Origin: a virus
Reading direction: 5' to 3' (one strand)
IMG/VR virus record: IMGVR_UViG_3300036853_000241
Location: 1-40,702 of that record
Length of the DNA stretch: 40,702 nucleotides
Positions 1-40,702 of the stretch are shown in pieces. Both the position numbers and the translations under genes were made by a program. Under the pieces are notes generated by a model. That model was not told the DNA's origin. It did no database searches and saw only the letters and a program-made list of their open reading frames with translations. Numbering within the stretch: position 1 is the stretch's first letter; the number at the start of each line of letters is the position of its first letter.

Positions 1-61
1 GACGCCGGCGTGTCTATTAAGTGAAGTTAAGCGGCAGTGAAGTTAAGCGGCAGTGAAATTT
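1..61. repeat. Left terminal direct repeat (61 bp, imperfect)
   Basis: The first 61 bases match the last 61 bases of the window (40642-40702) in the same orientation with four differences, at positions 15, 18, 28 and 44. All four read T here and G at the right end. The repeat contains two tandem 16-bp units (26-41 and 42-57). It could be an attachment site, a terminal redundancy or an assembly overlap; the sequence alone does not decide. Confidence 0.85.
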
Positions 62-70
62 CACTGCCGC
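47..70. repeat. Perfect 24-bp palindrome at left end
   Basis: Positions 47-70 are a perfect palindrome centred on AAATTT. Pairing extends to 37-80 with one mismatch (T44 against C73). The right-end repeat has G at the equivalent of T44, which would restore pairing. Positions 60-89 are also a perfect 30-bp inverted copy of 40653-40682. It lies just beyond the stop of the minus-strand gene ending at 90, so it could also act as that gene's terminator, although no long T-run follows. Confidence 0.85.
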
Positions 71-89
71 TTCACTTCACTTCATCGAC

Positions 90-782
90 TCATAACCCCT
101 GCCTTGCGGGAGGGAGAGGCAGGTTGCTTCTCTCTGCGTATTCCTTGCCGATTTGCCAGACGCGGTTCTTAGTGGAAAAGATTCTCCACCCGCGTTTGGG
201 GCCAATCTTTTTCAAGTCGGCAACGATCTTGTCGTGCGGCACTCCCGCACAACACCTCTGATAAATCCACTTGTCGCGTGCTTCGGTTTTCTTGTCCCGC
301 TTCGCGGGCTTCGGAACCTTCTTCGCCCGCGACGACTTCGCTCCCAAACTCACGCGGGTAGCTTCATCGGTGAGCTTCGCTTTCGCCGTCTGCCGATCAG
401 CCCACGCCAGCGCGTATTCGTACACTTCGCGGAGAGTGTAGTCTTTCGCACGCAGTCGTTCCTCGGGCATTTCAACAACACGAGCCAGGTGCATCCATTC
501 TTGAAGACCTTTCGGGCGACCCAAGTGCCGAGTCTCCAGGGTGTCGCGAGCAGCTTCGAGTCCGGCTTGAATTGCCTCGATCCCTTCCTGAATCACCCGC
601 CGCTGCGCCTCTACGGCCTCTCGATATCCCGACGAGTTGATCCCCTCGATCATCGCGTTCACGAAGGCTTGCATGCGCGTTTGGATGCGCTCCCACGCGG
701 CCCGCATCTCCGGGTCGTTATCAACGCGTTCTTGGAAGGCTTGGCCAGCGAGCACATCGCGGGGCGCGGAGTCGTTCGACAT
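90..782 (-). CDS. Hypothetical protein, charged, possible DNA-binding C-terminus
   Basis: A 230-residue protein of unrecognised family. The N-terminal 90 residues are helix-rich and charged. The middle has a Lys/Arg-rich linker (KKVPKPAKRDKK). The C-terminal segment (DKWIYQRCCAGVPHDKIVADL) looks like a helix-turn-helix of the kind used for repetitive DNA recognition, but this is inference. It is the only gene at the left end and runs opposite to the early operon. GGAG on the minus strand, about 6 bases before the ATG, serves as ribosome site and lies inside a 12-bp stem (785-796/825-836). Confidence 0.75.
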   Translation of the reverse strand: MSNDSAPRDVLAGQAFQERVDNDPEMRAAWERIQTRMQAFVNAMIEGINSSGYREAVEAQRRVIQEGIEAIQAGLEAARDTLETRHLGRPKGLQEWMHLARVVEMPEERLRAKDYTLREVYEYALAWADRQTAKAKLTDEATRVSLGAKSSRAKKVPKPAKRDKKTEARDKWIYQRCCAGVPHDKIVADLKKIGPKRGWRIFSTKNRVWQIGKEYAERSNLPLPPARQGL

Positions 783-784
783 GA

Positions 785-836
785 GTTACTCCACGAACAC
801 GGGCCGGCTCGACCGGCGCTCGCGTCGTGGAGTAAC
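785..836 (-). promoter_or_regulatory. Hairpin covering the ribosome site of the 90-782 gene
   Basis: Perfect 12-bp inverted arms at 785-796 and 825-836 enclose a GC-rich 28-base loop with its own CCGG repeats. The minus-strand GGAG ribosome site lies within the gene-proximal arm. In mRNA the hairpin would hide the ribosome site. As DNA it could be an operator. Confidence 0.6.
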
Positions 837-1177
837 CGCGGTCGCCGGTCGAGCGTCAGCCGGTAGCTACTCCGGCCTTCCCGCTGGACGCACTATACCA
901 CCTCTCCCCTAACCCTTCCCTGCCGAAATCTGACCCTCGATTTTTGATCGCAGTTAAGAGATCGACCGGGCGCGAGGGTGATCGGCCGAAAACCAACTCC
1001 CAAACGCAGGCGCGCAAAGCGAACCGCGTTTCCTTTCGTTTGTCACATTGGATCGACTGTAACGTTCGCGACTGAACACGGGCGTTTGGTGGTGATGGCG
1101 ACTGCGAGTGAAAAAAATCCTTCGCGAAGTGGACTGCGGAGTGGGCGTTTTTGGGAAGTGTCCGGACCCCGGTTGAC

Positions 1178-1252
1178 GGCGCTTAAGCGCCTTGCCTTGC
1201 CTTTTAGAAAAATACTTAAATAGCTAGGCTAGGCATTAATATCGCTTAAGCG
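1178..1252. repeat. AT-rich island flanked by CTTAAG palindromes
   Basis: A 14-bp perfect palindrome (1178-1191) and a 10-bp palindrome sharing the core CGCTTAAGCG (1243-1252) bracket an AT-rich stretch containing CTTTTAGAAAAATACTTAAA and short tandem TAGGC units. The outer bases also pair (GACGGC from 1175, GCCGTC to about 1262), giving a large inverted structure. The base composition is sharply unlike the GC-rich surroundings and suits a DNA-unwinding element; that role is inferred. Confidence 0.65.
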
Positions 1253-1300
1253 CTAAGCCGTCGAAAACACCGCGCCGTTTCGGGCACCCGTCGTCAGGGT

Positions 1301-1426
1301 CGGCGCCGTTCATTTCAACGGCGCCGTGAAAAGGAACGGCGCCGTTCCTACAACGGCGCCGTTGAAATGAACGGCGCCGTTACCCCAACGGCGCCGTTGG
1401 GTTTTGAAAAGGTTACGACGGCGCCG
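1301..1426. repeat. Array of seven phased CGGCGCCG palindromes (iteron-like)
   Basis: GGCGCC cores begin at 1302, 1320, 1338, 1355, 1373, 1390 and 1420. The first six are spaced 18, 18, 17, 18 and 17 bp; the last lies 30 bp further on. Most copies extend to the 12-base palindrome AACGGCGCCGTT. A possible half copy (CGCGCCGTT) is at 1271-1279. Regular spacing of a palindromic site points to a cooperatively binding protein: an initiator, partition protein or repressor. No binding protein can be assigned from sequence. Confidence 0.8.
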
Positions 1427-1598
1427 ATGGGGGGAACGGGGTTACGACCGTGCGAGAAGTCGGCGCTTGACGAATTGGTGAACGTCGGGTAAGGTTCTCT
1501 CCGCTGACCGGTTTGCAAGCGACCAGTCCGGGGTTCGACCCATCGCGTGATGGTGCCCGTGGCTGATTAGGTGAGCCGGCGGCGCACAGAGTTCGTTC

Positions 1599-2657
1599 AT
1601 GACCCCATCGTTTCGATGGGTCCCCGACGATTCTCCGTCGGTGGACAAAACCCCGTTTGTTCCAGCACTTCGTTTCACTGGCACCGGTAAGGTGTGGCGT
1701 GTTTGGCTGCTCGCCGATGTGCGGTGCATGGCCGTGCATTACCAGCCCGGCCAGAAGACGCAACCGTGCCTCGCGGAGTCGGGCGAGTGCCCGTACTGCA
1801 AGATGCCGACCTGGTGGGAAAGGACCGAGGCGTATGTCCCGGCGATGCTGGAAATAAAAAAACTTCCGGACCCGAGTTGGCAACCCATCCTCGCGATCCT
1901 GACCAAGGGGTGCGCAAAGCAGATGGGCGTGAAGCCCCATCGCGGAAAAATGTTCGACCTGGAGCGGGCGACGAAGGGCTCGCGCTGTACGCCGCTCAAT
2001 GCCAAACTCGTTCAGGTCAGCGACCCGCTGCGACCGTCGTTCGACATCGAGCCGCTGATCCGGCGGCTCTGGTGGGCGACGGCCGACATCGGGGCGGTCG
2101 AGCTGCCCGAGCCGATCCCCATCCCCGTCGAGGAAGTGCATCGCGAACCGTTCGTGCCCGTGCTTCAGCCGCTCATGCTCACCGAGGAAGAGAAGACTCG
2201 CATGCGCGAGCAGGCGCAGCGGCTCGGCCTTGCGAACTTCGCCGCGAAGATCGGCAGCCCGGAACCGGATTCGCGTTCTCACGCGACCGAGGCCGTTCCC
2301 GCCGCTCAGTCAACTCCCACATCGGCGACCCAGCCGACCACGTCACCACCGGCCGCTGTGGTCGAGCCTGCCACACTCGACGGGCTAACCATCAAGCCCG
2401 AACCCGGCGTGCTCTCCGGGACGCTGGTGAAAGCTGCCGGCCCGGATCAATCGCCGCAGACGAAACCCGCGCCCACCAAGCCGCTCCCGCAACCGCGGGT
2501 GTCCATGACACAGGCTGCGTTGAATCGCATCGACTCGACGCTACAGCAACGCGAGGCCGGCGACCGGCAAGCGACCGTCGGCGATCTGCTCCCGAAGATC
2601 CTCAACACCCCGTCCAACGGCCAGCACACGAACGGCACGGAAGGGGGAACCAAGTAA
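1599..2657 (+). CDS. Zinc-motif protein, possible single-strand DNA-binding protein
   Basis: A 352-residue protein, first of the early operon and directly downstream of the palindrome array. The N-terminal half is globular and carries H47, C57, C64 and C67 (His-x9-Cys-x6-Cys-x2-Cys), reminiscent of the zinc module of T4 gp32-type single-strand DNA-binding proteins. Residues about 220-340 are a Pro/Thr/Ala-rich, probably disordered tail. The gp32-like role is inference from motif and place beside the origin candidate; overall similarity is not obvious. The start is ATG after GTTCGTTC, without a clear Shine-Dalgarno sequence. Its stop overlaps the next start by one base. Confidence 0.7.
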   Translation: MTPSFRWVPDDSPSVDKTPFVPALRFTGTGKVWRVWLLADVRCMAVHYQPGQKTQPCLAESGECPYCKMPTWWERTEAYVPAMLEIKKLPDPSWQPILAILTKGCAKQMGVKPHRGKMFDLERATKGSRCTPLNAKLVQVSDPLRPSFDIEPLIRRLWWATADIGAVELPEPIPIPVEEVHREPFVPVLQPLMLTEEEKTRMREQAQRLGLANFAAKIGSPEPDSRSHATEAVPAAQSTPTSATQPTTSPPAAVVEPATLDGLTIKPEPGVLSGTLVKAAGPDQSPQTKPAPTKPLPQPRVSMTQAALNRIDSTLQQREAGDRQATVGDLLPKILNTPSNGQHTNGTEGGTK

Positions 2658-2923
2658 TGACCCCCGACCAAATCCCCGTTCGCATTCCCGAATCCGTTCG
2701 GGAACTGATCCTCGACGTCGACGCGCTGCGCTACCTTCAGAAGCTCTATCGCCAGACGACGGACTGCGCCACGCGGCGTGAGATTGAGTATCTCGAAAAG
2801 GTGATCGATCGCCGGTTACTCGAATGCGGCGCGATCACCGGCCACGATTCCGAACTGCACCTGGTGGCGATCGCGGCCCGGGTGAAGGGCAATCGCGAGG
2901 CGATGAAGGGAGGTGCACGTTGA
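2657..2923 (+). CDS. Small hypothetical protein
   Basis: 88 residues, unrecognised. The sequence is mostly helical (ALRYLQKLYRQTTDCATRREIEYLEKVIDRRLLECGA), with two short amphipathic helices that could form a hairpin dimer. The start ATG shares a base with the upstream TAA, and the stop TGA overlaps the TTG start of the next gene, so it is translationally coupled in the early operon. The ribosome site GGGGG lies in the end of the preceding gene. Confidence 0.7.
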   Translation: MTPDQIPVRIPESVRELILDVDALRYLQKLYRQTTDCATRREIEYLEKVIDRRLLECGAITGHDSELHLVAIAARVKGNREAMKGGAR

Positions 2924-3195
2924 GCACTCCCAATCAATCCTGGTACCAGAATCTCGAACCGTCGCTTCAGTCGATCTTCGATTCGGCGGCTCGCTTTGCC
3001 TCCGATGACAACCTCGATGCGCCGACCGAGTTTGTTCTTCAGCAGGTCGACGCCTCGGTCGGCATGATGATCCAGGCGTGCCAGGCTTTTCTGGCTCTGC
3101 CCGTTGACGAAATGGCGAACGTGCCCGGTGGCCTTCGTGCTCGCGCGATGGCCCGGGCCGCGATCACCGCGGCGAAGGAAGGGGGGCTGCTATGA
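2920..3195 (+). CDS. Small hypothetical protein, TTG start
   Basis: 91 residues, unrecognised. The chosen start is TTG at 2920 because it overlaps the upstream stop (TTGA) and has GGAGGTG upstream at good spacing; the frame is open further upstream, but that part would be buried in the preceding gene. The protein is acidic and helical with a Met-rich middle (DASVGMMIQACQAF). The stop overlaps the ATG of the DUF6166-like gene. Confidence 0.65.
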   Translation: MSTPNQSWYQNLEPSLQSIFDSAARFASDDNLDAPTEFVLQQVDASVGMMIQACQAFLALPVDEMANVPGGLRARAMARAAITAAKEGGLL

Positions 3196-3740
3196 AACAC
3201 CCCCAAACGGTTTACCGCGGTGCGCGGATCTACGACAAGCAAGTGAGCGTGGGCGTCCGCGTCACAGTGGACGGCGAAGTCTTCAGCCCGCGCCGCTCTC
3301 GCCTGGTCAAGGACATCAGCCAGAACTTCGAGTGGTCGTACTCCGGCGCGGGACCGATGCAGCTTGCATTGGCTCTCGTGCTCGACGCGACCGACGACCG
3401 GGACCTCGCGGAGTTGATCTACCCCTACTTCCGCTACGTGGTGATGTGCTGGCCGTCGGAAGGCTGGTCGATTACCGCGGGCGAAATTCAGACGTGGGTG
3501 GAGCAGGCCGAGCGGGAAACCATCCTCGAAGCGTTCGACGCCGCGGATGGTCCGGTGATGGGCTGCTTCGCCGTTCCCCACTGTCGCGTCTGCGGATGTA
3601 CCGAGGATGATTGCTCGCAGTGCATCGAAGCGAGTGGTATGCCGTGCTGCTGGATGGAGGATGAGGATCCGCCCATCTGCTCGCGGTGTGCGATCGAAGA
3701 CGTCGAGGCGCTGATTCGCGGGGAAGGGGGTGCCGCTTGA
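3192..3740 (+). CDS. DUF6166-like protein with Cys-rich C-terminus
   Basis: 182 residues. Residues about 7-80 match my memory of the DUF6166 family: YRGARI, VTVDGEVF, then FEWSYSGAGPMQLALALVLD, a pattern common in plasmid and phage proteins of unknown role. The C-terminal part (about 125-170) is Cys-rich with CRVCGCTEDDCSQC, CCW and CSRC, suggesting bound zinc. ATGA overlaps link it to its neighbours. The molecular function is unknown. The same Cys-rich module recurs in phage hypothetical proteins as far as I recall. Confidence 0.75.
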   Translation: MKHPQTVYRGARIYDKQVSVGVRVTVDGEVFSPRRSRLVKDISQNFEWSYSGAGPMQLALALVLDATDDRDLAELIYPYFRYVVMCWPSEGWSITAGEIQTWVEQAERETILEAFDAADGPVMGCFAVPHCRVCGCTEDDCSQCIEASGMPCCWMEDEDPPICSRCAIEDVEALIRGEGGAA

Positions 3741-3994
3741 ACACGCACTCCCCGACAACCGTGTCCGTAACGAACGTGTGCAGTGTGCCGAAGTGCGGTA
3801 AGCCGCTACCGGTTCACTCGCTCATGTGTCGCGACCACTGGAAGCTGCTCCCCCACGCGACCCGCGCGAAGGTGCGTGTCGCGTGCGAGAAGTTCCGCGC
3901 CGGCGAGCTGTCGGCCGACGAACTCCGCAAGGTCCAAGTCGCGGCGACGAAGGCCGTGCTCGCAAAGCAGCGGAAGGGGGTGGATCGTGGCTGA
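3737..3994 (+). CDS. Small zinc-finger-like protein
   Basis: 85 residues with a TTG start overlapping the upstream TGA; GGGAAGGGGG upstream gives the ribosome site. The N-terminal part holds C-x4-C-x9-C-x2-H followed by W (CSVPKCGKP...LMCRDHWKLLP), a compact zinc-binding arrangement often met in small phage proteins. The rest is a basic helix (RKVQVAATKAVLAKQRK). A nucleic-acid-binding role is likely but unproven. Confidence 0.7.
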   Translation: MNTHSPTTVSVTNVCSVPKCGKPLPVHSLMCRDHWKLLPHATRAKVRVACEKFRAGELSADELRKVQVAATKAVLAKQRKGVDRG

Positions 3995-4469
3995 CACGCA
4001 AACCGTCCCCGACCTTCGGCCCTGCTTCGTGCAGCTCGCGAAGTGGCTCGACGGCGAGTCGGACCGGGTCGAGCAGATCGGCGTCAATGAGACCGTCGTT
4101 TACAGGGAGACTCGCGATTCGGCTTCGCGGATCCGCGGCCGGGCGATGATGTGTCGCCAGACCGTTCTGGAGTCGCCACGGGGCGCCCAGATCCTCGCCG
4201 CGGAAGGCGACACGGCGATCGTTGTTCCGCTCGCGGATCTGGTCGAACTCGCGCAGCTCGGCAAGCTGATGCGCGACGCGCAGTCGCGTTACTTCGCCGC
4301 CCGCGACGCGAAGCGGGGCATCACCGCGGAAGGCGAACTCCTCGCGGCGAAGATCGCCGAGAAGCGATTCGACGCCGCGGTGAAGAAGATCCTCGAACGC
4401 AAGCGGCAGCCCGAAATTCCAGGGGTGGGCGATTCACCGACGGGTGAAGAAGGAGGTGGTCTGTTCTAG
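3987..4469 (+). CDS. Hypothetical early protein
   Basis: 160 residues, unrecognised. The GTG start at 3987 overlaps the end of the preceding gene by 8 bases and has GGAAGGGGG upstream. The N-terminal half is mixed alpha/beta with two cysteines (C13, C55). The C-terminal half is a long charged helix (GKLMRDAQSRYFAARDAK...KKILERKRQ). It is the last gene of the first early operon and converges on the HTH gene 4474-4806, with a 14-bp stem between and across their ends. Confidence 0.65.
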   Translation: MADTQTVPDLRPCFVQLAKWLDGESDRVEQIGVNETVVYRETRDSASRIRGRAMMCRQTVLESPRGAQILAAEGDTAIVVPLADLVELAQLGKLMRDAQSRYFAARDAKRGITAEGELLAAKIAEKRFDAAVKKILERKRQPEIPGVGDSPTGEEGGGLF

Positions 4470-4473
4470 CCTC

Positions 4474-4806
4474 TCACTGCTTCCGCTTCCGGCTGCCTCT
4501 TCCAGGAGTAGCAGCCGGAAGCGGCACAGTTGGCTTGGGCGGATCACCGTTGGGCTTTGCGTGCTTGGGCTTGCGAGTCTTCCTCACGGTCAACGGTCGA
4601 CCGCGTCCATCCTCCCGCGACGGCGGGATAAACGCGTCGACGTCGGCGGTCTTGAGGAGTAGAGTTCCGCGACTGCTGCCCACACGACACGCCGCGAGCA
4701 GCCCGGCGTTGATCCAATTCTGAATCGTCTTTGGCGACCAGCCCTTGCGCGCTGACGCCTCTCCGACCGTCTCCAACCCGACATCACTCAAAGAAAATTC
4801 CAACAT
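4474..4806 (-). CDS. Helix-turn-helix regulator (MerR/AlpA/excisionase-like)
   Basis: 110 residues. Residues about 18-60 form a winged HTH of the AlpA/Xis type: GWSPKTIQNWINAGLL as recognition helix, then a wing (RGTLLL) and KTADVDAFI, where the last helix of such domains usually sits. The C-terminus is a Lys/Pro/Arg-rich tail. The minus-strand ribosome site GGAGGG (4811-4816) is strong. The gene faces direct repeats at 4840 and 4884, so it probably controls a divergent switch as repressor or excisionase; which of these cannot be told from sequence. Confidence 0.75.
   Translation of the reverse strand: MLEFSLSDVGLETVGEASARKGWSPKTIQNWINAGLLAACRVGSSRGTLLLKTADVDAFIPPSREDGRGRPLTVRKTRKPKHAKPNGDPPKPTVPLPAATPGRGSRKRKQ
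4483..4524. terminator. 14-bp hairpin at convergent gene ends
   Basis: Perfect 14-bp arms at 4483-4496 and 4511-4524 with a 14-base loop lie between the stop of the plus-strand early operon (4469) and inside the last codons of the minus-strand HTH gene (stop at 4474). There is no T-run, so classical intrinsic termination is doubtful. A bidirectional transcript end or RNA-stability hairpin is plausible. Confidence 0.5.
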
Positions 4807-4839
4807 GAAGGCCCTCCGTTTCCCTTACTTTATAGGCAT

Positions 4840-4904
4840 TTGGCGTATGGTGCGAAAATATATTTTGGAATTGGTGAAACATATTGGCGTCTGGTGCGTA
4901 TATA
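4840..4904. promoter_or_regulatory. Divergent regulatory region with two operator-like direct repeats
   Basis: Two copies of TTGGCGT(A/C)TGGTGCG, starting at 4840 and 4884, are each followed by an AT-rich stretch (AAAATATA and TATATATA). The spacing is 44 bp, close to four helical turns, so a dimer pair could bind on one face. The region is much more AT-rich than the genome and lies between the minus-strand HTH gene and the plus-strand small genes. This is the most promoter-like place in the left half. Confidence 0.65.
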
Positions 4905-4951
4905 TAAGTGTGGGGCGGGTGATGATGGTGACGCAAACGGAGGGTGATGAG

Positions 4952-5110
4952 ATGAAGACGATGGACGCTGCGGTTGCGATGTTCTGTGGGGTGTGCGGGG
5001 TGATTGGTGCGGTGTGCTTCGGCATCATCGGCCAGTGGTGGGTCGCGATTGCGGTCGGCGTGTGTGCGGCGTCGAGCATCGCGAAGGGTGTTCGGAAACT
5101 GCGGGCGTAA
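4952..5110 (+). CDS. Small membrane protein
   Basis: 52 residues with two hydrophobic stretches, about 7-26 and 28-42, and a basic C-terminus (KGVRKLRA), suggesting a hairpin inner-membrane protein. The ATG at 4952 is chosen because CGGAGGGTGATG precedes it; a longer frame from 4745 would run through the operator region. First plus-strand gene downstream of the putative switch. It may act in superinfection exclusion or another membrane task, but the function is unknown. Confidence 0.6.
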   Translation: MKTMDAAVAMFCGVCGVIGAVCFGIIGQWWVAIAVGVCAASSIAKGVRKLRA

Positions 5111-5174
5111 CGCGGTGCGGTGGGCGCGGGGCGAAGTGTAGTAGCCCCGCGAGTCTTCAACGGAGGGTGCTGCG

Positions 5175-5372
5175 ATGCGTGCGATTTGCATTAAGTGCTG
5201 GAACCCGGACGCACTGGTGACGATGGACCTGGATGGGACCAAGCAGTTCCGATGCACCGAGTGCGAAGAGGAGTTCGAGTGCAAGGAGGTGCGGGAGACT
5301 CTTGAGGCGATGAAGGCGGGCTGGGAGAAGCTGATCGGCTGGGCCGAGAGCTACCCGGGGGAAGCGAAGTGA
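5175..5372 (+). CDS. Small zinc-ribbon protein
   Basis: 65 residues with two CxxC knuckles (CIKC near residue 5 and CTEC near residue 27), followed by an acidic helix. This is a typical zinc-ribbon size and layout. GGAGGGTGCTGCG precedes the ATG. It lies between two other very small genes and upstream of a 15-bp hairpin (5383-5418). The binding partner is unknown. Confidence 0.7.
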   Translation: MRAICIKCWNPDALVTMDLDGTKQFRCTECEEEFECKEVRETLEAMKAGWEKLIGWAESYPGEAK

Positions 5373-5382
5373 ACGCGAACCC

Positions 5383-5418
5383 GGCGGCTGAGTGACAACG
5401 GGGTGTCACTCAGCCGCC
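5383..5418 (+). terminator. Strong 15-bp hairpin between small genes
   Basis: Perfect arms at 5383-5397 and 5404-5418 with a six-base loop (ACGGGG). It starts ten bases after the stop at 5372 and ends 18 bases before the start at 5437. No T-run follows, so it may be an mRNA-stabilising or attenuating structure rather than a full terminator. Confidence 0.6.
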
Positions 5419-5436
5419 CCAACGGAGGAACCGGAC

Positions 5437-5550
5437 ATGATCGGCATCGGCGCTGTGGTGATGGGCAGCATGGGCTTACTGCTCGCGATCCTGCTCCCAT
5501 GTGGGATCGCGATGAACCGAGCGAACGCACGACGGAGGGCCTCACGATGA
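5437..5550 (+). CDS. Very small membrane protein
   Basis: 37 residues, translated by hand. M1-M26 is one hydrophobic span (GAVVMGSMGLLLAILLPCGI), followed by a basic tail (NRANARRRASR), giving a single-pass protein with the C-terminus inside by the positive-inside rule. ACGGAGGAACC is a good ribosome site. Its stop overlaps the ATG of the next gene (ATGA). The coupling and ribosome site make it credible despite its size. Confidence 0.5.
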   Translation: MIGIGAVVMGSMGLLLAILLPCGIAMNRANARRRASR

Positions 5551-5762
5551 CGACTGAAAAGAGGCTGGTGTACTTGTACTCGAACGGCAAAGGGCAGTGG
5601 TTTGCGAAGTGCTACTGGTGTCACTGCTCGACGGCTTCGCACGATTCGCCTGACGATCTGCGAATCCTCGCCGACGCGAAGAAGAAGGACTGGCGAATCG
5701 AGATGCGAGGCGATGGACAGTACCGGCTGACGTGCGACACATGCGTGCGGCGCGGCCGGTGA
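5547..5762 (+). CDS. Small zinc-ribbon protein
   Basis: 71 residues with CYWCHC in the first half and CDTC near the C-terminus, a likely four-cysteine zinc site. GACGGAGGGC lies upstream and the start overlaps the preceding stop. No family recognised; similar small CxxC proteins fill this part of the genome and may bind host transcription or replication factors, which is inference. Confidence 0.65.
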   Translation: MTTEKRLVYLYSNGKGQWFAKCYWCHCSTASHDSPDDLRILADAKKKDWRIEMRGDGQYRLTCDTCVRRGR

Positions 5763-6158
5763 GACAAGTCGGGCGGGGCCAGTCGGAAGCCGAGTAGTTT
5801 GGCGGCTTCCGGCGGACGCGGGACAAGAGTGATGTTCCGCTGCCCCGTTCCGGCTTTACGAAAAGGCGGGCTGGGTCGCTGGTTGTGTTCTGGTGATTGG
5901 GTAAGCGACACATGGGTTCTCTCCGAGGGGTGTTCCTTCGGCCCATACCAGCCCGCTGAACACACGGCCCGCGGGGATTGGATAGCGAATGCTGCGGCGT
6001 TACGCCGTGGATGATCGCGAGTGCCCTTCAGTTCGAGACGCTTCAGGTCGGAGTCATCCGAGTGCTTCGCACCCGCAGGGCGGCTCCTCCAGAAGCGCAG
6101 TTCCGAAAGTGACCGACCCCGCGGGCCGTCTTTCAACCAACAGCGTGAGGGTGATTCG
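5763..6158. other. Intergenic block with inverted repeats
   Basis: About 400 bases without a convincing gene. It has a 9-bp stem at 5784-5792/5803-5811. A longer-range pair joins ACGGCCCGCGGG near 5964-5976 with CCCGCGGGCCGT near 6117-6129, enclosing about 140 bases. The plus strand could fold into a long leader RNA ahead of the gene at 6159. No known RNA family was recognised. Confidence 0.45.
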
Positions 6159-7010
6159 ATGAGCGCGTTAGACCAAGCGGCGAAGTTGAAAGCGGCACGA
6201 CGGGCGGAACTCGCCGCGGCCGAAGAGGAACGCCAGCGGCAAGAGGAAGCCGCACGTCGAGCATCGAACGAGGCACTGAGTGCGGCCGTCAGAAGTCTCC
6301 TGGAAAGATCCGAACTTGCATGGCTTGAACCGCTCGTGTCGGAGGTCAACTTTCAAAGTGACACGCTCGCCACGATCTCGTTCCAGGTGCCCGGCCACCG
6401 TGCGATCTATACCAGCTTCAGTCGCACCGGGGTTGACCCATTCGCATGGGCTCATCTTCCCTCGGTAAACAGTCGGGCCTTCAATTGGACCGCGGTCGAT
6501 TCGCGCGGCAATCACCCCCAATGCCAAGACATCTCCGACGCGCTCATCGCCGCAGAGATCGAAGGCTGGACGCCGCCCAAGTCGCCGGTGAACAAGGAAC
6601 TGCTCGAAGCTGAAGTGGCAAAGATCTGGCCGGCGATGTTCGCGCATGGCATGCCCGCGGACGTCGCCCTGGAGCTGCTCGAAGAGAAGACGGAGGAAGA
6701 CGCCGAAGTGAACGCGGACGCGCTGCTGATACATGCAGTCGCGTGGATGGCGAACACTCGCCCCACCGATGAGCAGATGGGCGCCTTCACCCATGCGGAT
6801 GCAGGCATGATCGGCGGCGAGGTCCTCATGAGGAATTTCGACAACGCCGAGGCACGCCGCAAACATCTGGCGAACCGACTCTGTGAACGGGAACTGACCG
6901 ACCCCGCATTCGCCGGTCCGTGGCTGGAGTGGTGCGGCCAGATGCGGCACGCGATCGCACTCTGTCGCGCGGTTGCTGCGGAGGCAAGCGCGCAAGGAGA
7001 ACCGAAGTGA
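6159..7010 (+). CDS. Hypothetical protein with N-terminal coiled coil
   Basis: 283 residues, unrecognised. Residues 5-45 are a charged Ala/Glu/Arg coiled coil (KLKAARRAELAAAEEERQRQEE). The middle is alpha/beta with W/F-rich strands, and the C-terminal third is helical with a His/Cys cluster (MRHAIALCRAV). Start ATG 6159 follows GTGAGGGTG. The last codons contain one member of the stem-loop family (6967-6993), and the stop overlaps the GTG start of the next gene. Confidence 0.7.
   Translation: MSALDQAAKLKAARRAELAAAEEERQRQEEAARRASNEALSAAVRSLLERSELAWLEPLVSEVNFQSDTLATISFQVPGHRAIYTSFSRTGVDPFAWAHLPSVNSRAFNWTAVDSRGNHPQCQDISDALIAAEIEGWTPPKSPVNKELLEAEVAKIWPAMFAHGMPADVALELLEEKTEEDAEVNADALLIHAVAWMANTRPTDEQMGAFTHADAGMIGGEVLMRNFDNAEARRKHLANRLCERELTDPAFAGPWLEWCGQMRHAIALCRAVAAEASAQGEPK
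6967..6993. repeat. Stem-loop element 1 (10+7+10)
   Basis: Arms GCGCGGTTGC and GCAAGCGCGC pair with one G-G mismatch at the fifth pair from the loop. The loop is TGCGGAG. It lies in the last codons of the gene ending at 7010. It shares TTGC-7 nt-GCAA and the S-S mismatch position with other family members. Confidence 0.6.
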
Positions 7011-7384
7011 AAGACGACACCAAGCAATACCGCACGATCGACAAGTTCGATCGACTGATGGGCGCACTGGTCGGACTGCCCGACGTGACGCACACCAAGC
7101 CAACCACCTGCGCTGTTGTCTCGCCCCTGATCGGCGAGGCGCAGACGTTCATCATCCAGACCTATCGCCAGCGTGAAGTCGGCGACACGATCTTCTTGCA
7201 GTACGTCGACGGCGAGGGCAGCGTCCGCATCGCGATCCCGCCCGAAGTGGCCGACGCGATCGCACGTCAGCGAGACGCACTCACGAGCAAAGTCCGCAAG
7301 CGAGTCGCACGCGACCAGGCCGCGGCACGCAAGGCGCGCGGCGAGCGGCCGGCGTTCCTGAAGAAGAAGGGCCAACCGAAATGA
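7007..7384 (+). CDS. Hypothetical early protein
   Basis: 125 residues, unrecognised. It begins with GTG overlapping the upstream TGA and has AAGGAG ribosome sites in the preceding codons. The N-terminal 85 residues look like a compact beta-rich domain (TFIIQTYRQREVGDTIFLQYVDGEG cut here as description), with a basic Lys/Arg-rich C-terminal helix that could bind nucleic acid. Its stop overlaps the ParB-like gene, so the two are probably made together. Confidence 0.65.
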   Translation: MKDDTKQYRTIDKFDRLMGALVGLPDVTHTKPTTCAVVSPLIGEAQTFIIQTYRQREVGDTIFLQYVDGEGSVRIAIPPEVADAIARQRDALTSKVRKRVARDQAAARKARGERPAFLKKKGQPK

Positions 7385-8481
7385 GCAAGCAACGCGAACT
7401 ACCGACCGCGAGCCTCTCGCTCCACCCCGAAGCGGGAGTCGTTCCCGAGATGCCCGAAGATCAGTTCAAGCTGTTCCTGGCGGACATCGAGAAGAACGGC
7501 ATTGAAGACCCGCTCGCCGTGTTGCCCGGAACGAAGATCGTCATCCGCGGCCGGACTCGGTTGCGCGCCGCCAACGTCCTCAACCTGCCGTCGGTCCCGG
7601 TAGTCGATGCGGACCTGCGCGGGCAATCGCCGGCGATGTACATGATCCGCGACGCCGTGCTTCGCCGCCAGCTCACCAAAGATCAACGCGCGGCCCTGGC
7701 TGCCGAGATCGAAGAGGACCTCACCAAAGCGGCGAAGGAGCGACAGCGGGAAGGCGGCAAGAAGGGGGCAGCAACCGCCGGACGTGGGCGTCCGAAGCAG
7801 GGCGATAATGGGGTTGTGGCGAATTCGCCACAACCCAAACCGGCTCCGAAGTCCCGGGACACCGCCGCGGCGATCGCCGGCGCGAAGCCCCGGGCCGTGT
7901 CCGACGCGAAGAAGTTGAAGAAGGTAGACCCCAAGGGATTCGAGCAGGTGAAGGCCGGTACCGTCACGCTCGCCGCGGCGAAGAACGCCGCGGGCATCAC
8001 CACGCCGAAGAAGGATCCCGCACCGTCGACACAACCGGCCGGGACGCCCCTTGATACCATCCAGAATTTCCCCACCGAGGCTCTCGCACCTCTGGCTCTC
8101 AAAGGCGTCCGCACTGTCGAGGACCTCGACGAGCAGCTCGCGGCCCTCCGCAAAGAGAGGGGCCGCAGCAGCGCCACACGCACCCATGTCCTGAGCAACC
8201 TGATCCCTGAGAACACGATGCTCGCCTGGAAGGCAGGCGACGCGCTGATTGATCATTTCGGGCCAACGAAGCAGCCGCCCAAACCCCCGCCTGCTCCGAA
8301 GCCATCCGATACCCCGCACGAACTCAAGCCCTGTCCCTTCTGCGAATCGTCGAACGTGGAGTACGTCAAGGGCCTTGGGATGTGCGTCATGTGTCATGAG
8401 TGCGGCAGCAACGGGCCGCGGAAGACGAGTGAGGTCGCCTGTTGCGTCGCGTGGAACAAAGCGCCGAGGGCCAAGAAATGA
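7381..8481 (+). CDS. ParB/Srx-like protein fused to Lar-type zinc domain
   Basis: 366 residues. Residues 1-115 look like a ParB/sulfiredoxin-fold N-terminal domain: a conserved NGIEDPLAVL turn, then VIRGRTRLRAANVL in place of the usual GxHR motif, followed by LRRQLTKDQRAALAAEI. A long Lys/Ala/Pro linker with one helical segment (AVSDAKKLKKVDP...) follows. Residues 315-366 match the Lar restriction-alleviation zinc module: LKPCPFCESSNVEY (C318, C321), CHECG (C338, C341) and the final AWN. The fusion may combine DNA binding with anti-restriction or host-factor control. It is coupled to the neighbours by 4-bp overlaps. Confidence 0.8.
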   Translation: MSKQRELPTASLSLHPEAGVVPEMPEDQFKLFLADIEKNGIEDPLAVLPGTKIVIRGRTRLRAANVLNLPSVPVVDADLRGQSPAMYMIRDAVLRRQLTKDQRAALAAEIEEDLTKAAKERQREGGKKGAATAGRGRPKQGDNGVVANSPQPKPAPKSRDTAAAIAGAKPRAVSDAKKLKKVDPKGFEQVKAGTVTLAAAKNAAGITTPKKDPAPSTQPAGTPLDTIQNFPTEALAPLALKGVRTVEDLDEQLAALRKERGRSSATRTHVLSNLIPENTMLAWKAGDALIDHFGPTKQPPKPPPAPKPSDTPHELKPCPFCESSNVEYVKGLGMCVMCHECGSNGPRKTSEVACCVAWNKAPRAKK

Positions 8482-8669
8482 GCGAGGGTACAACACCGGT
8501 TGCTGCGATTTGGGCTGACCGCGAGCTGATGCAGACTACGGCCCTGGCGCTACTGGCGAACCTCAAGTTCGCGGTGTGGTGCATCGAGAACCCGGGCCTC
8601 GGACCAACGCCCGATGCGCTCGCCAACATGAAAACCGCAATCGCACAAGCAGAGGAGAACCTCAAGTGA
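8478..8669 (+). CDS. Small hypothetical protein
   Basis: 63 residues, mostly helical, Ala/Leu-rich, with one Trp-Cys (VWCIENPG). The start ATG overlaps the stop of the ParB-like gene (ATGA). No family recognised. The stop overlaps the GTG start of the next gene. Confidence 0.6.
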   Translation: MSEGTTPVAAIWADRELMQTTALALLANLKFAVWCIENPGLGPTPDALANMKTAIAQAEENLK

Positions 8670-9001
8670 GCACTTGGAGAAAGCGACGGGAAGCCGCCCG
8701 GCGATCGGCGTTCCTCAACTCGACACCGCCTGTTGAATGGAAGTTGACAGTCGCCGAGAGGTTCAAGCGGTATTGGGAACACATCCACCCCGACCCGCTG
8801 ACCAGGCCCGACGACGAGTCGGCTCAGTTCATCGAAACCCGACGCTCGTTCTATGCCGGCGTCTTCGACATGATCGGCGCGATGCGGGCTATAGCAGAGC
8901 CGGGGGTAGCGGAGGAAGAAGGGACAGCGCACCTCGAAGCGTGTTACCTCGAATGCGTTGCCTTCTACGAGCGGATGAAAAAGCTGTACGGGATCGACTG
9001 A
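8666..9001 (+). CDS. Hypothetical protein
   Basis: 111 residues, unrecognised. The GTG start overlaps the previous stop and GAGGAG lies nearby. The protein has a basic N-terminus (STWRKRREAARRSAF) and a helical, aromatic core (RSFYAGVFDMIGAMRAI, CYLECVAFYERMKKLYG). This pattern occurs in small phage hypothetical proteins next to GPWxxx/IAAAPD-type genes. The stop at 8999-9001 is followed at once by stem-loop element 2. Confidence 0.65.
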   Translation: MSTWRKRREAARRSAFLNSTPPVEWKLTVAERFKRYWEHIHPDPLTRPDDESAQFIETRRSFYAGVFDMIGAMRAIAEPGVAEEEGTAHLEACYLECVAFYERMKKLYGID

Positions 9002-9002
9002 C

Positions 9003-9029
9003 GACCGGTTGCTCCGGATGCAACCGCGC
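9003..9029. repeat. Stem-loop element 2
   Basis: Arms GACCGGTTGC and GCAACCGCGC form seven perfect pairs next to a 7-nt loop (TCCGGAT). It begins two bases after a stop codon and ends 13 bases before the GTG start at 9043. Confidence 0.7.
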
Positions 9030-9042
9030 TAGAGGGAACCAA

Positions 9043-9303
9043 GTGGCCAAGCACAAAGCGGCGAAGCGGACGAAGCGCGAATCAGTCGGCGCGGACCAGA
9101 TCATGAATGCCATCGTCGCGCAACTGGAGATCGCTGCTGAGATCGAGCGAGAGCTGAAAAAACTGGCGAAGGTCTACCAGTTGGAAGCCAAGCTCACCGT
9201 GGCCAAGTATTACGGGCTGACTCTCGCCCAGGTCGATCTGCCCTTTGTGGAATGGCGTTCATTACGCGACAGATACGAGCAGGAGACGGGCAAGAAGTTG
9301 TGA
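9043..9303 (+). CDS. Small helical protein
   Basis: 86 residues, GTG start. It begins with a basic segment (AKHKAAKRTKRES) and continues as amphipathic helices (IAAEIERELKKLAKVYQLEAKL). The purine-rich AGAGGGAACCAA upstream is the ribosome site. It sits between stem-loop elements 2 and 3. Function not recognised. Confidence 0.6.
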   Translation: MAKHKAAKRTKRESVGADQIMNAIVAQLEIAAEIERELKKLAKVYQLEAKLTVAKYYGLTLAQVDLPFVEWRSLRDRYEQETGKKL

Positions 9304-9308
9304 TTCAC

Positions 9309-9335
9309 GACCGGTTGCTTGTGGAGCAAGAGGTC
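9309..9335. repeat. Stem-loop element 3
   Basis: Arms GACCGGTTGC and GCAAGAGGTC pair 4+4 with a two-base internal mismatch. The 7-nt loop is TTGTGGA. It lies between the stop at 9303 and the GAGGAG ribosome site of the gene at 9352. Confidence 0.7.
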
Positions 9336-9351
9336 GAACTGAGGAGATGCG

Positions 9352-9672
9352 ATGAAGGCGAAACACACAAAAGGACCGTGGGCCGTTGAGAACGTGAACT
9401 CAGACGCACTGCACGACGTGATTATGGATTACCAGATTCCCGGCGCGGGCTTCCCATGTCTTGTCGCCACGGTGTTTGCTGACGATGATCCGCACCGGCC
9501 GGGTGACATTTCGAACGCCGAGGCCGAAGCGAACGCCCGATTAATCGCCGCCGCTCCGGATATGCTCGCTGCCCTGGAGGATGTGGCCACTGCGTGCGAA
9601 GGAACCGCAATTGTGCCCGTCTCTACCATTCTTCCGGCCGTGCTCGCCGCCTTAAAAAAGGCGAACCAATGA
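9352..9672 (+). CDS. Widespread phage protein of unknown role (GPW...LIAAAPDMLAAL type)
   Basis: 106 residues. It matches a very common phage hypothetical family by its pattern: HTKGPWAVE at the N-terminus, a variable middle, then AEANARLIAAAPDMLAALEDV. The function of the family is not known to me. GAGGAGATGCG precedes the ATG. Stem-loop elements flank it on both sides, so it looks like one unit of a string of small cargo genes. Confidence 0.8.
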   Translation: MKAKHTKGPWAVENVNSDALHDVIMDYQIPGAGFPCLVATVFADDDPHRPGDISNAEAEANARLIAAAPDMLAALEDVATACEGTAIVPVSTILPAVLAALKKANQ

Positions 9673-9697
9673 CCGCTTGCTCTCATAGCAACCGGTC
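9671..9697. repeat. Stem-loop element 4
   Basis: Arms GACCGCTTGC and GCAACCGGTC pair over ten positions with one C-C mismatch. The loop is TCTCATA. It starts within the stop codon of the upstream gene and lies just before the AAGGAG ribosome site of the gene at 9719. This is the best-paired of the intergenic copies. Confidence 0.75.
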
Positions 9698-9718
9698 GAG
9701 AACCAAGGAGAAGCCGTC

Positions 9719-10201
9719 ATGCAGGTGATCACGATCAAGCCCGAATGGCGAACGAGCACGGTGATTGCACTGTGTCAGCACATGCGTGACGCGCAGGACT
9801 TCGCGGCGATGCCGATTCTGGCCGACGCTCTGCAAGACGCGGACTGCGATAACGAGAATTTGTTGCAAGTGCTTCGTTTCGGATCTGGCAACTACGCCGA
9901 AGACGCGGCGATCGTGGCGATGATCAAGAGCCCCGATGCCGCCACCTCGGTTCGCTGGCTCCTTGCGTTTGCCGACGCCCACGATGGTTCCGGGTATGAG
10001 GACCATTATTCCCGGAAGTGGACATATCAGGACTTCATGGAAGCCGCCGCGAATTACCTTCGGACTGGTGACTACATCACCGGCGGAACCGAGCTCGAAG
10101 CCGAGAGTGTGCCTGACGTGTTCTGGGATCATTACCAAGCCATAACGGGTCAGCAAGTGCCGGAGTCGAAGCGAGGCAGCTTCTTCTCCTGCTCGTGTTG
10201 A
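9719..10201 (+). CDS. Hypothetical protein
   Basis: 160 residues, acidic and helical, ending in a Cys-rich tip (FFSCSC). The segment AAMPILADALQDADCDNENLL recalls the ADWLEE motif of TIGR02996-type domains typical of Gemmata proteins, but the match is partial. AAGGAGAAGCCGTC precedes the ATG. It is flanked by stem-loop elements 4 and 5. Confidence 0.65.
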   Translation: MQVITIKPEWRTSTVIALCQHMRDAQDFAAMPILADALQDADCDNENLLQVLRFGSGNYAEDAAIVAMIKSPDAATSVRWLLAFADAHDGSGYEDHYSRKWTYQDFMEAAANYLRTGDYITGGTELEAESVPDVFWDHYQAITGQQVPESKRGSFFSCSC

Positions 10202-10206
10202 CCCAC

Positions 10207-10233
10207 GACCACCTGCTACATCAGCAACCGCGC
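10207..10233. repeat. Stem-loop element 5 (degenerate left arm)
   Basis: The right arm GCAACCGCGC equals that of element 2. The left arm GACCACCTGC has diverged, so only part still pairs. The 7-nt loop is TACATCA. It lies between the stop at 10201 and the ATG at 10246. Confidence 0.5.
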
Positions 10234-10245
10234 AAGGGAAGCAAG

Positions 10246-10701
10246 ATGAGATGGAAGAGGATCATGATGAGGTGGTTCTCTACACGAATCAGGGTGCCCA
10301 TGAAGACCTACAAGCCACCGGAGAGGGATGAAGCGGTCGCCTTTGTGAAGGCGATTCTCGACGGCGACACGAGCGCCGCCGCGGTGTTCGCAGACTGGCT
10401 GGAGGAACACGGCGACAAACGCGCCGTGTTGCTTCGCCGGCGTTGGAAGCTCTGGCAGAAGAAAATCGCGGAAGCAGACAAGCCCGAACGGGTTCTTATC
10501 AGGGATTGGAAAAGGAGGGTACGAGCTGCCCGCGCCCGATCTCTGATTGACCGCACCGACGAGGAGATACTTGAAATGGTCAAAGCGCACATCAGACGCA
10601 GTGCCGACTACTCATTCTGCAAGTACGTCCGCGAAAAGTTCCACGACGAGTACCTTTGGATCCCAATCGACACAAACTCCCAAGCGTACTTGTCGTCGTG
10701 A
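10246..10701 (+). CDS. TIGR02996-type domain protein
   Basis: 151 residues. Residues about 30-68 (AFVKAILDGDTSAAAVFADWLEEHGDKR) fit the TIGR02996 repeat-companion domain, which I know mainly from Gemmata and some myxobacteria, with the hallmark ADWLEE.GD. The rest is basic and helical. The frame is open upstream to 10195, but that would translate the stem-loop element; ATG 10246 after GGGAAGCAAG is preferred. The host-like domain suggests acquisition from a planctomycete chromosome. Confidence 0.75.
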   Translation: MRWKRIMMRWFSTRIRVPMKTYKPPERDEAVAFVKAILDGDTSAAAVFADWLEEHGDKRAVLLRRRWKLWQKKIAEADKPERVLIRDWKRRVRAARARSLIDRTDEEILEMVKAHIRRSADYSFCKYVREKFHDEYLWIPIDTNSQAYLSS

Positions 10702-10850
10702 AGAAAGCCCGCATCGGATGCGTGGCTGCATGGGGCAGGGAATGCCCCTCCCCGGCCGCAAGGAACGCGGCCCGCCTGTGACGCCCGCGGGCAAAGCGTG
10801 GATCCCGTCCGTCCGCGGGTGTTCACAGGTCTTCAGGCCTGAGACTCAAT
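10702..10850. other. Short intergenic gap with small hairpins
   Basis: 149 bases with no gene. Several GC-rich self-complementary stretches (for example around GGCCGC...GCGGCC near 10755-10775) suggest local folding. No clear promoter or T-run was seen. Confidence 0.4.
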
Positions 10851-11276
10851 ATGAGCCGCGCGAACATCGATCGCATGTGCAAAGTCTTCGGCCTGGAAAG
10901 TCCTTTCAACAAGAGCGCTGAGGAGATCGCCATGAACCGCACGGCTCGCAAGAAGTCGCAGGGTCGGAAACCGTCGAAGCGCAAGCTGCTTTGCCAACCC
11001 GAGGACCTCTTTGAACCGATGCCGCCGCTGCCGGCCGATGCGATGCCGGCGACGATCGCGGACATGAACCAGGTGAAGGACGGGCTGGATATGCTCGTGA
11101 CGATGGTTCAGCACCTGGTCGACCAGTCCGCACGACCGCTTGCTCGGGCTGCAACCGGTCAAACCGAACGCGTTGTTGAGGTCGTTCACATCGGGGAGCA
11201 GCTCTACCGCGAGATCAAGGCCCGGCTGGAGAAGGATTTTCCGGCCCTCAAAAAGCAGCGGAGCAAAAAGCGATGA
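10851..11276 (+). CDS. Hypothetical basic protein
   Basis: 141 residues, unrecognised. Basic at both ends (RTARKKSQGRKPSKRK near 35-50 and KKQRSKKR at the C-terminus) with a helical middle that could dimerise (NQVKDGLDMLVTMVQHLVDQ). An internal ATG at 10932 is an alternative start. The segment coding RPLARAATGQ (11134-11160) is a well-formed member of the stem-loop family, so an element seems to have been absorbed into the reading frame. Confidence 0.6.
   Translation: MSRANIDRMCKVFGLESPFNKSAEEIAMNRTARKKSQGRKPSKRKLLCQPEDLFEPMPPLPADAMPATIADMNQVKDGLDMLVTMVQHLVDQSARPLARAATGQTERVVEVVHIGEQLYREIKARLEKDFPALKKQRSKKR
11134..11160. repeat. Stem-loop element 6, inside a coding region
   Basis: Arms GACCGCTTGC and GCAACCGGTC are identical to element 4, with the same C-C mismatch. 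The 7-nt loop is TCGGGCT. It lies within the gene 10851-11276. Confidence 0.7.
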
Positions 11277-11617
11277 AACGCAGGAAGCGACCGAAACCGA
11301 AGCTACTCGAATTGCAGATCACCGCCCGGCCCGGCAACGATGGGGAACGAGACGTGTACTTACTCGAGCGCAGCGGGCGGGAAGCGGGGGCTCGATCGCT
11401 CTTCATGTGGCACACCAACGCACCGCTGGCGACCGTTCGCCGCATCATCGCATGGGCCGAGGGGCAGCAAATCCGCATCGTTCAGGATCCGCCGGGAAAC
11501 TTCCATGAAACGACCAAAGCATCTTCGCTACCGCTCCGAGGCTCACGCCCAAATCGAGAACGGGCCGATCGTAAACGAAGCGGACGCCGACGAGCGGGAC
11601 GCCAAAGCGATCGGTAA
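11273..11617 (+). CDS. Small hypothetical protein with overlapping 3' end
   Basis: 114 residues, start ATG overlapping the previous stop. Residues about 10-75 look like a compact beta/alpha domain (LLELQITARPGNDGERDVYLLE..., TVRRIIAWAEGQ). The last 35 residues are Arg-rich and overlap the next gene in another frame, so the real fold probably ends near residue 78 and the tail is a read-on. Unrecognised family. Confidence 0.6.
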   Translation: MKRRKRPKPKLLELQITARPGNDGERDVYLLERSGREAGARSLFMWHTNAPLATVRRIIAWAEGQQIRIVQDPPGNFHETTKASSLPLRGSRPNRERADRKRSGRRRAGRQSDR

Positions 11618-11687
11618 TCTGCTCCGCGTCGTGTTCAGCAACAAACCCAAACACCCCAAACGCAAGCGAACCAAGAGGAAGCCATGA
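11505..11687 (+). CDS. Small basic protein, overlapping frame
   Basis: 60 residues from ATG 11505, overlapping the preceding gene by 113 bases in a different frame. It ends in a Lys/Arg/Pro-rich tail (KHPKRKRTKRKP). ATGA coupling to the next gene (11684) supports its reality. The ribosome site is weak (GGGAAAC). Function unknown. Confidence 0.5.
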   Translation: MKRPKHLRYRSEAHAQIENGPIVNEADADERDAKAIGNLLRVVFSNKPKHPKRKRTKRKP

Positions 11688-11944
11688 ACCGCGAAAGGCT
11701 CTTCGCCGAATCCCTCGATCGACTGGTTGCTCAGCATCCCTGCCTGGAAATGCGATTGGACTGGACAACGGCCATCGCGATGGTTGCTCACCTTCAGCTC
11801 GCCTTGCGGCATCCTGGAAACCGCGGCGAATCCGCCGGCCTGATTCGCACAATGCTCGACGATCTCTTCACGCAGATCGAACGCGTGGAACCTACGTTGG
11901 CCAAGTTGCTTCGCCTCGGCGATAATCCTCAGCACGACGTATAG
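11684..11944 (+). CDS. Small hypothetical protein
   Basis: 86 residues, helical (TAIAMVAHLQLALRHPGN..., RTMLDDLFTQIERVEP). It fits small phage accessory proteins. Start ATG overlaps the upstream stop, with AAGAGGAAGCC as ribosome site. No family assigned. Confidence 0.65.
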   Translation: MNRERLFAESLDRLVAQHPCLEMRLDWTTAIAMVAHLQLALRHPGNRGESAGLIRTMLDDLFTQIERVEPTLAKLLRLGDNPQHDV

Positions 11945-11969
11945 CGCATAATCCAGGAGGGCAACGCCC

Positions 11970-12554
11970 ATGCCCGCCGACCTCAGCTCCGACACGTTCA
12001 TTCTCGAACTCAAGCCCGGCCCGGATCCGCTCAAACGCCAGGGCATCAACCGCGAACCAATCTACCGTCTACGACGCTTGCTGAAGCTCGCAGCTCGCGA
12101 ATGCGGATTCCGGGTGAAGTGGGGACAGATCACGCCAGCGATCGAGCTACGCGAACCAGAACGCGAATACGGGGGCATCATGATCCGCTTCGCCGATGGG
12201 CCGGCTGCCGAGCAGCTCCTGATGTTGCGACGCGCACCGCTTTACATGCGAGTGGTCTTCAACACCCTAAAGCAGGAGTGGGACGCCCTCGACCAGCTCG
12301 TCGACAAGCCGGATCCGGGCGACGCCATATTCGTTTATCGTCGCGTAGGCGAGCCATCGCACGCGTTCATCGACTGGACCGAAAAGGGCCGACGTTGCGG
12401 CGGATGCTTCGCCAGTGCGTCGTATAGCTACGTGGCCGAGCAGCCCGACGAGGCGGTTGTTCGCAATACCGAGAAGTGGCGGGACTGGTGTTGGGCTCAG
12501 GTGAAAAAATCGCCCGAGCCGGCCCCGGCCTCTTCGGGTCCTTCCGCTTCGTGA
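11970..12554 (+). CDS. Hypothetical protein
   Basis: 194 residues, unrecognised. The N-terminal 50 residues include a basic helix (YRLRRLLKLAARECGF). The centre is mixed and contains WTEKGRRCGGCFASAS, and the C-terminus is a Pro/Ser-rich tail. A strong AGGAGG precedes the ATG, with CGCCC before it as in many late genes. It may be a late-early protein close to the packaging module. Confidence 0.65.
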   Translation: MPADLSSDTFILELKPGPDPLKRQGINREPIYRLRRLLKLAARECGFRVKWGQITPAIELREPEREYGGIMIRFADGPAAEQLLMLRRAPLYMRVVFNTLKQEWDALDQLVDKPDPGDAIFVYRRVGEPSHAFIDWTEKGRRCGGCFASASYSYVAEQPDEAVVRNTEKWRDWCWAQVKKSPEPAPASSGPSAS

Positions 12555-12619
12555 ATTTCTTCCGATGCCCATCAGGGAACTGTTGAGCTTTAGGACACAG
12601 TTTGTTTGGGAGGCTCGCC

Positions 12620-12988
12620 GTGCCGAAGTTCGAAGAGTTTACCGCGAAGCTGCTCGATGAAGTTGCGAACTCTCTGTCGGGACCGATGGGCGTGTTCACG
12701 ACGACCGGCCCGAACACGATGCTCGACGGCGTCAGCTTCGAATCCATTCACAGAACGATGGTGCAGTTTCAAGCTGAGACGCGAAGGATCGAAGACGACC
12801 TCCTGGCCGCGCTGGGGGACTACATCGCCCGCAGCGGCGAGAAGCTGTACGTGTGGGCTGAGCGGCTCGACACGCCGTTCCCGGAGTTCGTCGAGATCCT
12901 GGGGGGCAAGCGTCGCCCGATTCCGGCCCGATTCTGGGACCAGGTACGGAGAGTGTTCGACGCGACTAAATCACCCCGCCTTTCCTGA
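12620..12988 (+). CDS. Hypothetical protein upstream of the terminase
   Basis: 122 residues with a GTG start after GGGAGGCTCGCC. It is helical and acidic, ending RPIPARFWDQVRRVFDATKSP. Its place directly before the large terminase suggests a small terminase or packaging accessory, but no DNA-binding motif is visible, so this is only positional. Confidence 0.6.
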   Translation: MPKFEEFTAKLLDEVANSLSGPMGVFTTTGPNTMLDGVSFESIHRTMVQFQAETRRIEDDLLAALGDYIARSGEKLYVWAERLDTPFPEFVEILGGKRRPIPARFWDQVRRVFDATKSPRLS

Positions 12989-13019
12989 ATGACCCATTCC
13001 AACAACCGGTATCCGTCGT

Positions 13020-13058
13020 TGTGGCTCGCGCGTGCGGCGCGATAAGATGCGAGCCACA
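13020..13058 (+). terminator. Hairpin upstream of the terminase gene
   Basis: Ten-bp arms at 13020-13029 and 13049-13058 enclose a 19-base loop in the 87-base gap before the terminase gene. No T-run follows. It may separate early from late transcription or be a packaging-related site; undecided. Confidence 0.4.
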
Positions 13059-13075
13059 CCAAGGGAATCACAGCC

Positions 13076-15385
13076 GTGAGCAAGGGCAAGCCCAAGCCCA
13101 AAGGGACCGGTTCGCGCAGCTCCAAAGCCGCCAAGAAGACACAGCGGTCGAAGGACGCCCCGCGCACCAAATCGAAAGCTGCGCCGCCCGCGAAGCCGCC
13201 CAAACCACCCACGACGTCAGCAGCTCCCGCCGGTGACGATTACGACAAGCACCGCGCCGCGATGGCCGTGGCCAGTCGCGCCCGCTCGCAGAAGGGCCGG
13301 GAGATCGGCGACATCCCGGATATTGAGGATCCCAAGCGGCGGGAAGCGTGCTCGAAGTCGCTCAAGCTCCACTGTGAGACCTACCACCCCGAAGCGTTCT
13401 ATCTGGGCTGGTCCGACGATCACCTGCGTGCGATCGACCGGATCCAGGAGTCGCTCACGCAGGGCGGTCTGTTCGCGCTCGCAATGGACCGCGGCAAAGG
13501 GAAGACGACACTTTGCCGCGTGGCCGCGGAGTGGGTGACCCTCAACGCCATTCGCCGCTACGCGTTCGCGATCGGCGCCAACTCGCAAAAGGCCCTCGAC
13601 ACGCTCGATGCCCTGAAGTTGATGCTCCGTTTCAACTTGATGCTGGCCGCGGATTACCCGGAAGTGTCGTGGCCGGCCCGCTGTCTCCAGGGCATCGCCA
13701 ACCGAGCGACGGGGCAAACGTGTAACGGCGAATCGACGCTGATTGACTGGTCGGGTGACACCATCGTGTTCCCCACCGTTCCCCCGCCGGCCAACTGGCC
13801 GAAACACTGGAAGCTCCGCGCCGACGGGATGGTCCCCACCTCCGGCGCAATCATCTCCGCATCGGGCTTAACCGGTGAGGGGATCCGCGGCAGCTTGAAG
13901 ACGCTCACAACGGGCGAGATGGTCCGGCCGGACTTCGTGTTGCTCGACGATCCGCAGACGCCGGAGAGCGCGCGGTCGCTCATTCAGAACCAGGTCCGCG
14001 AGCAGCTCGTCTCGGCCGACGTGCTCGGCATGGCCGGGCCGGGTAAGACGATCGCCGCGGTGATGCCCTGCACCGTCATTGAGCCCGGCGACATGGTCGA
14101 CCGGATCCTCGACCGCAAGAAACACCCGCTCTGGCGCGGCCAGCGGACGGGGATCTTGAAGTCGATGCCGAAGAACCTCGCGGCGTGGGATCCTTACTTC
14201 GACCTCTACAGCTCGTGCGCACAGTTGGAGCCGCCCGACTTCACGGAGTCGAACGCGTACTACCGTTCACACCAGATCGAGCTGGAAGAGGGTGCGGAAG
14301 CGAGCTGGAGGGACCGCAAGTTGCCGACGGAGGTGAGCGCGATTCAGCACGCGATGCACCTCTACTTCCGCGATCCGTTTGCGTTCTGGGCTGAGTACAT
14401 GAACCAGCCCAAGCCGCTGCACGCGGTCGCGGCGTCGGTACTCGATCCCGAAGTGATCGCGAAGAAGGTGACCAACGTCCCGCGGCTCATCGTGCCGCGG
14501 TCCTGCACGCGGTTAACGGCGTTTATCGACGTCGGCGTGCACGTGCTCTGGTATTGCGTGGTTGGCTGGGATGAACGGTTCGGCGGCCAGGTGCTCGATT
14601 ACGGTTCGTTCCCCGACCAGGAGCAGCTCTACTTCACCGCGGCCAGCGCCAGACTCACGCTCACGCAAATGCCCGGAATGGCGAACCTCCCCGCGGAATC
14701 GATCGTGTTCGCGGGGCTCTCGGCTGTTTCGCAGCGGATCCACGGCCGCAAGTACCTCCAGGAAGAAACCGGCAACGAACTCTCCGTCGAGCGGACGCTC
14801 AACGACGCCAACTACGGCCCGCTGACCGACGCGGTGTACGACTTCTGCCGGCGCGACAAACACTCCGATAAGCTGCTCCCCTCGCACGGGAAATACATCG
14901 GGCCGAAGGCCACGCCGATCGCCAACTGGCAGAAGCGCGAGGGTGAGCGGATCGGGCCGGGCTGGCGGATCTCCAACGCCGAGGCCGGCAAGCGTGGGCG
15001 GAAGGTTGTGTTCGACACCAACAAGTTCAAGACGTTCGTCGCGGAGCGGTTGCGCACGCCCTACGGCGCGCCGGGCTGCTTATCGCTCTACGCGGGCTCG
15101 CCGGCCGAACACCAGATGTTCGCGGACCACTGCGCGGCGGAATATCCGAAGCCGAAGCCGCCCAACGGGATCGCCGGATTCGAGGTCGACGAGTGGCTCG
15201 AACGCGTCGGGCGGGACAATCACCTGTGGGACTGTCTCGTCGGCTGCGCCGTGGGCGCGTCGATCCAGGGCGTGCGCTGGGATCCAGGAACCGCCGTCGG
15301 TGCGCCGCCACCGAAGAAGAAGTCGAAGAAGGTGCTCGACGTCGAGCAGTTGTACCGCGAGGCCCATCCAAATGAGGTGTGGTGA
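13076..15385 (+). CDS. terL: Large terminase subunit (GpA-like)
   Basis: 769 residues. DNA-packaging motor ATPase and nuclease acting at the procapsid portal. Residues 1-55 are a Lys/Pro-rich extension. The ATPase part has a Walker A-like DRGKGKTT (138-145) and Walker B FVLLDDP (D291, D292). The nuclease part has FIDVGVH (D485), and near the C-terminus DNHLWD (D714, D719) supplies further acidic residues. Length and order fit the lambda gpA family. The GTG start follows AAGGGAATCAC. It heads the packaging and capsid module. Confidence 0.9.
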   Translation: MSKGKPKPKGTGSRSSKAAKKTQRSKDAPRTKSKAAPPAKPPKPPTTSAAPAGDDYDKHRAAMAVASRARSQKGREIGDIPDIEDPKRREACSKSLKLHCETYHPEAFYLGWSDDHLRAIDRIQESLTQGGLFALAMDRGKGKTTLCRVAAEWVTLNAIRRYAFAIGANSQKALDTLDALKLMLRFNLMLAADYPEVSWPARCLQGIANRATGQTCNGESTLIDWSGDTIVFPTVPPPANWPKHWKLRADGMVPTSGAIISASGLTGEGIRGSLKTLTTGEMVRPDFVLLDDPQTPESARSLIQNQVREQLVSADVLGMAGPGKTIAAVMPCTVIEPGDMVDRILDRKKHPLWRGQRTGILKSMPKNLAAWDPYFDLYSSCAQLEPPDFTESNAYYRSHQIELEEGAEASWRDRKLPTEVSAIQHAMHLYFRDPFAFWAEYMNQPKPLHAVAASVLDPEVIAKKVTNVPRLIVPRSCTRLTAFIDVGVHVLWYCVVGWDERFGGQVLDYGSFPDQEQLYFTAASARLTLTQMPGMANLPAESIVFAGLSAVSQRIHGRKYLQEETGNELSVERTLNDANYGPLTDAVYDFCRRDKHSDKLLPSHGKYIGPKATPIANWQKREGERIGPGWRISNAEAGKRGRKVVFDTNKFKTFVAERLRTPYGAPGCLSLYAGSPAEHQMFADHCAAEYPKPKPPNGIAGFEVDEWLERVGRDNHLWDCLVGCAVGASIQGVRWDPGTAVGAPPPKKKSKKVLDVEQLYREAHPNEVW

Positions 15386-15849
15386 TGAGTGAGGCGAACA
15401 AGAGCGACAAGCCCGGCAAAAATCCCTGGTGGGAACTGTTCGAGACGAGAGAGGCAATCCGGCAAATGTCCACTGTTGCGGACCTTGAGAAGCTCGCGGA
15501 GCGGGATGCGACAGTCCGTCACTTCTTCCGCGCGTGGCGGTACGGTGCTTTCGCGAGCTTTGAGCAATGCCTGATTGCGCTGGCGTTGCACCTGGCCGAA
15601 ACGAATCGGAAATTGATCGACGCCCAAATGCGATTATCGATGCTCGCCGGAGTCGACTTCGCTCGCGACCTGGTCGGGGCGCACGCCGCGGCTGTCGGCA
15701 ACCATGTTGTGCAGAAGAAGGTGGATCAGATCGTTCAGGAAATGCTCAGCCACGAACCGCCGCGCGAGTTCTCGACGCAAGGCAAGTCGATCGAGTTACC
15801 CGGCGACTTCGTTCCTCCGATCGAACGCGGGGAGGACAAGCCCCAGTGA
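15385..15849 (+). CDS. Hypothetical protein between terminase and portal
   Basis: 154 residues, helical with aromatic clusters (VRHFFRAWRYGAFASFEQC) and a Pro-rich C-terminal tail. Start ATG 15385 overlaps the terminase stop (TGATG). No family recognised. Its place suggests a virion assembly or packaging accessory. Confidence 0.65.
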   Translation: MSEANKSDKPGKNPWWELFETREAIRQMSTVADLEKLAERDATVRHFFRAWRYGAFASFEQCLIALALHLAETNRKLIDAQMRLSMLAGVDFARDLVGAHAAAVGNHVVQKKVDQIVQEMLSHEPPREFSTQGKSIELPGDFVPPIERGEDKPQ

Positions 15850-16046
15850 GCATCTCTCCCTCTCGCTGTCCGAAATGCACCCGCCGAATGAACGTGTACA
15901 CGACACGGACAACGGCGACGAAGACGATTCGGACGCGGCAGTGTTCCAACCCGGCGTGCCGGCATCAGATTCGAACCGAAGAGCGTGTCGTCTGCGCCAG
16001 TGTTCGACGCCGGCCGAAGAGCGAGGAACCGCGCCCGGCCGCGTGA
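15846..16046 (+). CDS. Small zinc-ribbon protein
   Basis: 66 residues from GTG 15846, overlapping the previous stop. CPKC near residue 8 and CSNPAC near residue 33 form a zinc ribbon like those of Ogr/Delta late-gene activators, with basic residues between. The Ogr-like reading (phage late transcription activator) is plausible by size and cysteine pattern, but the C-terminus is unusual and the position unlike P2. Confidence 0.55.
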   Translation: MSISPSRCPKCTRRMNVYTTRTTATKTIRTRQCSNPACRHQIRTEERVVCASVRRRPKSEEPRPAA

Positions 16047-16066
16047 TGAGCGGCCCGTCTTTTCAA

Positions 16067-16089
16067 AAAAGTCCAGGCCCTGGACTTTT
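16067..16089 (+). terminator. Near-palindrome hairpin after the zinc-ribbon gene
   Basis: Eleven-base inverted arms at 16067-16077 and 16079-16089 are separated by one base. The stem would end in CTTTTCTTC, so it could terminate transcription weakly in either direction. It lies in the 153-base gap before the gene at 16200. Confidence 0.45.
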
Positions 16090-16199
16090 CTTCGCCAATT
16101 CACTTCCGCGAACCACCTCCCACGCTTCGCGCCGTCGCTCCCATCACGAAGAGTAAACGAGTACCTCGCGTTTGCTCTTCCTGACGGGAGCGCCATACC

Positions 16200-16454
16200 G
16201 TGGCCGATTCGACCGATCTCACGTCGGACATCGCGCAGCAAGCCGTGGAACCGGCGTCGTCTTCGGGCGATGGCCAATCCACTTCCGGCCGATCGATCGG
16301 CGACCTCATCAAGGCTCAACAGTTCCTGGACGGCAAGCGGGCGATGCGGAAGCGTCGCCGCGGCATCCGCATGACTCAACTCGTCCCGCCCGGCCCGCTC
16401 GACGATTGCGGCCGTGCGACGGGCGGAACCACTTGCGACGGGGGTTGCGTCTAG
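16200..16454 (+). CDS. Small protein in the head-tail joining (gpW) position
   Basis: 84 residues with a GTG start. A Ser/Gly-rich N-terminus is followed by SIGDLIKAQQFLDGKRAMRKRRRG, a helix and basic loop. In lambda a small joining protein, gpW, lies between terminase and portal; the place and size agree, but the sequence is not clearly that family. Its stop is one base before the portal GTG. Confidence 0.55.
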   Translation: MADSTDLTSDIAQQAVEPASSSGDGQSTSGRSIGDLIKAQQFLDGKRAMRKRRRGIRMTQLVPPGPLDDCGRATGGTTCDGGCV

Positions 16455-16455
16455 C

Positions 16456-19053
16456 GTGTTCGACTGGCTGCGATCGCGATTCGGCTGGGGGCGCGGTACC
16501 GAAACCGCACGCCCCACGCCTCTACGCGCACGCTACGAGAACGCACAGACCACGCCCGAGAACCAACGCTCCTGGTGGGCGGTCGATTATCTCTCGGCGA
16601 AGGCCGCGAACAGTTTCCAGGTCCGCCGGATCCTCCGAACACGAAGCCGCCATGAAGTTGCAAACAACCCCATCCTCTTTGGCGTGGTCCACTCCAACGC
16701 TGACGACCTCATCGACACCGGCCCGACGATCCAGGTCTACACCGACAACGCGAAATACAACCGTCTTGTCGAAGGCTCCTGGAAAGAATGGTGCGAAGAA
16801 GTCGGGTTAACGGAGAAGGTCCGCACGACGAAGCTCGCGAAGTCGGTCGACGGTGAAGGGTTCCTCATCACGAAGACCGTGGAGGACCTCGAACACCCGG
16901 TCAAACTCTACCCCTGCGACGTCGAAGCCGACCAGATCACAACCCCAGTGCCGAAGAACATCGGCGAGCTGTGGGTCGATGGGCTCGAACTGCACCCGGT
17001 TACCGGAAAGCCGACGCACTACACGGTCTTGAAGACTCACCCCGGCGATTACTTCTTCCCCGATTTGAACCCGCTGGCAACCGAGCGGATCCAGGCCCGG
17101 CACGTCGTCCACTGGTTCACCCAGTCGCGGCCCGGCCAGGTTCGCGGTGTGCCGATCTTCACGCCCTCCCTCGACCTCTTCAGCGAGCTGCGCGCGTACC
17201 GTAAGGCCGTGCTCGGCGCCGCGGAGATCGCGGCGGACTACGCCGCGGTGATGGAGCAGGACCGCGAGGCCGGGGCCTACCCCGACGACGACGAGGACAA
17301 CGACGCCGAGTACCAGGCGTTTAGCCGCGTGCCGCTGTCGCGGAAGATGCTGACCGTGCTGCCACCCGGCGGCAAGATGAACCAGCTCGACCCGAAGCAG
17401 CCGACGACCACGTACGAGATGTTCCAGGAGAAGTGCCTCGGCGAAGCGTGCCGGCCGCTCTCCTACCCGCTCAACCTGGCGCTTGGCACGTCGCAGAAGT
17501 TCAACTTCAGCTCGGCGAAGCTCGACCACATCAATTACCGCAACTCCCTTTCGATCGAACGCGACCAGTGCGCGAAGATGGTGCTCGAACGGATCTTCCG
17601 CGCGTGGTTTGAAGAAGCGGTGCTCTGCGGTGCGATCCCGGCATTCCAAGGTCTCACGGTCCCACCGCACGAATGGCACTGGCCGGGCTACGAGCCGCTT
17701 GACCCAGTCACCGACGCGCAGGCCGATCACGAACGGCTCAGTAACGGCTCGGACACGTGGCAACGGTTCTGGGCACGCCGCGGCCTGGATTACCGCGACG
17801 TGTTCCGGCAACAGGCCGCGGAGCAAGAGGAAATCGACACGCTCGGCCTCCAGTTCGGCGAACCGGCGTCGAAGACGATCAGCGAAACGCAGGACCTCAC
17901 CGACGACGGATCCGGCACGCCGCCCAACAAGGCGACCGCACACCGCCAGTTGTGGCGGAACTTCGTTCGTGCACGGGCGGCACTGCTGCGTGCGACGAAG
18001 GACGACAACGGCCAGGAGCACGACGACAAGGGCCGGTTCGGCGAGGGCGGCGGGGGCGGGGAGAAGGACGGCTCCGATAAGGGCGACAAGAAACCGAATC
18101 CCGAACATGCCGAGCATCACGACCGCTGGCGAAAGGAAGACGACGAGGTCGAAACCAAGCGTGAGAAGGAAGACGACGAGGTCGAAACCAAGCGTGAGAA
18201 GGAAGACGCGGTCATCGAGAAATCACGCCAGAAGCAAGAGCAGCAGACGGAGAAGGAACTCGCCAAAAAGCATGCTGCCGAAAACCGCCAGGTCGAACGC
18301 GAGCGTGCGGCCGAAGACAAGAAGACCGAGCGTGACCGCAGCCAAGAAGATAAGAAGGTCGAGCGGTCGCGAGAGAAGGAAGACGACGAACTCGAACGCG
18401 AGGAAGAACGGGAGCGGGAGCGGGTCGGCTACGGCGACAAAGAAGAAGAGATGTATGGCCGCCAGGAAACCGAGGAGAAGTCACTCAAGGAAAAGCACGA
18501 GCAGGCTCACGAATCACTCAAGCGTGACGTTCTCGATCGGGTCGAGAAGGGCGAACTGACGGCGCCGGAAGCCCAAGAATCGATCGACGAGCAAAGGCGA
18601 GTGCAGGAACGGGAACGAAAAGAACTCGTTCAGAAGCACATGCAGGAAGAACAAGACCTCTACGAGACGTTAGAGACCCCCAAGAAGAAGACCGAGATCG
18701 AAGACCAGCGCGACGAGGAAGACGGGGATCGCGAAGAACGCCGGTCAGAAGAAGACAGCAAGCGAGAAGAAAACCGGGAGAAGGAAGACGAAGAGCGCGA
18801 AGAACGCCAATCCAATGAACGCTCCAGCTTGGAGCGTAAGTGGGAGAGGGAAGACGAAGATCGCGAACAACATCGATCGGAAGAAGACGAGGATCGCGCC
18901 AGCAAGAGGGATCAGGAAGACGCCGAACGATACCAACAGCGCAAGAACGATCAGCCTGGCGCGCACGAGGCTTACTACGACGCCGACAACCACAAGCGGC
19001 ACGGCGACACGAAAGCCGACGCGGCGCGGCGGGGGGCGGTCCATGCGCATTAA
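16456..19053 (+). CDS. Portal protein (lambda gpB-like) with long charged C-terminal extension
   Basis: 865 residues. The first ~515 residues are a lambda-family portal: N-terminal helices, NNPILFGVVHSNADDLIDTGP, GEGFLITKT, HVVHWFTQSRPGQVRGVPIF and PLSYPLNLALG are typical. It forms the packaging vertex of the head. The remaining ~350 residues are an almost pure Glu/Lys/Arg/Asp coiled coil beginning after a Gly-rich hinge near EHDDKGRFGEGGGGG, with short repeats such as EDDEVETKREK. Lambda portals end near 530, so this is an unusual addition, perhaps scaffold-like. GTG start directly after the preceding gene. Confidence 0.88.
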   Translation: MFDWLRSRFGWGRGTETARPTPLRARYENAQTTPENQRSWWAVDYLSAKAANSFQVRRILRTRSRHEVANNPILFGVVHSNADDLIDTGPTIQVYTDNAKYNRLVEGSWKEWCEEVGLTEKVRTTKLAKSVDGEGFLITKTVEDLEHPVKLYPCDVEADQITTPVPKNIGELWVDGLELHPVTGKPTHYTVLKTHPGDYFFPDLNPLATERIQARHVVHWFTQSRPGQVRGVPIFTPSLDLFSELRAYRKAVLGAAEIAADYAAVMEQDREAGAYPDDDEDNDAEYQAFSRVPLSRKMLTVLPPGGKMNQLDPKQPTTTYEMFQEKCLGEACRPLSYPLNLALGTSQKFNFSSAKLDHINYRNSLSIERDQCAKMVLERIFRAWFEEAVLCGAIPAFQGLTVPPHEWHWPGYEPLDPVTDAQADHERLSNGSDTWQRFWARRGLDYRDVFRQQAAEQEEIDTLGLQFGEPASKTISETQDLTDDGSGTPPNKATAHRQLWRNFVRARAALLRATKDDNGQEHDDKGRFGEGGGGGEKDGSDKGDKKPNPEHAEHHDRWRKEDDEVETKREKEDDEVETKREKEDAVIEKSRQKQEQQTEKELAKKHAAENRQVERERAAEDKKTERDRSQEDKKVERSREKEDDELEREEERERERVGYGDKEEEMYGRQETEEKSLKEKHEQAHESLKRDVLDRVEKGELTAPEAQESIDEQRRVQERERKELVQKHMQEEQDLYETLETPKKKTEIEDQRDEEDGDREERRSEEDSKREENREKEDEEREERQSNERSSLERKWEREDEDREQHRSEEDEDRASKRDQEDAERYQQRKNDQPGAHEAYYDADNHKRHGDTKADAARRGAVHAH
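18133..18198 (+). repeat. 33-bp tandem repeat in the portal extension
   Basis: Two exact consecutive copies, 18133-18165 and 18166-18198, encode an 11-residue Glu/Lys/Asp-rich unit. They show recent slippage or duplication in the coiled-coil tail. Confidence 0.8.
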
Positions 19054-21406
19054 CGCCGCCCAACGCGACGAGCCCAAAGCCTTCACCGCGGCCAGCGGTG
19101 TCAAGGCCGAGATCGCTGAGCCGACCGCCAAGTCGAAGTCGAAGCTCGCGACCTTCTCCGGCAACGCGTACACCGGCGCGGTGATGAAGCCGGAAGGCTG
19201 GTGGCAAAACATCATCGTGGATCTCTCCGGCGTCCGGCTCGGCTCAAAGAGCCGGCCGGTTCTCCGGCAGCACGATCACAACCAGATCGTCGGCCACACG
19301 ACCGACGTCAAGGTGACCGAGCAGGGGATTGAGATTGCCGGCGTGTGCAGCGGCCAGACCGAGCACGTCGCGAAGGTCGTCGATCCGGCGAAGAACGGGT
19401 TCCCCTGGCAGTTAAGTATTGGGGCTAACCCGGTTCGCACGGAGTACCTCGAAGCCGGCGAGACCGCGACGGTCAACGGCCGCGAGGTGTCCGGACCGCT
19501 CACGATCAGCCGCGAAACCGAATTAGGTGAAATCAGTTTTGTTCCGCTGGGAGCCGACGGGGAAACCTCGGCCACCGTCAGCGCTTCCACACGAAAGGGG
19601 TACACGCCCATGTACCGCAAAATGCTCAAGGCCGCGAAAGCCAATGGTTTGAAAGCCGCGCAAAAGTACGCGGACGAGGACATCGACAAGATGGATGAGA
19701 AGGAAGCCAAGGCCGCACTGAAGAAGTGCATGAAGGCCGAGGACGCCCCGGAAAAGAAAGTCGATGCTGACGACGACGAGGACGCCGACAAGGCGAAAGC
19801 CAAGGCTCGCGCGGCCGACGATGACGAAGAAGACGACGACGAGGACAAGAAAGCCGAAGCGGCGGCTCGCAAACGCGTCCAGGCGGCGCGCACGGCCGAG
19901 GCGAACGAGGTTCGCCGCTGTGAGGCGATCCGCGCCGCGGGGGCGAAGCAAGGCGTCACGCAAATTGAAATCGCCGACGACAAGGGCGCGAAGAAGAAGG
20001 TCAACCTCATCGCCCACGCGATCGAGGAAGGCTGGACGATCGAGAAGACCGAACTCGAAGCCATGCGCGCCGCACGACCCGGCGCAAGCGCCGGCGGTCC
20101 ACACTTCCACATTGTCAACCGGCCGGAAGTCAACGACGCGGTTTTGGAGTGCGCCGTCTTCCAGGCCGCCGGCGACAAGTTCCAGTTGTTCGATAACGAG
20201 TTCTACCGCCGCGAGGACAACGACCGCGGCCGGATCAGCCCGCGCGAGCAAAAGCGGATTCAGGCCGAACTCAACGCCCGGTATCCCGACCAGGTGCAAC
20301 AGGCGGCACACACCACGTTCAAGGGCCGGATCGGACTCCAGCAGCTCCTGACCACGATCGCCGCGGCCAACGGCTACCGCGGCAGCGAAGTGATCCGCGA
20401 CGACGGCGACCTCGCCTCGACCGCGCATTACTGCATGATCCGCGCCGACGGCGCGAGCACCAGCTCGCTCGCCAACGTGCTCGCCAACGTACTCAACAAG
20501 AACATGCTCCAGGGCTACCTGTGGGTTGACGGTGCCTGGAAGGAAGTTTCCTCGATCGGATCGGTCAAGGACTTCAAGCCGACGAAGAACATCAATCTTT
20601 TCGGCGACTTCGAGTTCCAGGACTTGGGCGCATCGGGCGAGTTGAAGAACGCGTCGATCCAGGACCAGGCGTTCTCGAACCAGGCGAGCACGTCGGGCCG
20701 GATCCTGACCATCCCGCGGACGCACATCATCAACGACGATCTCGGCGCCCTCACCACCGTGCCGATGCTGATGGGCCGCGGGGCGGGGCTCAAGCTCAAC
20801 AAGGCGTTCTGGACGAAGTACATGAACCCCGGCAAGGACGACGGCGGCTCCACCGACTTCTACGCGACCACGCACACCATCACCGGCGCGGTCGGCAACG
20901 CCAACTACCAGTCGGGTGCCGGAACGGTCCTTTCGTCGACGAGTCTGAACGCTGCGACGGTGCTCTTCGACAACCAGGTCGACCCACAGGGCAACCCGCT
21001 GGGCATCGATCCGGAGATTCTGCTCTACCCGCCGAACCTGGACAACACGGCGCGGGAACTCATGAACAGCGAGTACATCATCGCGACCGCGCTCGGCTCG
21101 ACCAGCTCGGCCGACGTGCGGCCGTCGAAGAACATCTGGCAGGGCCGGTACCGCCCCGTGAAGGCCCGGTACTTGAACAAGTCGGCGTTTACCGGCAACA
21201 GCACAACCGCCTGGTATCTGCTCGCCAACCCGGCCGTGTGCCCGGTGATCGAGGTCGTGTTCTTAAACGGCCAGCAGACGCCGACGGTGCAGACCGCCGG
21301 CCCCGACTTCCAGTTCAACATGCTCGGCATCACCGTGCGGGCGTTCTTCGACATCGGCGTCGAGAAGCAAAACTTCCGCGGCGGCGTGAAGTCGGCCGGA
21401 GCGTAA
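19043..21406 (+). CDS. Prohead protease fused to major capsid protein
   Basis: 787 residues. Residues 1-185 resemble a prohead protease: LRQHDHNQIVGH (H77) and WQLSIGANPV (S125) are the usual catalytic His and Ser settings. Residues about 190-330 are highly charged (ADDDDEDADKAKAKARAADD-type) and look like a scaffold segment. From about 340 to the end it is an HK97-fold-type major capsid protein by position and composition. ATG 19043 overlaps the portal end by 11 bases. An internal in-frame ATG (19611), preceded by AAAGGGGTACACGCCC, could give scaffold-capsid without protease. Confidence 0.85.
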   Translation: MRINAAQRDEPKAFTAASGVKAEIAEPTAKSKSKLATFSGNAYTGAVMKPEGWWQNIIVDLSGVRLGSKSRPVLRQHDHNQIVGHTTDVKVTEQGIEIAGVCSGQTEHVAKVVDPAKNGFPWQLSIGANPVRTEYLEAGETATVNGREVSGPLTISRETELGEISFVPLGADGETSATVSASTRKGYTPMYRKMLKAAKANGLKAAQKYADEDIDKMDEKEAKAALKKCMKAEDAPEKKVDADDDEDADKAKAKARAADDDEEDDDEDKKAEAAARKRVQAARTAEANEVRRCEAIRAAGAKQGVTQIEIADDKGAKKKVNLIAHAIEEGWTIEKTELEAMRAARPGASAGGPHFHIVNRPEVNDAVLECAVFQAAGDKFQLFDNEFYRREDNDRGRISPREQKRIQAELNARYPDQVQQAAHTTFKGRIGLQQLLTTIAAANGYRGSEVIRDDGDLASTAHYCMIRADGASTSSLANVLANVLNKNMLQGYLWVDGAWKEVSSIGSVKDFKPTKNINLFGDFEFQDLGASGELKNASIQDQAFSNQASTSGRILTIPRTHIINDDLGALTTVPMLMGRGAGLKLNKAFWTKYMNPGKDDGGSTDFYATTHTITGAVGNANYQSGAGTVLSSTSLNAATVLFDNQVDPQGNPLGIDPEILLYPPNLDNTARELMNSEYIIATALGSTSSADVRPSKNIWQGRYRPVKARYLNKSAFTGNSTTAWYLLANPAVCPVIEVVFLNGQQTPTVQTAGPDFQFNMLGITVRAFFDIGVEKQNFRGGVKSAGA

Positions 21407-21604
21407 TTGATCGCGTGATTGAGAACCCGCACATGCGGGAACTGGCGTGGGGTGTGCGTGGGGCACGCCGGGCTTTGTGGGGGACGCGGCGCGATGCCGC
21501 GCCTGGACGGATGGCCCGGAAGAGCCGGTTCGACTCCGGCCGCGTCAGCTTGACCGAAACGACCAGCGCGGCGCGAAGTCGCCGCTCGCCTTCTGGAGAT
21601 TGCA
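21407..21604 (+). ncRNA. Structured intergenic region with tRNA T-arm mimic
   Basis: 198 bases after the capsid gene with no gene. In order: CCCGCA...TGCGGG, GGCGTG...CACGCC, a long pair CGGGC...GCCCG enclosing GCGC...GCGC, then GCCGG-TTCGACT-CCGGC, which is a perfect tRNA T-arm, flanked by ACGCG...CGCGT pairing. A full cloverleaf fails because no normal anticodon arm fits. Function unknown. Confidence 0.5.
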
Positions 21605-22585
21605 ATGGCCATCAGTGAAGCTCTCGCCCGGCAAACCGGCGAGACCGTCGATTACACCCCGGACGCGGATATGTCCGGCGGCGAAGTCTTTCAGTTGAAG
21701 GACGGCCGCGCGGCCTCCATGCCCGGCGACATCCTGAGCGGCATCCTGGGTGCCGCGGACGTCAAGACCGGCAAAATCTTCCGGCTGCCGAAGACCGCGT
21801 CGATCGCGATCCTAAACGGCGGTCGGGTGTACTGGGATCACAGCGCCAACAAGGCGCATTACAAGAAGGTCGACGACCGGGACTTCTATCTCGGCCGCGC
21901 CGTGGGGGACTCGTCGGAATCCGACACGACCGTCGACGTGGCGTTCAACATCGACCCGCGATACGACATCGACCTGCACAACGATCCGGCCCTCACGGTA
22001 CTCGTCGGCACGCCGGCGGCGCTGGCCGTCTCGTTCAACTACCCGCGCCGGCTCGGCGGCTCGAACCTGTTCTACCTCTCGGCGACGAGCGAGGCGCAGA
22101 AGGTGGATTTGATCTCCACCGACGGCTTCGCCAAGGGCGCCAACGCGATCGTAGAATTCGCCTTCCGCGTTCCGGTCGGCGGGTCGGGTTCGGCGTCGGA
22201 TTACTCGATCGGCATCGCCAACGCCACCCACGCGTCCGACGCGGATACCATCGCCGACAGCGTGTTCATCCACCTCGACGGCGGCAGCACGAACATCTAC
22301 GCGGAATCCGACGACGGGACGACGGAAGTCGCGGCAACGGATACCACGATCGACTTCACCGCCGGCACGACCAATACCGTGCGCGTGGAAGTCTGGTTCG
22401 ACATGCGCGACCCGGCCGACGTGCAGATCTACGTCAACGGCGCACTCGTGCTCGGCTCGACGGTCTTCAATGTCGATGCCTACGCCGGGCCGTGGTACCT
22501 CCTGTTCCACCTGGAAAAGACGACCGGGACCGAAACGGCGGACTTCATCCTCGACTGGATGCGTGCCCGCCTCGGCCAGCAGTAA
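21605..22585 (+). CDS. Capsid decoration protein (DUF2190-like) with beta-sandwich domain
   Basis: 326 residues. The N-terminal ~110 residues fit DUF2190-type capsid cement proteins: a beta-rich core with GKIFRLPKTAS, GGRVYWDHSANKAHY and DFYLGRAVGDS. Residues about 135-326 look like a lectin or concanavalin-type sandwich (EFAFRVPVGG, VEVWFDMRDPADVQIYVNG). It probably sits on the capsid outside. It is paralogous to the next gene and is followed by a terminator. Confidence 0.75.
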   Translation: MAISEALARQTGETVDYTPDADMSGGEVFQLKDGRAASMPGDILSGILGAADVKTGKIFRLPKTASIAILNGGRVYWDHSANKAHYKKVDDRDFYLGRAVGDSSESDTTVDVAFNIDPRYDIDLHNDPALTVLVGTPAALAVSFNYPRRLGGSNLFYLSATSEAQKVDLISTDGFAKGANAIVEFAFRVPVGGSGSASDYSIGIANATHASDADTIADSVFIHLDGGSTNIYAESDDGTTEVAATDTTIDFTAGTTNTVRVEVWFDMRDPADVQIYVNGALVLGSTVFNVDAYAGPWYLLFHLEKTTGTETADFILDWMRARLGQQ

Positions 22586-22613
22586 GAAACACGCCCGGCC
22601 GAAAGGTCGGGTG

Positions 22614-22657
22614 ACCCGACAGAGGGCGAGCGCCCACGCCCCTGTCGGGTTCTTTTT
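22614..22657 (+). terminator. Rho-independent terminator between decoration paralogs
   Basis: Nine-bp arms ACCCGACAG (22614-22622) and CTGTCGGGT (22642-22650) are followed by TCTTTTT. The loop contains a further small GGGCG/CGCCC stem. It would lower expression of the second paralog and downstream genes. Confidence 0.75.
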
Positions 22658-22674
22658 CCGAACAGAGTTCGCCC

Positions 22675-23646
22675 ATGTCCGACGCCGCGCAAAGCCGATC
22701 CGGATCGAACGTCCGGGTGACCGCCGAAGCCGCGGTCGCCGTCGGCGAGTTGCGGCAACTGGCATCAGGCCAGGCGGGCGTGTCGGCCGATCCCACACTC
22801 TCGTTCGAGGCCGGCCAACGGGTCGACTTCAAAACCGATAGCCAGTGGGTGATGCCGAAAGCGACCGGCTTTGTCGGGCTCGACGGCGGGCGGGCGTACT
22901 GGGATTACTCGGCCGCGGCGGTGACGTTCCGCAAGGTCGGCGATCGGGACTTCTACCTGGGTCGGTTCGTCGGCGATTCGGCTTTAACCGATACGACCTG
23001 CACGGTCGCGCTCAACGTCGACCCGGCTTATGACCTGGATCTGGCACGCGACGCTTACCTCTCGGTCCCGATCGGCACGCAGGCACTGGGGGGATTCCTC
23101 CCGCCGGCCCGGCGCGGCGGAACGATCGGCCTGGTTCTGTCGAGCACCAGCGAAGCCCAGAAGGTCGACGCGCTCTCCGTTGACACCTTCTCGAAAGATG
23201 CCAACGCGATTGTGGAGTTTGCCTTCACGGTGCCATCGGACGGCGCGGGGACCGTGGTCGACCTGTCGGTCGGGATCGCCAGCGCGACCCACGCGACCGA
23301 CGCCGATTCGATCACGCAGCACTTGCTCATGCACCTGGACGCCAACGCGACAGCGATCAAGTTCCAGTCGAAGGACGGGACGACGACCGTTACGGCGACC
23401 GACTCAACGAAGACCTACACGGAAGGCGCGGCGCTGGCCAATCGCAAGGAAGTGTGGTTCGACATGCGCAACCCGGCCGACGTGCAGATCTACGTGGACG
23501 GCGTCAATGTGCTGCCGGCGACCGTGTTCAACGTGAACGCCGCGGCGAGCGAGTGGAAACTCCTCTTGCACGCCGAGAAGACCAGTTCGACCGACACCTA
23601 CGAACTCGACCTGCACTGGTTGCGGGTTCGACTGGCCAAACAGTGA
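22675..23646 (+). CDS. Second capsid decoration protein (DUF2190-like paralog)
   Basis: 323 residues, clearly paralogous to 21605-22585 across its length: GGRAYWDYSAAAVTFRKVGDRDFYLGR, STSEAQKVD, NAIVEFAFTVP, EVWFDMRNPADVQIYVDG and a shared LHWLRVRL-type end. The N-terminal ~45 residues differ. The pair may form mixed capsid decorations or bind different surfaces. It has the late leader AGTTCGCCCATG. Confidence 0.75.
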   Translation: MSDAAQSRSGSNVRVTAEAAVAVGELRQLASGQAGVSADPTLSFEAGQRVDFKTDSQWVMPKATGFVGLDGGRAYWDYSAAAVTFRKVGDRDFYLGRFVGDSALTDTTCTVALNVDPAYDLDLARDAYLSVPIGTQALGGFLPPARRGGTIGLVLSSTSEAQKVDALSVDTFSKDANAIVEFAFTVPSDGAGTVVDLSVGIASATHATDADSITQHLLMHLDANATAIKFQSKDGTTTVTATDSTKTYTEGAALANRKEVWFDMRNPADVQIYVDGVNVLPATVFNVNAAASEWKLLLHAEKTSSTDTYELDLHWLRVRLAKQ

Positions 23647-23655
23647 GGCAGCATC

Positions 23656-23931
23656 ATGGCCGACGAGAAGCACGAGACGCCGGCGGGACGCATCACCGCG
23701 GCAATCACGGACCTGAAGCCGCACGCGATCCCGCCGGTGCTCGCGAAGGACGTGCTCGCGGTGATCGCGAGCATTCCCGAGCACAAGCAGAGCAAGGTTT
23801 CGCTCGCGCTCGCCAAGGGATGCACCGGCGCGATCCAGGGCCTGCCCGAGCACGAGGCCGGCGAGAAGCTCGTGCACATCCAGGCCGGGGATCTGCGGAC
23901 GTTGCTGGAGGCGGCTGGTGGGAACGCTTAG
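23656..23931 (+). CDS. Small protein in the head-tail region
   Basis: 91 residues, helical and Ala-rich, with no recognised family. It lies after the decoration genes and overlaps the next gene by 14 bases. It may be a connector or assembly factor by position only. GAGGCAGCATC provides a weak ribosome site. Confidence 0.6.
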   Translation: MADEKHETPAGRITAAITDLKPHAIPPVLAKDVLAVIASIPEHKQSKVSLALAKGCTGAIQGLPEHEAGEKLVHIQAGDLRTLLEAAGGNA

Positions 23932-24295
23932 TGACCGAGGTCGGGACGCGCTCACCCGCCGGCAAGAGCAGGCGGAAGGGGTGACCGTCACGATCACGCG
24001 GGGCGCGGACACGATCACAATCACCGCGGTACCGGGAGAGACGACGTACGGTTCGCGTGCCGACGGCGGGCCGCGACTGGAGATCGCAACCCGGATCTAC
24101 CTGGTCGACGTCGCGAAGTACGTGTTCGACGGGCAGACGACCACGCCGGCGATCGGCGACCGGTTTTCGGAAACGATCAACGGCGCGGAACTCGTGACGG
24201 AGTGCCAGACGCCGGAGAACGGGGAAAAGGAATGGCGGTACAGCTCTCGCTGGCGATCGCGGTACCGGATCCACTGCAAGAAGGTGAATACCTGA
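23918..24295 (+). CDS. Putative head-tail connector or adaptor
   Basis: 125 residues, GTG start. After a short helix the protein is beta-rich (VTVTITRGADTITITAV...), ending YRIHCKKV. A small beta protein at this point between capsid and tail-tube genes is the usual place of a head-closure or stopper protein. The call rests on order and fold look only. Confidence 0.5.
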   Translation: MGTLSDRGRDALTRRQEQAEGVTVTITRGADTITITAVPGETTYGSRADGGPRLEIATRIYLVDVAKYVFDGQTTTPAIGDRFSETINGAELVTECQTPENGEKEWRYSSRWRSRYRIHCKKVNT

Positions 24296-24298
24296 GCC

Positions 24299-24796
24299 AT
24301 GCCGACGTACACGCCAACGACGCCCACGCTGGCGCTGTGCGCGGACCTGGCCGACGCGGTCCACACTGCCTGGAACCCGGTCGCGCCGTCCGCGGTCGAC
24401 TGGGACTTCTTCCGCCGCTACGGCGACGGTGAGGACCGGCTGACGAAGCTGGAAGGGCGTCAGGTCGTGTTCTTCCCCACGGAAGACTACGACTGGCAGA
24501 ACGAGAACCGCGGGCGGGACCTCTACACACACCGGATCTCCTGCCTGGTCGTCGAGCGGTATCTCGACCCCGGGGATCCGCCCCGCGACTGGACGGCCGA
24601 ACGCGTGGACTTTGTTCACACCCGGATCGTCAAGGGGCTGCGGTTCACCCGCTCCGGATCGCCGAGCTGGAACCCGCTGCTCGTGACACTCGGCGGCAGC
24701 GTTCAGATATGCGACCTGGAAAAACTGGTGACCGGCGGGAAGCTCTTTTACTCGCTGGTCGCCCTGGAATTCGAAGAACTGGTTACGCCGACTTGA
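24299..24796 (+). CDS. Putative tail terminator or tail completion protein
   Basis: 165 residues, alpha/beta. CADLADAVHTAWNP forms an N-terminal helix, then KLEGRQVVFFPTED and HRISCLVVERY strands, finishing SLVALEFEEL. This resembles the alternating layout of gpU-type tail terminators, and gene order agrees. It is followed at once by a 34-bp perfect palindrome. Confidence 0.5.
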   Translation: MPTYTPTTPTLALCADLADAVHTAWNPVAPSAVDWDFFRRYGDGEDRLTKLEGRQVVFFPTEDYDWQNENRGRDLYTHRISCLVVERYLDPGDPPRDWTAERVDFVHTRIVKGLRFTRSGSPSWNPLLVTLGGSVQICDLEKLVTGGKLFYSLVALEFEELVTPT

Positions 24797-24797
24797 C

Positions 24798-24831
24798 GTC
24801 GTGAGAACGCTGCCGGCAGCGTTCTCACGAC
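24798..24831. repeat. 34-bp perfect palindrome before the tail-tube gene
   Basis: Positions 24798-24831 form a perfect inverted repeat of two 17-base arms with no spacer (centre CC|GG). It starts two bases after the stop codon and ends 22 bases before the ATG at 24854. No T-run. As RNA it would make a very stable hairpin; as DNA a cruciform or dimer-binding site. Confidence 0.85.
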
Positions 24832-24853
24832 ATGAACAGAGAGGTTCGCCCCA

Positions 24854-25345
24854 ATGGCAGCAGCAACCAAACTCCTGACCGGCATCGGCGCCGGCACGTA
24901 CGCCAACGGCGGCACGTATGGCTCGCCGACGTGGAACGATCAGACCGCAATCAAGAGCGTGAAGCCCGCCTACCCGTGGGACTTCGCCGAAACGCTCTCC
25001 CGCGCCACCCCGATCAAGCTCTACGGCAAGACGCTCGTCGAGCTGTCGCTCCAGGTGATGATGCGCGCCGACCCTGCCGACGCGATGTACGCCGCGTGGA
25101 TCGACGCCCACTGGTCGCGGACAACGGTACTCGACCTGCTCGTCTTGAACGCCAAGATCACCATCGAAGGCGCCCGCGGCATTCGCGGCGAGTTCCTCGT
25201 CTCGCTCTCCGACGATGCACAGGAGATCGAGGGGAGCATTTACAGCACGTTCGATCTGAAGCCGACGCTCACCGCCAACGGCTACCCGAAGTCGGTGACG
25301 ATGGGCGCGTCCTCGACCCCGACCTTCACGACGATCGCGGTGTGA
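24854..25345 (+). CDS. Putative major tail tube protein
   Basis: 163 residues, beta-rich with helix DPADAMYAAWIDAHWS in the centre. Size, order (after the terminator-like gene, before the chaperones and tape measure) and a strong separate leader suggest the tube subunit, which needs high expression. The late leader GAGGTTCGCCCCAATG precedes it, next to the 34-bp palindrome. Family match is not certain. Confidence 0.6.
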   Translation: MAAATKLLTGIGAGTYANGGTYGSPTWNDQTAIKSVKPAYPWDFAETLSRATPIKLYGKTLVELSLQVMMRADPADAMYAAWIDAHWSRTTVLDLLVLNAKITIEGARGIRGEFLVSLSDDAQEIEGSIYSTFDLKPTLTANGYPKSVTMGASSTPTFTTIAV

Positions 25346-25348
25346 CCG

Positions 25349-25849
25349 ATGGGCGCACTCGGCTTCGGCTTCAAAGCCATGAAAGGCAGCTTCTTCGACG
25401 CGGAGAAGATCGCCGACGACGCCAAACGATTCGACCGCAAGGTGAAATCGAAGTTCGGCGCGTTCACCCGCCGGACCATGAAGAATTCGATCCAGTACGC
25501 CGACGGAATCAGCGCCCCGGGGAAACCGCCCTTCGCGCACCGTCAGAAGGGTTTCGGCCGGGTGAAGGTGAACAAGAAGACCGGAGTGAGCACGCATCAG
25601 CAGCTCTCCCCGCTCCGCGAACTGATCTTCTTTGCGCTCGACGAGTCGACGGATTCCGTCGTGATCGGCCCGGTGGAGTTCGGTAAGGGCGTGGCGGATG
25701 TGATCGAACAGGGCGGCACGACGACATACACGGATCCGCGAACGGGGCTGAAGAAGTCGGGCAGCCGGCGCCCGCACCCGTTCGCCGAACCCGCGGGCGA
25801 GGCCGAGGCGGCGAAGTTCCCGGACCTGATCCGCAACATGGTGAAGTGA
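25349..25849 (+). CDS. HK97 gp10-like tail completion protein
   Basis: 166 residues. FTRRTMKNSIQYADGISAPGKPPFAH, SPLRELIFFALDESTDSVVIGPVEF and VIEQGGTTT are the layout of gp10/gpZ-type neck or tail completion proteins: a basic helix, GKPP loop, then LR..I...D..  VVIGP strands and a GG turn. It helps join head and tail. Its position after the tube gene is slightly unusual. Confidence 0.65.
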   Translation: MGALGFGFKAMKGSFFDAEKIADDAKRFDRKVKSKFGAFTRRTMKNSIQYADGISAPGKPPFAHRQKGFGRVKVNKKTGVSTHQQLSPLRELIFFALDESTDSVVIGPVEFGKGVADVIEQGGTTTYTDPRTGLKKSGSRRPHPFAEPAGEAEAAKFPDLIRNMVK

Positions 25850-25858
25850 GGTGAGATC

Positions 25859-26320
25859 GTGGCGAAGTTCCGAGACAACAAGAACCGCGAGTGGATCCTG
25901 GAATGGGACGTGTTTCTCGCGGAACGCGTGCTCGCGGGGCCGGGCTTTAATCTCGACACCTGCCTCGAAGAGAACTTGAAGGGCCTCGTCGACCTCAACC
26001 GCAACTCGCCGCTCATGGCGCGTGTGGTCTACCTCATGTGCGAGGACCAGGCGGACAAGGCCAGCGTGACGCCCGAGGACTTCGGCCGCTCGCTGGGTGG
26101 CGATGCTCTCCAGGGGATGCGCAAAGCGTTCATGGAGGCCGTCGCGGATTTCTACCCAGCCCACCAGCGGCAGATCCTCCGGGCGCTGGTAGCCAAGGGC
26201 GAGGAAGTAGCGGAGAAGGCGGCGAGGCTGGGGGTGAAGGAGATCGAGAGGCACGACCCATTCGCCTCTGTTACGAGTTCGCCGGCTACATCGGGATCGA
26301 CCCCCGCGCCCGAGGGATGA
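25859..26320 (+). CDS. Tail assembly chaperone (G-like)
   Basis: 153 residues, GTG start after GTGAGGTGAG. It has the features of a planctomycete-type G chaperone: WILEWDVFLAERVL, RVVYLMCEDQADKASVTPEDFG, then a helical region (ALQGMRKAFMEAVADFYP). It binds the tape measure during tail assembly by analogy to lambda gpG. The next frame overlaps at the stop (ATGA) and carries the T-like part, so a minus-one frameshift as in lambda G-T is probable. Confidence 0.65.
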   Translation: MAKFRDNKNREWILEWDVFLAERVLAGPGFNLDTCLEENLKGLVDLNRNSPLMARVVYLMCEDQADKASVTPEDFGRSLGGDALQGMRKAFMEAVADFYPAHQRQILRALVAKGEEVAEKAARLGVKEIERHDPFASVTSSPATSGSTPAPEG

Positions 26321-26559
26321 CGCTCCGCAAGCTGACGTGGATGTACCAGGAGAAGAAGCGGGTCGAAGGCGAATTGACGGCGTGGATGGTGTCGATGATC
26401 TGCGCGCACATGCCGTTCGTGAACGCCCGGTTGAACCCGCGATCGATCAACCCGTACCGCGCTCCCGGCGCGGCGCGGAAGATCGAAGAGGTGCGGAACT
26501 TTATTGCGATGCGCGGACTGGCCGCGCTCGCATCGCTGGGCAAGGATCCGGAGCCGTGA
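26317..26559 (+). CDS. Tail assembly chaperone T-like part (possible -1 frameshift product)
   Basis: 80 residues if started at ATG 26317. The same frame reads RLCYEFAGYIGIDPRARG just before this ATG; CYEFAGYIGIDPR followed by MTLRKLTWMY is a typical start of gpT-like domains. This points to translation into this frame from the G-like gene by a -1 shift. A candidate slip site is G-GGG-GTG at 26230-26236, imperfect in the second codon. Separate translational start at the ATGA overlap is the alternative. Confidence 0.6.
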   Translation: MTLRKLTWMYQEKKRVEGELTAWMVSMICAHMPFVNARLNPRSINPYRAPGAARKIEEVRNFIAMRGLAALASLGKDPEP

Positions 26560-26560
26560 C

Positions 26561-28063
26561 GTGGGGAAGTCCAAGGACATTCGCGCCGGCGGGGCCTTCT
26601 ATGAACTGTGGGGCAAGGACGGATTGTCCGGCGTGCTCGACAGCGTCAAGAAGAAGGCGATCGCGTTCAACGCGTTCATGTCGAAACTCGCGACCCGCGT
26701 CGGTGTGGCCGGCGCCGCACTCACGACCCCGTTGACCGCGCTCTTCAAGGGCGGACTCGACCGGGCCGCGGACCTCGCGCGACTCTCACGACAGTTGGGA
26801 TTACCGATCCAGGTGTTGAACAAGCTGCAATATGCCGCGGATGCCGCGGGTGTCTCGCTCGACGAGGTGATGAACGACTGGACGGGCCGATACTCGGACC
26901 TGGTCGCCCGCGCGCCGGGGATCGACCCCAAAGACGCGCAGGAAGCGGCGAAGGTGCAACTCGAACTGGCCGACGCCACGCGGGCACTGCAACTGGCACT
27001 CTTGCCCCTGGTGCAGATCGTCAGCAAGTACGTGTCGAAGCTGGCCGAGTTCGTGAAGAACAACGCGAGCACGGCCAAGACCGTGCTTGCCGTTGGCGCG
27101 AGTCTCGTTGTGCTGGCCGCCGCGATCAAACTCCTCACGATGGGTTTTGCCGTGCTGGGGCCGGTCGCGACGGTGGCATGGGCCGCGGTGACCGGGCCGG
27201 TCGGCTTCCTGGCCGTGGCCGCACTGACCGGAGCCGCGCTTGGCGTGGCGATCGCTGGCTGGGTCGACGACTTCAAGACGCTCGGAGATGCCGGCCGCGC
27301 GCTGGGTAAGACGCTGGGCACCGCGTTCGGTGGCATCAAAGACGCGCTGGAGAAGGCCGATATCGGCCTGGCCTGGAAGATCATCGTCGCAGGACTCAAC
27401 GTGGTCTGGCTGGAGTTCGTGGAGGCGCTCACCACGACGTGGGTCGGAACCAAGATGATCGTTCTCGGCACGTGGGAAAAGATCGTCGCCGGACTCCAGA
27501 TGATGTGGATCGACTTCACGACCTGGCTGCAAAAGCAGTTCAACAACATCATCGACGGCTTCCTCGCCGCGGCGTCGTTCCTGGCGTCGCATTCCCTCAT
27601 CCCCGGCGGCGAGGGGTTGGCGAAATCGATCAACGAGGCCCGGGAGAGAAACGCCGGCGCCAATGCCGCACTGGATAACGACGCGATGGCGCGGAAGAAG
27701 GCGCTCGTCGACGAGATGAATCAGAAGCAGCTGGATCGACTCGACGAACTTCGCGGCCCCCAAGAGGACCTCGCCCGCGCCAAGAACGAATTGCTCAACC
27801 TGCGGCTTCAAGCTGCCGAACCGGCGCCCCCCGGCGAAAACCCGTTCACCGAATCCTCGCCCCTCAAACCCGGCCTGCTCGGCGCCGCGTCCGTGAAAGG
27901 GACCTTCAGCGGCTCGGCACTCGGTCAGCAGATCGGCGCGAGTGACCAGGTCGTGAAGCAGACGGAGTTGCTCAAGGCGCTCAAGGACGGGAAGGGCCAG
28001 CTCCCCGCGGAGATCGCCGGCAAGCTCGCCCCGGTCGTCGAAGGGCTGTTCAAGATCCGGTGA
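26561..28063 (+). CDS. Tape measure protein
   Basis: 500 residues from GTG 26561. It starts KSKDIRAGGAFYELWGKDGL, with a helical body and two or three hydrophobic stretches (TVLAVGASLVVLAAAIKLL, GPVGFLAVAALTGAALGVAIAGW) and Gln/Ala/Lys-rich coiled-coil ends. The order after the chaperone pair is diagnostic of the tape measure, which fixes siphovirus tail length. At ~0.15 nm per residue the tail would be about 75 nm. Confidence 0.85.
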   Translation: MGKSKDIRAGGAFYELWGKDGLSGVLDSVKKKAIAFNAFMSKLATRVGVAGAALTTPLTALFKGGLDRAADLARLSRQLGLPIQVLNKLQYAADAAGVSLDEVMNDWTGRYSDLVARAPGIDPKDAQEAAKVQLELADATRALQLALLPLVQIVSKYVSKLAEFVKNNASTAKTVLAVGASLVVLAAAIKLLTMGFAVLGPVATVAWAAVTGPVGFLAVAALTGAALGVAIAGWVDDFKTLGDAGRALGKTLGTAFGGIKDALEKADIGLAWKIIVAGLNVVWLEFVEALTTTWVGTKMIVLGTWEKIVAGLQMMWIDFTTWLQKQFNNIIDGFLAAASFLASHSLIPGGEGLAKSINEARERNAGANAALDNDAMARKKALVDEMNQKQLDRLDELRGPQEDLARAKNELLNLRLQAAEPAPPGENPFTESSPLKPGLLGAASVKGTFSGSALGQQIGASDQVVKQTELLKALKDGKGQLPAEIAGKLAPVVEGLFKIR

Positions 28064-28092
28064 TTTGAGTTTCGAGAGTAAAGGTTCGCCCT

Positions 28093-29142
28093 ATGGTCGC
28101 CCCGATCTGTGTGGAAACGCCCCGTTCGCGGAAGTGGAGAATGGACGCTGCGTCCGGCGCCATGACCCGCTCCTGGGTCATTCTGCACACCGACGACCGC
28201 GACGAGGTCCGCGAGCTGCTTCTAGCCAACAACCCGCTCTACTTCCAGGGCCTCGCCCGCAAGAGTTTCGACGTCGATTCGCTCGGTGCCCCCGATATGT
28301 GGTCGGCCGACGTGCTCTACGGCGTCTCGGCGTTTCCCGAGGGCCTCAAGCCCGACGAACTGTCGTTCAAGATCAGTGCGCAAAGCGTCCATATCAATCA
28401 ATCGCTGGAGACACAGTACGCGCTGCGTGTGGGGGATCCCGATGCCAGCGGTACGGACCTCACCGTGGACAGCGTGGACGCGGACACCGTCACGCCAGAC
28501 GGGTACACCCCGGTAATCGACGACATTGGCCTGCGGATCAAAATCACCGGTGGCGAGGACTGGGAGACCGGCACCTACACGATTCAGGAATCCGGTTCAG
28601 GAACCTGGAAGCTCGACCGTTCACCGGCAGCACTCGATGCCACCGGAGGCGAGTGGTACATCGTCGGCTCGGCCCCGGACACCAACGGCGCAATTGGCGT
28701 CGATCTCGACACCGTGCACGGCTGCGACATCCTCGTGCCCAAGATGGAATGGGTCTACAGCCGGCAGCGGGGATCGATGACGTTCGAATATCTCCGCACC
28801 TTGCGGAGCCTCGTCGGCAGAACCAACGACGCGGAGTTCTTCGGGTTCGCCGCCGGCTCGCTCCTTTACCTCGGCTGCGAACCGACATCGGCGATCGGCA
28901 CGCTCGACACCGGCGAGAAGTTCGTGTTCTGGAATTTGGCGCACTCCTTCGCGCAGGAAGAAAACAAGAACGACCTGAAAGTCGGGCCGTTCACCATCCC
29001 GCAAAAGAAGGGCTGGGAATACGTGTGGTCGCGATTTGATCCGACGCTCGCCGGCGGGCAGCTCACGCGCAACCCGTCGGCGATCTATGTCGAGCGCGTT
29101 TATGAGCCTGGAAATTTCGAACTTCTAGAAATCGGCAAATAG
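28093..29142 (+). CDS. Putative tail protein after the tape measure
   Basis: 349 residues, mixed, with beta-rich middle (DLTVDSVDADTVTPDGYTPV, GTYTIQESG, TWKLDRSPAALDATGGEWYI) and aromatic C-terminal part (KKGWEYVWSRFDP). Place directly after the tape measure fits a distal tail protein or baseplate component. No family recognised with confidence. It has the late leader GGTTCGCCCTATG. Confidence 0.65.
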   Translation: MVAPICVETPRSRKWRMDAASGAMTRSWVILHTDDRDEVRELLLANNPLYFQGLARKSFDVDSLGAPDMWSADVLYGVSAFPEGLKPDELSFKISAQSVHINQSLETQYALRVGDPDASGTDLTVDSVDADTVTPDGYTPVIDDIGLRIKITGGEDWETGTYTIQESGSGTWKLDRSPAALDATGGEWYIVGSAPDTNGAIGVDLDTVHGCDILVPKMEWVYSRQRGSMTFEYLRTLRSLVGRTNDAEFFGFAAGSLLYLGCEPTSAIGTLDTGEKFVFWNLAHSFAQEENKNDLKVGPFTIPQKKGWEYVWSRFDPTLAGGQLTRNPSAIYVERVYEPGNFELLEIGK

Positions 29143-29145
29143 ACC

Positions 29146-30771
29146 ATGCCACCGCCACTTTCCAACCTGGGGCCGGGCGACCAGATCCCGCGGGATCAGG
29201 AGACCTGGAACGCGCTCATGGCCGCGGGCCGGAAGGCACTCGGCCGTAGCGGCGGCAGTTATGGCGCGACCTCTTTACCCGGCGGTCCAACGGTGCCCCA
29301 AATCACCGCGTGGGTGCGCAACGACACCGGCGACGATCTCTCCGCGCTCACCGTGGTCAAACTCAGCGACCCGCTCGTCGACGCCGAGGAGCTGCCCCAC
29401 CAGGTGCGGGCGCAACCGGCCTTCGCCGGCACGACGCCCGACGCGGCGAGTAATGCGTTTGGAATTCTGCTCGATGCGATCCCCGACGGAGACTTCGGCC
29501 GCGCGATCGTGCTGGGCTGGGCCGTCTGCGATGTGATCGTCAACGACAGCAACCACGGTTACGCCGTGCCCAAATCCGGCTCGACCTCGGCACTGGAGAG
29601 CGCCTCGACCGGCCCGGCGAAGATCGTCCACAAGTACGGCACGACGGGCACCGTGCGGGCCGTAGTCCTGCTCCAGGGCGACGGCGGCGTCGGCAGCAGC
29701 GGCGGCAGCGGCGGCTGCGGGTGGGTCGCCGGTCTCACCGTGGACGATTGCCTCCGCGTGTCCGTCATTTCTGGGGAAGGCCGTTGCGGATGCGTAGACA
29801 CGGAGCAGGCGGAAAGGAAGCTCACTTCGACCGACGGCGAGACGTGGGGCATCTCCCTGGGATCGATTGGCACCGGGACCGGGTGCCTTGACGGCACGAC
29901 ACTGCCCGACGCCGGCACTGTGAGCGGCCTCGGCGGGGGCGGCTGTGCGATTGCCTCAGAGCCGACGCCGATCACGCTCGTCGAGCCGGGCCACTGGTCC
30001 ACGTCGGGCGGCTGGGGTGGCGCGACGCCGGAAGGTGGAACGACGGGGGATCTCAATCTCCAGTGCGTAGACGGCGCGTGGACGTGCTTCTGGGACATCG
30101 TGGGTGGCCCCGTGAATGGCGTACTCGTCTCACAGTTCTGCTTGACCGATGGCAACGGCACGCCCACTGCGCTCATCGTGTTTGATTTCACGGTAGCCAG
30201 TCCCTGCGAGTGGGTGGGCCGACTGAACTTCCAGTTCTTCCCCGACGCGTGTGCCGGGACCGAAGGTCCGACGATCAAGATTTGCGAATCGGATGTGCTG
30301 TTGACGTTCGAGAAGAATTGCTGCGGTTTGCCGAAGTTGACGCTCACGGGTTTTGAGGTGGACGAGGCGTGCTGCGGGGAGACGTTCGCCGCTAGCGTCG
30401 GGGTGACGGTGGTGAAGGACGGCACGACGTATACGGGGGATTGGGATGAGAGCGGCAACGTGTGGAGCGGGGGGTTGACAAGCCCGCCGCCACCGCCCCC
30501 GCCGACGGCGGAATGCTACCAGAGAACTGGACTGGGCACGACGTTTACCCGCATCACTCCCGGAGTGGATCAGTGGAACGACGGCAGCGGCTTCCGTGAA
30601 CTACGCGGCCCGTCGATGCTGGGCGCGGGCAATTGGGAGTATGTGGACGTGGGCGTGTGTATGAGTACGTGGCTCGCGAGCGCTTGGGATGGGACGGGCT
30701 GCAAGACCTTCAGCAGCGGCGGCTCTTGCACCCCGAACACGGTGGAGATTTGCGTTGTGTCGTGCCCGTGA
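29146..30771 (+). CDS. Large Cys-rich tail tip or fibre protein
   Basis: 541 residues, Gly/Thr/Ser-rich and beta-looking. N-terminal ~150 residues resemble a tail-tip scaffold; the remainder has over 25 cysteines (for example CGCVD, KNCCGLPK, DEACCGE, CVVSC at the C-terminus). A Pro-run (PPPPPPP) near residue 448 separates a C-terminal domain that could be the receptor-binding tip. Cys-rich composition is unusual for tail fibres and may reflect disulphide-rich contact with the host surface. Confidence 0.7.
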   Translation: MPPPLSNLGPGDQIPRDQETWNALMAAGRKALGRSGGSYGATSLPGGPTVPQITAWVRNDTGDDLSALTVVKLSDPLVDAEELPHQVRAQPAFAGTTPDAASNAFGILLDAIPDGDFGRAIVLGWAVCDVIVNDSNHGYAVPKSGSTSALESASTGPAKIVHKYGTTGTVRAVVLLQGDGGVGSSGGSGGCGWVAGLTVDDCLRVSVISGEGRCGCVDTEQAERKLTSTDGETWGISLGSIGTGTGCLDGTTLPDAGTVSGLGGGGCAIASEPTPITLVEPGHWSTSGGWGGATPEGGTTGDLNLQCVDGAWTCFWDIVGGPVNGVLVSQFCLTDGNGTPTALIVFDFTVASPCEWVGRLNFQFFPDACAGTEGPTIKICESDVLLTFEKNCCGLPKLTLTGFEVDEACCGETFAASVGVTVVKDGTTYTGDWDESGNVWSGGLTSPPPPPPPTAECYQRTGLGTTFTRITPGVDQWNDGSGFRELRGPSMLGAGNWEYVDVGVCMSTWLASAWDGTGCKTFSSGGSCTPNTVEICVVSCP

Positions 30772-31095
30772 TTATTTCGGCTCGACCTGGCCGAGGAGCG
30801 AAACCCGGCGACCGTCCCGGGCGATCAGGGTGACTTTCATTGCCGGCTTGCTGGTTTCGCCGTGGGCGAGGATCTGGCTCTCCTCGCCCTCCGTGGAGAC
30901 CGCCGTGAGGGTGCCGGAGTAGGTATCTGAGAATCCCGCTCGCTCCGGGTTTCCCGACGGGACGGTGACCTCGACCTGCCGATAGGCAGCCGGTTCGCCA
31001 ACCCCGGAACCGGAAGGGCCCTTGGAGTCGCGCACGAGCCAGCAGACGCCGAAGCCACAGGCGAACACGAGCACCAGGAGAGCGACTTGTTTCAC
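30772..31095 (-). CDS. Single-pass membrane or lipoprotein-like protein (moron)
   Basis: 107 residues from GTG 31095 on the minus strand. Residues 3-20 form one hydrophobic segment (QVALLVLVFACGFGVCW), then a soluble beta-rich domain, probably outside the cytoplasm. It is the only minus-strand gene inside the structural block, and its end abuts the fibre gene. That layout suggests a moron expressed in the lysogen, perhaps for superinfection exclusion. Longer starts exist upstream (to 31158). Function unknown. Confidence 0.6.
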   Translation of the reverse strand: MKQVALLVLVFACGFGVCWLVRDSKGPSGSGVGEPAAYRQVEVTVPSGNPERAGFSDTYSGTLTAVSTEGEESQILAHGETSKPAMKVTLIARDGRRVSLLGQVEPK

Positions 31096-31196
31096 GGTTT
31101 GGGCCTCGGAAGTGAACGGTAGCAGGGTATTCGCTCGAACTACGCCGAAATTATGCACCGACGGTTTAGCCGGTGCAAGAACGATTTGGTGAGGAC

Positions 31197-32078
31197 ATGG
31201 CTTTCACGGGGACACTTTCCTGCTCGGGCGATCAGTGGACGGCGACGCTCAACGATGAGGGCGTTGTCACGGTCGTCCCGCTGTCGCCAATCGGAGACAA
31301 CCTCGTCGGCAGCGCAGGCGGCTACGATGTGACGATTCCCAACCCCTGCCCGAAAGCCAAGCGGGCCGTTCCCTACGAAGCGGCCTTTGTCTCCTGTTCG
31401 TGCAACGAGGTGATCTTTTCCATCGGCGACCCTGCGCTCTGCACCGACCCAAAGGCACCGGGCGGGCCATGCAAGAACACCGCGCTCATCAAGGTGCGCT
31501 GGGATTGTTGCGGGGACTTCGAACCGGGCTGGTACTGCGTCTCGCGCACAGGCGGGGGCGACTGCATCCCGGTTGAGTTGAACGACGAGGACCGCTGCGA
31601 CCCGGACATTACCGTTTGCTCGGGACCGTATGTGGATGAGGCGGCGGCGGCAGTGGTGTGCCCGTCCCTGGTCGGAGGTGAAGACTGCTTTGACGAGGAT
31701 GGGTTGATCAGTCCCGCGCCGTGCTTCCCCGGACCACTGCTCACCGTTCCGCCGGGAGAGACGCTCTACTGGCACTTCGAGGCCACGCCGTCTTCGTTCT
31801 ACCGCCTGGCGTTCGACTACCTGTTCGTTCAGAACAACTTCGTCATCACGATTTACACCAAGCCGGATTGCGTGGATTCGGAAACGGCGACGCAGCAGGC
31901 CATCTACACCCACGGCGAGGGGGGCGAGGAGGAGGGGGTCGAGTTCTCCTTCACCACGGGCGGCTCCGACACCTGCATTTGCGTGAAGATCGAGAACCTT
32001 CACGACCCGGAAGATCCCGCTAGCCCATCCTGGCTGGCGTACATCGACCTGATGGAAGGTCCGGAGTGTGAGCCATGA
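31197..32078 (+). CDS. Cys-rich tail-associated protein
   Basis: 293 residues with about 17 cysteines spread through a beta-rich sequence (SCSCNEVIF, DCCGDFEPGWYCVS, DTCICVKIENL). The C-terminal ~120 residues look like a pre-peptidase or CUB-like sandwich (PGETLYWHFEATPSSFYRLAFDYLF...). ATG 31197 follows GTGAGG. It is likely an appendage or adhesin; overlap with the next gene (ATGA) indicates co-translation. Confidence 0.65.
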   Translation: MAFTGTLSCSGDQWTATLNDEGVVTVVPLSPIGDNLVGSAGGYDVTIPNPCPKAKRAVPYEAAFVSCSCNEVIFSIGDPALCTDPKAPGGPCKNTALIKVRWDCCGDFEPGWYCVSRTGGGDCIPVELNDEDRCDPDITVCSGPYVDEAAAAVVCPSLVGGEDCFDEDGLISPAPCFPGPLLTVPPGETLYWHFEATPSSFYRLAFDYLFVQNNFVITIYTKPDCVDSETATQQAIYTHGEGGEEEGVEFSFTTGGSDTCICVKIENLHDPEDPASPSWLAYIDLMEGPECEP

Positions 32079-32395
32079 GCCTGCGCGACATCGTGAAACG
32101 CACGCGCGCCCGCAAGAAGGCCGGCGCGAACCAGAAGTACCCAGAACACGCGGGGAAGGCCAAGCGGGGGACGCCGGCGACGGCCGCGAAGCCTGCGAAG
32201 CGGTCGCTGAAAGTGCTGCCGAAGTGTCCACACGAAGGCGTCGTGCTCGTGCCCTGTGAGAGCTGCAACGGCGAGGCCCGGAGCGTGCGGGACTGCGAGT
32301 TGCATGGCCAGTGCACGCGAGTGGATACGGGACGCGACGATGTGAAAGTGTGCGCGACGTGTGACGATCACCCCGCGCGGAAGAAAGCTAACTGA
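32075..32395 (+). CDS. Small basic Cys-rich protein
   Basis: 106 residues. The first 50 are Lys/Arg/Ala-rich (RTRARKKAGANQK, TAAKPAKRS), the rest holds CPHEGVVLVPCESCNGEARSV, DCELHGQC, CATCDDH. The cysteine pattern resembles a zinc-binding module, unlike the fibres. The role is unclear. Confidence 0.6.
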   Translation: MSLRDIVKRTRARKKAGANQKYPEHAGKAKRGTPATAAKPAKRSLKVLPKCPHEGVVLVPCESCNGEARSVRDCELHGQCTRVDTGRDDVKVCATCDDHPARKKAN

Positions 32396-32413
32396 CTCAA
32401 GAGGTATCGCCCA

Positions 32414-32836
32414 ATGTCAGCGTTCACGAAGTTCCACAAGTTCAGCTTGAACCTCGGCAAGGCGCGGTTCAACTTCAGCTCCGACACGCTGAAAGTTGCG
32501 CTGTCCAATACCGCGCCCACCGTGGCCACGGACGAGGCGATCGGCGACATCACGCAAATCGGCGCGGGCAACGGGTACAGTTCCGGCGGCGCGACTGTCC
32601 CCGATGTGCAGTGGACGCAGTCCAGCGGGACGGCCACGCTCACGGGCGATGCGGTGGTGTTCACGGCGTCCGGCGGCTCGATCAACACGTTCCGGTATGC
32701 CGTCATCTACGACAGCACGACGGGCTATCTGATGGGCTACTGGGACTACGGCTCGACGGTGACGATCACCGACGGCAACACGTTTACGGTGAACCTGAAC
32801 AACGACCCGACTGATGGGACGATTCTGACCGTGTAA
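32414..32836 (+). CDS. Phage virion protein (widespread SDTLKVALSNTAP type)
   Basis: 140 residues, all-beta. The pattern FSSDTLKVALSNTAPTVATDEAIGDI, GNGYSSGGATV, VVFTASGGSINTFRYAVIYD and GYWDYGSTVTITDGNTF belongs to a very common phage structural protein family of unclear detail, often near tail fibres. Late leader GAGGTATCGCCCAATG precedes it. Confidence 0.75.
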   Translation: MSAFTKFHKFSLNLGKARFNFSSDTLKVALSNTAPTVATDEAIGDITQIGAGNGYSSGGATVPDVQWTQSSGTATLTGDAVVFTASGGSINTFRYAVIYDSTTGYLMGYWDYGSTVTITDGNTFTVNLNNDPTDGTILTV

Positions 32837-32870
32837 CCAAGTGGCCGCGAAAGCGGTGGGGGGCCGAATA

Positions 32871-33188
32871 ATGGCATCCGCGCGAATTCCGTTTAACCGA
32901 AGTTCCGAGTTGGGCCAAAAGCTCAACGAGATGGTCAAGCAGGGCGTGGCCTACCGCAAAGCGGCGGAGGAGCTGTACCGCATTCTAGCCAAGTACTCCG
33001 ACGCGCCCGGCGACATCGCGACGGATTTGTCGGGCAATGGCATCACGGTGAGTTCCGGGCAGGCCAGCACGATTCGCGACCTGACGCAGCGCAGCGCCGC
33101 GGAGACGGCTGACGTGGTGCTAACGGGTCAGGGCATCACGCAGGGTAACGAGACGAATACGAAGGTTCTGCTCGACACCCTTGGCTAG
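32871..33188 (+). CDS. Small tail-region protein
   Basis: 105 residues, helical, then beta (SGNGITVSSGQASTIRDLTQRS). The start ATG 32871 follows GTGGGGGGCC; an upstream GTG at 32841 is possible. No family recognised. It probably belongs to the tail or fibre module. Confidence 0.6.
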   Translation: MASARIPFNRSSELGQKLNEMVKQGVAYRKAAEELYRILAKYSDAPGDIATDLSGNGITVSSGQASTIRDLTQRSAAETADVVLTGQGITQGNETNTKVLLDTLG

Positions 33189-33201
33189 CGACTGGTGAAC
33201 C

Positions 33202-34635
33202 GTGCCCATTACCGACCCCACAGACATTGCCGGTTGCATACTCTGGCTCGCCGCCGATGACATCGTCGGTTTGTCGGACGGCGACCCGGTTTCGACGTGG
33301 GCCGACGGCAGTGGTGCCGGTCGCGATGCCACTGGCTCGGGTGGATCGCGGCCGACCTACCAGACCGGCGAACTCAACGGCCGGCCCGTCGTGCGATTCG
33401 ACGGCACCGACGACGAGATGGCCACCGCTTCCGTCGGTGTGACGGATCTCGACTGCACCATCATTGCGGTTCTCTCCCCCGCGAACACCGACGCGGGACG
33501 CTCCCCGGTTTTTGTGGGGAATGACGGCGGGGGCAACGGGTACGGGATCGCGACCTCGACGGGCGGCGGCGCGCCGAACGAGATCGGACGGTTGCGGGGC
33601 GGTATTGCATGGGATTCGACAGGGACGGCGGCGACCACCGGGCCGGCGATTTATTCACTGGTGCAGTCGTCGGGATCGTGCGAGGTGTTTCTCGACGGGG
33701 TTTCGCTCGGCACGTTTTCGAGCGACCCCAATAACCCGACCTCGCGAATTACGCTGGGCAATCACCGGGTCGGAGTATCTAGCGCGAACTGTTGGGCGGG
33801 CGATATCGCCGAGATTGCGATTTATGACTCGCCGCTTGATGCCACCGACCGCGGAGACGTGGAGGCGTACCTCACGGCGAAGTGGTTCGGCGGCGGCGCA
33901 ACCGATACCCCACTCGACGCGCAGCCCGGAACGCTCACGCTCGCCGGTGCATCCGCGACGTTCGCGATCGGCTTCGCGGGTTCGCCCGGCACGCTGACGC
34001 TCACCGGATCCGCGGCGGGGTTTGATTGCGGCTTCGCGGGTTCACCCGGCAGTCTCACGATCAGCGGGCAGGCGGCGACCTTCGCGCTGACGCTGGTCGC
34101 TTCGCCGGGTGCGCTGACGCTGACGGGATTTGCGGCCACGCTTGTTGATAGCGGCGCGGCCGAAGCGGTTCCCGGTGGCGTCTTCCGCCGGACGCTGCGG
34201 ACCTGGTCGAGAACAATCGCGCGGCAGCCCGTGACACTGGACCGGACCTTTAGCCGGTCGCGGCCGACCCTGAAACGCGTGTGGAGGTATGACCCAATGG
34301 CACTGGCAACCGAAAGCGGCGAGGCCCTGATCGCTGCGGAATCCGACGATCGCGAATACGGATTCGACTGCTCGCACGCCCCGGAGCTGGCGACCGGTAC
34401 CGGAATCACGATTTCCTCCGGCGCGATCCTCGGCGGCAGCGGTCTCTCCTTTGGCACCCCGACGGTGCTCGCCGCGGACTTCGACGACATCCCCAGCGGC
34501 AAGGGGCTGTCCGTGCGGATCTACGACGGCGACGCCGGGACCACGTACAAGCTCGCGATGCGAGTCACGCTCTCGAACACCCGAACTTTTGTCGTGCCGG
34601 GCCGACTGAAGAAAGTCGCCGATTACGACACGTGA
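33202..34635 (+). CDS. Lectin-domain tail fibre with 20-residue repeats
   Basis: 477 residues, GTG start. Residues 1-230 fit a LamG/concanavalin sandwich: CILWLAADDIVGLSDGDPVSTWADGSG, RPVVRFDGTDDEM, SCEVFLDGVSLG, AEIAIYDSPLDATDRGDVEAYL. Four 20-residue PGTLTL...FAGS repeats follow (60-bp period). From residue 366 (ATG 34297, preceded by GGAGGT and ACCCA) a separate beta domain starts (MALATESGEALIAAESDD). The internal start could produce this domain alone. Likely binds a host surface glycan. Confidence 0.75.
   Translation: MPITDPTDIAGCILWLAADDIVGLSDGDPVSTWADGSGAGRDATGSGGSRPTYQTGELNGRPVVRFDGTDDEMATASVGVTDLDCTIIAVLSPANTDAGRSPVFVGNDGGGNGYGIATSTGGGAPNEIGRLRGGIAWDSTGTAATTGPAIYSLVQSSGSCEVFLDGVSLGTFSSDPNNPTSRITLGNHRVGVSSANCWAGDIAEIAIYDSPLDATDRGDVEAYLTAKWFGGGATDTPLDAQPGTLTLAGASATFAIGFAGSPGTLTLTGSAAGFDCGFAGSPGSLTISGQAATFALTLVASPGALTLTGFAATLVDSGAAEAVPGGVFRRTLRTWSRTIARQPVTLDRTFSRSRPTLKRVWRYDPMALATESGEALIAAESDDREYGFDCSHAPELATGTGITISSGAILGGSGLSFGTPTVLAADFDDIPSGKGLSVRIYDGDAGTTYKLAMRVTLSNTRTFVVPGRLKKVADYDT
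33925..34140 (+). repeat. Four 60-bp repeats in the lectin fibre gene
   Basis: Units with a strict 60-bp period encode a 20-residue motif starting PG(T/S/A)LT and ending with a FAGS-like turn. The copies diverge, so they are not a recent expansion. They may form a stalk between the lectin and C-terminal domains. Confidence 0.75.
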
Positions 34636-34680
34636 ACGCCACAACGCAACTAGGTGTCCACTTATCCAAAGGAATCGCCC

Positions 34681-35262
34681 ATGCTTCGCCCAAGTGCCCT
34701 CTGTCTCCTGCTCCTCCTGCCCGCGATCGCGGCCGCGCAGGATCCGCCGAAGCCGACGCCGGCGTCGATCGACCAGCTTATCGAACGCGTGCTGTCCATT
34801 CGCAAGCAACGCGCCGACCTGGACAAGCAGGAGGCCGCGGCCGTCGCCGAGTTGAAGGCCCGGCAGAAGGAGCTTCAGGACAAGCTCGACCAACTCGGAC
34901 TCAACACCCCCCCTGCCCCACCGCCGGACACCCGGTTGCGGGACAAACTCAAGACCGCGCTGGATCTGGACAAGGGACAGAAAGCCGACGTGACGCAGCT
35001 CGCCGCGGTCTACGACCAGGCCGCGACCGTCGCCGGCGACAAGACCATCACGACCACCAGCGAACTGATCTCCCGCGTGCGGGCGGTCTCCGACGGGCTG
35101 CTCGGCGACAACGCCCTGTTCAATCTCCGTGTGGCCGTCGGCGAGGAGCTGCTCGCCGCGATCGGAATGACTTCAGATGAACCCATCACCGACGCGCAGC
35201 GGAAACGCGCGGCAGACCTGTGGCGGAACACCGCGGCCATCCTGAAGGAACTGGCAAAGTAA
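34681..35262 (+). CDS. Exported coiled-coil protein
   Basis: 193 residues. A clear signal peptide (residues 1-20, LCLLLLLPAIAAAQ with cleavage after AAA) is followed by a coiled coil (IDQLIERVLSIRKQRADLDKQ...LQDKLDQLG) and a helical C-terminal part. It starts at ATG 34681 with leader GGAATCGCCCATG. It leads a run of exported and membrane proteins before the integrase, where lysis genes would be expected. Spanin-like action is possible, but no lipobox or known spanin motif was seen. Confidence 0.65.
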   Translation: MLRPSALCLLLLLPAIAAAQDPPKPTPASIDQLIERVLSIRKQRADLDKQEAAAVAELKARQKELQDKLDQLGLNTPPAPPPDTRLRDKLKTALDLDKGQKADVTQLAAVYDQAATVAGDKTITTTSELISRVRAVSDGLLGDNALFNLRVAVGEELLAAIGMTSDEPITDAQRKRAADLWRNTAAILKELAK

Positions 35263-35319
35263 ACCGCGACGGAGCGCGGATCACGATAGACCCTGAATTC
35301 AACCAAGAGGAATCGCCCA

Positions 35320-36510
35320 ATGAGTTCCGATCCGACCGAAGTTCCGCAAGCGAAATGGTACACGCCGCTGAAGCCGTACCTGCCCTGGCTCATCCGCATC
35401 GCCGTCGCCTTTGCGATCGCCGCCGCGACTCACTACGGCTGGCCGCCCGAAGTCGTCCAGATCATCAAGGAAGTTCCGATCGCGGTCGTTCAGCAGGACC
35501 TCCAACCCGAGCTGACGGAGTTCAGCCCCACGCAAGGCTGGATCCGGGACGCCGACGCGATCGCCGCCAACCTGGACGAAACCAAGACGCTGCACTTCGA
35601 ACGCACGCCGGCGGGCAAGGTGGCACTCGGCGACGAGGACGTGTTCCTGTGGCGCGCGGTGCGGAAGGTCAACAACCGCGGCCCGCCGTGGTATCCGAAC
35701 GTGAACCAGGAGAGCGTCGGTTGCTGTGTGGGGTGTGGCTGGAAGCATTCCGCGGACATCGTCCAGGCGACCGCGATCGCCAGCGGCAAGCGGTTCGAAT
35801 GGAAACCGGTCAGTGTGGAAGTGATCTACGCCGGCTCCCGCGTCGACGTCGGCCGCGGACAAATCTCCGGCGACGGCTCGATGGGCGCGTGGGCGCGGGA
35901 GTGGTCGCAGTCGCAGGGCGGTATCGCCGCCATGCAGAAATACGATTCGGTCGACCTCTCGAAGTTCAGCCCCGCGCGTGCCCGCGACTGGGGCCGGCGC
36001 GGGATCCCGCCCGACGTCGCCGCGGCCGCGAAGGAACACCCGGTCAAAGGGTGCGCGCTGGTGAAGTCGTGGGCCGACGTGAAGCGTGCAATCCAGCAAG
36101 GCTACCCGGTCGCCGTATGCAGCGACCAGGGTTTCACGATGGGACGCGACGCGACCGGCCGCGCACGTCCGCAAGGTTCGTGGAGTCACTGTATGTGCAT
36201 CTGCGCGGTGAGGACCGCGGCCGACGGTCACACGGAAGGTGCGTTCATTTTGAATAGCTGGGGCGACAACGCACACACCGGCCCGGTATGGCCGGAGGAT
36301 GCCCCGGTCGCCGGATTCTGGGCGGATGCCGCGGTCGTCGATCGCATGGTGAAGCAAGGCGATTCGTTCGCCCTGGCTGACGTGGCCGGATTCCCGGCAA
36401 GAAAGGTTTTGCCCGATTGGTTCGTGAGGGAAGTGCAGCCGGAGCGTTTCCGGCCGCGCGATCCTTTTGTCTTCAAACGTGAGTTCGCCCAATGTTCACT
36501 CGCTTTTTGA
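35320..36510 (+). CDS. Membrane-anchored papain-like cysteine peptidase
   Basis: 396 residues. Residues about 18-41 (YLPWLIRIAVAFAIAAATHYGW) form a transmembrane anchor. The core follows the papain (C1) plan: NQESVGCC, with Q130 and nucleophile C136 at the family spacing; SHCMC with H290 as catalytic His; LNSWGDN with N312, the classic NSWG. It would act outside or in the membrane-facing compartment. Phages rarely carry such peptidases. It could cut host envelope proteins during release, or process virion parts. The late leader GGAATCGCCCAATG precedes it. Confidence 0.8.
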   Translation: MSSDPTEVPQAKWYTPLKPYLPWLIRIAVAFAIAAATHYGWPPEVVQIIKEVPIAVVQQDLQPELTEFSPTQGWIRDADAIAANLDETKTLHFERTPAGKVALGDEDVFLWRAVRKVNNRGPPWYPNVNQESVGCCVGCGWKHSADIVQATAIASGKRFEWKPVSVEVIYAGSRVDVGRGQISGDGSMGAWAREWSQSQGGIAAMQKYDSVDLSKFSPARARDWGRRGIPPDVAAAAKEHPVKGCALVKSWADVKRAIQQGYPVAVCSDQGFTMGRDATGRARPQGSWSHCMCICAVRTAADGHTEGAFILNSWGDNAHTGPVWPEDAPVAGFWADAAVVDRMVKQGDSFALADVAGFPARKVLPDWFVREVQPERFRPRDPFVFKREFAQCSLAF

Positions 36511-36902
36511 ATTTCGTAATCGCGTGTTTCGTGCTCGCGATCTTGGCCCTGTTCGCTCGCGCGGCCGAGCCGCCCAAAAGTGAATGCCCCAAAGAATGCG
36601 AGATGCGAGCGAAAGCCGCGTTCGCATTCGCGAAGGAGAAGGCCAAAGCCGAAGCGAAAGCCGCGACGACCACGGCTCCCGCTCCCAAGCCGAAGACGGC
36701 CGAGCCGAAGAAAGTCGGCTGCATCTGCGGCGATAACTGCCCGTGCGCCGCGGGTGATTGCCCGGCGAAGTGCCCGGTCGCCAGCGGGATCGCGGCCGTG
36801 GGGAAACTGACGCCGCCGAAGCCGGTTGTTGTCGTGCGGGCGCAGCACTACGAACGGCGCTGCTTCAACGGCTCGTGCTACTGGGTTTTGGTCGACGACT
36901 GA
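36492..36902 (+). CDS. Small exported Cys-rich protein
   Basis: 136 residues, ATG 36492 overlapping the peptidase gene end by 19 bases. Signal peptide (FVIACFVLAILALFARAAE), then an Ala/Lys-rich linker and two Cys groups: CPKEC, CICGDNCPCAAGDCPAKC, ending ERRCFNGSCYWVLV. The cysteine density resembles small disulphide-rich secreted proteins. Translational coupling suggests a partner of the peptidase, such as inhibitor, activator or substrate; this is inference. Confidence 0.6.
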   Translation: MFTRFLNFVIACFVLAILALFARAAEPPKSECPKECEMRAKAAFAFAKEKAKAEAKAATTTAPAPKPKTAEPKKVGCICGDNCPCAAGDCPAKCPVASGIAAVGKLTPPKPVVVVRAQHYERRCFNGSCYWVLVDD

Positions 36903-36916
36903 TTCAGGGGTCGCCC

Positions 36917-37408
36917 ATGTTCGCCCTGCTCTTGCTGCTCGGCCCCCCGGACCTCGCGAGGCTGGGGGCCGACGACTGGCATACACGCGAAGCCGAAGAG
37001 CTGCGCTGCTCGAATTTCTTTCGGGCATTGCTGTTGCCGGCGTCTCATCCGGATCCGGAAGTGAATTTCCGCGTGAAGCGGATCCGGGCAAAACAACTTC
37101 GTTGGCTCGACCCTGAGTACGTCGAGCGTGTCACTTACCGCGACGACTTCCGCGCGTGGGTGAAGCTCTACCTGGTTACCGGTCGCACGCGGATCCACCC
37201 CGAAGATTTGTTCCACGACATCCACAAACAGAACTGGAAGTCAGATGCGATCTTCGGCGTGATGCCCAACATCGAGACGAGAGCCGGCGTCAACTACAAC
37301 GGCTGGCTGCGAGGCGACATCATGGAAGGGGAATACGAAATCTGGTTACGGTTCCTCGACTACCACCTTCACCGCGCGCCGATGCCGCGCGAAGTCCTCG
37401 ATAAGTGA
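36917..37408 (+). CDS. Exported or membrane-associated hypothetical protein
   Basis: 163 residues from ATG 36917 (leader GGGGTCGCCCATG). The first 12 residues are hydrophobic (FALLLLLGPPD), a short export-like signal; the rest is mixed with many aromatics (NYNGWLRGDIMEGEYEIWLRFLDYHLH). No recognised catalytic motif. A lysis role is possible by context but unsupported by motif. Confidence 0.55.
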   Translation: MFALLLLLGPPDLARLGADDWHTREAEELRCSNFFRALLLPASHPDPEVNFRVKRIRAKQLRWLDPEYVERVTYRDDFRAWVKLYLVTGRTRIHPEDLFHDIHKQNWKSDAIFGVMPNIETRAGVNYNGWLRGDIMEGEYEIWLRFLDYHLHRAPMPREVLDK

Positions 37409-37436
37409 AGTCACTCCACGCCCATTGGAGAACATC

Positions 37437-37847
37437 ATGGAAAGCTGGCAATTAGTTTGGCGACACGGCTTCGTCCCCGTCCTCTCGACCGCGGGCCTCG
37501 AATCGCTCCGCGATGCGATTCGCACCGATGACCCGCGGCTGATCCAGGGCAGCACGACAACCCCACCCCCGCTGATGGCTGTGCAAGACTGGCCGGTCGA
37601 AGCCGCGTGCGCACTCGGCTTCTGTGGCTGGCAAGGCGACGACCTGGAATCCGTCGGTCAGGTCGAAGCGTTCTTCGCGCGGGCCTGCTTCGAAGCGGAT
37701 CAGCGTTTGGGTGAACCGGCCGCGTGCCGCTGGTTCCTCAACTGGTTTGATGACTCGCCCCGCGACGAAATGCGGCGTGAACTGCTCGCGGAAGTCGAGA
37801 AGGCACTCGCCGAAAGACAACCCATCGAAGCGCCCACCGCGGCGTGA
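37437..37847 (+). CDS. Hypothetical protein
   Basis: 136 residues, start ATG 37437 after TTGGAGAACATC. Acidic, with Trp/Phe-rich helices (EAACALGFCGWQGDDL, CRWFLNWFDDSPRDEM) and an acidic tail. No family recognised. Similar small proteins occur in planctomycete genomes as I recall, but I cannot name one. Confidence 0.6.
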   Translation: MESWQLVWRHGFVPVLSTAGLESLRDAIRTDDPRLIQGSTTTPPPLMAVQDWPVEAACALGFCGWQGDDLESVGQVEAFFARACFEADQRLGEPAACRWFLNWFDDSPRDEMRRELLAEVEKALAERQPIEAPTAA

Positions 37848-37885
37848 GACTCGTTCCCCATCACCACAAGTAAGGAGTTCGCCCA

Positions 37886-38206
37886 ATGACCTTTGCTCAA
37901 CTGGTCGCGATTCTGTTCCAGATCTTCGGCCCCATCCTCGCCGAGTGGCTGAAGCAGCTCCTCGCGCGTGAAGGCCCGCAACTCTCCGGTAGGATCGTCG
38001 GCATGACGTCCACCGCAATCAGCGATTGGTTCGCGAATATCCGCGGCCGGCTGTCGTGGTACGAATTTGGGAAGAAGGCCCGGCTCGCCGTCCTGGAAGC
38101 CGTGGCCCTGAAGCACGCGACCAGCATCGCCGCGGCCCTCTGGCACAGCCGATCCGCCCCGCAGCTCGACGGCGACGACCACCAGGCCATCGCACAGGCG
38201 TTTTAA
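37886..38206 (+). CDS. Small membrane-active protein, possible holin
   Basis: 106 residues. The first 28 residues are a hydrophobic helix (TFAQLVAILFQIFGPILAEWLKQLL). The rest is amphipathic or soluble, with a basic stretch and acidic C-terminus. One such span, the late leader GGAGTTCGCCCAATG and location near the exported proteins fit a holin-like role, but holins are too diverse for firm assignment. Confidence 0.5.
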   Translation: MTFAQLVAILFQIFGPILAEWLKQLLAREGPQLSGRIVGMTSTAISDWFANIRGRLSWYEFGKKARLAVLEAVALKHATSIAAALWHSRSAPQLDGDDHQAIAQAF

Positions 38207-38225
38207 GAGTCCCAACCGTTCGAAG

Positions 38226-38245
38226 GCGGGGGCTTTTGTCCCCGC
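38226..38245 (+). terminator. Hairpin before the integrase gene
   Basis: Arms GCGGGG (38226-38231) and CCCCGC (38240-38245) with an 8-base loop. It lies between the holin-like gene and the integrase. No T-run follows, so it may only weaken read-through. Confidence 0.4.
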
Positions 38246-38269
38246 TCGCCCACTTTCAGCGGTTCGCCC

Positions 38270-39382
38270 ATGCCCCAAAAGCCTAAGAAACCAGCGCCGG
38301 AACCGGATGCGCGCAAAACTCGCGCATCTCGGAACACCTTACGCCAACAATCTAAACTAAGTCAGCCCGAGAAGGTTGAAGGGGGAGCCGATGCGCGTGT
38401 AAATATTGCCTGCCACGAGTCACACCCGTCGCCCGCGCCTGCCCCAAGCCCAACAACCTTGTACACAATCAACCGACTTCGCGAGGACTTCCTCGCCGAA
38501 GCAGGGATGCTTGTTCGCTCCGGCGAGCTGAAGGACGTCACGCTCCGCGGCTACGAGTACCAACTCGGGAAGCTCGACCCGTTCGGCGAATTCCCCGCCG
38601 ACACACTGCGGGTTCACCACCTCCACACGATCCCGTGGACCAACGGGTTCGTGCGCATCTTGAAGCAGCTTTACAAGTGGGCCACCGACAACCGCATCAT
38701 TCCCGTGGACCCGTTCGAGAAGACGAAGATCCCTCCGTGCGGGCGGCGAGAGCGGGTGCTGACGCGCGGCGAACTCGCGAGGCTCTACCGGGCCGCGCCG
38801 CGGGCCTTGCGGGTGCTGCTCTTCGTGCAGCTCCGCACCCTCGCCCGGCCCGGCGAGATCCGGAATCTCACGTGGGGCCAGATCGACTGGGAACGGCGCG
38901 TGATCGTGTTGACGGAATTCAAAGCGAAGGCGAAGCGACGTGACAAGCTCAAGGCTCGGTGCATCCCGCTCCACAAGACCGTGCTCCGGCTGCTGCGGAA
39001 CCTGCACCGCAAATCACCCGATCCGTCCGACGGCGGGCGAGTCTTCTACAATCAGCGGTTTCACATGCCGGTGAGCCGAAGAAGAAAAGCACTCGTGACG
39101 GAGCGGTGTGGGCCGTGGAGCGCCAACGGCGTACGATGCGCGATGCGCAGGGCGCGAGTGGCCGCGGGACTGATGGACGGCGGCGAACGCGTCGTCTGCT
39201 ACACACTCCGGCACACCGGGGCAACCCAAATGTGCCGGCGGAAGATCGACCTGAAGCACATCGCGGAAGTCATGGGCCACGCGCGGACGACGACAACCGA
39301 GCGGTACACCCACCTCGACACCAAAGACATGGTCGCGACGATCGACGAGCTGTTCGCACGGCCGCGAACAAAGACAGGGTGA
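38270..39382 (+). CDS. int: Tyrosine recombinase (integrase)
   Basis: 370 residues. Residues 1-70 are a Lys/Pro-rich extension. The SAM-like core-binding domain spans about 65-155 (TLYTINRLREDFLAE, FVRILKQLYKWATDNRI), then the catalytic domain: R193 (LARPGEIR), R314-H315 (TLRHTGAT), H337 (MGHARTTTT), and the nucleophile Y346 (ERYTHLD). The usual first His of HxxR is Tyr (Y311, VCYTLRHT), an unusual change worth noting. It inserts or excises the genome. Late-type leader GGTTCGCCCATG. Confidence 0.9.
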   Translation: MPQKPKKPAPEPDARKTRASRNTLRQQSKLSQPEKVEGGADARVNIACHESHPSPAPAPSPTTLYTINRLREDFLAEAGMLVRSGELKDVTLRGYEYQLGKLDPFGEFPADTLRVHHLHTIPWTNGFVRILKQLYKWATDNRIIPVDPFEKTKIPPCGRRERVLTRGELARLYRAAPRALRVLLFVQLRTLARPGEIRNLTWGQIDWERRVIVLTEFKAKAKRRDKLKARCIPLHKTVLRLLRNLHRKSPDPSDGGRVFYNQRFHMPVSRRRKALVTERCGPWSANGVRCAMRRARVAAGLMDGGERVVCYTLRHTGATQMCRRKIDLKHIAEVMGHARTTTTERYTHLDTKDMVATIDELFARPRTKTG

Positions 39383-39384
39383 GG

Positions 39385-39597
39385 TCAAACCTCGGTCGGC
39401 GCGGCCGCGAGTGCCGTCTCCCGGATCCACGCGGCGACTTTCTTCCCCTGCCGGCGGGCCACAAGCCAGATCCGGGTGTAGTCGGCGGGATCCAGCCAGA
39501 CCATCACGGCCCGCTTGCCGAGCTGCTTCATGCGTTTGGCACCCCGGACGCGTTGCTTACGCTTCTTGGGAGTGTCGGGCTTGTCGTTGTAGGCCAC
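39385..39597 (-). CDS. Ribbon-helix-helix-type protein
   Basis: 70 residues, GTG start on the minus strand at 39597. Residues about 25-66 (KRAVMVWLDPADYTRIWLVARRQGKKVAAWIRETAL) fit the ribbon-helix-helix pattern: one strand, then two helices with GKKVAAWIRE, as in Arc/CopG regulators or MobC-like proteins. Its stop lies 2 bases from the integrase stop, converging. It probably regulates integration or its own promoter. Minus-strand CGAGGTG gives a ribosome site. Confidence 0.65.
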   Translation of the reverse strand: MAYNDKPDTPKKRKQRVRGAKRMKQLGKRAVMVWLDPADYTRIWLVARRQGKKVAAWIRETALAAAPTEV

Positions 39598-39745
39598 GTT
39601 TTCACACCTCGAGTCACCCGGTTTTTGGTTCTCAATAACCCATCGGCCGGGGCCGTCGTGAACTTTCGCGCTTCCAACGTGCTCTTGAATGACGATGAAC
39701 TGTGTGTGAAGTGTGGGAAACTGGGGTGTTCCGCCCGGAGTGCGA

Positions 39746-39754
39746 TGCTATATT
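39746..39754 (+). promoter_or_regulatory. Extended -10 promoter of the tRNA-like gene
   Basis: TGC-TATATT forms an extended -10 element. The predicted 5' end of the tRNA-like RNA is 20 bases downstream (39774). A TTCC-rich -35 region is weak. Confidence 0.55.
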
Positions 39755-39773
39755 AACGCGGTCAGAGTAGCGA

Positions 39774-39873
39774 CGGGCCGTAGCGCAGCTTGGCTAGCGC
39801 GCTTGCTTGGGGTGCAACCGGTCTAGCCGGTAAACTCTAACAGGCTTGGCGGGTTCGACTCCCGCCCGGTTCG
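39774..39873 (+). tRNA. tRNA-like gene, anticodon GGG (Pro), with long variable arm
   Basis: The 5' half matches bacterial tRNA-Pro: CGGGCCG acceptor, TA, D-arm GCGC...GCGC, then TTGC-loop-GCAA with loop TTGGGGT (anticodon GGG). The T-arm GCGGG-TTCGACT-CCCGC is perfect, and CGGTTCG pairs with the acceptor if one extra base is allowed, or with a 6-bp T stem. The region between has a hairpin CCGG...CCGG and totals about 30 bases, so it is type II-like. CCA is not encoded. The top anticodon-stem pair is C-C. It may be functional, divergent or a chimeric attachment site. Confidence 0.6.
39797..39823. repeat. Stem-loop element 7, the anticodon arm of the tRNA-like gene
   Basis: Arms GCGCGCTTGC and GCAACCGGTC around the 7-nt loop TTGGGGT. 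The right arm equals that of elements 4 and 6; the C-C mismatch lies at the same pair. The left arm resembles element 1. Confidence 0.65.
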
Positions 39874-39941
39874 TTGCTACTGACCCCTCATAAGGTCAGA
39901 TAGCCACAGGCCCCGGCTGCTCGAACCAGTCGGTTCTTGTG

Positions 39942-39983
39942 CCCCCACCCTCGACGCTTGCCGGGGGTGGGGGTTTTCTTTTT
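39942..39983 (+). terminator. Strong intrinsic terminator
   Basis: CCCCCACCC (39942-39950) pairs with GGGTGGGGG (39965-39973), followed by TTTTCTTTTT. It would end the transcript that contains the tRNA-like gene and about 70 further bases with two small hairpins. Confidence 0.85.
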
Positions 39984-39987
39984 CACC

Positions 39988-40131
39988 TCAACCGCTCGCC
40001 CACTTCACGACTTCGAAGATGAACCAGCCCCAGCGTAAGAGCAATTCACCCCATCGGTGGAGCTGCTCGGCGCGCACGATCGGCGCGGACCGGCTGCTTC
40101 CGGTCTTGTCACGGTTCGGGTTTTGACACAT
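39988..40131 (-). CDS. Possible small protein
   Basis: 47 residues from ATG 40131 on the minus strand. The C-terminal half is aromatic and hydrophobic (LLLRWGWFIFEVVKWASG). Ribosome site weak (GGAG 14 bases upstream). It lies just beyond the plus-strand terminator, so it could be real, but its length and weak start leave doubt. Confidence 0.35.
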   Translation of the reverse strand: MCQNPNRDKTGSSRSAPIVRAEQLHRWGELLLRWGWFIFEVVKWASG

Positions 40132-40592
40132 AGTGATTGAGTCTCCAAGTCGGCGCAACGGTGGCCTTAGAAACAACCGTCTCGCTGGTTAAGGGATCCT
40201 GGGGCCGCGGACCAGTTCCGCGGCCTCTCGCTTTTCACCATCCTGATCGGGACACGATTGCATCCTTCGTTGAGTCGAGGGAACCTGCAACTCAGGTCGG
40301 GGAACCACTCCCCGGCGTTGTGCTTTCTACCACATCGAACCATCGATTTAACTGGGAGAGTTAGTTTGTATCGAGCGGAGTTCGCGCTCCGCGAGGTTCA
40401 GTGCTTCAGCGGTGATTATGTCCGGACGCCGGCACCGATGCCGGTTAGCTTCGTCCGCTGCCACCTGGTACAATCATCCCACCACAGCCGGCGCAGGTTG
40501 CACTGCATGGCTGAACCTCCTGCCCCTCACGCCCGGTCGAGTCAGAGTCGCATCAGAAACGGCCCGGAGCGTGGGGCGACGTAGGAACAAGA
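40132..40592. other. Right-end non-coding block
   Basis: About 460 bases with no convincing gene on either strand. Contains the hairpin at 40203 and a small 6-bp hairpin at 40375-40392. Open frames around 40258-40660 have no ribosome site or recognisable product. It may hold integrase-binding or regulatory sites. Confidence 0.5.
40203..40225 (+). terminator. Hairpin with short T-run
   Basis: Nine-bp arms at 40203-40211 and 40217-40225 with loop CCAGT, followed by TCTCGCTTTT. A modest intrinsic terminator in the otherwise non-coding right end. Confidence 0.55.
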
Positions 40593-40635
40593 AACCCCGG
40601 CAGAGGAACCACTCCTCTGCCGGGGTTCAGTTTTT
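40593..40635 (+). terminator. Strong intrinsic terminator before the right repeat
   Basis: A perfect 14-bp stem (40593-40606 with 40614-40627) and loop AACCACT are followed by CAGTTTTT. It would block transcription entering the terminal repeat from the left. Confidence 0.85.
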
Positions 40636-40641
40636 CAGAGA

Positions 40642-40702
40642 GACGCCGGCGTGTCGATGAAGTGAAGTGAAGCGGCAGTGAAGTGAAGCGGCAGTGAAAT
40701 TT
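40642..40702. repeat. Right terminal direct repeat (61 bp, imperfect)
   Basis: Same 61 bases as 1-61 except G instead of T at four places. 40653-40682 is also an exact inverted copy of 60-89. Two tandem 16-bp units are present, as at the left. Confidence 0.85.

Follow-up and report, generated by a model that had tools for sequence, protein, structure and literature searches.

A regularly spaced palindrome array in an uncultured virus record: candidate replication origin or lysogeny operator

What is the role of seven nearly evenly spaced palindromic sites in the intergenic DNA of an uncultured virus? The window, that is, the whole stretch of DNA analysed, is a record of 40,702 bases. It encodes a terminase, a lambda-family portal, a capsid protein and a tyrosine integrase, and we therefore take it as a tailed temperate phage or prophage. 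From 1599 up to the integrase at 39382, almost every gene is oriented rightward, and the 90–782 gene runs leftward from the gap before 1599. A sequence-only reading of this DNA had offered a replication origin, a partition site or a nucleating repressor platform for the array. The anatomy fits an origin or an operator, and partition found little support. The coordinates of the features are collected in Table 1.

Table 1. Positions of the array sites, the surrounding elements and the genes considered as sources of a binding protein
Feature	Positions	Strand	Description
Leftward gene	90..782	-	230 aa, no known family; candidate binder
Largest non-coding gap	783..1598		816 bp, divergent genes on either side; by the gene list made here
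Inverted repeat	1173..1264		arms 1173-1188 / 1244-1264; outward GACGGC half-sites; encloses the AT-rich stretch
AT-rich stretch	1202..1251		window's highest AT for 40 / 50 bp (75% / 70%)
Possible degenerate outlying site	1268..1279		CACCGCGCCGTT, 2 mismatches; about 31 bp left of site 1
Site 1	1299..1310		GTCGGCGCCGTT
79-bp near-perfect palindrome with sites 1-5	1301..1379		27-bp perfect arms, 18-bp palindromic centre, 4/3-nt asymmetric loop
Site 2	1317..1328		AACGGCGCCGTG
Site 3	1335..1346		AACGGCGCCGTT; within 18-bp perfect palindrome 1332-1349; centre of the 79-bp palindrome
Site 4	1352..1363		AACGGCGCCGTT
Site 5	1370..1381		AACGGCGCCGTT
Site 6	1387..1398		AACGGCGCCGTT; within 18-bp perfect palindrome CCCAACGGCGCCGTTGGG
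Site 7	1417..1428		GACGGCGCCGAT; 30 bp from site 6
First rightward gene	1599..2657	+	352 aa, rich in Cys with a CPYC motif; no known family; candidate binder
70-aa protein	39385..39597	-	beside integrase; ribbon-helix-helix-like pattern by eye; candidate binder

The seven GGCGCC cores reported earlier were confirmed at 1302, 1320, 1338, 1355, 1373, 1390 and 1420, and CGGCGCCG was common to all seven sites. The claimed extension of most cores to the 12-mer AACGGCGCCGTT was exact in four of seven (sites 3 to 6), with one mismatch in site 2 and two mismatches in sites 1 and 7. Similarly, the 17–18 bp period held for six sites, with steps of 18, 18, 17, 18 and 17 bp, and not for the seventh, which was offset, 30 bp from the sixth. 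Seven GGCGCC lie in 126 bp here; when the whole 40.7 kb was simulated 200 times with an order-3 Markov model, the densest 126 bp held at most three. When all 64 six-base palindromes were counted, the densest 126 bp in 40 simulations held at most five, against the seven observed. If six sites are placed over 88 bp with a minimum gap of 12, all spacings are 17–18 bp in only 10 of 35,960 possible arrangements (2.8e-4). No site within one mismatch of AACGGCGCCGTT was found outside the array in the record. A search for chains of imperfect palindromes at regular spacing returned this array alone in the window, and it gave no chain in five further phage records or in any of six shuffles. The array is a real, non-random cis element, non-coding and unique in the record, within the gap between the divergent genes.

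The cores were unchanged in all seven sites and the spacer sequences differed. Constant cores, variable spacers and the regular pitch suggest that the binder is a dimeric DNA-binding protein, and the array is probably a protein docking array in a phage control region. The pitch of about 17.5 bp was computed as 1.67 turns, in agreement with the earlier estimate of about 1.7 turns. Each successive site is rotated by about 240 degrees, and the sites are therefore not on one helix face.

Sites 1–5 are nested in one 79-bp palindrome, which the sequence-only reading had missed; the seven sites are thus probably not independent events. Its arms (1301–1327 and 1353–1379) give the longest perfect arm pairing in the window, the next longest being 17 bp. 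The pairing extends into the spacers. When the 12-mers were fixed and only the spacer letters were shuffled, none of 2000 shuffles equalled the observed self-complementarity and none of 400 equalled the folding stability. The hairpin energy was −67.6 kcal/mol and the z-score for folding of the region was −10.4. As the spacers pair too, an inverted duplication probably gave rise to part of the array, or else the hairpin or cruciform itself was kept. Direct selection of the 79-bp palindrome, as a DNA cruciform or as a very stable hairpin in the early leader transcript (RNase III site, roadblock or antitermination site), would account for the arms, the energy and the spacer pairing. We consider it unlikely, because the cores are constant also in sites 6 and 7, which lie outside the hairpin, and because a recent inverted duplication would give the spacer pairing without selection. 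In addition, an Rfam search of the region found no family at gathering score.

Partial spacer duplications (TGAAAAGG and GGTTACGAC) were also observed within the array. They agree with a neutral repeat, in which local direct and inverted duplications amplified a palindromic repeat without any phage function. A second point in the same direction came from G004/L020; G004 had one protein in common with the window (47% identity). At 404–640, directly after a stop codon, it carries a degenerate 17-bp-period CGGCGCCGT array of about 14 units, and a second, shorter CGGCGCCGT array lies 1.8 kb on, at about 2176, as an intergenic repeat family. The array of G004 cautions that repeats of this sort may appear without having a function. 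In our window, however, spacers are mutated and no core is, the half-site is common to the array and the AT-rich element, and 130 bp of idle repeat are seldom kept by phage genomes. The neutral repeat is therefore improbable.

Comparison with related phages had been proposed earlier as a check on the array. Searches with TerL and MCP (capsid) led to four related records, of which G005 was nearest, with about 51% capsid identity over a 504-residue segment. Phased CGGCGCCG pairs and palindrome chains were both absent in the related phages G001, G002, G003 and G005. No comparable array was thus seen in any, and close relatives were not found among the records searched, which may lack near-identical ones (capsid identity at most 51%). 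BLAST of the region against phages gave no match, and against plasmids only short chance-level matches. Three perfect 10-mers at such spacing were present in only nine contigs in 84,980 sequenced genomes, from actinobacteria and one record titled Deltaproteobacteria. A host-repeat reading was rejected, since all nine contigs hold near-perfect tandem repeats with conserved spacers, unlike the variable spacers here. A looser core pattern was also set aside, because in viral contigs it returned mostly arrays at multiples of 15 bp that resemble pentapeptide-repeat coding DNA.

The AT-rich stretch lies about 55 bp left of site 1 and is a candidate unwinding element or promoter zone; neither the stretch nor the inverted repeat that encloses it had been noticed in the sequence-only reading. 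The half-sites of the inverted repeat, at 1175 and 1257, match the half-site of the array. GACGGCGC occurred only eight times outside the array (0.02 per 100 bp). As the half-site is common to both and rare elsewhere, the array and the AT-rich element look linked. The pattern of the AT-rich element gave no matches in viral contigs. Constant palindromic cores, variable spacers, the largest intergenic gap and an AT-rich neighbour together fit an origin or an operator.

Our leading but still tentative reading is that the array and the AT-rich element form a replication origin with the architecture of the phage lambda origin. It starts from the observed sites, spacing, palindrome, AT-rich trough, common half-sites and non-coding position, and from these we infer dimer binding, wrapping, unwinding and replication. 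A dimeric phage protein would bind each AACGGCGCCGTT. Neighbouring dimers, about 17.5 bp (1.67 turns) apart, would wind round the DNA and pack compactly like the lambda O-some. The compact complex would strain the AT-rich stretch open, and the host helicase would load there. The invariant cores, the AT-rich neighbour with its common half-sites, the largest gap and the lambdoid precedent argue for the origin. So does the minimum of the cumulative GC skew near 3 kb (maximum near 37 kb), a curve which is confounded by transcription direction.

In lambdoid origins, an AT-rich tract adjoins four to six iterons of 19 bp, each an imperfect inverted repeat to which an O dimer binds (PMC7466680). The contrast with iterons drawn in the sequence-only reading, where these were described as commonly direct repeats, was therefore too sharp. 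The tandem palindromic sites (seven here) and the AT-rich tract nearby are alike in both systems. The lambdoid origin, however, lies inside the O gene and the present array is non-coding, with 12-bp GC-rich perfect palindromes every 17–18 bp, five of them in the 79-bp palindrome, and with its AT-rich stretch at a distance of about 55 bp. Lambdoid phages also encode O and P, whereas no O/P homologue was found among the early proteins scanned here with Pfam, PHROGs and NCBIfam. The same scans recognised neither an initiator nor a helicase loader, helicase or primase, which counts against an origin. PICI origins combine iterons with an AT-rich region that has repeats on either side (PMC6092414). 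Half-sites flank the AT-rich stretch on both sides here too, but there are only half-sites on its left, and no pri-rep gene adjoins.

Further points weigh against the origin. No DnaA box was found near the array. The sites of common plasmid iterons are kept on one helix face, and the 17.5-bp pitch is off one face. The related phages are without the array, and spacer complementarity is not needed for a binding array. If the array is an origin, it could lead to a new initiator, since no known replication protein was recognised among the scanned early genes. The product of the first rightward gene is a candidate initiator or ssDNA-binding protein, which we infer only; its structure prediction without homologues (pLDDT 36) was uninformative. 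Searches for viral-contig relatives of the proteins encoded at 1599, 90–782 and 7381 gave none. The unrelated integrase-bearing contig L093 contains, at 2190–2370, two 17-bp palindromic copies of AACGGCGCCGTGGGCAC, two copies of the repeat AAGCGACAATGCGAAA and an AT-rich tract. They adjoin a VapE/DUF5906 helicase-type gene, and this candidate origin is a weak hint of a parallel to the origin reading of our array.

A lysogeny-switch operator would also suit this location, where the genes diverge and the early operon starts: a dimeric repressor would fill the sites cooperatively and shut down divergent promoters within the AT-rich zone. The repressor could be, for example, the leftward gene product or the 70-aa protein; the latter gave a weak NikA-like Pfam match (E 0.023). 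In a single-sequence model, the C-terminal part of the 230-aa leftward protein formed a compact, HTH-like helical bundle with confident-looking values (pLDDT about 85 at residues 161–190), and the protein may thus carry a C-terminal HTH. The integrase and the single site cluster in the genome also agree with an operator. On the other side, the leftward protein belongs to no known repressor family, its Foldseek list held no real match and was meaningless, and seven sites exceed the number in most immunity regions. A sigma-70-type promoter was absent from the region at the scan threshold, although sigma-70 rules may not be those of the host. Operators of the lambda OR/OL type are likewise palindromic sites in a divergent intergenic region near an early operon, but the array differs from them in its seven sites, its tighter spacing and the absence of an identified repressor or promoters. 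Given the array between divergent genes and the possible HTH in the leftward protein, the operator, possible though somewhat doubtful, is nearly as likely as the origin.

A partition (centromere) site bound by a ParB- or ParR-type protein is very improbable. Phage parS loci can be short-repeat arrays, as in RedRock, where parS has eight 8-bp direct repeats (PMC7157519). RedRock resembles our phage in being temperate and in having short sites at regular spacing, but the RedRock type has direct 8-bp units with parAB nearby, and neither is present here. The protein encoded at 7381–8481 has a ParB-like N-terminal domain, which would agree with partition. However, this domain is fused to a Lar restriction-alleviation domain, the gene is 6 kb away, no other ParB-like protein and no ParA occurred among the proteins scanned, and lysogens are probably integrated, as the phage has an integrase. 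Inside the same gene, at 7811, we observed a 26-bp perfect palindrome, GGGTTGTGGCGAATTCGCCACAACCC.

Two further candidates were rejected. A protelomerase telRL palindrome was dismissed because the sole tyrosine recombinase among the scanned proteins is a XerC/D-like integrase of 370 aa, and a terminase cos/pac site because the TerL gene is 11.6 kb from the array. Elsewhere in the record, the ends (1–61 and 40642–40702) form a direct repeat with 57 of 61 positions identical, all four differences being T versus G, and, once joined, the ends run on as an extended inverted repeat that reaches to about 87. Probably the record is a circle or has terminal redundancy, with its break at a hairpin. A tRNA-like gene at 39787–39872 was called by ARAGORN as Pyl with anticodon CTA (amber reader); by eye, its arms also fit a proline-type tRNA (GGG) whose variable insert is long. 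A 34-bp perfect palindrome at 24798–24831 is possibly a terminator; it lies in the short gap that separates two structural genes (24796 and 24854). At 17950–18900, the portal gene carries a long, highly charged Glu/Lys/Asp/Arg repeat in its C-terminal half.

In kind, the array is a variant of origin or operator arrays that are already known. Its GC-rich perfect palindromes, its 1.67-turn pitch and the nested 79-bp dyad are unusual. It is a long shot that these features mark a new type of origin or switch. Dimers bound to the GC-rich palindromes every 1.67 turns, with the 79-bp dyad at the centre, would then nucleate a helical protein filament or an extruded cruciform, which would open the bracketed AT-rich hairpin element.

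The nested palindrome shows how such arrays may grow via inverted duplication. If the array is an operator, its 1.67-turn pitch and the dyad across all of it would offer a clean natural test of dimer packing around DNA. Should it instead be an origin, a little-known phage lineage would gain a defined cis element, and with it a handle for finding a new initiator.

Follow-up and report, generated by a model that had tools for sequence, protein, structure and literature searches.

Repeats matching the anticodon-loop flanks of tRNA-Pro bound gene modules in a virus genome: candidate tyrosine-recombinase sites

For the most part it is unexplained how temperate phages gain single accessory genes exactly where one gene ends and the next begins. 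In the virus record analysed here (IMG/VR IMGVR_UViG_3300036853_000241, positions 1 to 40,702, the whole of which we call the window) short inverted repeats stand at such boundaries, and the question is whether they are RNA hairpins, binding sites of a regulator or sites at which genes are exchanged.

RESULTS

A repeat family in the cargo region

The repeat family is real. Six copies of a 27-bp repeat lie in the cargo region and a seventh in a tRNA-like gene (Table 1), which confirms the positions and the form given in an earlier note on this DNA: a 10-base half-site, a 7-bp spacer and another 10-base half-site, or a TTGC-T-N6-GCAA core with 10-base arms. The pattern TTGCTN6GCAA has eight matches with both strands counted, against 0.17 expected (sd 0.45), and the largest count in 100 shuffles was 2. 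A position weight matrix built from six copies scores the tRNA copy at 28.0; the next score in the window, at an unrelated site, is 13.5, and the best of 20 shuffles reaches 15.2. The single recurring mismatch that the earlier note had pointed to is found at arm position 6 in six of the seven copies; the copy at 10207 is the most diverged, with five arm mismatches and CTGC as its core.

The first spacer base is T in 7/7 copies. No spacer is common to any two of them, so that no recent exchange is visible, and the spacer of copy 7, the proposed attP, is matched at 5/7 bases by the spacers of two other copies. All six cargo copies point the same way, and five of them end 12–21 nt upstream of a start codon with an SD sequence in between. 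Four copies had been described as lying exactly between a stop codon and the next ribosome site: this holds for those at 9003, 9309 and 10207, while the one at 9671 overlaps the stop codon. We found neither a terminator nor a promoter at the copies.

Table 1. Repeat copies and associated features in the window
Feature	Coordinates	Strand	Description
Copy 1	6967..6993	+	GCGCGGTTGC-TGCGGAG-GCAAGCGCGC; both half-sites of GCGCG class; within last codons of ORF 6021-7010; GTG 7007 starts 13 nt on
Copy 2	9003..9029	+	GACCGGTTGC-TCCGGAT-GCAACCGCGC; stop 8999-9001 ends 1 nt before; GTG 9043 13 nt after
Copy 3	9309..9335	+	GACCGGTTGC-TTGTGGA-GCAAGAGGTC; right arm exactly as in canonical tRNA-Pro; stop 9301-9303 5 nt upstream; ATG 9352 16 nt downstream
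Copy 4	9671..9697	+	GACCGCTTGC-TCTCATA-GCAACCGGTC; overlaps last two bases of stop 9670-9672; ATG 9719 21 nt downstream
Copy 5	10207..10233	+	GACCACCTGC-TACATCA-GCAACCGCGC; stop 10199-10201 5 nt upstream; ATG 10246 12 nt downstream
Copy 6	11134..11160	+	GACCGCTTGC-TCGGGCT-GCAACCGGTC; within ORF 10851-11276
Copy 7	39797..39823	+	GCGCGCTTGC-TTGGGGT-GCAACCGGTC; on tRNA-Pro-like anticodon loop; proposed attP core
Small gene downstream of copy 1	7007..7384	+	No assigned function; frame by GC3
Single-gene unit, copies 2-3	9043..9303	+	Very weak Avd-like match, E 0.006
Single-gene unit, copies 3-4	9352..9672	+	phrog_1273, no assigned function
Single-gene unit, copies 4-5	9719..10201	+	phrog_11912 / 17762, no assigned function
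Gene, copies 5-6	10246..10701	+	TIGR02996 domain
Xer-like tyrosine integrase	38270..39382	+	Core-binding and catalytic region; PF00589 E 2.6e-24
tRNA-Pro(GGG)-like gene	39774..39875	+	Rfam tRNA 22.7 bits, below gathering score of 29
Rho-independent terminator-like hairpin	39941..39983	+	Downstream of tRNA-like gene

The modules bounded by the copies hold one to four genes and lie upstream of the terminase. No relatives of the cargo proteins were found in phages, plasmids or viral contigs. A diversity-generating retroelement, considered on account of the Avd-like match, was rejected, as no reverse transcriptase was found. The name of the TIGR02996 domain refers to Gemmata obscuriglobus and is a clue to the host; planctomycete-type bacteria are the predicted hosts of the virus.

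Half-sites correspond to the flanks of the tRNA-Pro anticodon loop

Each arm belongs to one of two half-site classes, GCGCGSTTGC or GACCNSTTGC, and these are the sequences on either side of the anticodon loop in a canonical tRNA-Pro(GGG) gene. All 14 half-sites are within two mismatches of a tRNA-Pro anticodon half-site, three of them being exact, and isolated half-sites of either class occur nowhere else in the 40.7 kb. Related phage DNA (925 kb) has only four places where both arms match that closely at the same spacing, one of them being a tRNA-Pro gene. With a matrix made from the six cargo copies alone, three unrelated tRNA-Pro genes score 25.4 bits, whereas the best score in 1 Mb of related phage DNA is 17.7 bits. 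The half-sites are mixed among copies (BB, B'B, B'B' and BB'), and no compensatory base changes, as expected of a structured cis-regulatory RNA, were seen in the stem: among these seven sequences only, 78.6% of cells are paired against a shuffled mean of 81.4%. Mixed half-sites that do not covary fit a protein that reads each half independently.

A copy on the anticodon loop beside an integrase gene

The seventh copy had been placed on the anticodon arm of a tRNA-like gene, and this is borne out, with the type of the gene now given as tRNA-Pro(GGG) and its start as 39774. ARAGORN called it 'tRNA-Pyl', which we rejected in favour of this type; a 24-nt insertion between the variable loop and the T stem probably misled the program. 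A second tRNA-like stretch near 1505 had no match in Rfam. Taking the tRNA-Pro of L124, L125 and L126 as reference, rather than the host's own gene, the first 44 nt of the tRNA-like gene are 95% (42/44) identical to canonical tRNA-Pro and the stretch that follows only 11/30; identity runs through the overlap into the start of the right arm and then breaks off, in a way that resembles the crossover of an attachment site. The integrase gene lies ∼400 bp upstream of the core of copy 7, its product having an NCBIfam XerA/XerC match and, over residues 69–357, a match to the XerC-like PDB structure 4a8e. We regard it as the candidate recombinase for the repeat sites. Features of attachment sites in tRNA genes are found here, namely inverted half-sites flanking an overlap of 6–8 bp, an adjacent integrase gene, a core common with the tRNA gene and an overlap on the anticodon loop; anticodon loop and stem are the classical 7-bp overlap and core (PMC8371274). 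Attachment partners have the same overlap. The spacers of copies 1–6 all differ from TTGGGGT, and the cargo copies are therefore not classed as att sites.

The element in related phages

Pattern scans and a covariance model over 1.06 Mb did not find the same element in relatives. In viral contigs the strict pattern had no match and a looser one gave 22 single matches without clusters, while eight isolated matches in unrelated bacteria are about chance level. The covariance search that the earlier note had proposed recovered, at E < 0.01, the copies of the window and tRNA-Pro genes and nothing else. In L009/G015, a relative with an integrase, we could not recognise the att site and saw no repeat family like this one; the repeats of L040 were rejected as such a family, being simple-sequence GTCCG/CTGTC runs. 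In the L083 sister phage group an element of another kind is associated with starts and bounds single-gene units gained or lost between contigs, and no tyrosine integrase was found in the 12 records of this group that were searched. Units that come and go in this way suggest that such organisation is wider than one phage.

DISCUSSION

We propose that each repeat is a simple tyrosine-recombinase site (10+7+10 bp), that the family is related to the attachment core and that its members bound gene modules, and we put the chance of this being right at about even. The basis, at the level of sequence, is the repeat family itself, its two half-site classes, their match to tRNA-Pro, the adjacent integrase and the absent covariation. 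Of the two readings put forward earlier, the one as a tyrosine-recombinase core thus has strong circumstantial support from the half-sites, the anticodon-loop copy and the neighbouring integrase. Copy 7 would be the phage attachment core, and a host proline tRNA gene the probable landing site of the virus. As their half-sites are the same as those of copy 7, the six cargo copies are expected to be bound by the phage integrase, or by a Xer-like recombinase with the same specificity. They probably mark points at which modules were acquired from, or exchanged with, other DNA bearing a site whose spacer matched, and the differing spacers inside one molecule would prevent self-deletion of the array. 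That variable spacers argue against exchange, as had been suggested, is not decisive given pdif module systems, in which most spacers within one molecule differ too and exchange needs matching spacers, often across two molecules (PMC13141974). Against recombination sites, no two copies have the same spacer, the orientation is single whereas pdif sites alternate, and five of six copies stand close before start codons, which an att-like site does not need. A fuller version, in which a phage-borne cassette system captures and exchanges single genes through the phage's own integrase at half-sites derived from the host tRNA-Pro gene, so that an accessory-gene array distinct from integrons and pdif modules grows beside the packaging genes, seems to us unlikely. 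If the repeats are sites of the phage's own tRNA-targeting integrase, the exchange of modules would be a defined reaction of an enzyme.

The main rival is a regulatory or linker role, because the L083 element bounds variable units with no integrase detected. A start-associated element, either bound as a palindrome by a dimeric phage regulator other than the integrase or aiding translation start, would account for the uniform orientation and the distance to start codons, and resembles what is proposed for the ESAS of cluster K mycobacteriophages (PMC3203893). It leaves unexplained why the arms equal the tRNA-Pro anticodon-loop flanks, in register, and why a seventh copy sits in a tRNA-like gene beside an integrase; no sigma-70-like promoter was seen at the copies, and we hold this role to be possible but somewhat unlikely. 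Repeated linkers, short identical boundaries at which general recombination could rearrange single-gene modules with no site-specific enzyme, in the manner of the PeSL of T4, would suit the gain and loss of whole element-plus-gene units in the L083 group, where the common element is a long one of some 30 bp or more. In the window only ∼20 interrupted bases are common to the copies, the arms are of two mixed classes and the spacer is exactly 7, a fixed spacing for which homologous recombination has no need, all of which makes linkers improbable here.

RNA hairpins in mRNA leaders, controlling translation, mRNA processing or stability, were the other reading of the earlier note. Sense-strand copies just upstream of SD sequences, the invariant T of the spacer and the strong terminator-like hairpin downstream of the tRNA-like gene speak for them, and a variant would have the tRNA-like RNA pair in trans, its GCAACCGGUC being complementary to GACCGGUUGC arms. 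Pairing below the shuffled mean and weak local fold z-scores (–1.8 to +0.5, two copies being no better than shuffles) do not support hairpins, two copies lie inside reading frames, and we consider this quite improbable. Less probable still are binding sites of the ParB-like protein (7381–8481), that is, centromere-type palindromes dispersed in the early region as in phage-plasmids. A ParB-like N-terminal domain (PHROGs E 4e-7) is indeed encoded between copies 1 and 2, but the perfect palindromes AACGGCGCCGTT clustered at 1301–1399 are a better centromere candidate, and the tRNA match would be left unexplained.

Among known systems, integron attC arrays are alike in that imperfect inverted repeats separate single-gene units. 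In attC a longer site folds as a single strand and has GTTRRRY and RYYYAAC conserved at its outer ends, a layout absent from the window copies. The PeSL of T4 are intergenic repeats of stem-loop type where gene content varies, and as mobile regulatory cassettes they carry early promoters; none were found at the window copies. In the ESAS/SAS of cluster K mycobacteriophages, as described in PMC3203893, the ESAS is an imperfect inverted repeat whose spacer varies; it is associated with starts, upstream of small non-structural genes, and has a consensus that varies by phage group, including between subclusters, and five of the six cargo copies likewise stand just before the starts of small genes. 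In that description ESAS have 17-bp arms, spacers mostly of 4–13 bp, a paired 13-bp SAS and no attachment-core match noted, whereas the spacer here is exactly 7 and, by inspection, no 13-mer is common to copies and starts beyond SD-like bases.

The pdif/dif modules of Acinetobacter plasmids (XerC/XerD) share with the window conserved inverted half-sites of ∼10–11 bp, short variable spacers, small gene modules between the sites and a Xer-like recombinase, and conserved arms, variable spacers and intervening modules are the pdif pattern (PMC13141974). The comparison is only one of how the sites would work: the spacer is 7 bp here and not 6, the half-sites are 10 bp and not the 11 bp of XerC/XerD, are unrelated to these in sequence and match tRNA-Pro and not dif, and the array has one orientation, is on a phage and has a phage integrase as candidate enzyme. 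With a classical tRNA attachment core, copy 7 agrees in geometry, location and neighbouring gene; what sets the window apart from it is six more copies with other spacers, ∼28–33 kb away along the record.

Results

All seven repeats described by the earlier note, each a 7-nt spacer between two 10-base arms, are found in the window as described: six at the boundaries of small cargo genes and one, with the same half-sites and a different spacer, in a tRNA-Pro-like gene (copy 7). The motif TTGCTN6GCAA occurs 8 times, both strands together, against 0.17 expected. When a matrix is trained on the six cargo copies, copy 7 scores 28.0; the highest-scoring unrelated site of the window after it reaches 13.5, and the best of 20 shuffles 15.2. 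No isolated half-sites of either class were found elsewhere in the window. In five of the six cargo copies a start codon lies 12-21 nt past the end of the repeat.

In an RNA stem, a change on one side is expected to be matched by a change on the other. The sides of the repeats do not covary (78.6% of cells paired versus a shuffled mean of 81.4%), which speaks against the RNA hairpins suggested earlier; since there are only seven sequences, a conserved stem is made less likely by this but is not disproved. Six of the seven copies carry a mismatch at arm position 6, and on folding two copies are no better than shuffles and the others weakly better. The half-sites are two words, GCGCGSTTGC or GACCNSTTGC, present in every combination, with an extra change only in the left half-site of the copy at 10207; such free combination is as would be expected if a protein recognised the two half-sites independently.

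A canonical tRNA-Pro(GGG) gene, taken from three viral contigs, has the anticodon loop region GCGCGCTTGC-TTGGGGT-GCAAGAGGTC, whose flanks, read inward (GCGCGCTTGC and GACCTCTTGC), correspond to the two classes of half-site. Each of the 14 half-sites lies within two mismatches of a tRNA-Pro flank, three being identical, and across 925 kb of DNA from related phages only four places match equally well at this spacing, including one tRNA-Pro gene. With the matrix trained on cargo copies only, the tRNA-Pro genes of these contigs score 25.4 bits versus a background maximum of 17.7 in 1 Mb, and tRNA-Val and tRNA-Ala of contig L125, both with the same anticodon stem, score 24.0 and 23.1. Judged by these scores, the repeats resemble tRNA anticodon arms with a CTTGC stem, tRNA-Pro best.

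The tRNA-Pro-like gene matches the canonical one at 42 of the first 44 nt and then at 11 of 30, the identity breaking off inside the right arm of the copy 7 core, as would be expected near an attachment-site crossover. A Xer-like tyrosine integrase lies ∼400 bp before this region. It is established for tyrosine integrases that a 7-bp anticodon loop fits their overlap and the stem of that loop their core (PMC8371274). Because the gene retains its T arm and the pairing of its acceptor stem, it may in addition be transcribed as a tRNA-like RNA. Its flanks may lengthen the acceptor stem by about 7-12 pairs and its 24-nt insertion can extend the anticodon arm; possibly it is not a plain att remnant but a phage RNA of tRNA-like form.

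The window is an entire virus record of 40.7 kb and carries portal, terminase and head genes of lambda type. Its host is likely a Gemmata-like planctomycete, because a gene between cargo copies 5 and 6 has a TIGR02996 domain, named for Gemmata obscuriglobus. The repeat at the record ends perhaps reflects terminal repeats or assembly of a circular genome, and a palindrome cluster is a possible centromere, operator or origin repeat. One gene very weakly matches Avd, an accessory protein of DGRs; no reverse transcriptase was found in the record.

Features of the window and of the L083 contig
Feature	Position	Remarks
61-bp direct repeat	1-61 / 40642-40702	93% identical; includes 16-bp AGTGAAGTKAAGCGGC units
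Perfect palindromes AACGGCGCCGTT	1301-1399	closely spaced
ORF	7381-8481	ParB-like N-terminal and Lar-type restriction-alleviation C-terminal domains
Gene matching Avd	9043-9303	very weak, E 0.006
Acidic-charged 33-bp coding repeats	18103-18933	end of long portal-type ORF; overlap start of next ORF in different frame
tRNA-Pro-like gene	39774-39875	copy 7 on its anticodon loop
Same, with flanks	39754-39892	
Start-associated element CGGCTTG-N10-AACCGCATGGCTCATGTGTG	L083 1246-6550	minus strand; also in L062, L066, L069, L071, L075, L077-L079, L085, L092, L095, L097
Hammerhead type II ribozyme match	L083 816-883	minus strand; adjoins module array; 39.6 vs Rfam gathering score 37 bits

Discussion

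Inferring function throughout, we favour recombination sites and give this reading about an even chance, the chief reason being that half-sites of tRNA-Pro type lie next to the integrase. Pattern and covariance searches of viral contigs and related phage DNA found no relatives with the same element. The L083 sister group, drawn from terminase relatives, has a different element upstream of each small gene, in up to 11 copies and in the same genome region as the window array. Units of element plus single gene are gained or lost as wholes between contigs with a fixed backbone order (A-C-B-D-E; A-F-C-B-D-E; A-H-F-B-I-C-B-D-G-E), which supports element-bounded gene modules in this phage clade.

No tyrosine integrase was found in the L083-group records, which may be incomplete, so elements of this kind are not necessarily sites of an integrase, and two rivals stay alive. 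The main one, a start-associated regulatory element, fits the position of the L083-group elements at gene starts; we consider it rather unlikely. The variation of the units fits boundary elements serving as linkers of gene modules, a reading we consider less likely still.

If the repeats are recombination sites, a parallel is offered by dif modules of Acinetobacter plasmids, in which conserved half-sites with mostly different spacers enclose small gene modules; there, exchange depends on spacers that match fully or almost so, and frequently involves two molecules (PMC13141974). The phage array would then be stable inside one genome and open to exchange with DNA bearing a matching spacer. Like dif modules, the cargo copies combine the same half-sites with varied spacers at small-gene boundaries.

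Follow-up and report, generated by a model that had tools for sequence, protein, structure and literature searches.

A stretch of viral DNA of 40,702 nucleotides (IMG/VR record IMGVR_UViG_3300036853_000241), referred to here as the window, encodes a protein that is, by its sequence and predicted fold, a papain-like (C1A) peptidase. Judged from its homologues, it belongs to an unnamed viral family that is present in hundreds of uncultured phages. The peptidase gene is adjoined by a conserved upstream partner gene and by genes for membrane or exported products, and in one group of phages its place can be taken by a different protease cassette. We propose that the gene encodes the enzyme of a protease-based lysis module, either membrane-anchored or holin-dependent, and we give this proposal about an even chance. 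The peptidase features are as follows.

35320..36510, plus strand: predicted C1A (papain-like) cysteine peptidase of 396 aa, membrane segment at the N terminus (homologues, profile, AlphaFold2 model)
35371..35433, plus strand: predicted membrane helix, peptidase residues 18 to 38 (helix in the model, hydrophobicity 1.49; weak)
35707..35709, plus strand: Gln130 codon, oxyanion-hole position (conserved in 81/81)
35725..35727, plus strand: Cys136 codon, nucleophile position (conserved in 81/81)
36187..36189, plus strand: His290 codon (conserved in 82/82; residue inside a search seed)
36253..36255, plus strand: Asn312 codon, in NSWG (conserved in 80/82)

The open reading frame (35320 to 36510, plus strand, 396 aa) and the positions of Q130, C136, H290, and N312 (in NSWG) agreed with a sequence-only reading of the window made earlier. 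An antisense ORF of 397 aa (35299 to 36492) spans nearly the whole peptidase gene; thus, ORF length alone is no proof of a gene. Because the antisense frame is open, the case for the peptidase gene rests on codon use, which favored the plus-strand gene over the antisense frame, and on the homologues, which settle the plus strand as the predicted coding strand at 35320 to 36510. Structure prediction against C1 peptidases, proposed earlier as a check, bore the assignment out: the AlphaFold2 model (pLDDT, 84.2; pTM, 0.76) matched C1A chains in the PDB, with xylellain (3ois; E, 3.7e-10; prob, 1.00) as the best match, followed by cathepsins and papain. The window protein resembles C1A peptidases (papain, PF00112; xylellain; cathepsins) in its predicted fold and in the papain-family pattern of a Gln-Cys-His-Asn catalytic order, Q-x5-C spacing, and NSWG. 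It differs from them in that no propeptide domain was recognized and in that, as a single query, it had no match in Pfam (PF00112 included), PHROGs, or NCBIfam; the same query also matched nothing in PDB sequences, INPHARED, or a first IMG/VR scan.

The first relative (L002), a MAG contig in GTDB genomes, shared 38% identity with the window protein over the best segment. The alignment of these two proteins served as the query for a second IMG/VR scan (seeds, [SQ]W[SA]H[CQ]MC and S[DN]QGFTM), which recovered 207 relatives where the single sequence had found no family; the best 80 of the 207 were kept. When the window protein was aligned with 81 relatives, Q130 and C136 were each conserved in 81/81 sequences (one row being cut at its 5' end), H290 in 82/82, and N312 in 80/82, with Gln at this position in the other two rows. 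The conservation of H290 is partly built in by the scan seeds, while Q130, C136, and N312 lie outside them. A 51-member profile matched papain, ficin, and cathepsin chains in the PDB (best E, 2.6e-4), and 23 of the 51 members matched PF00112 at E values of up to 1 (best, 2.7e-9). Locus L001 is the window itself; L015, which is cut at its 5' end, is outside the anchor and partner counts given below, and both L015 and L040 (truncated genes) are excluded from alignment A2. In L053 (record G005), one internal TGA was counted in the six-frame match of the peptidase.

The family differs from known C1A peptidases in being phage-borne, in the membrane anchor of about half of its members, and in its conserved upstream partner. 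Four members queried in turn found no match among the 50,697 sequenced phage records of INPHARED. A survey of the phylum of the MAG that holds the first relative detected the family in that MAG alone (1/398 genomes), and the peptidase is thus no common chromosomal gene in this phylum. The same peptidase occurred on four contigs of 109 to 190 kb (L033, L042, L046, and L051), indicating that the family is not restricted to small phages.

The N-terminal membrane segment that had been noticed in the window peptidase was present but weakly hydrophobic (Kyte-Doolittle mean, 1.49 over 19 residues). The membrane link exists in the window peptidase and its closest relatives, but it is no general feature of the family, in which 39 of 81 assessable proteins have an anchor. 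The other 42 (best 80 of 207 relatives sampled) contain no membrane segment and start approximately 4 to 22 residues before the conserved core. The anchor changed at least four times on a tree of 51 members. A charge bias predicting an N-in/C-out orientation was observed in 18 of 23 anchored proteins; one was reversed, and four, including the window protein, were ties.

The genes that surround the peptidase gene in the window are as follows.

33202..34635, plus strand: LamG/Gp77-like tail protein, upstream of the cassette (context)
34681..35262, plus strand: partner gene, family F1, 193 aa, signal-peptide-like start, helix 30 to 72, C-terminal helical bundle 84 to 192 (same family adjoins the peptidase in 40/82 loci; model pLDDT, 88)
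36492..36902, plus strand: predicted exported Cys-rich protein, 136 aa, 19-nt overlap with the peptidase gene (sequence read; no F9 model match)
38270..39382, plus strand: integrase, downstream (context; PF00589, E, 2.6e-24)

A partner gene, whose product is predicted to be exported and to end in a helical domain, was found upstream of the peptidase in all 81 readable loci, 73 of which had good sequence support. Two families account for most of them, namely F1 (40 loci, window included) and F2 (30 loci), with position -1 in 67/70; they are homologous via the C-terminal domain (hhalign probability, 95.5; E, 1.4e-8). The F1-like partner frame of L009 was missed by the gene caller and was read by eye. 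Ten further loci encode exported partners of like build, three with HMM support below 0.01: two match the F1 and joint profiles (E, 2e-11 to 1e-7), and that of L073 matches the F2 profile at 0.0025. The profile matches of the other seven were not significant, and these were counted by eye. In L045, a gene at 9490 to 10023 sits between the partner and the peptidase; from its His-rich motifs, read by eye, we take its product to resemble a Kua/TMEM189-type desaturase.

The model of the window partner consists of a 43-residue helix followed by a C-terminal helical bundle. It gave only generic helical-bundle matches (best Z, 6.7), with no specific known fold, and no match in BFVD at an E value of 0.001 or below. 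Strict adjacency, the helical partner, and the absence of a recognized propeptide domain from the peptidase would all suit a partner that acts as an in-trans propeptide or inhibitor, the pair forming a regulated protease directed against a cytosolic target or another phage protein. We give this explanation very little credence, because partners start with a signal-peptide-like, membrane-spanning, or lipobox-like segment (read by eye), whereas about half of the peptidases have no such signal; the two would therefore meet only after export.

Membrane or exported products, as scored by a crude hydrophobicity rule in 51 non-redundant loci, were encoded by 108 of 181 same-strand genes within two positions of the peptidase versus 49 of 664 genes more than three positions away. 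Exported Cys-rich products, a class that was defined after such genes had been seen, made up 17 of 120 genes at positions +1 to +3 versus 0 of 664 further away. In L056, an exported thioredoxin with a Cys-rich N-terminal part (10909 to 11502; PF00085, E, 1.9e-10) is encoded directly after the peptidase. No match to the HMMs of neighbor families F4, F5, F8, F9, and F12 was detected in the window, and hence no holin is named there. A scan with the window's tail gene at 29146 to 30771 found no relative. The compact set of membrane and exported products is thus kept among relatives, but the exit region in which the sequence-only reading had placed the gene is not constant: in one large group, the gene lies between the prohead protease and major capsid genes.

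Exported or membrane-held peptidases could also strip receptors from the host surface or block rival phages. The membrane and exported neighbors fit such host-surface remodeling or superinfection exclusion, as does the occurrence of different cassettes in one slot (see below), which is also seen with morons. However, the peptidase is found in very different phages, on contigs of up to 190 kb, with none of seven endolysin families beside it, and it is surrounded by late structural genes and does not stand alone as a moron would. We regard this role as quite unlikely.

In the group with partner family F2, the common gene order is portal, prohead protease, F5, F2, peptidase, F8, F9, and major capsid (F18, F16, and F17 were read from their sequences as the portal, prohead protease, and capsid proteins, respectively). 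Alignment scans with the capsid and protease identified 77 loci with both genes. The papain-like gene was present between them in 65 loci and not in the other 12. In the 65 loci, all peptidases were anchored, F2, F8, and F9 were always present (65/65), and F5 was nearly so (62/65), while F4 was never observed (0/65). The 12 other loci all contained F5 and F4 (12/12 each) and none of F2, F8, and F9 (0/12). Removal of duplicates left 63 intervals (53 and 10) or 46 sequence clusters (38 and 8). An exported, trypsin-like protease was also encoded in all 12 alternative loci (DegQ/DegS-like; the two that were scanned matched PF13365 at E values of 8.4e-21 and 1.7e-21). Their slot protein (288 to 290 aa) is unanchored and putatively papain-like, with Q76-x5-C82, H234, and D252-S-Y in the papain order. 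Profile comparison did not establish it as a papain homologue (weak match; probability, 7%; E, 0.005), and a PDB search was empty. Among 80 loci found with this protein, the trypsin-like gene followed wherever the locus could be read (68/68), as did F4 (57/57); the papain was present in 0/80. The slot thus has two alternative fillings: an anchored peptidase, in which case F4 is absent, or a candidate peptidase without an anchor, accompanied by a serine protease and F4. By analogy, such a pattern would be expected of self-exporting versus holin-dependent lysis enzymes.

F4 is a one-span protein of 79 to 117 aa with a coiled tail. When four members were compared with PHROG holins, L018 gave a weak match (E, 0.0088), L029 an E value of 0.31, and two no match; there was no holin match in Pfam. 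F4, a candidate holin, shares no more than this build and the weak PHROG match with known holins. F4 was encoded within three genes of the peptidase in 23 of 42 loci with unanchored peptidases versus 0 of 39 with anchored ones, and 19 of the 42 unanchored relatives had no F4 within this distance. On the 51-member tree, the association between anchor loss and F4 was not significant (sign test, P = 0.25 to 1); across four anchor changes, F4 changed in the opposite direction in about 2.3 and was unchanged in 1.7.

The position among head genes in this group is unusual for lysis genes and speaks against the lysis reading. Together with the lack of an anchor in about half of the relatives, it would favor a virion protein, that is, a protease for entry or processing, active at the envelope during injection or while the particle matures. 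However, a prohead protease is already encoded there (in the window, it appears to be fused to the capsid protein), and anchored forms and exported partners are ill-suited to a particle. A virion role is accordingly very unlikely in our estimation. The apparent fusion in the window is a single 787-aa ORF (19043 to 21406) comprising the head maturation protease and the major capsid protein. In L077 (7819 to 8799) and relatives (alignment A7), the prohead protease seems, by eye, to be fused to a C-terminal HAD-like stretch (ISIDYDRTFT...).

Comparison of the 57 predicted proteins of the window with Pfam revealed no usual endolysin among the 25 listed of 27 matched families, as the sequence-only reading had claimed. 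An endolysin elsewhere in the genome, which that reading had named as the finding that would count against it, was sought over the whole record with seven families, none of which scored over the cut-off. The same seven, namely, Phage_lysozyme (PF00959), Amidase_2 (PF01510), SLT (PF01464), Amidase_3 (PF01520), Peptidase_M23 (PF01551), CHAP (PF05257), and Peptidase_M15_3 (PF08291), were each found over the cut-off in 0 of 42 records (the window and 41 relatives' records of 25 kb or more, mostly fragments). Endolysins of other families, such as GH19, GH25, GH108, NlpC/P60, and SleB, or of an unknown fold would escape this search. One sub-threshold M23 match (E, 0.006) was observed in a 1,479-aa frame of the L051 record. 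In a control of 32 viral contigs of at least 25 kb (selected with a random 15-mer and with a 17-mer extending it, shorter contigs being dropped), Amidase_2 was detected in 3/32 and lysozyme in 4/32, in seven different records. For these two families, the peptidase records differed from the control (Fisher P = 0.0019; P = 0.011 with 32 non-redundant peptidase records, 31 of the 41 relatives' records being in the non-redundant set).

The two ends of the window share a 61-nt direct repeat (1 to 61 and 40642 to 40702; 93% identical), which consists of 16-nt units and is accompanied by an inverted copy next to the left end. The window contains terminase, portal, capsid, tail, and integrase genes. 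On the basis of the end repeat and gene content, the record looks near complete. A tRNA with anticodon CTA (39787 to 39872; ARAGORN; named Pyl by anticodon only) lies 0.4 kb after the integrase gene. TAG is the stop of 6 of the 59 called genes, for which amber suppression would matter. In a single ORF at 7381 to 8481, a ParB-like region is joined to a Lar-like restriction-alleviation domain at the C terminus. A search against Rfam found nothing.

The peptidase might still be an ordinary endolysin in function, a papain-fold enzyme that cuts stem peptides or cross-links with the partner as its targeting domain. CHAP-type lysins are well-known members of the papain superfamily, and CHAP and NlpC/P60 enzymes cut peptidoglycan in this way (PMC10318531). 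Among the BFVD matches of the peptidase model are phage proteins labeled "Peptidoglycan binding-like" or "N acetylmuramidase", and mycobacteriophage Lysin A is matched weakly. However, the nearest folds are those of C1A proteases and not of CHAP or NlpC enzymes; neither the window protein nor its partner showed a peptidoglycan-binding domain; and the alternative cassette of the slot contains a trypsin-like protease. We therefore consider a conventional endolysin unlikely. The earlier suggestion of an exit peptidase is favored by the cassette of membrane and exported products, the absence of the seven endolysin families, and the slot exchange; the anchor is not general in the family, however, and the exit region is not constant.

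For the protease-based lysis module, we propose the following course of events. The peptidase and its exported helical partner would be coproduced late in infection. In the window version, the N-terminal helix would hold the peptidase in the inner membrane with the catalytic domain outside; in relatives without an anchor, the small single-span coiled-coil protein F4, probably a holin, would release it. Outside, the partner may dock to or control the thiol peptidase, and exported Cys-rich or thioredoxin-like proteins may help it. Cleavage of a host envelope protein, or of the peptide moiety of peptidoglycan, by the enzyme would then open the cell.

A possible host is suggested by the protein encoded at 10300 to 10701 of the window, which resembles TIGR02996 (E, 1.5e-6; 27.9 bits, below the cut-off of 29.05). 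The record of L003, the nearest relative, has strong copies of this domain, with E values of 1.2e-17 to 6.8e-19 for the three that were scanned. The model is presumably named after Gemmata obscuriglobus ("G_obs" in the model name), and the domain also occurs in other bacteria. These matches may point to a Gemmata-like planctomycete host. In the older literature, planctomycete envelopes are protein-rich and contain disulfides; our literature search on cystine-rich planctomycete walls and the Gemmata repeat domain returned nothing useful. A planctomycete phage is reported to exit without lysis (PMC10945688), and exit in planctomycetes may thus differ. We tentatively suggest, as a possibility short of an even chance, that a large number of uncultured phages, perhaps of Gemmata-like planctomycetes, have abandoned peptidoglycan hydrolases for exit and instead rely on proteolysis of a protein-rich, possibly disulfide-linked envelope by two interchangeable cassettes. 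One would consist of the anchored thiol peptidase, the exported partner, and Cys-rich or thioredoxin-like helpers, and the other of the unanchored Gln-Cys-His protein, the exported trypsin-like protease, and a holin.

SAR endolysins and holin-endolysin systems use enzymes that cut peptidoglycan. They export a lytic enzyme in two ways, either by a weak N-terminal anchor or, where this is lacking, with the help of a holin, and the present family would share both modes; here, however, the enzyme is predicted to be a C1A-type protease, and F4 is a putative holin. The closest working analogy is the phage cysteine pseudomurein endoisopeptidases PeiW and PeiP, which open a non-murein wall (PMC4592898). 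They differ from the window peptidase in cutting pseudomurein isopeptide bonds, in their Cys-His-Asp arrangement like that of transglutaminases, and in their archaeal hosts. We know of no exported partner of PeiW or PeiP. The C1 fold is already on record in phages, as papain-domain proteins of uncultured Caudovirales in BFVD, most of whose names carry no assigned function. The literature searched on planctomycete phages, papain, and lysis (with subscription journals mostly outside its scope) did not describe the two-gene cassette or its exchange.

If the proposal is correct, exit by cutting proteins instead of the wall would represent a route new to bacterial phage lysis. This route would be widespread in environmental phages, although queries with four members of the family had no match among 50,697 sequenced phage records. 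It would account for the failure to find common families of lysis genes in these genomes, and it would offer enzymes and a host-range clue for bacteria with hard-to-open envelopes. Because cassettes are exchanged naturally in one slot, the idea can be tested directly.
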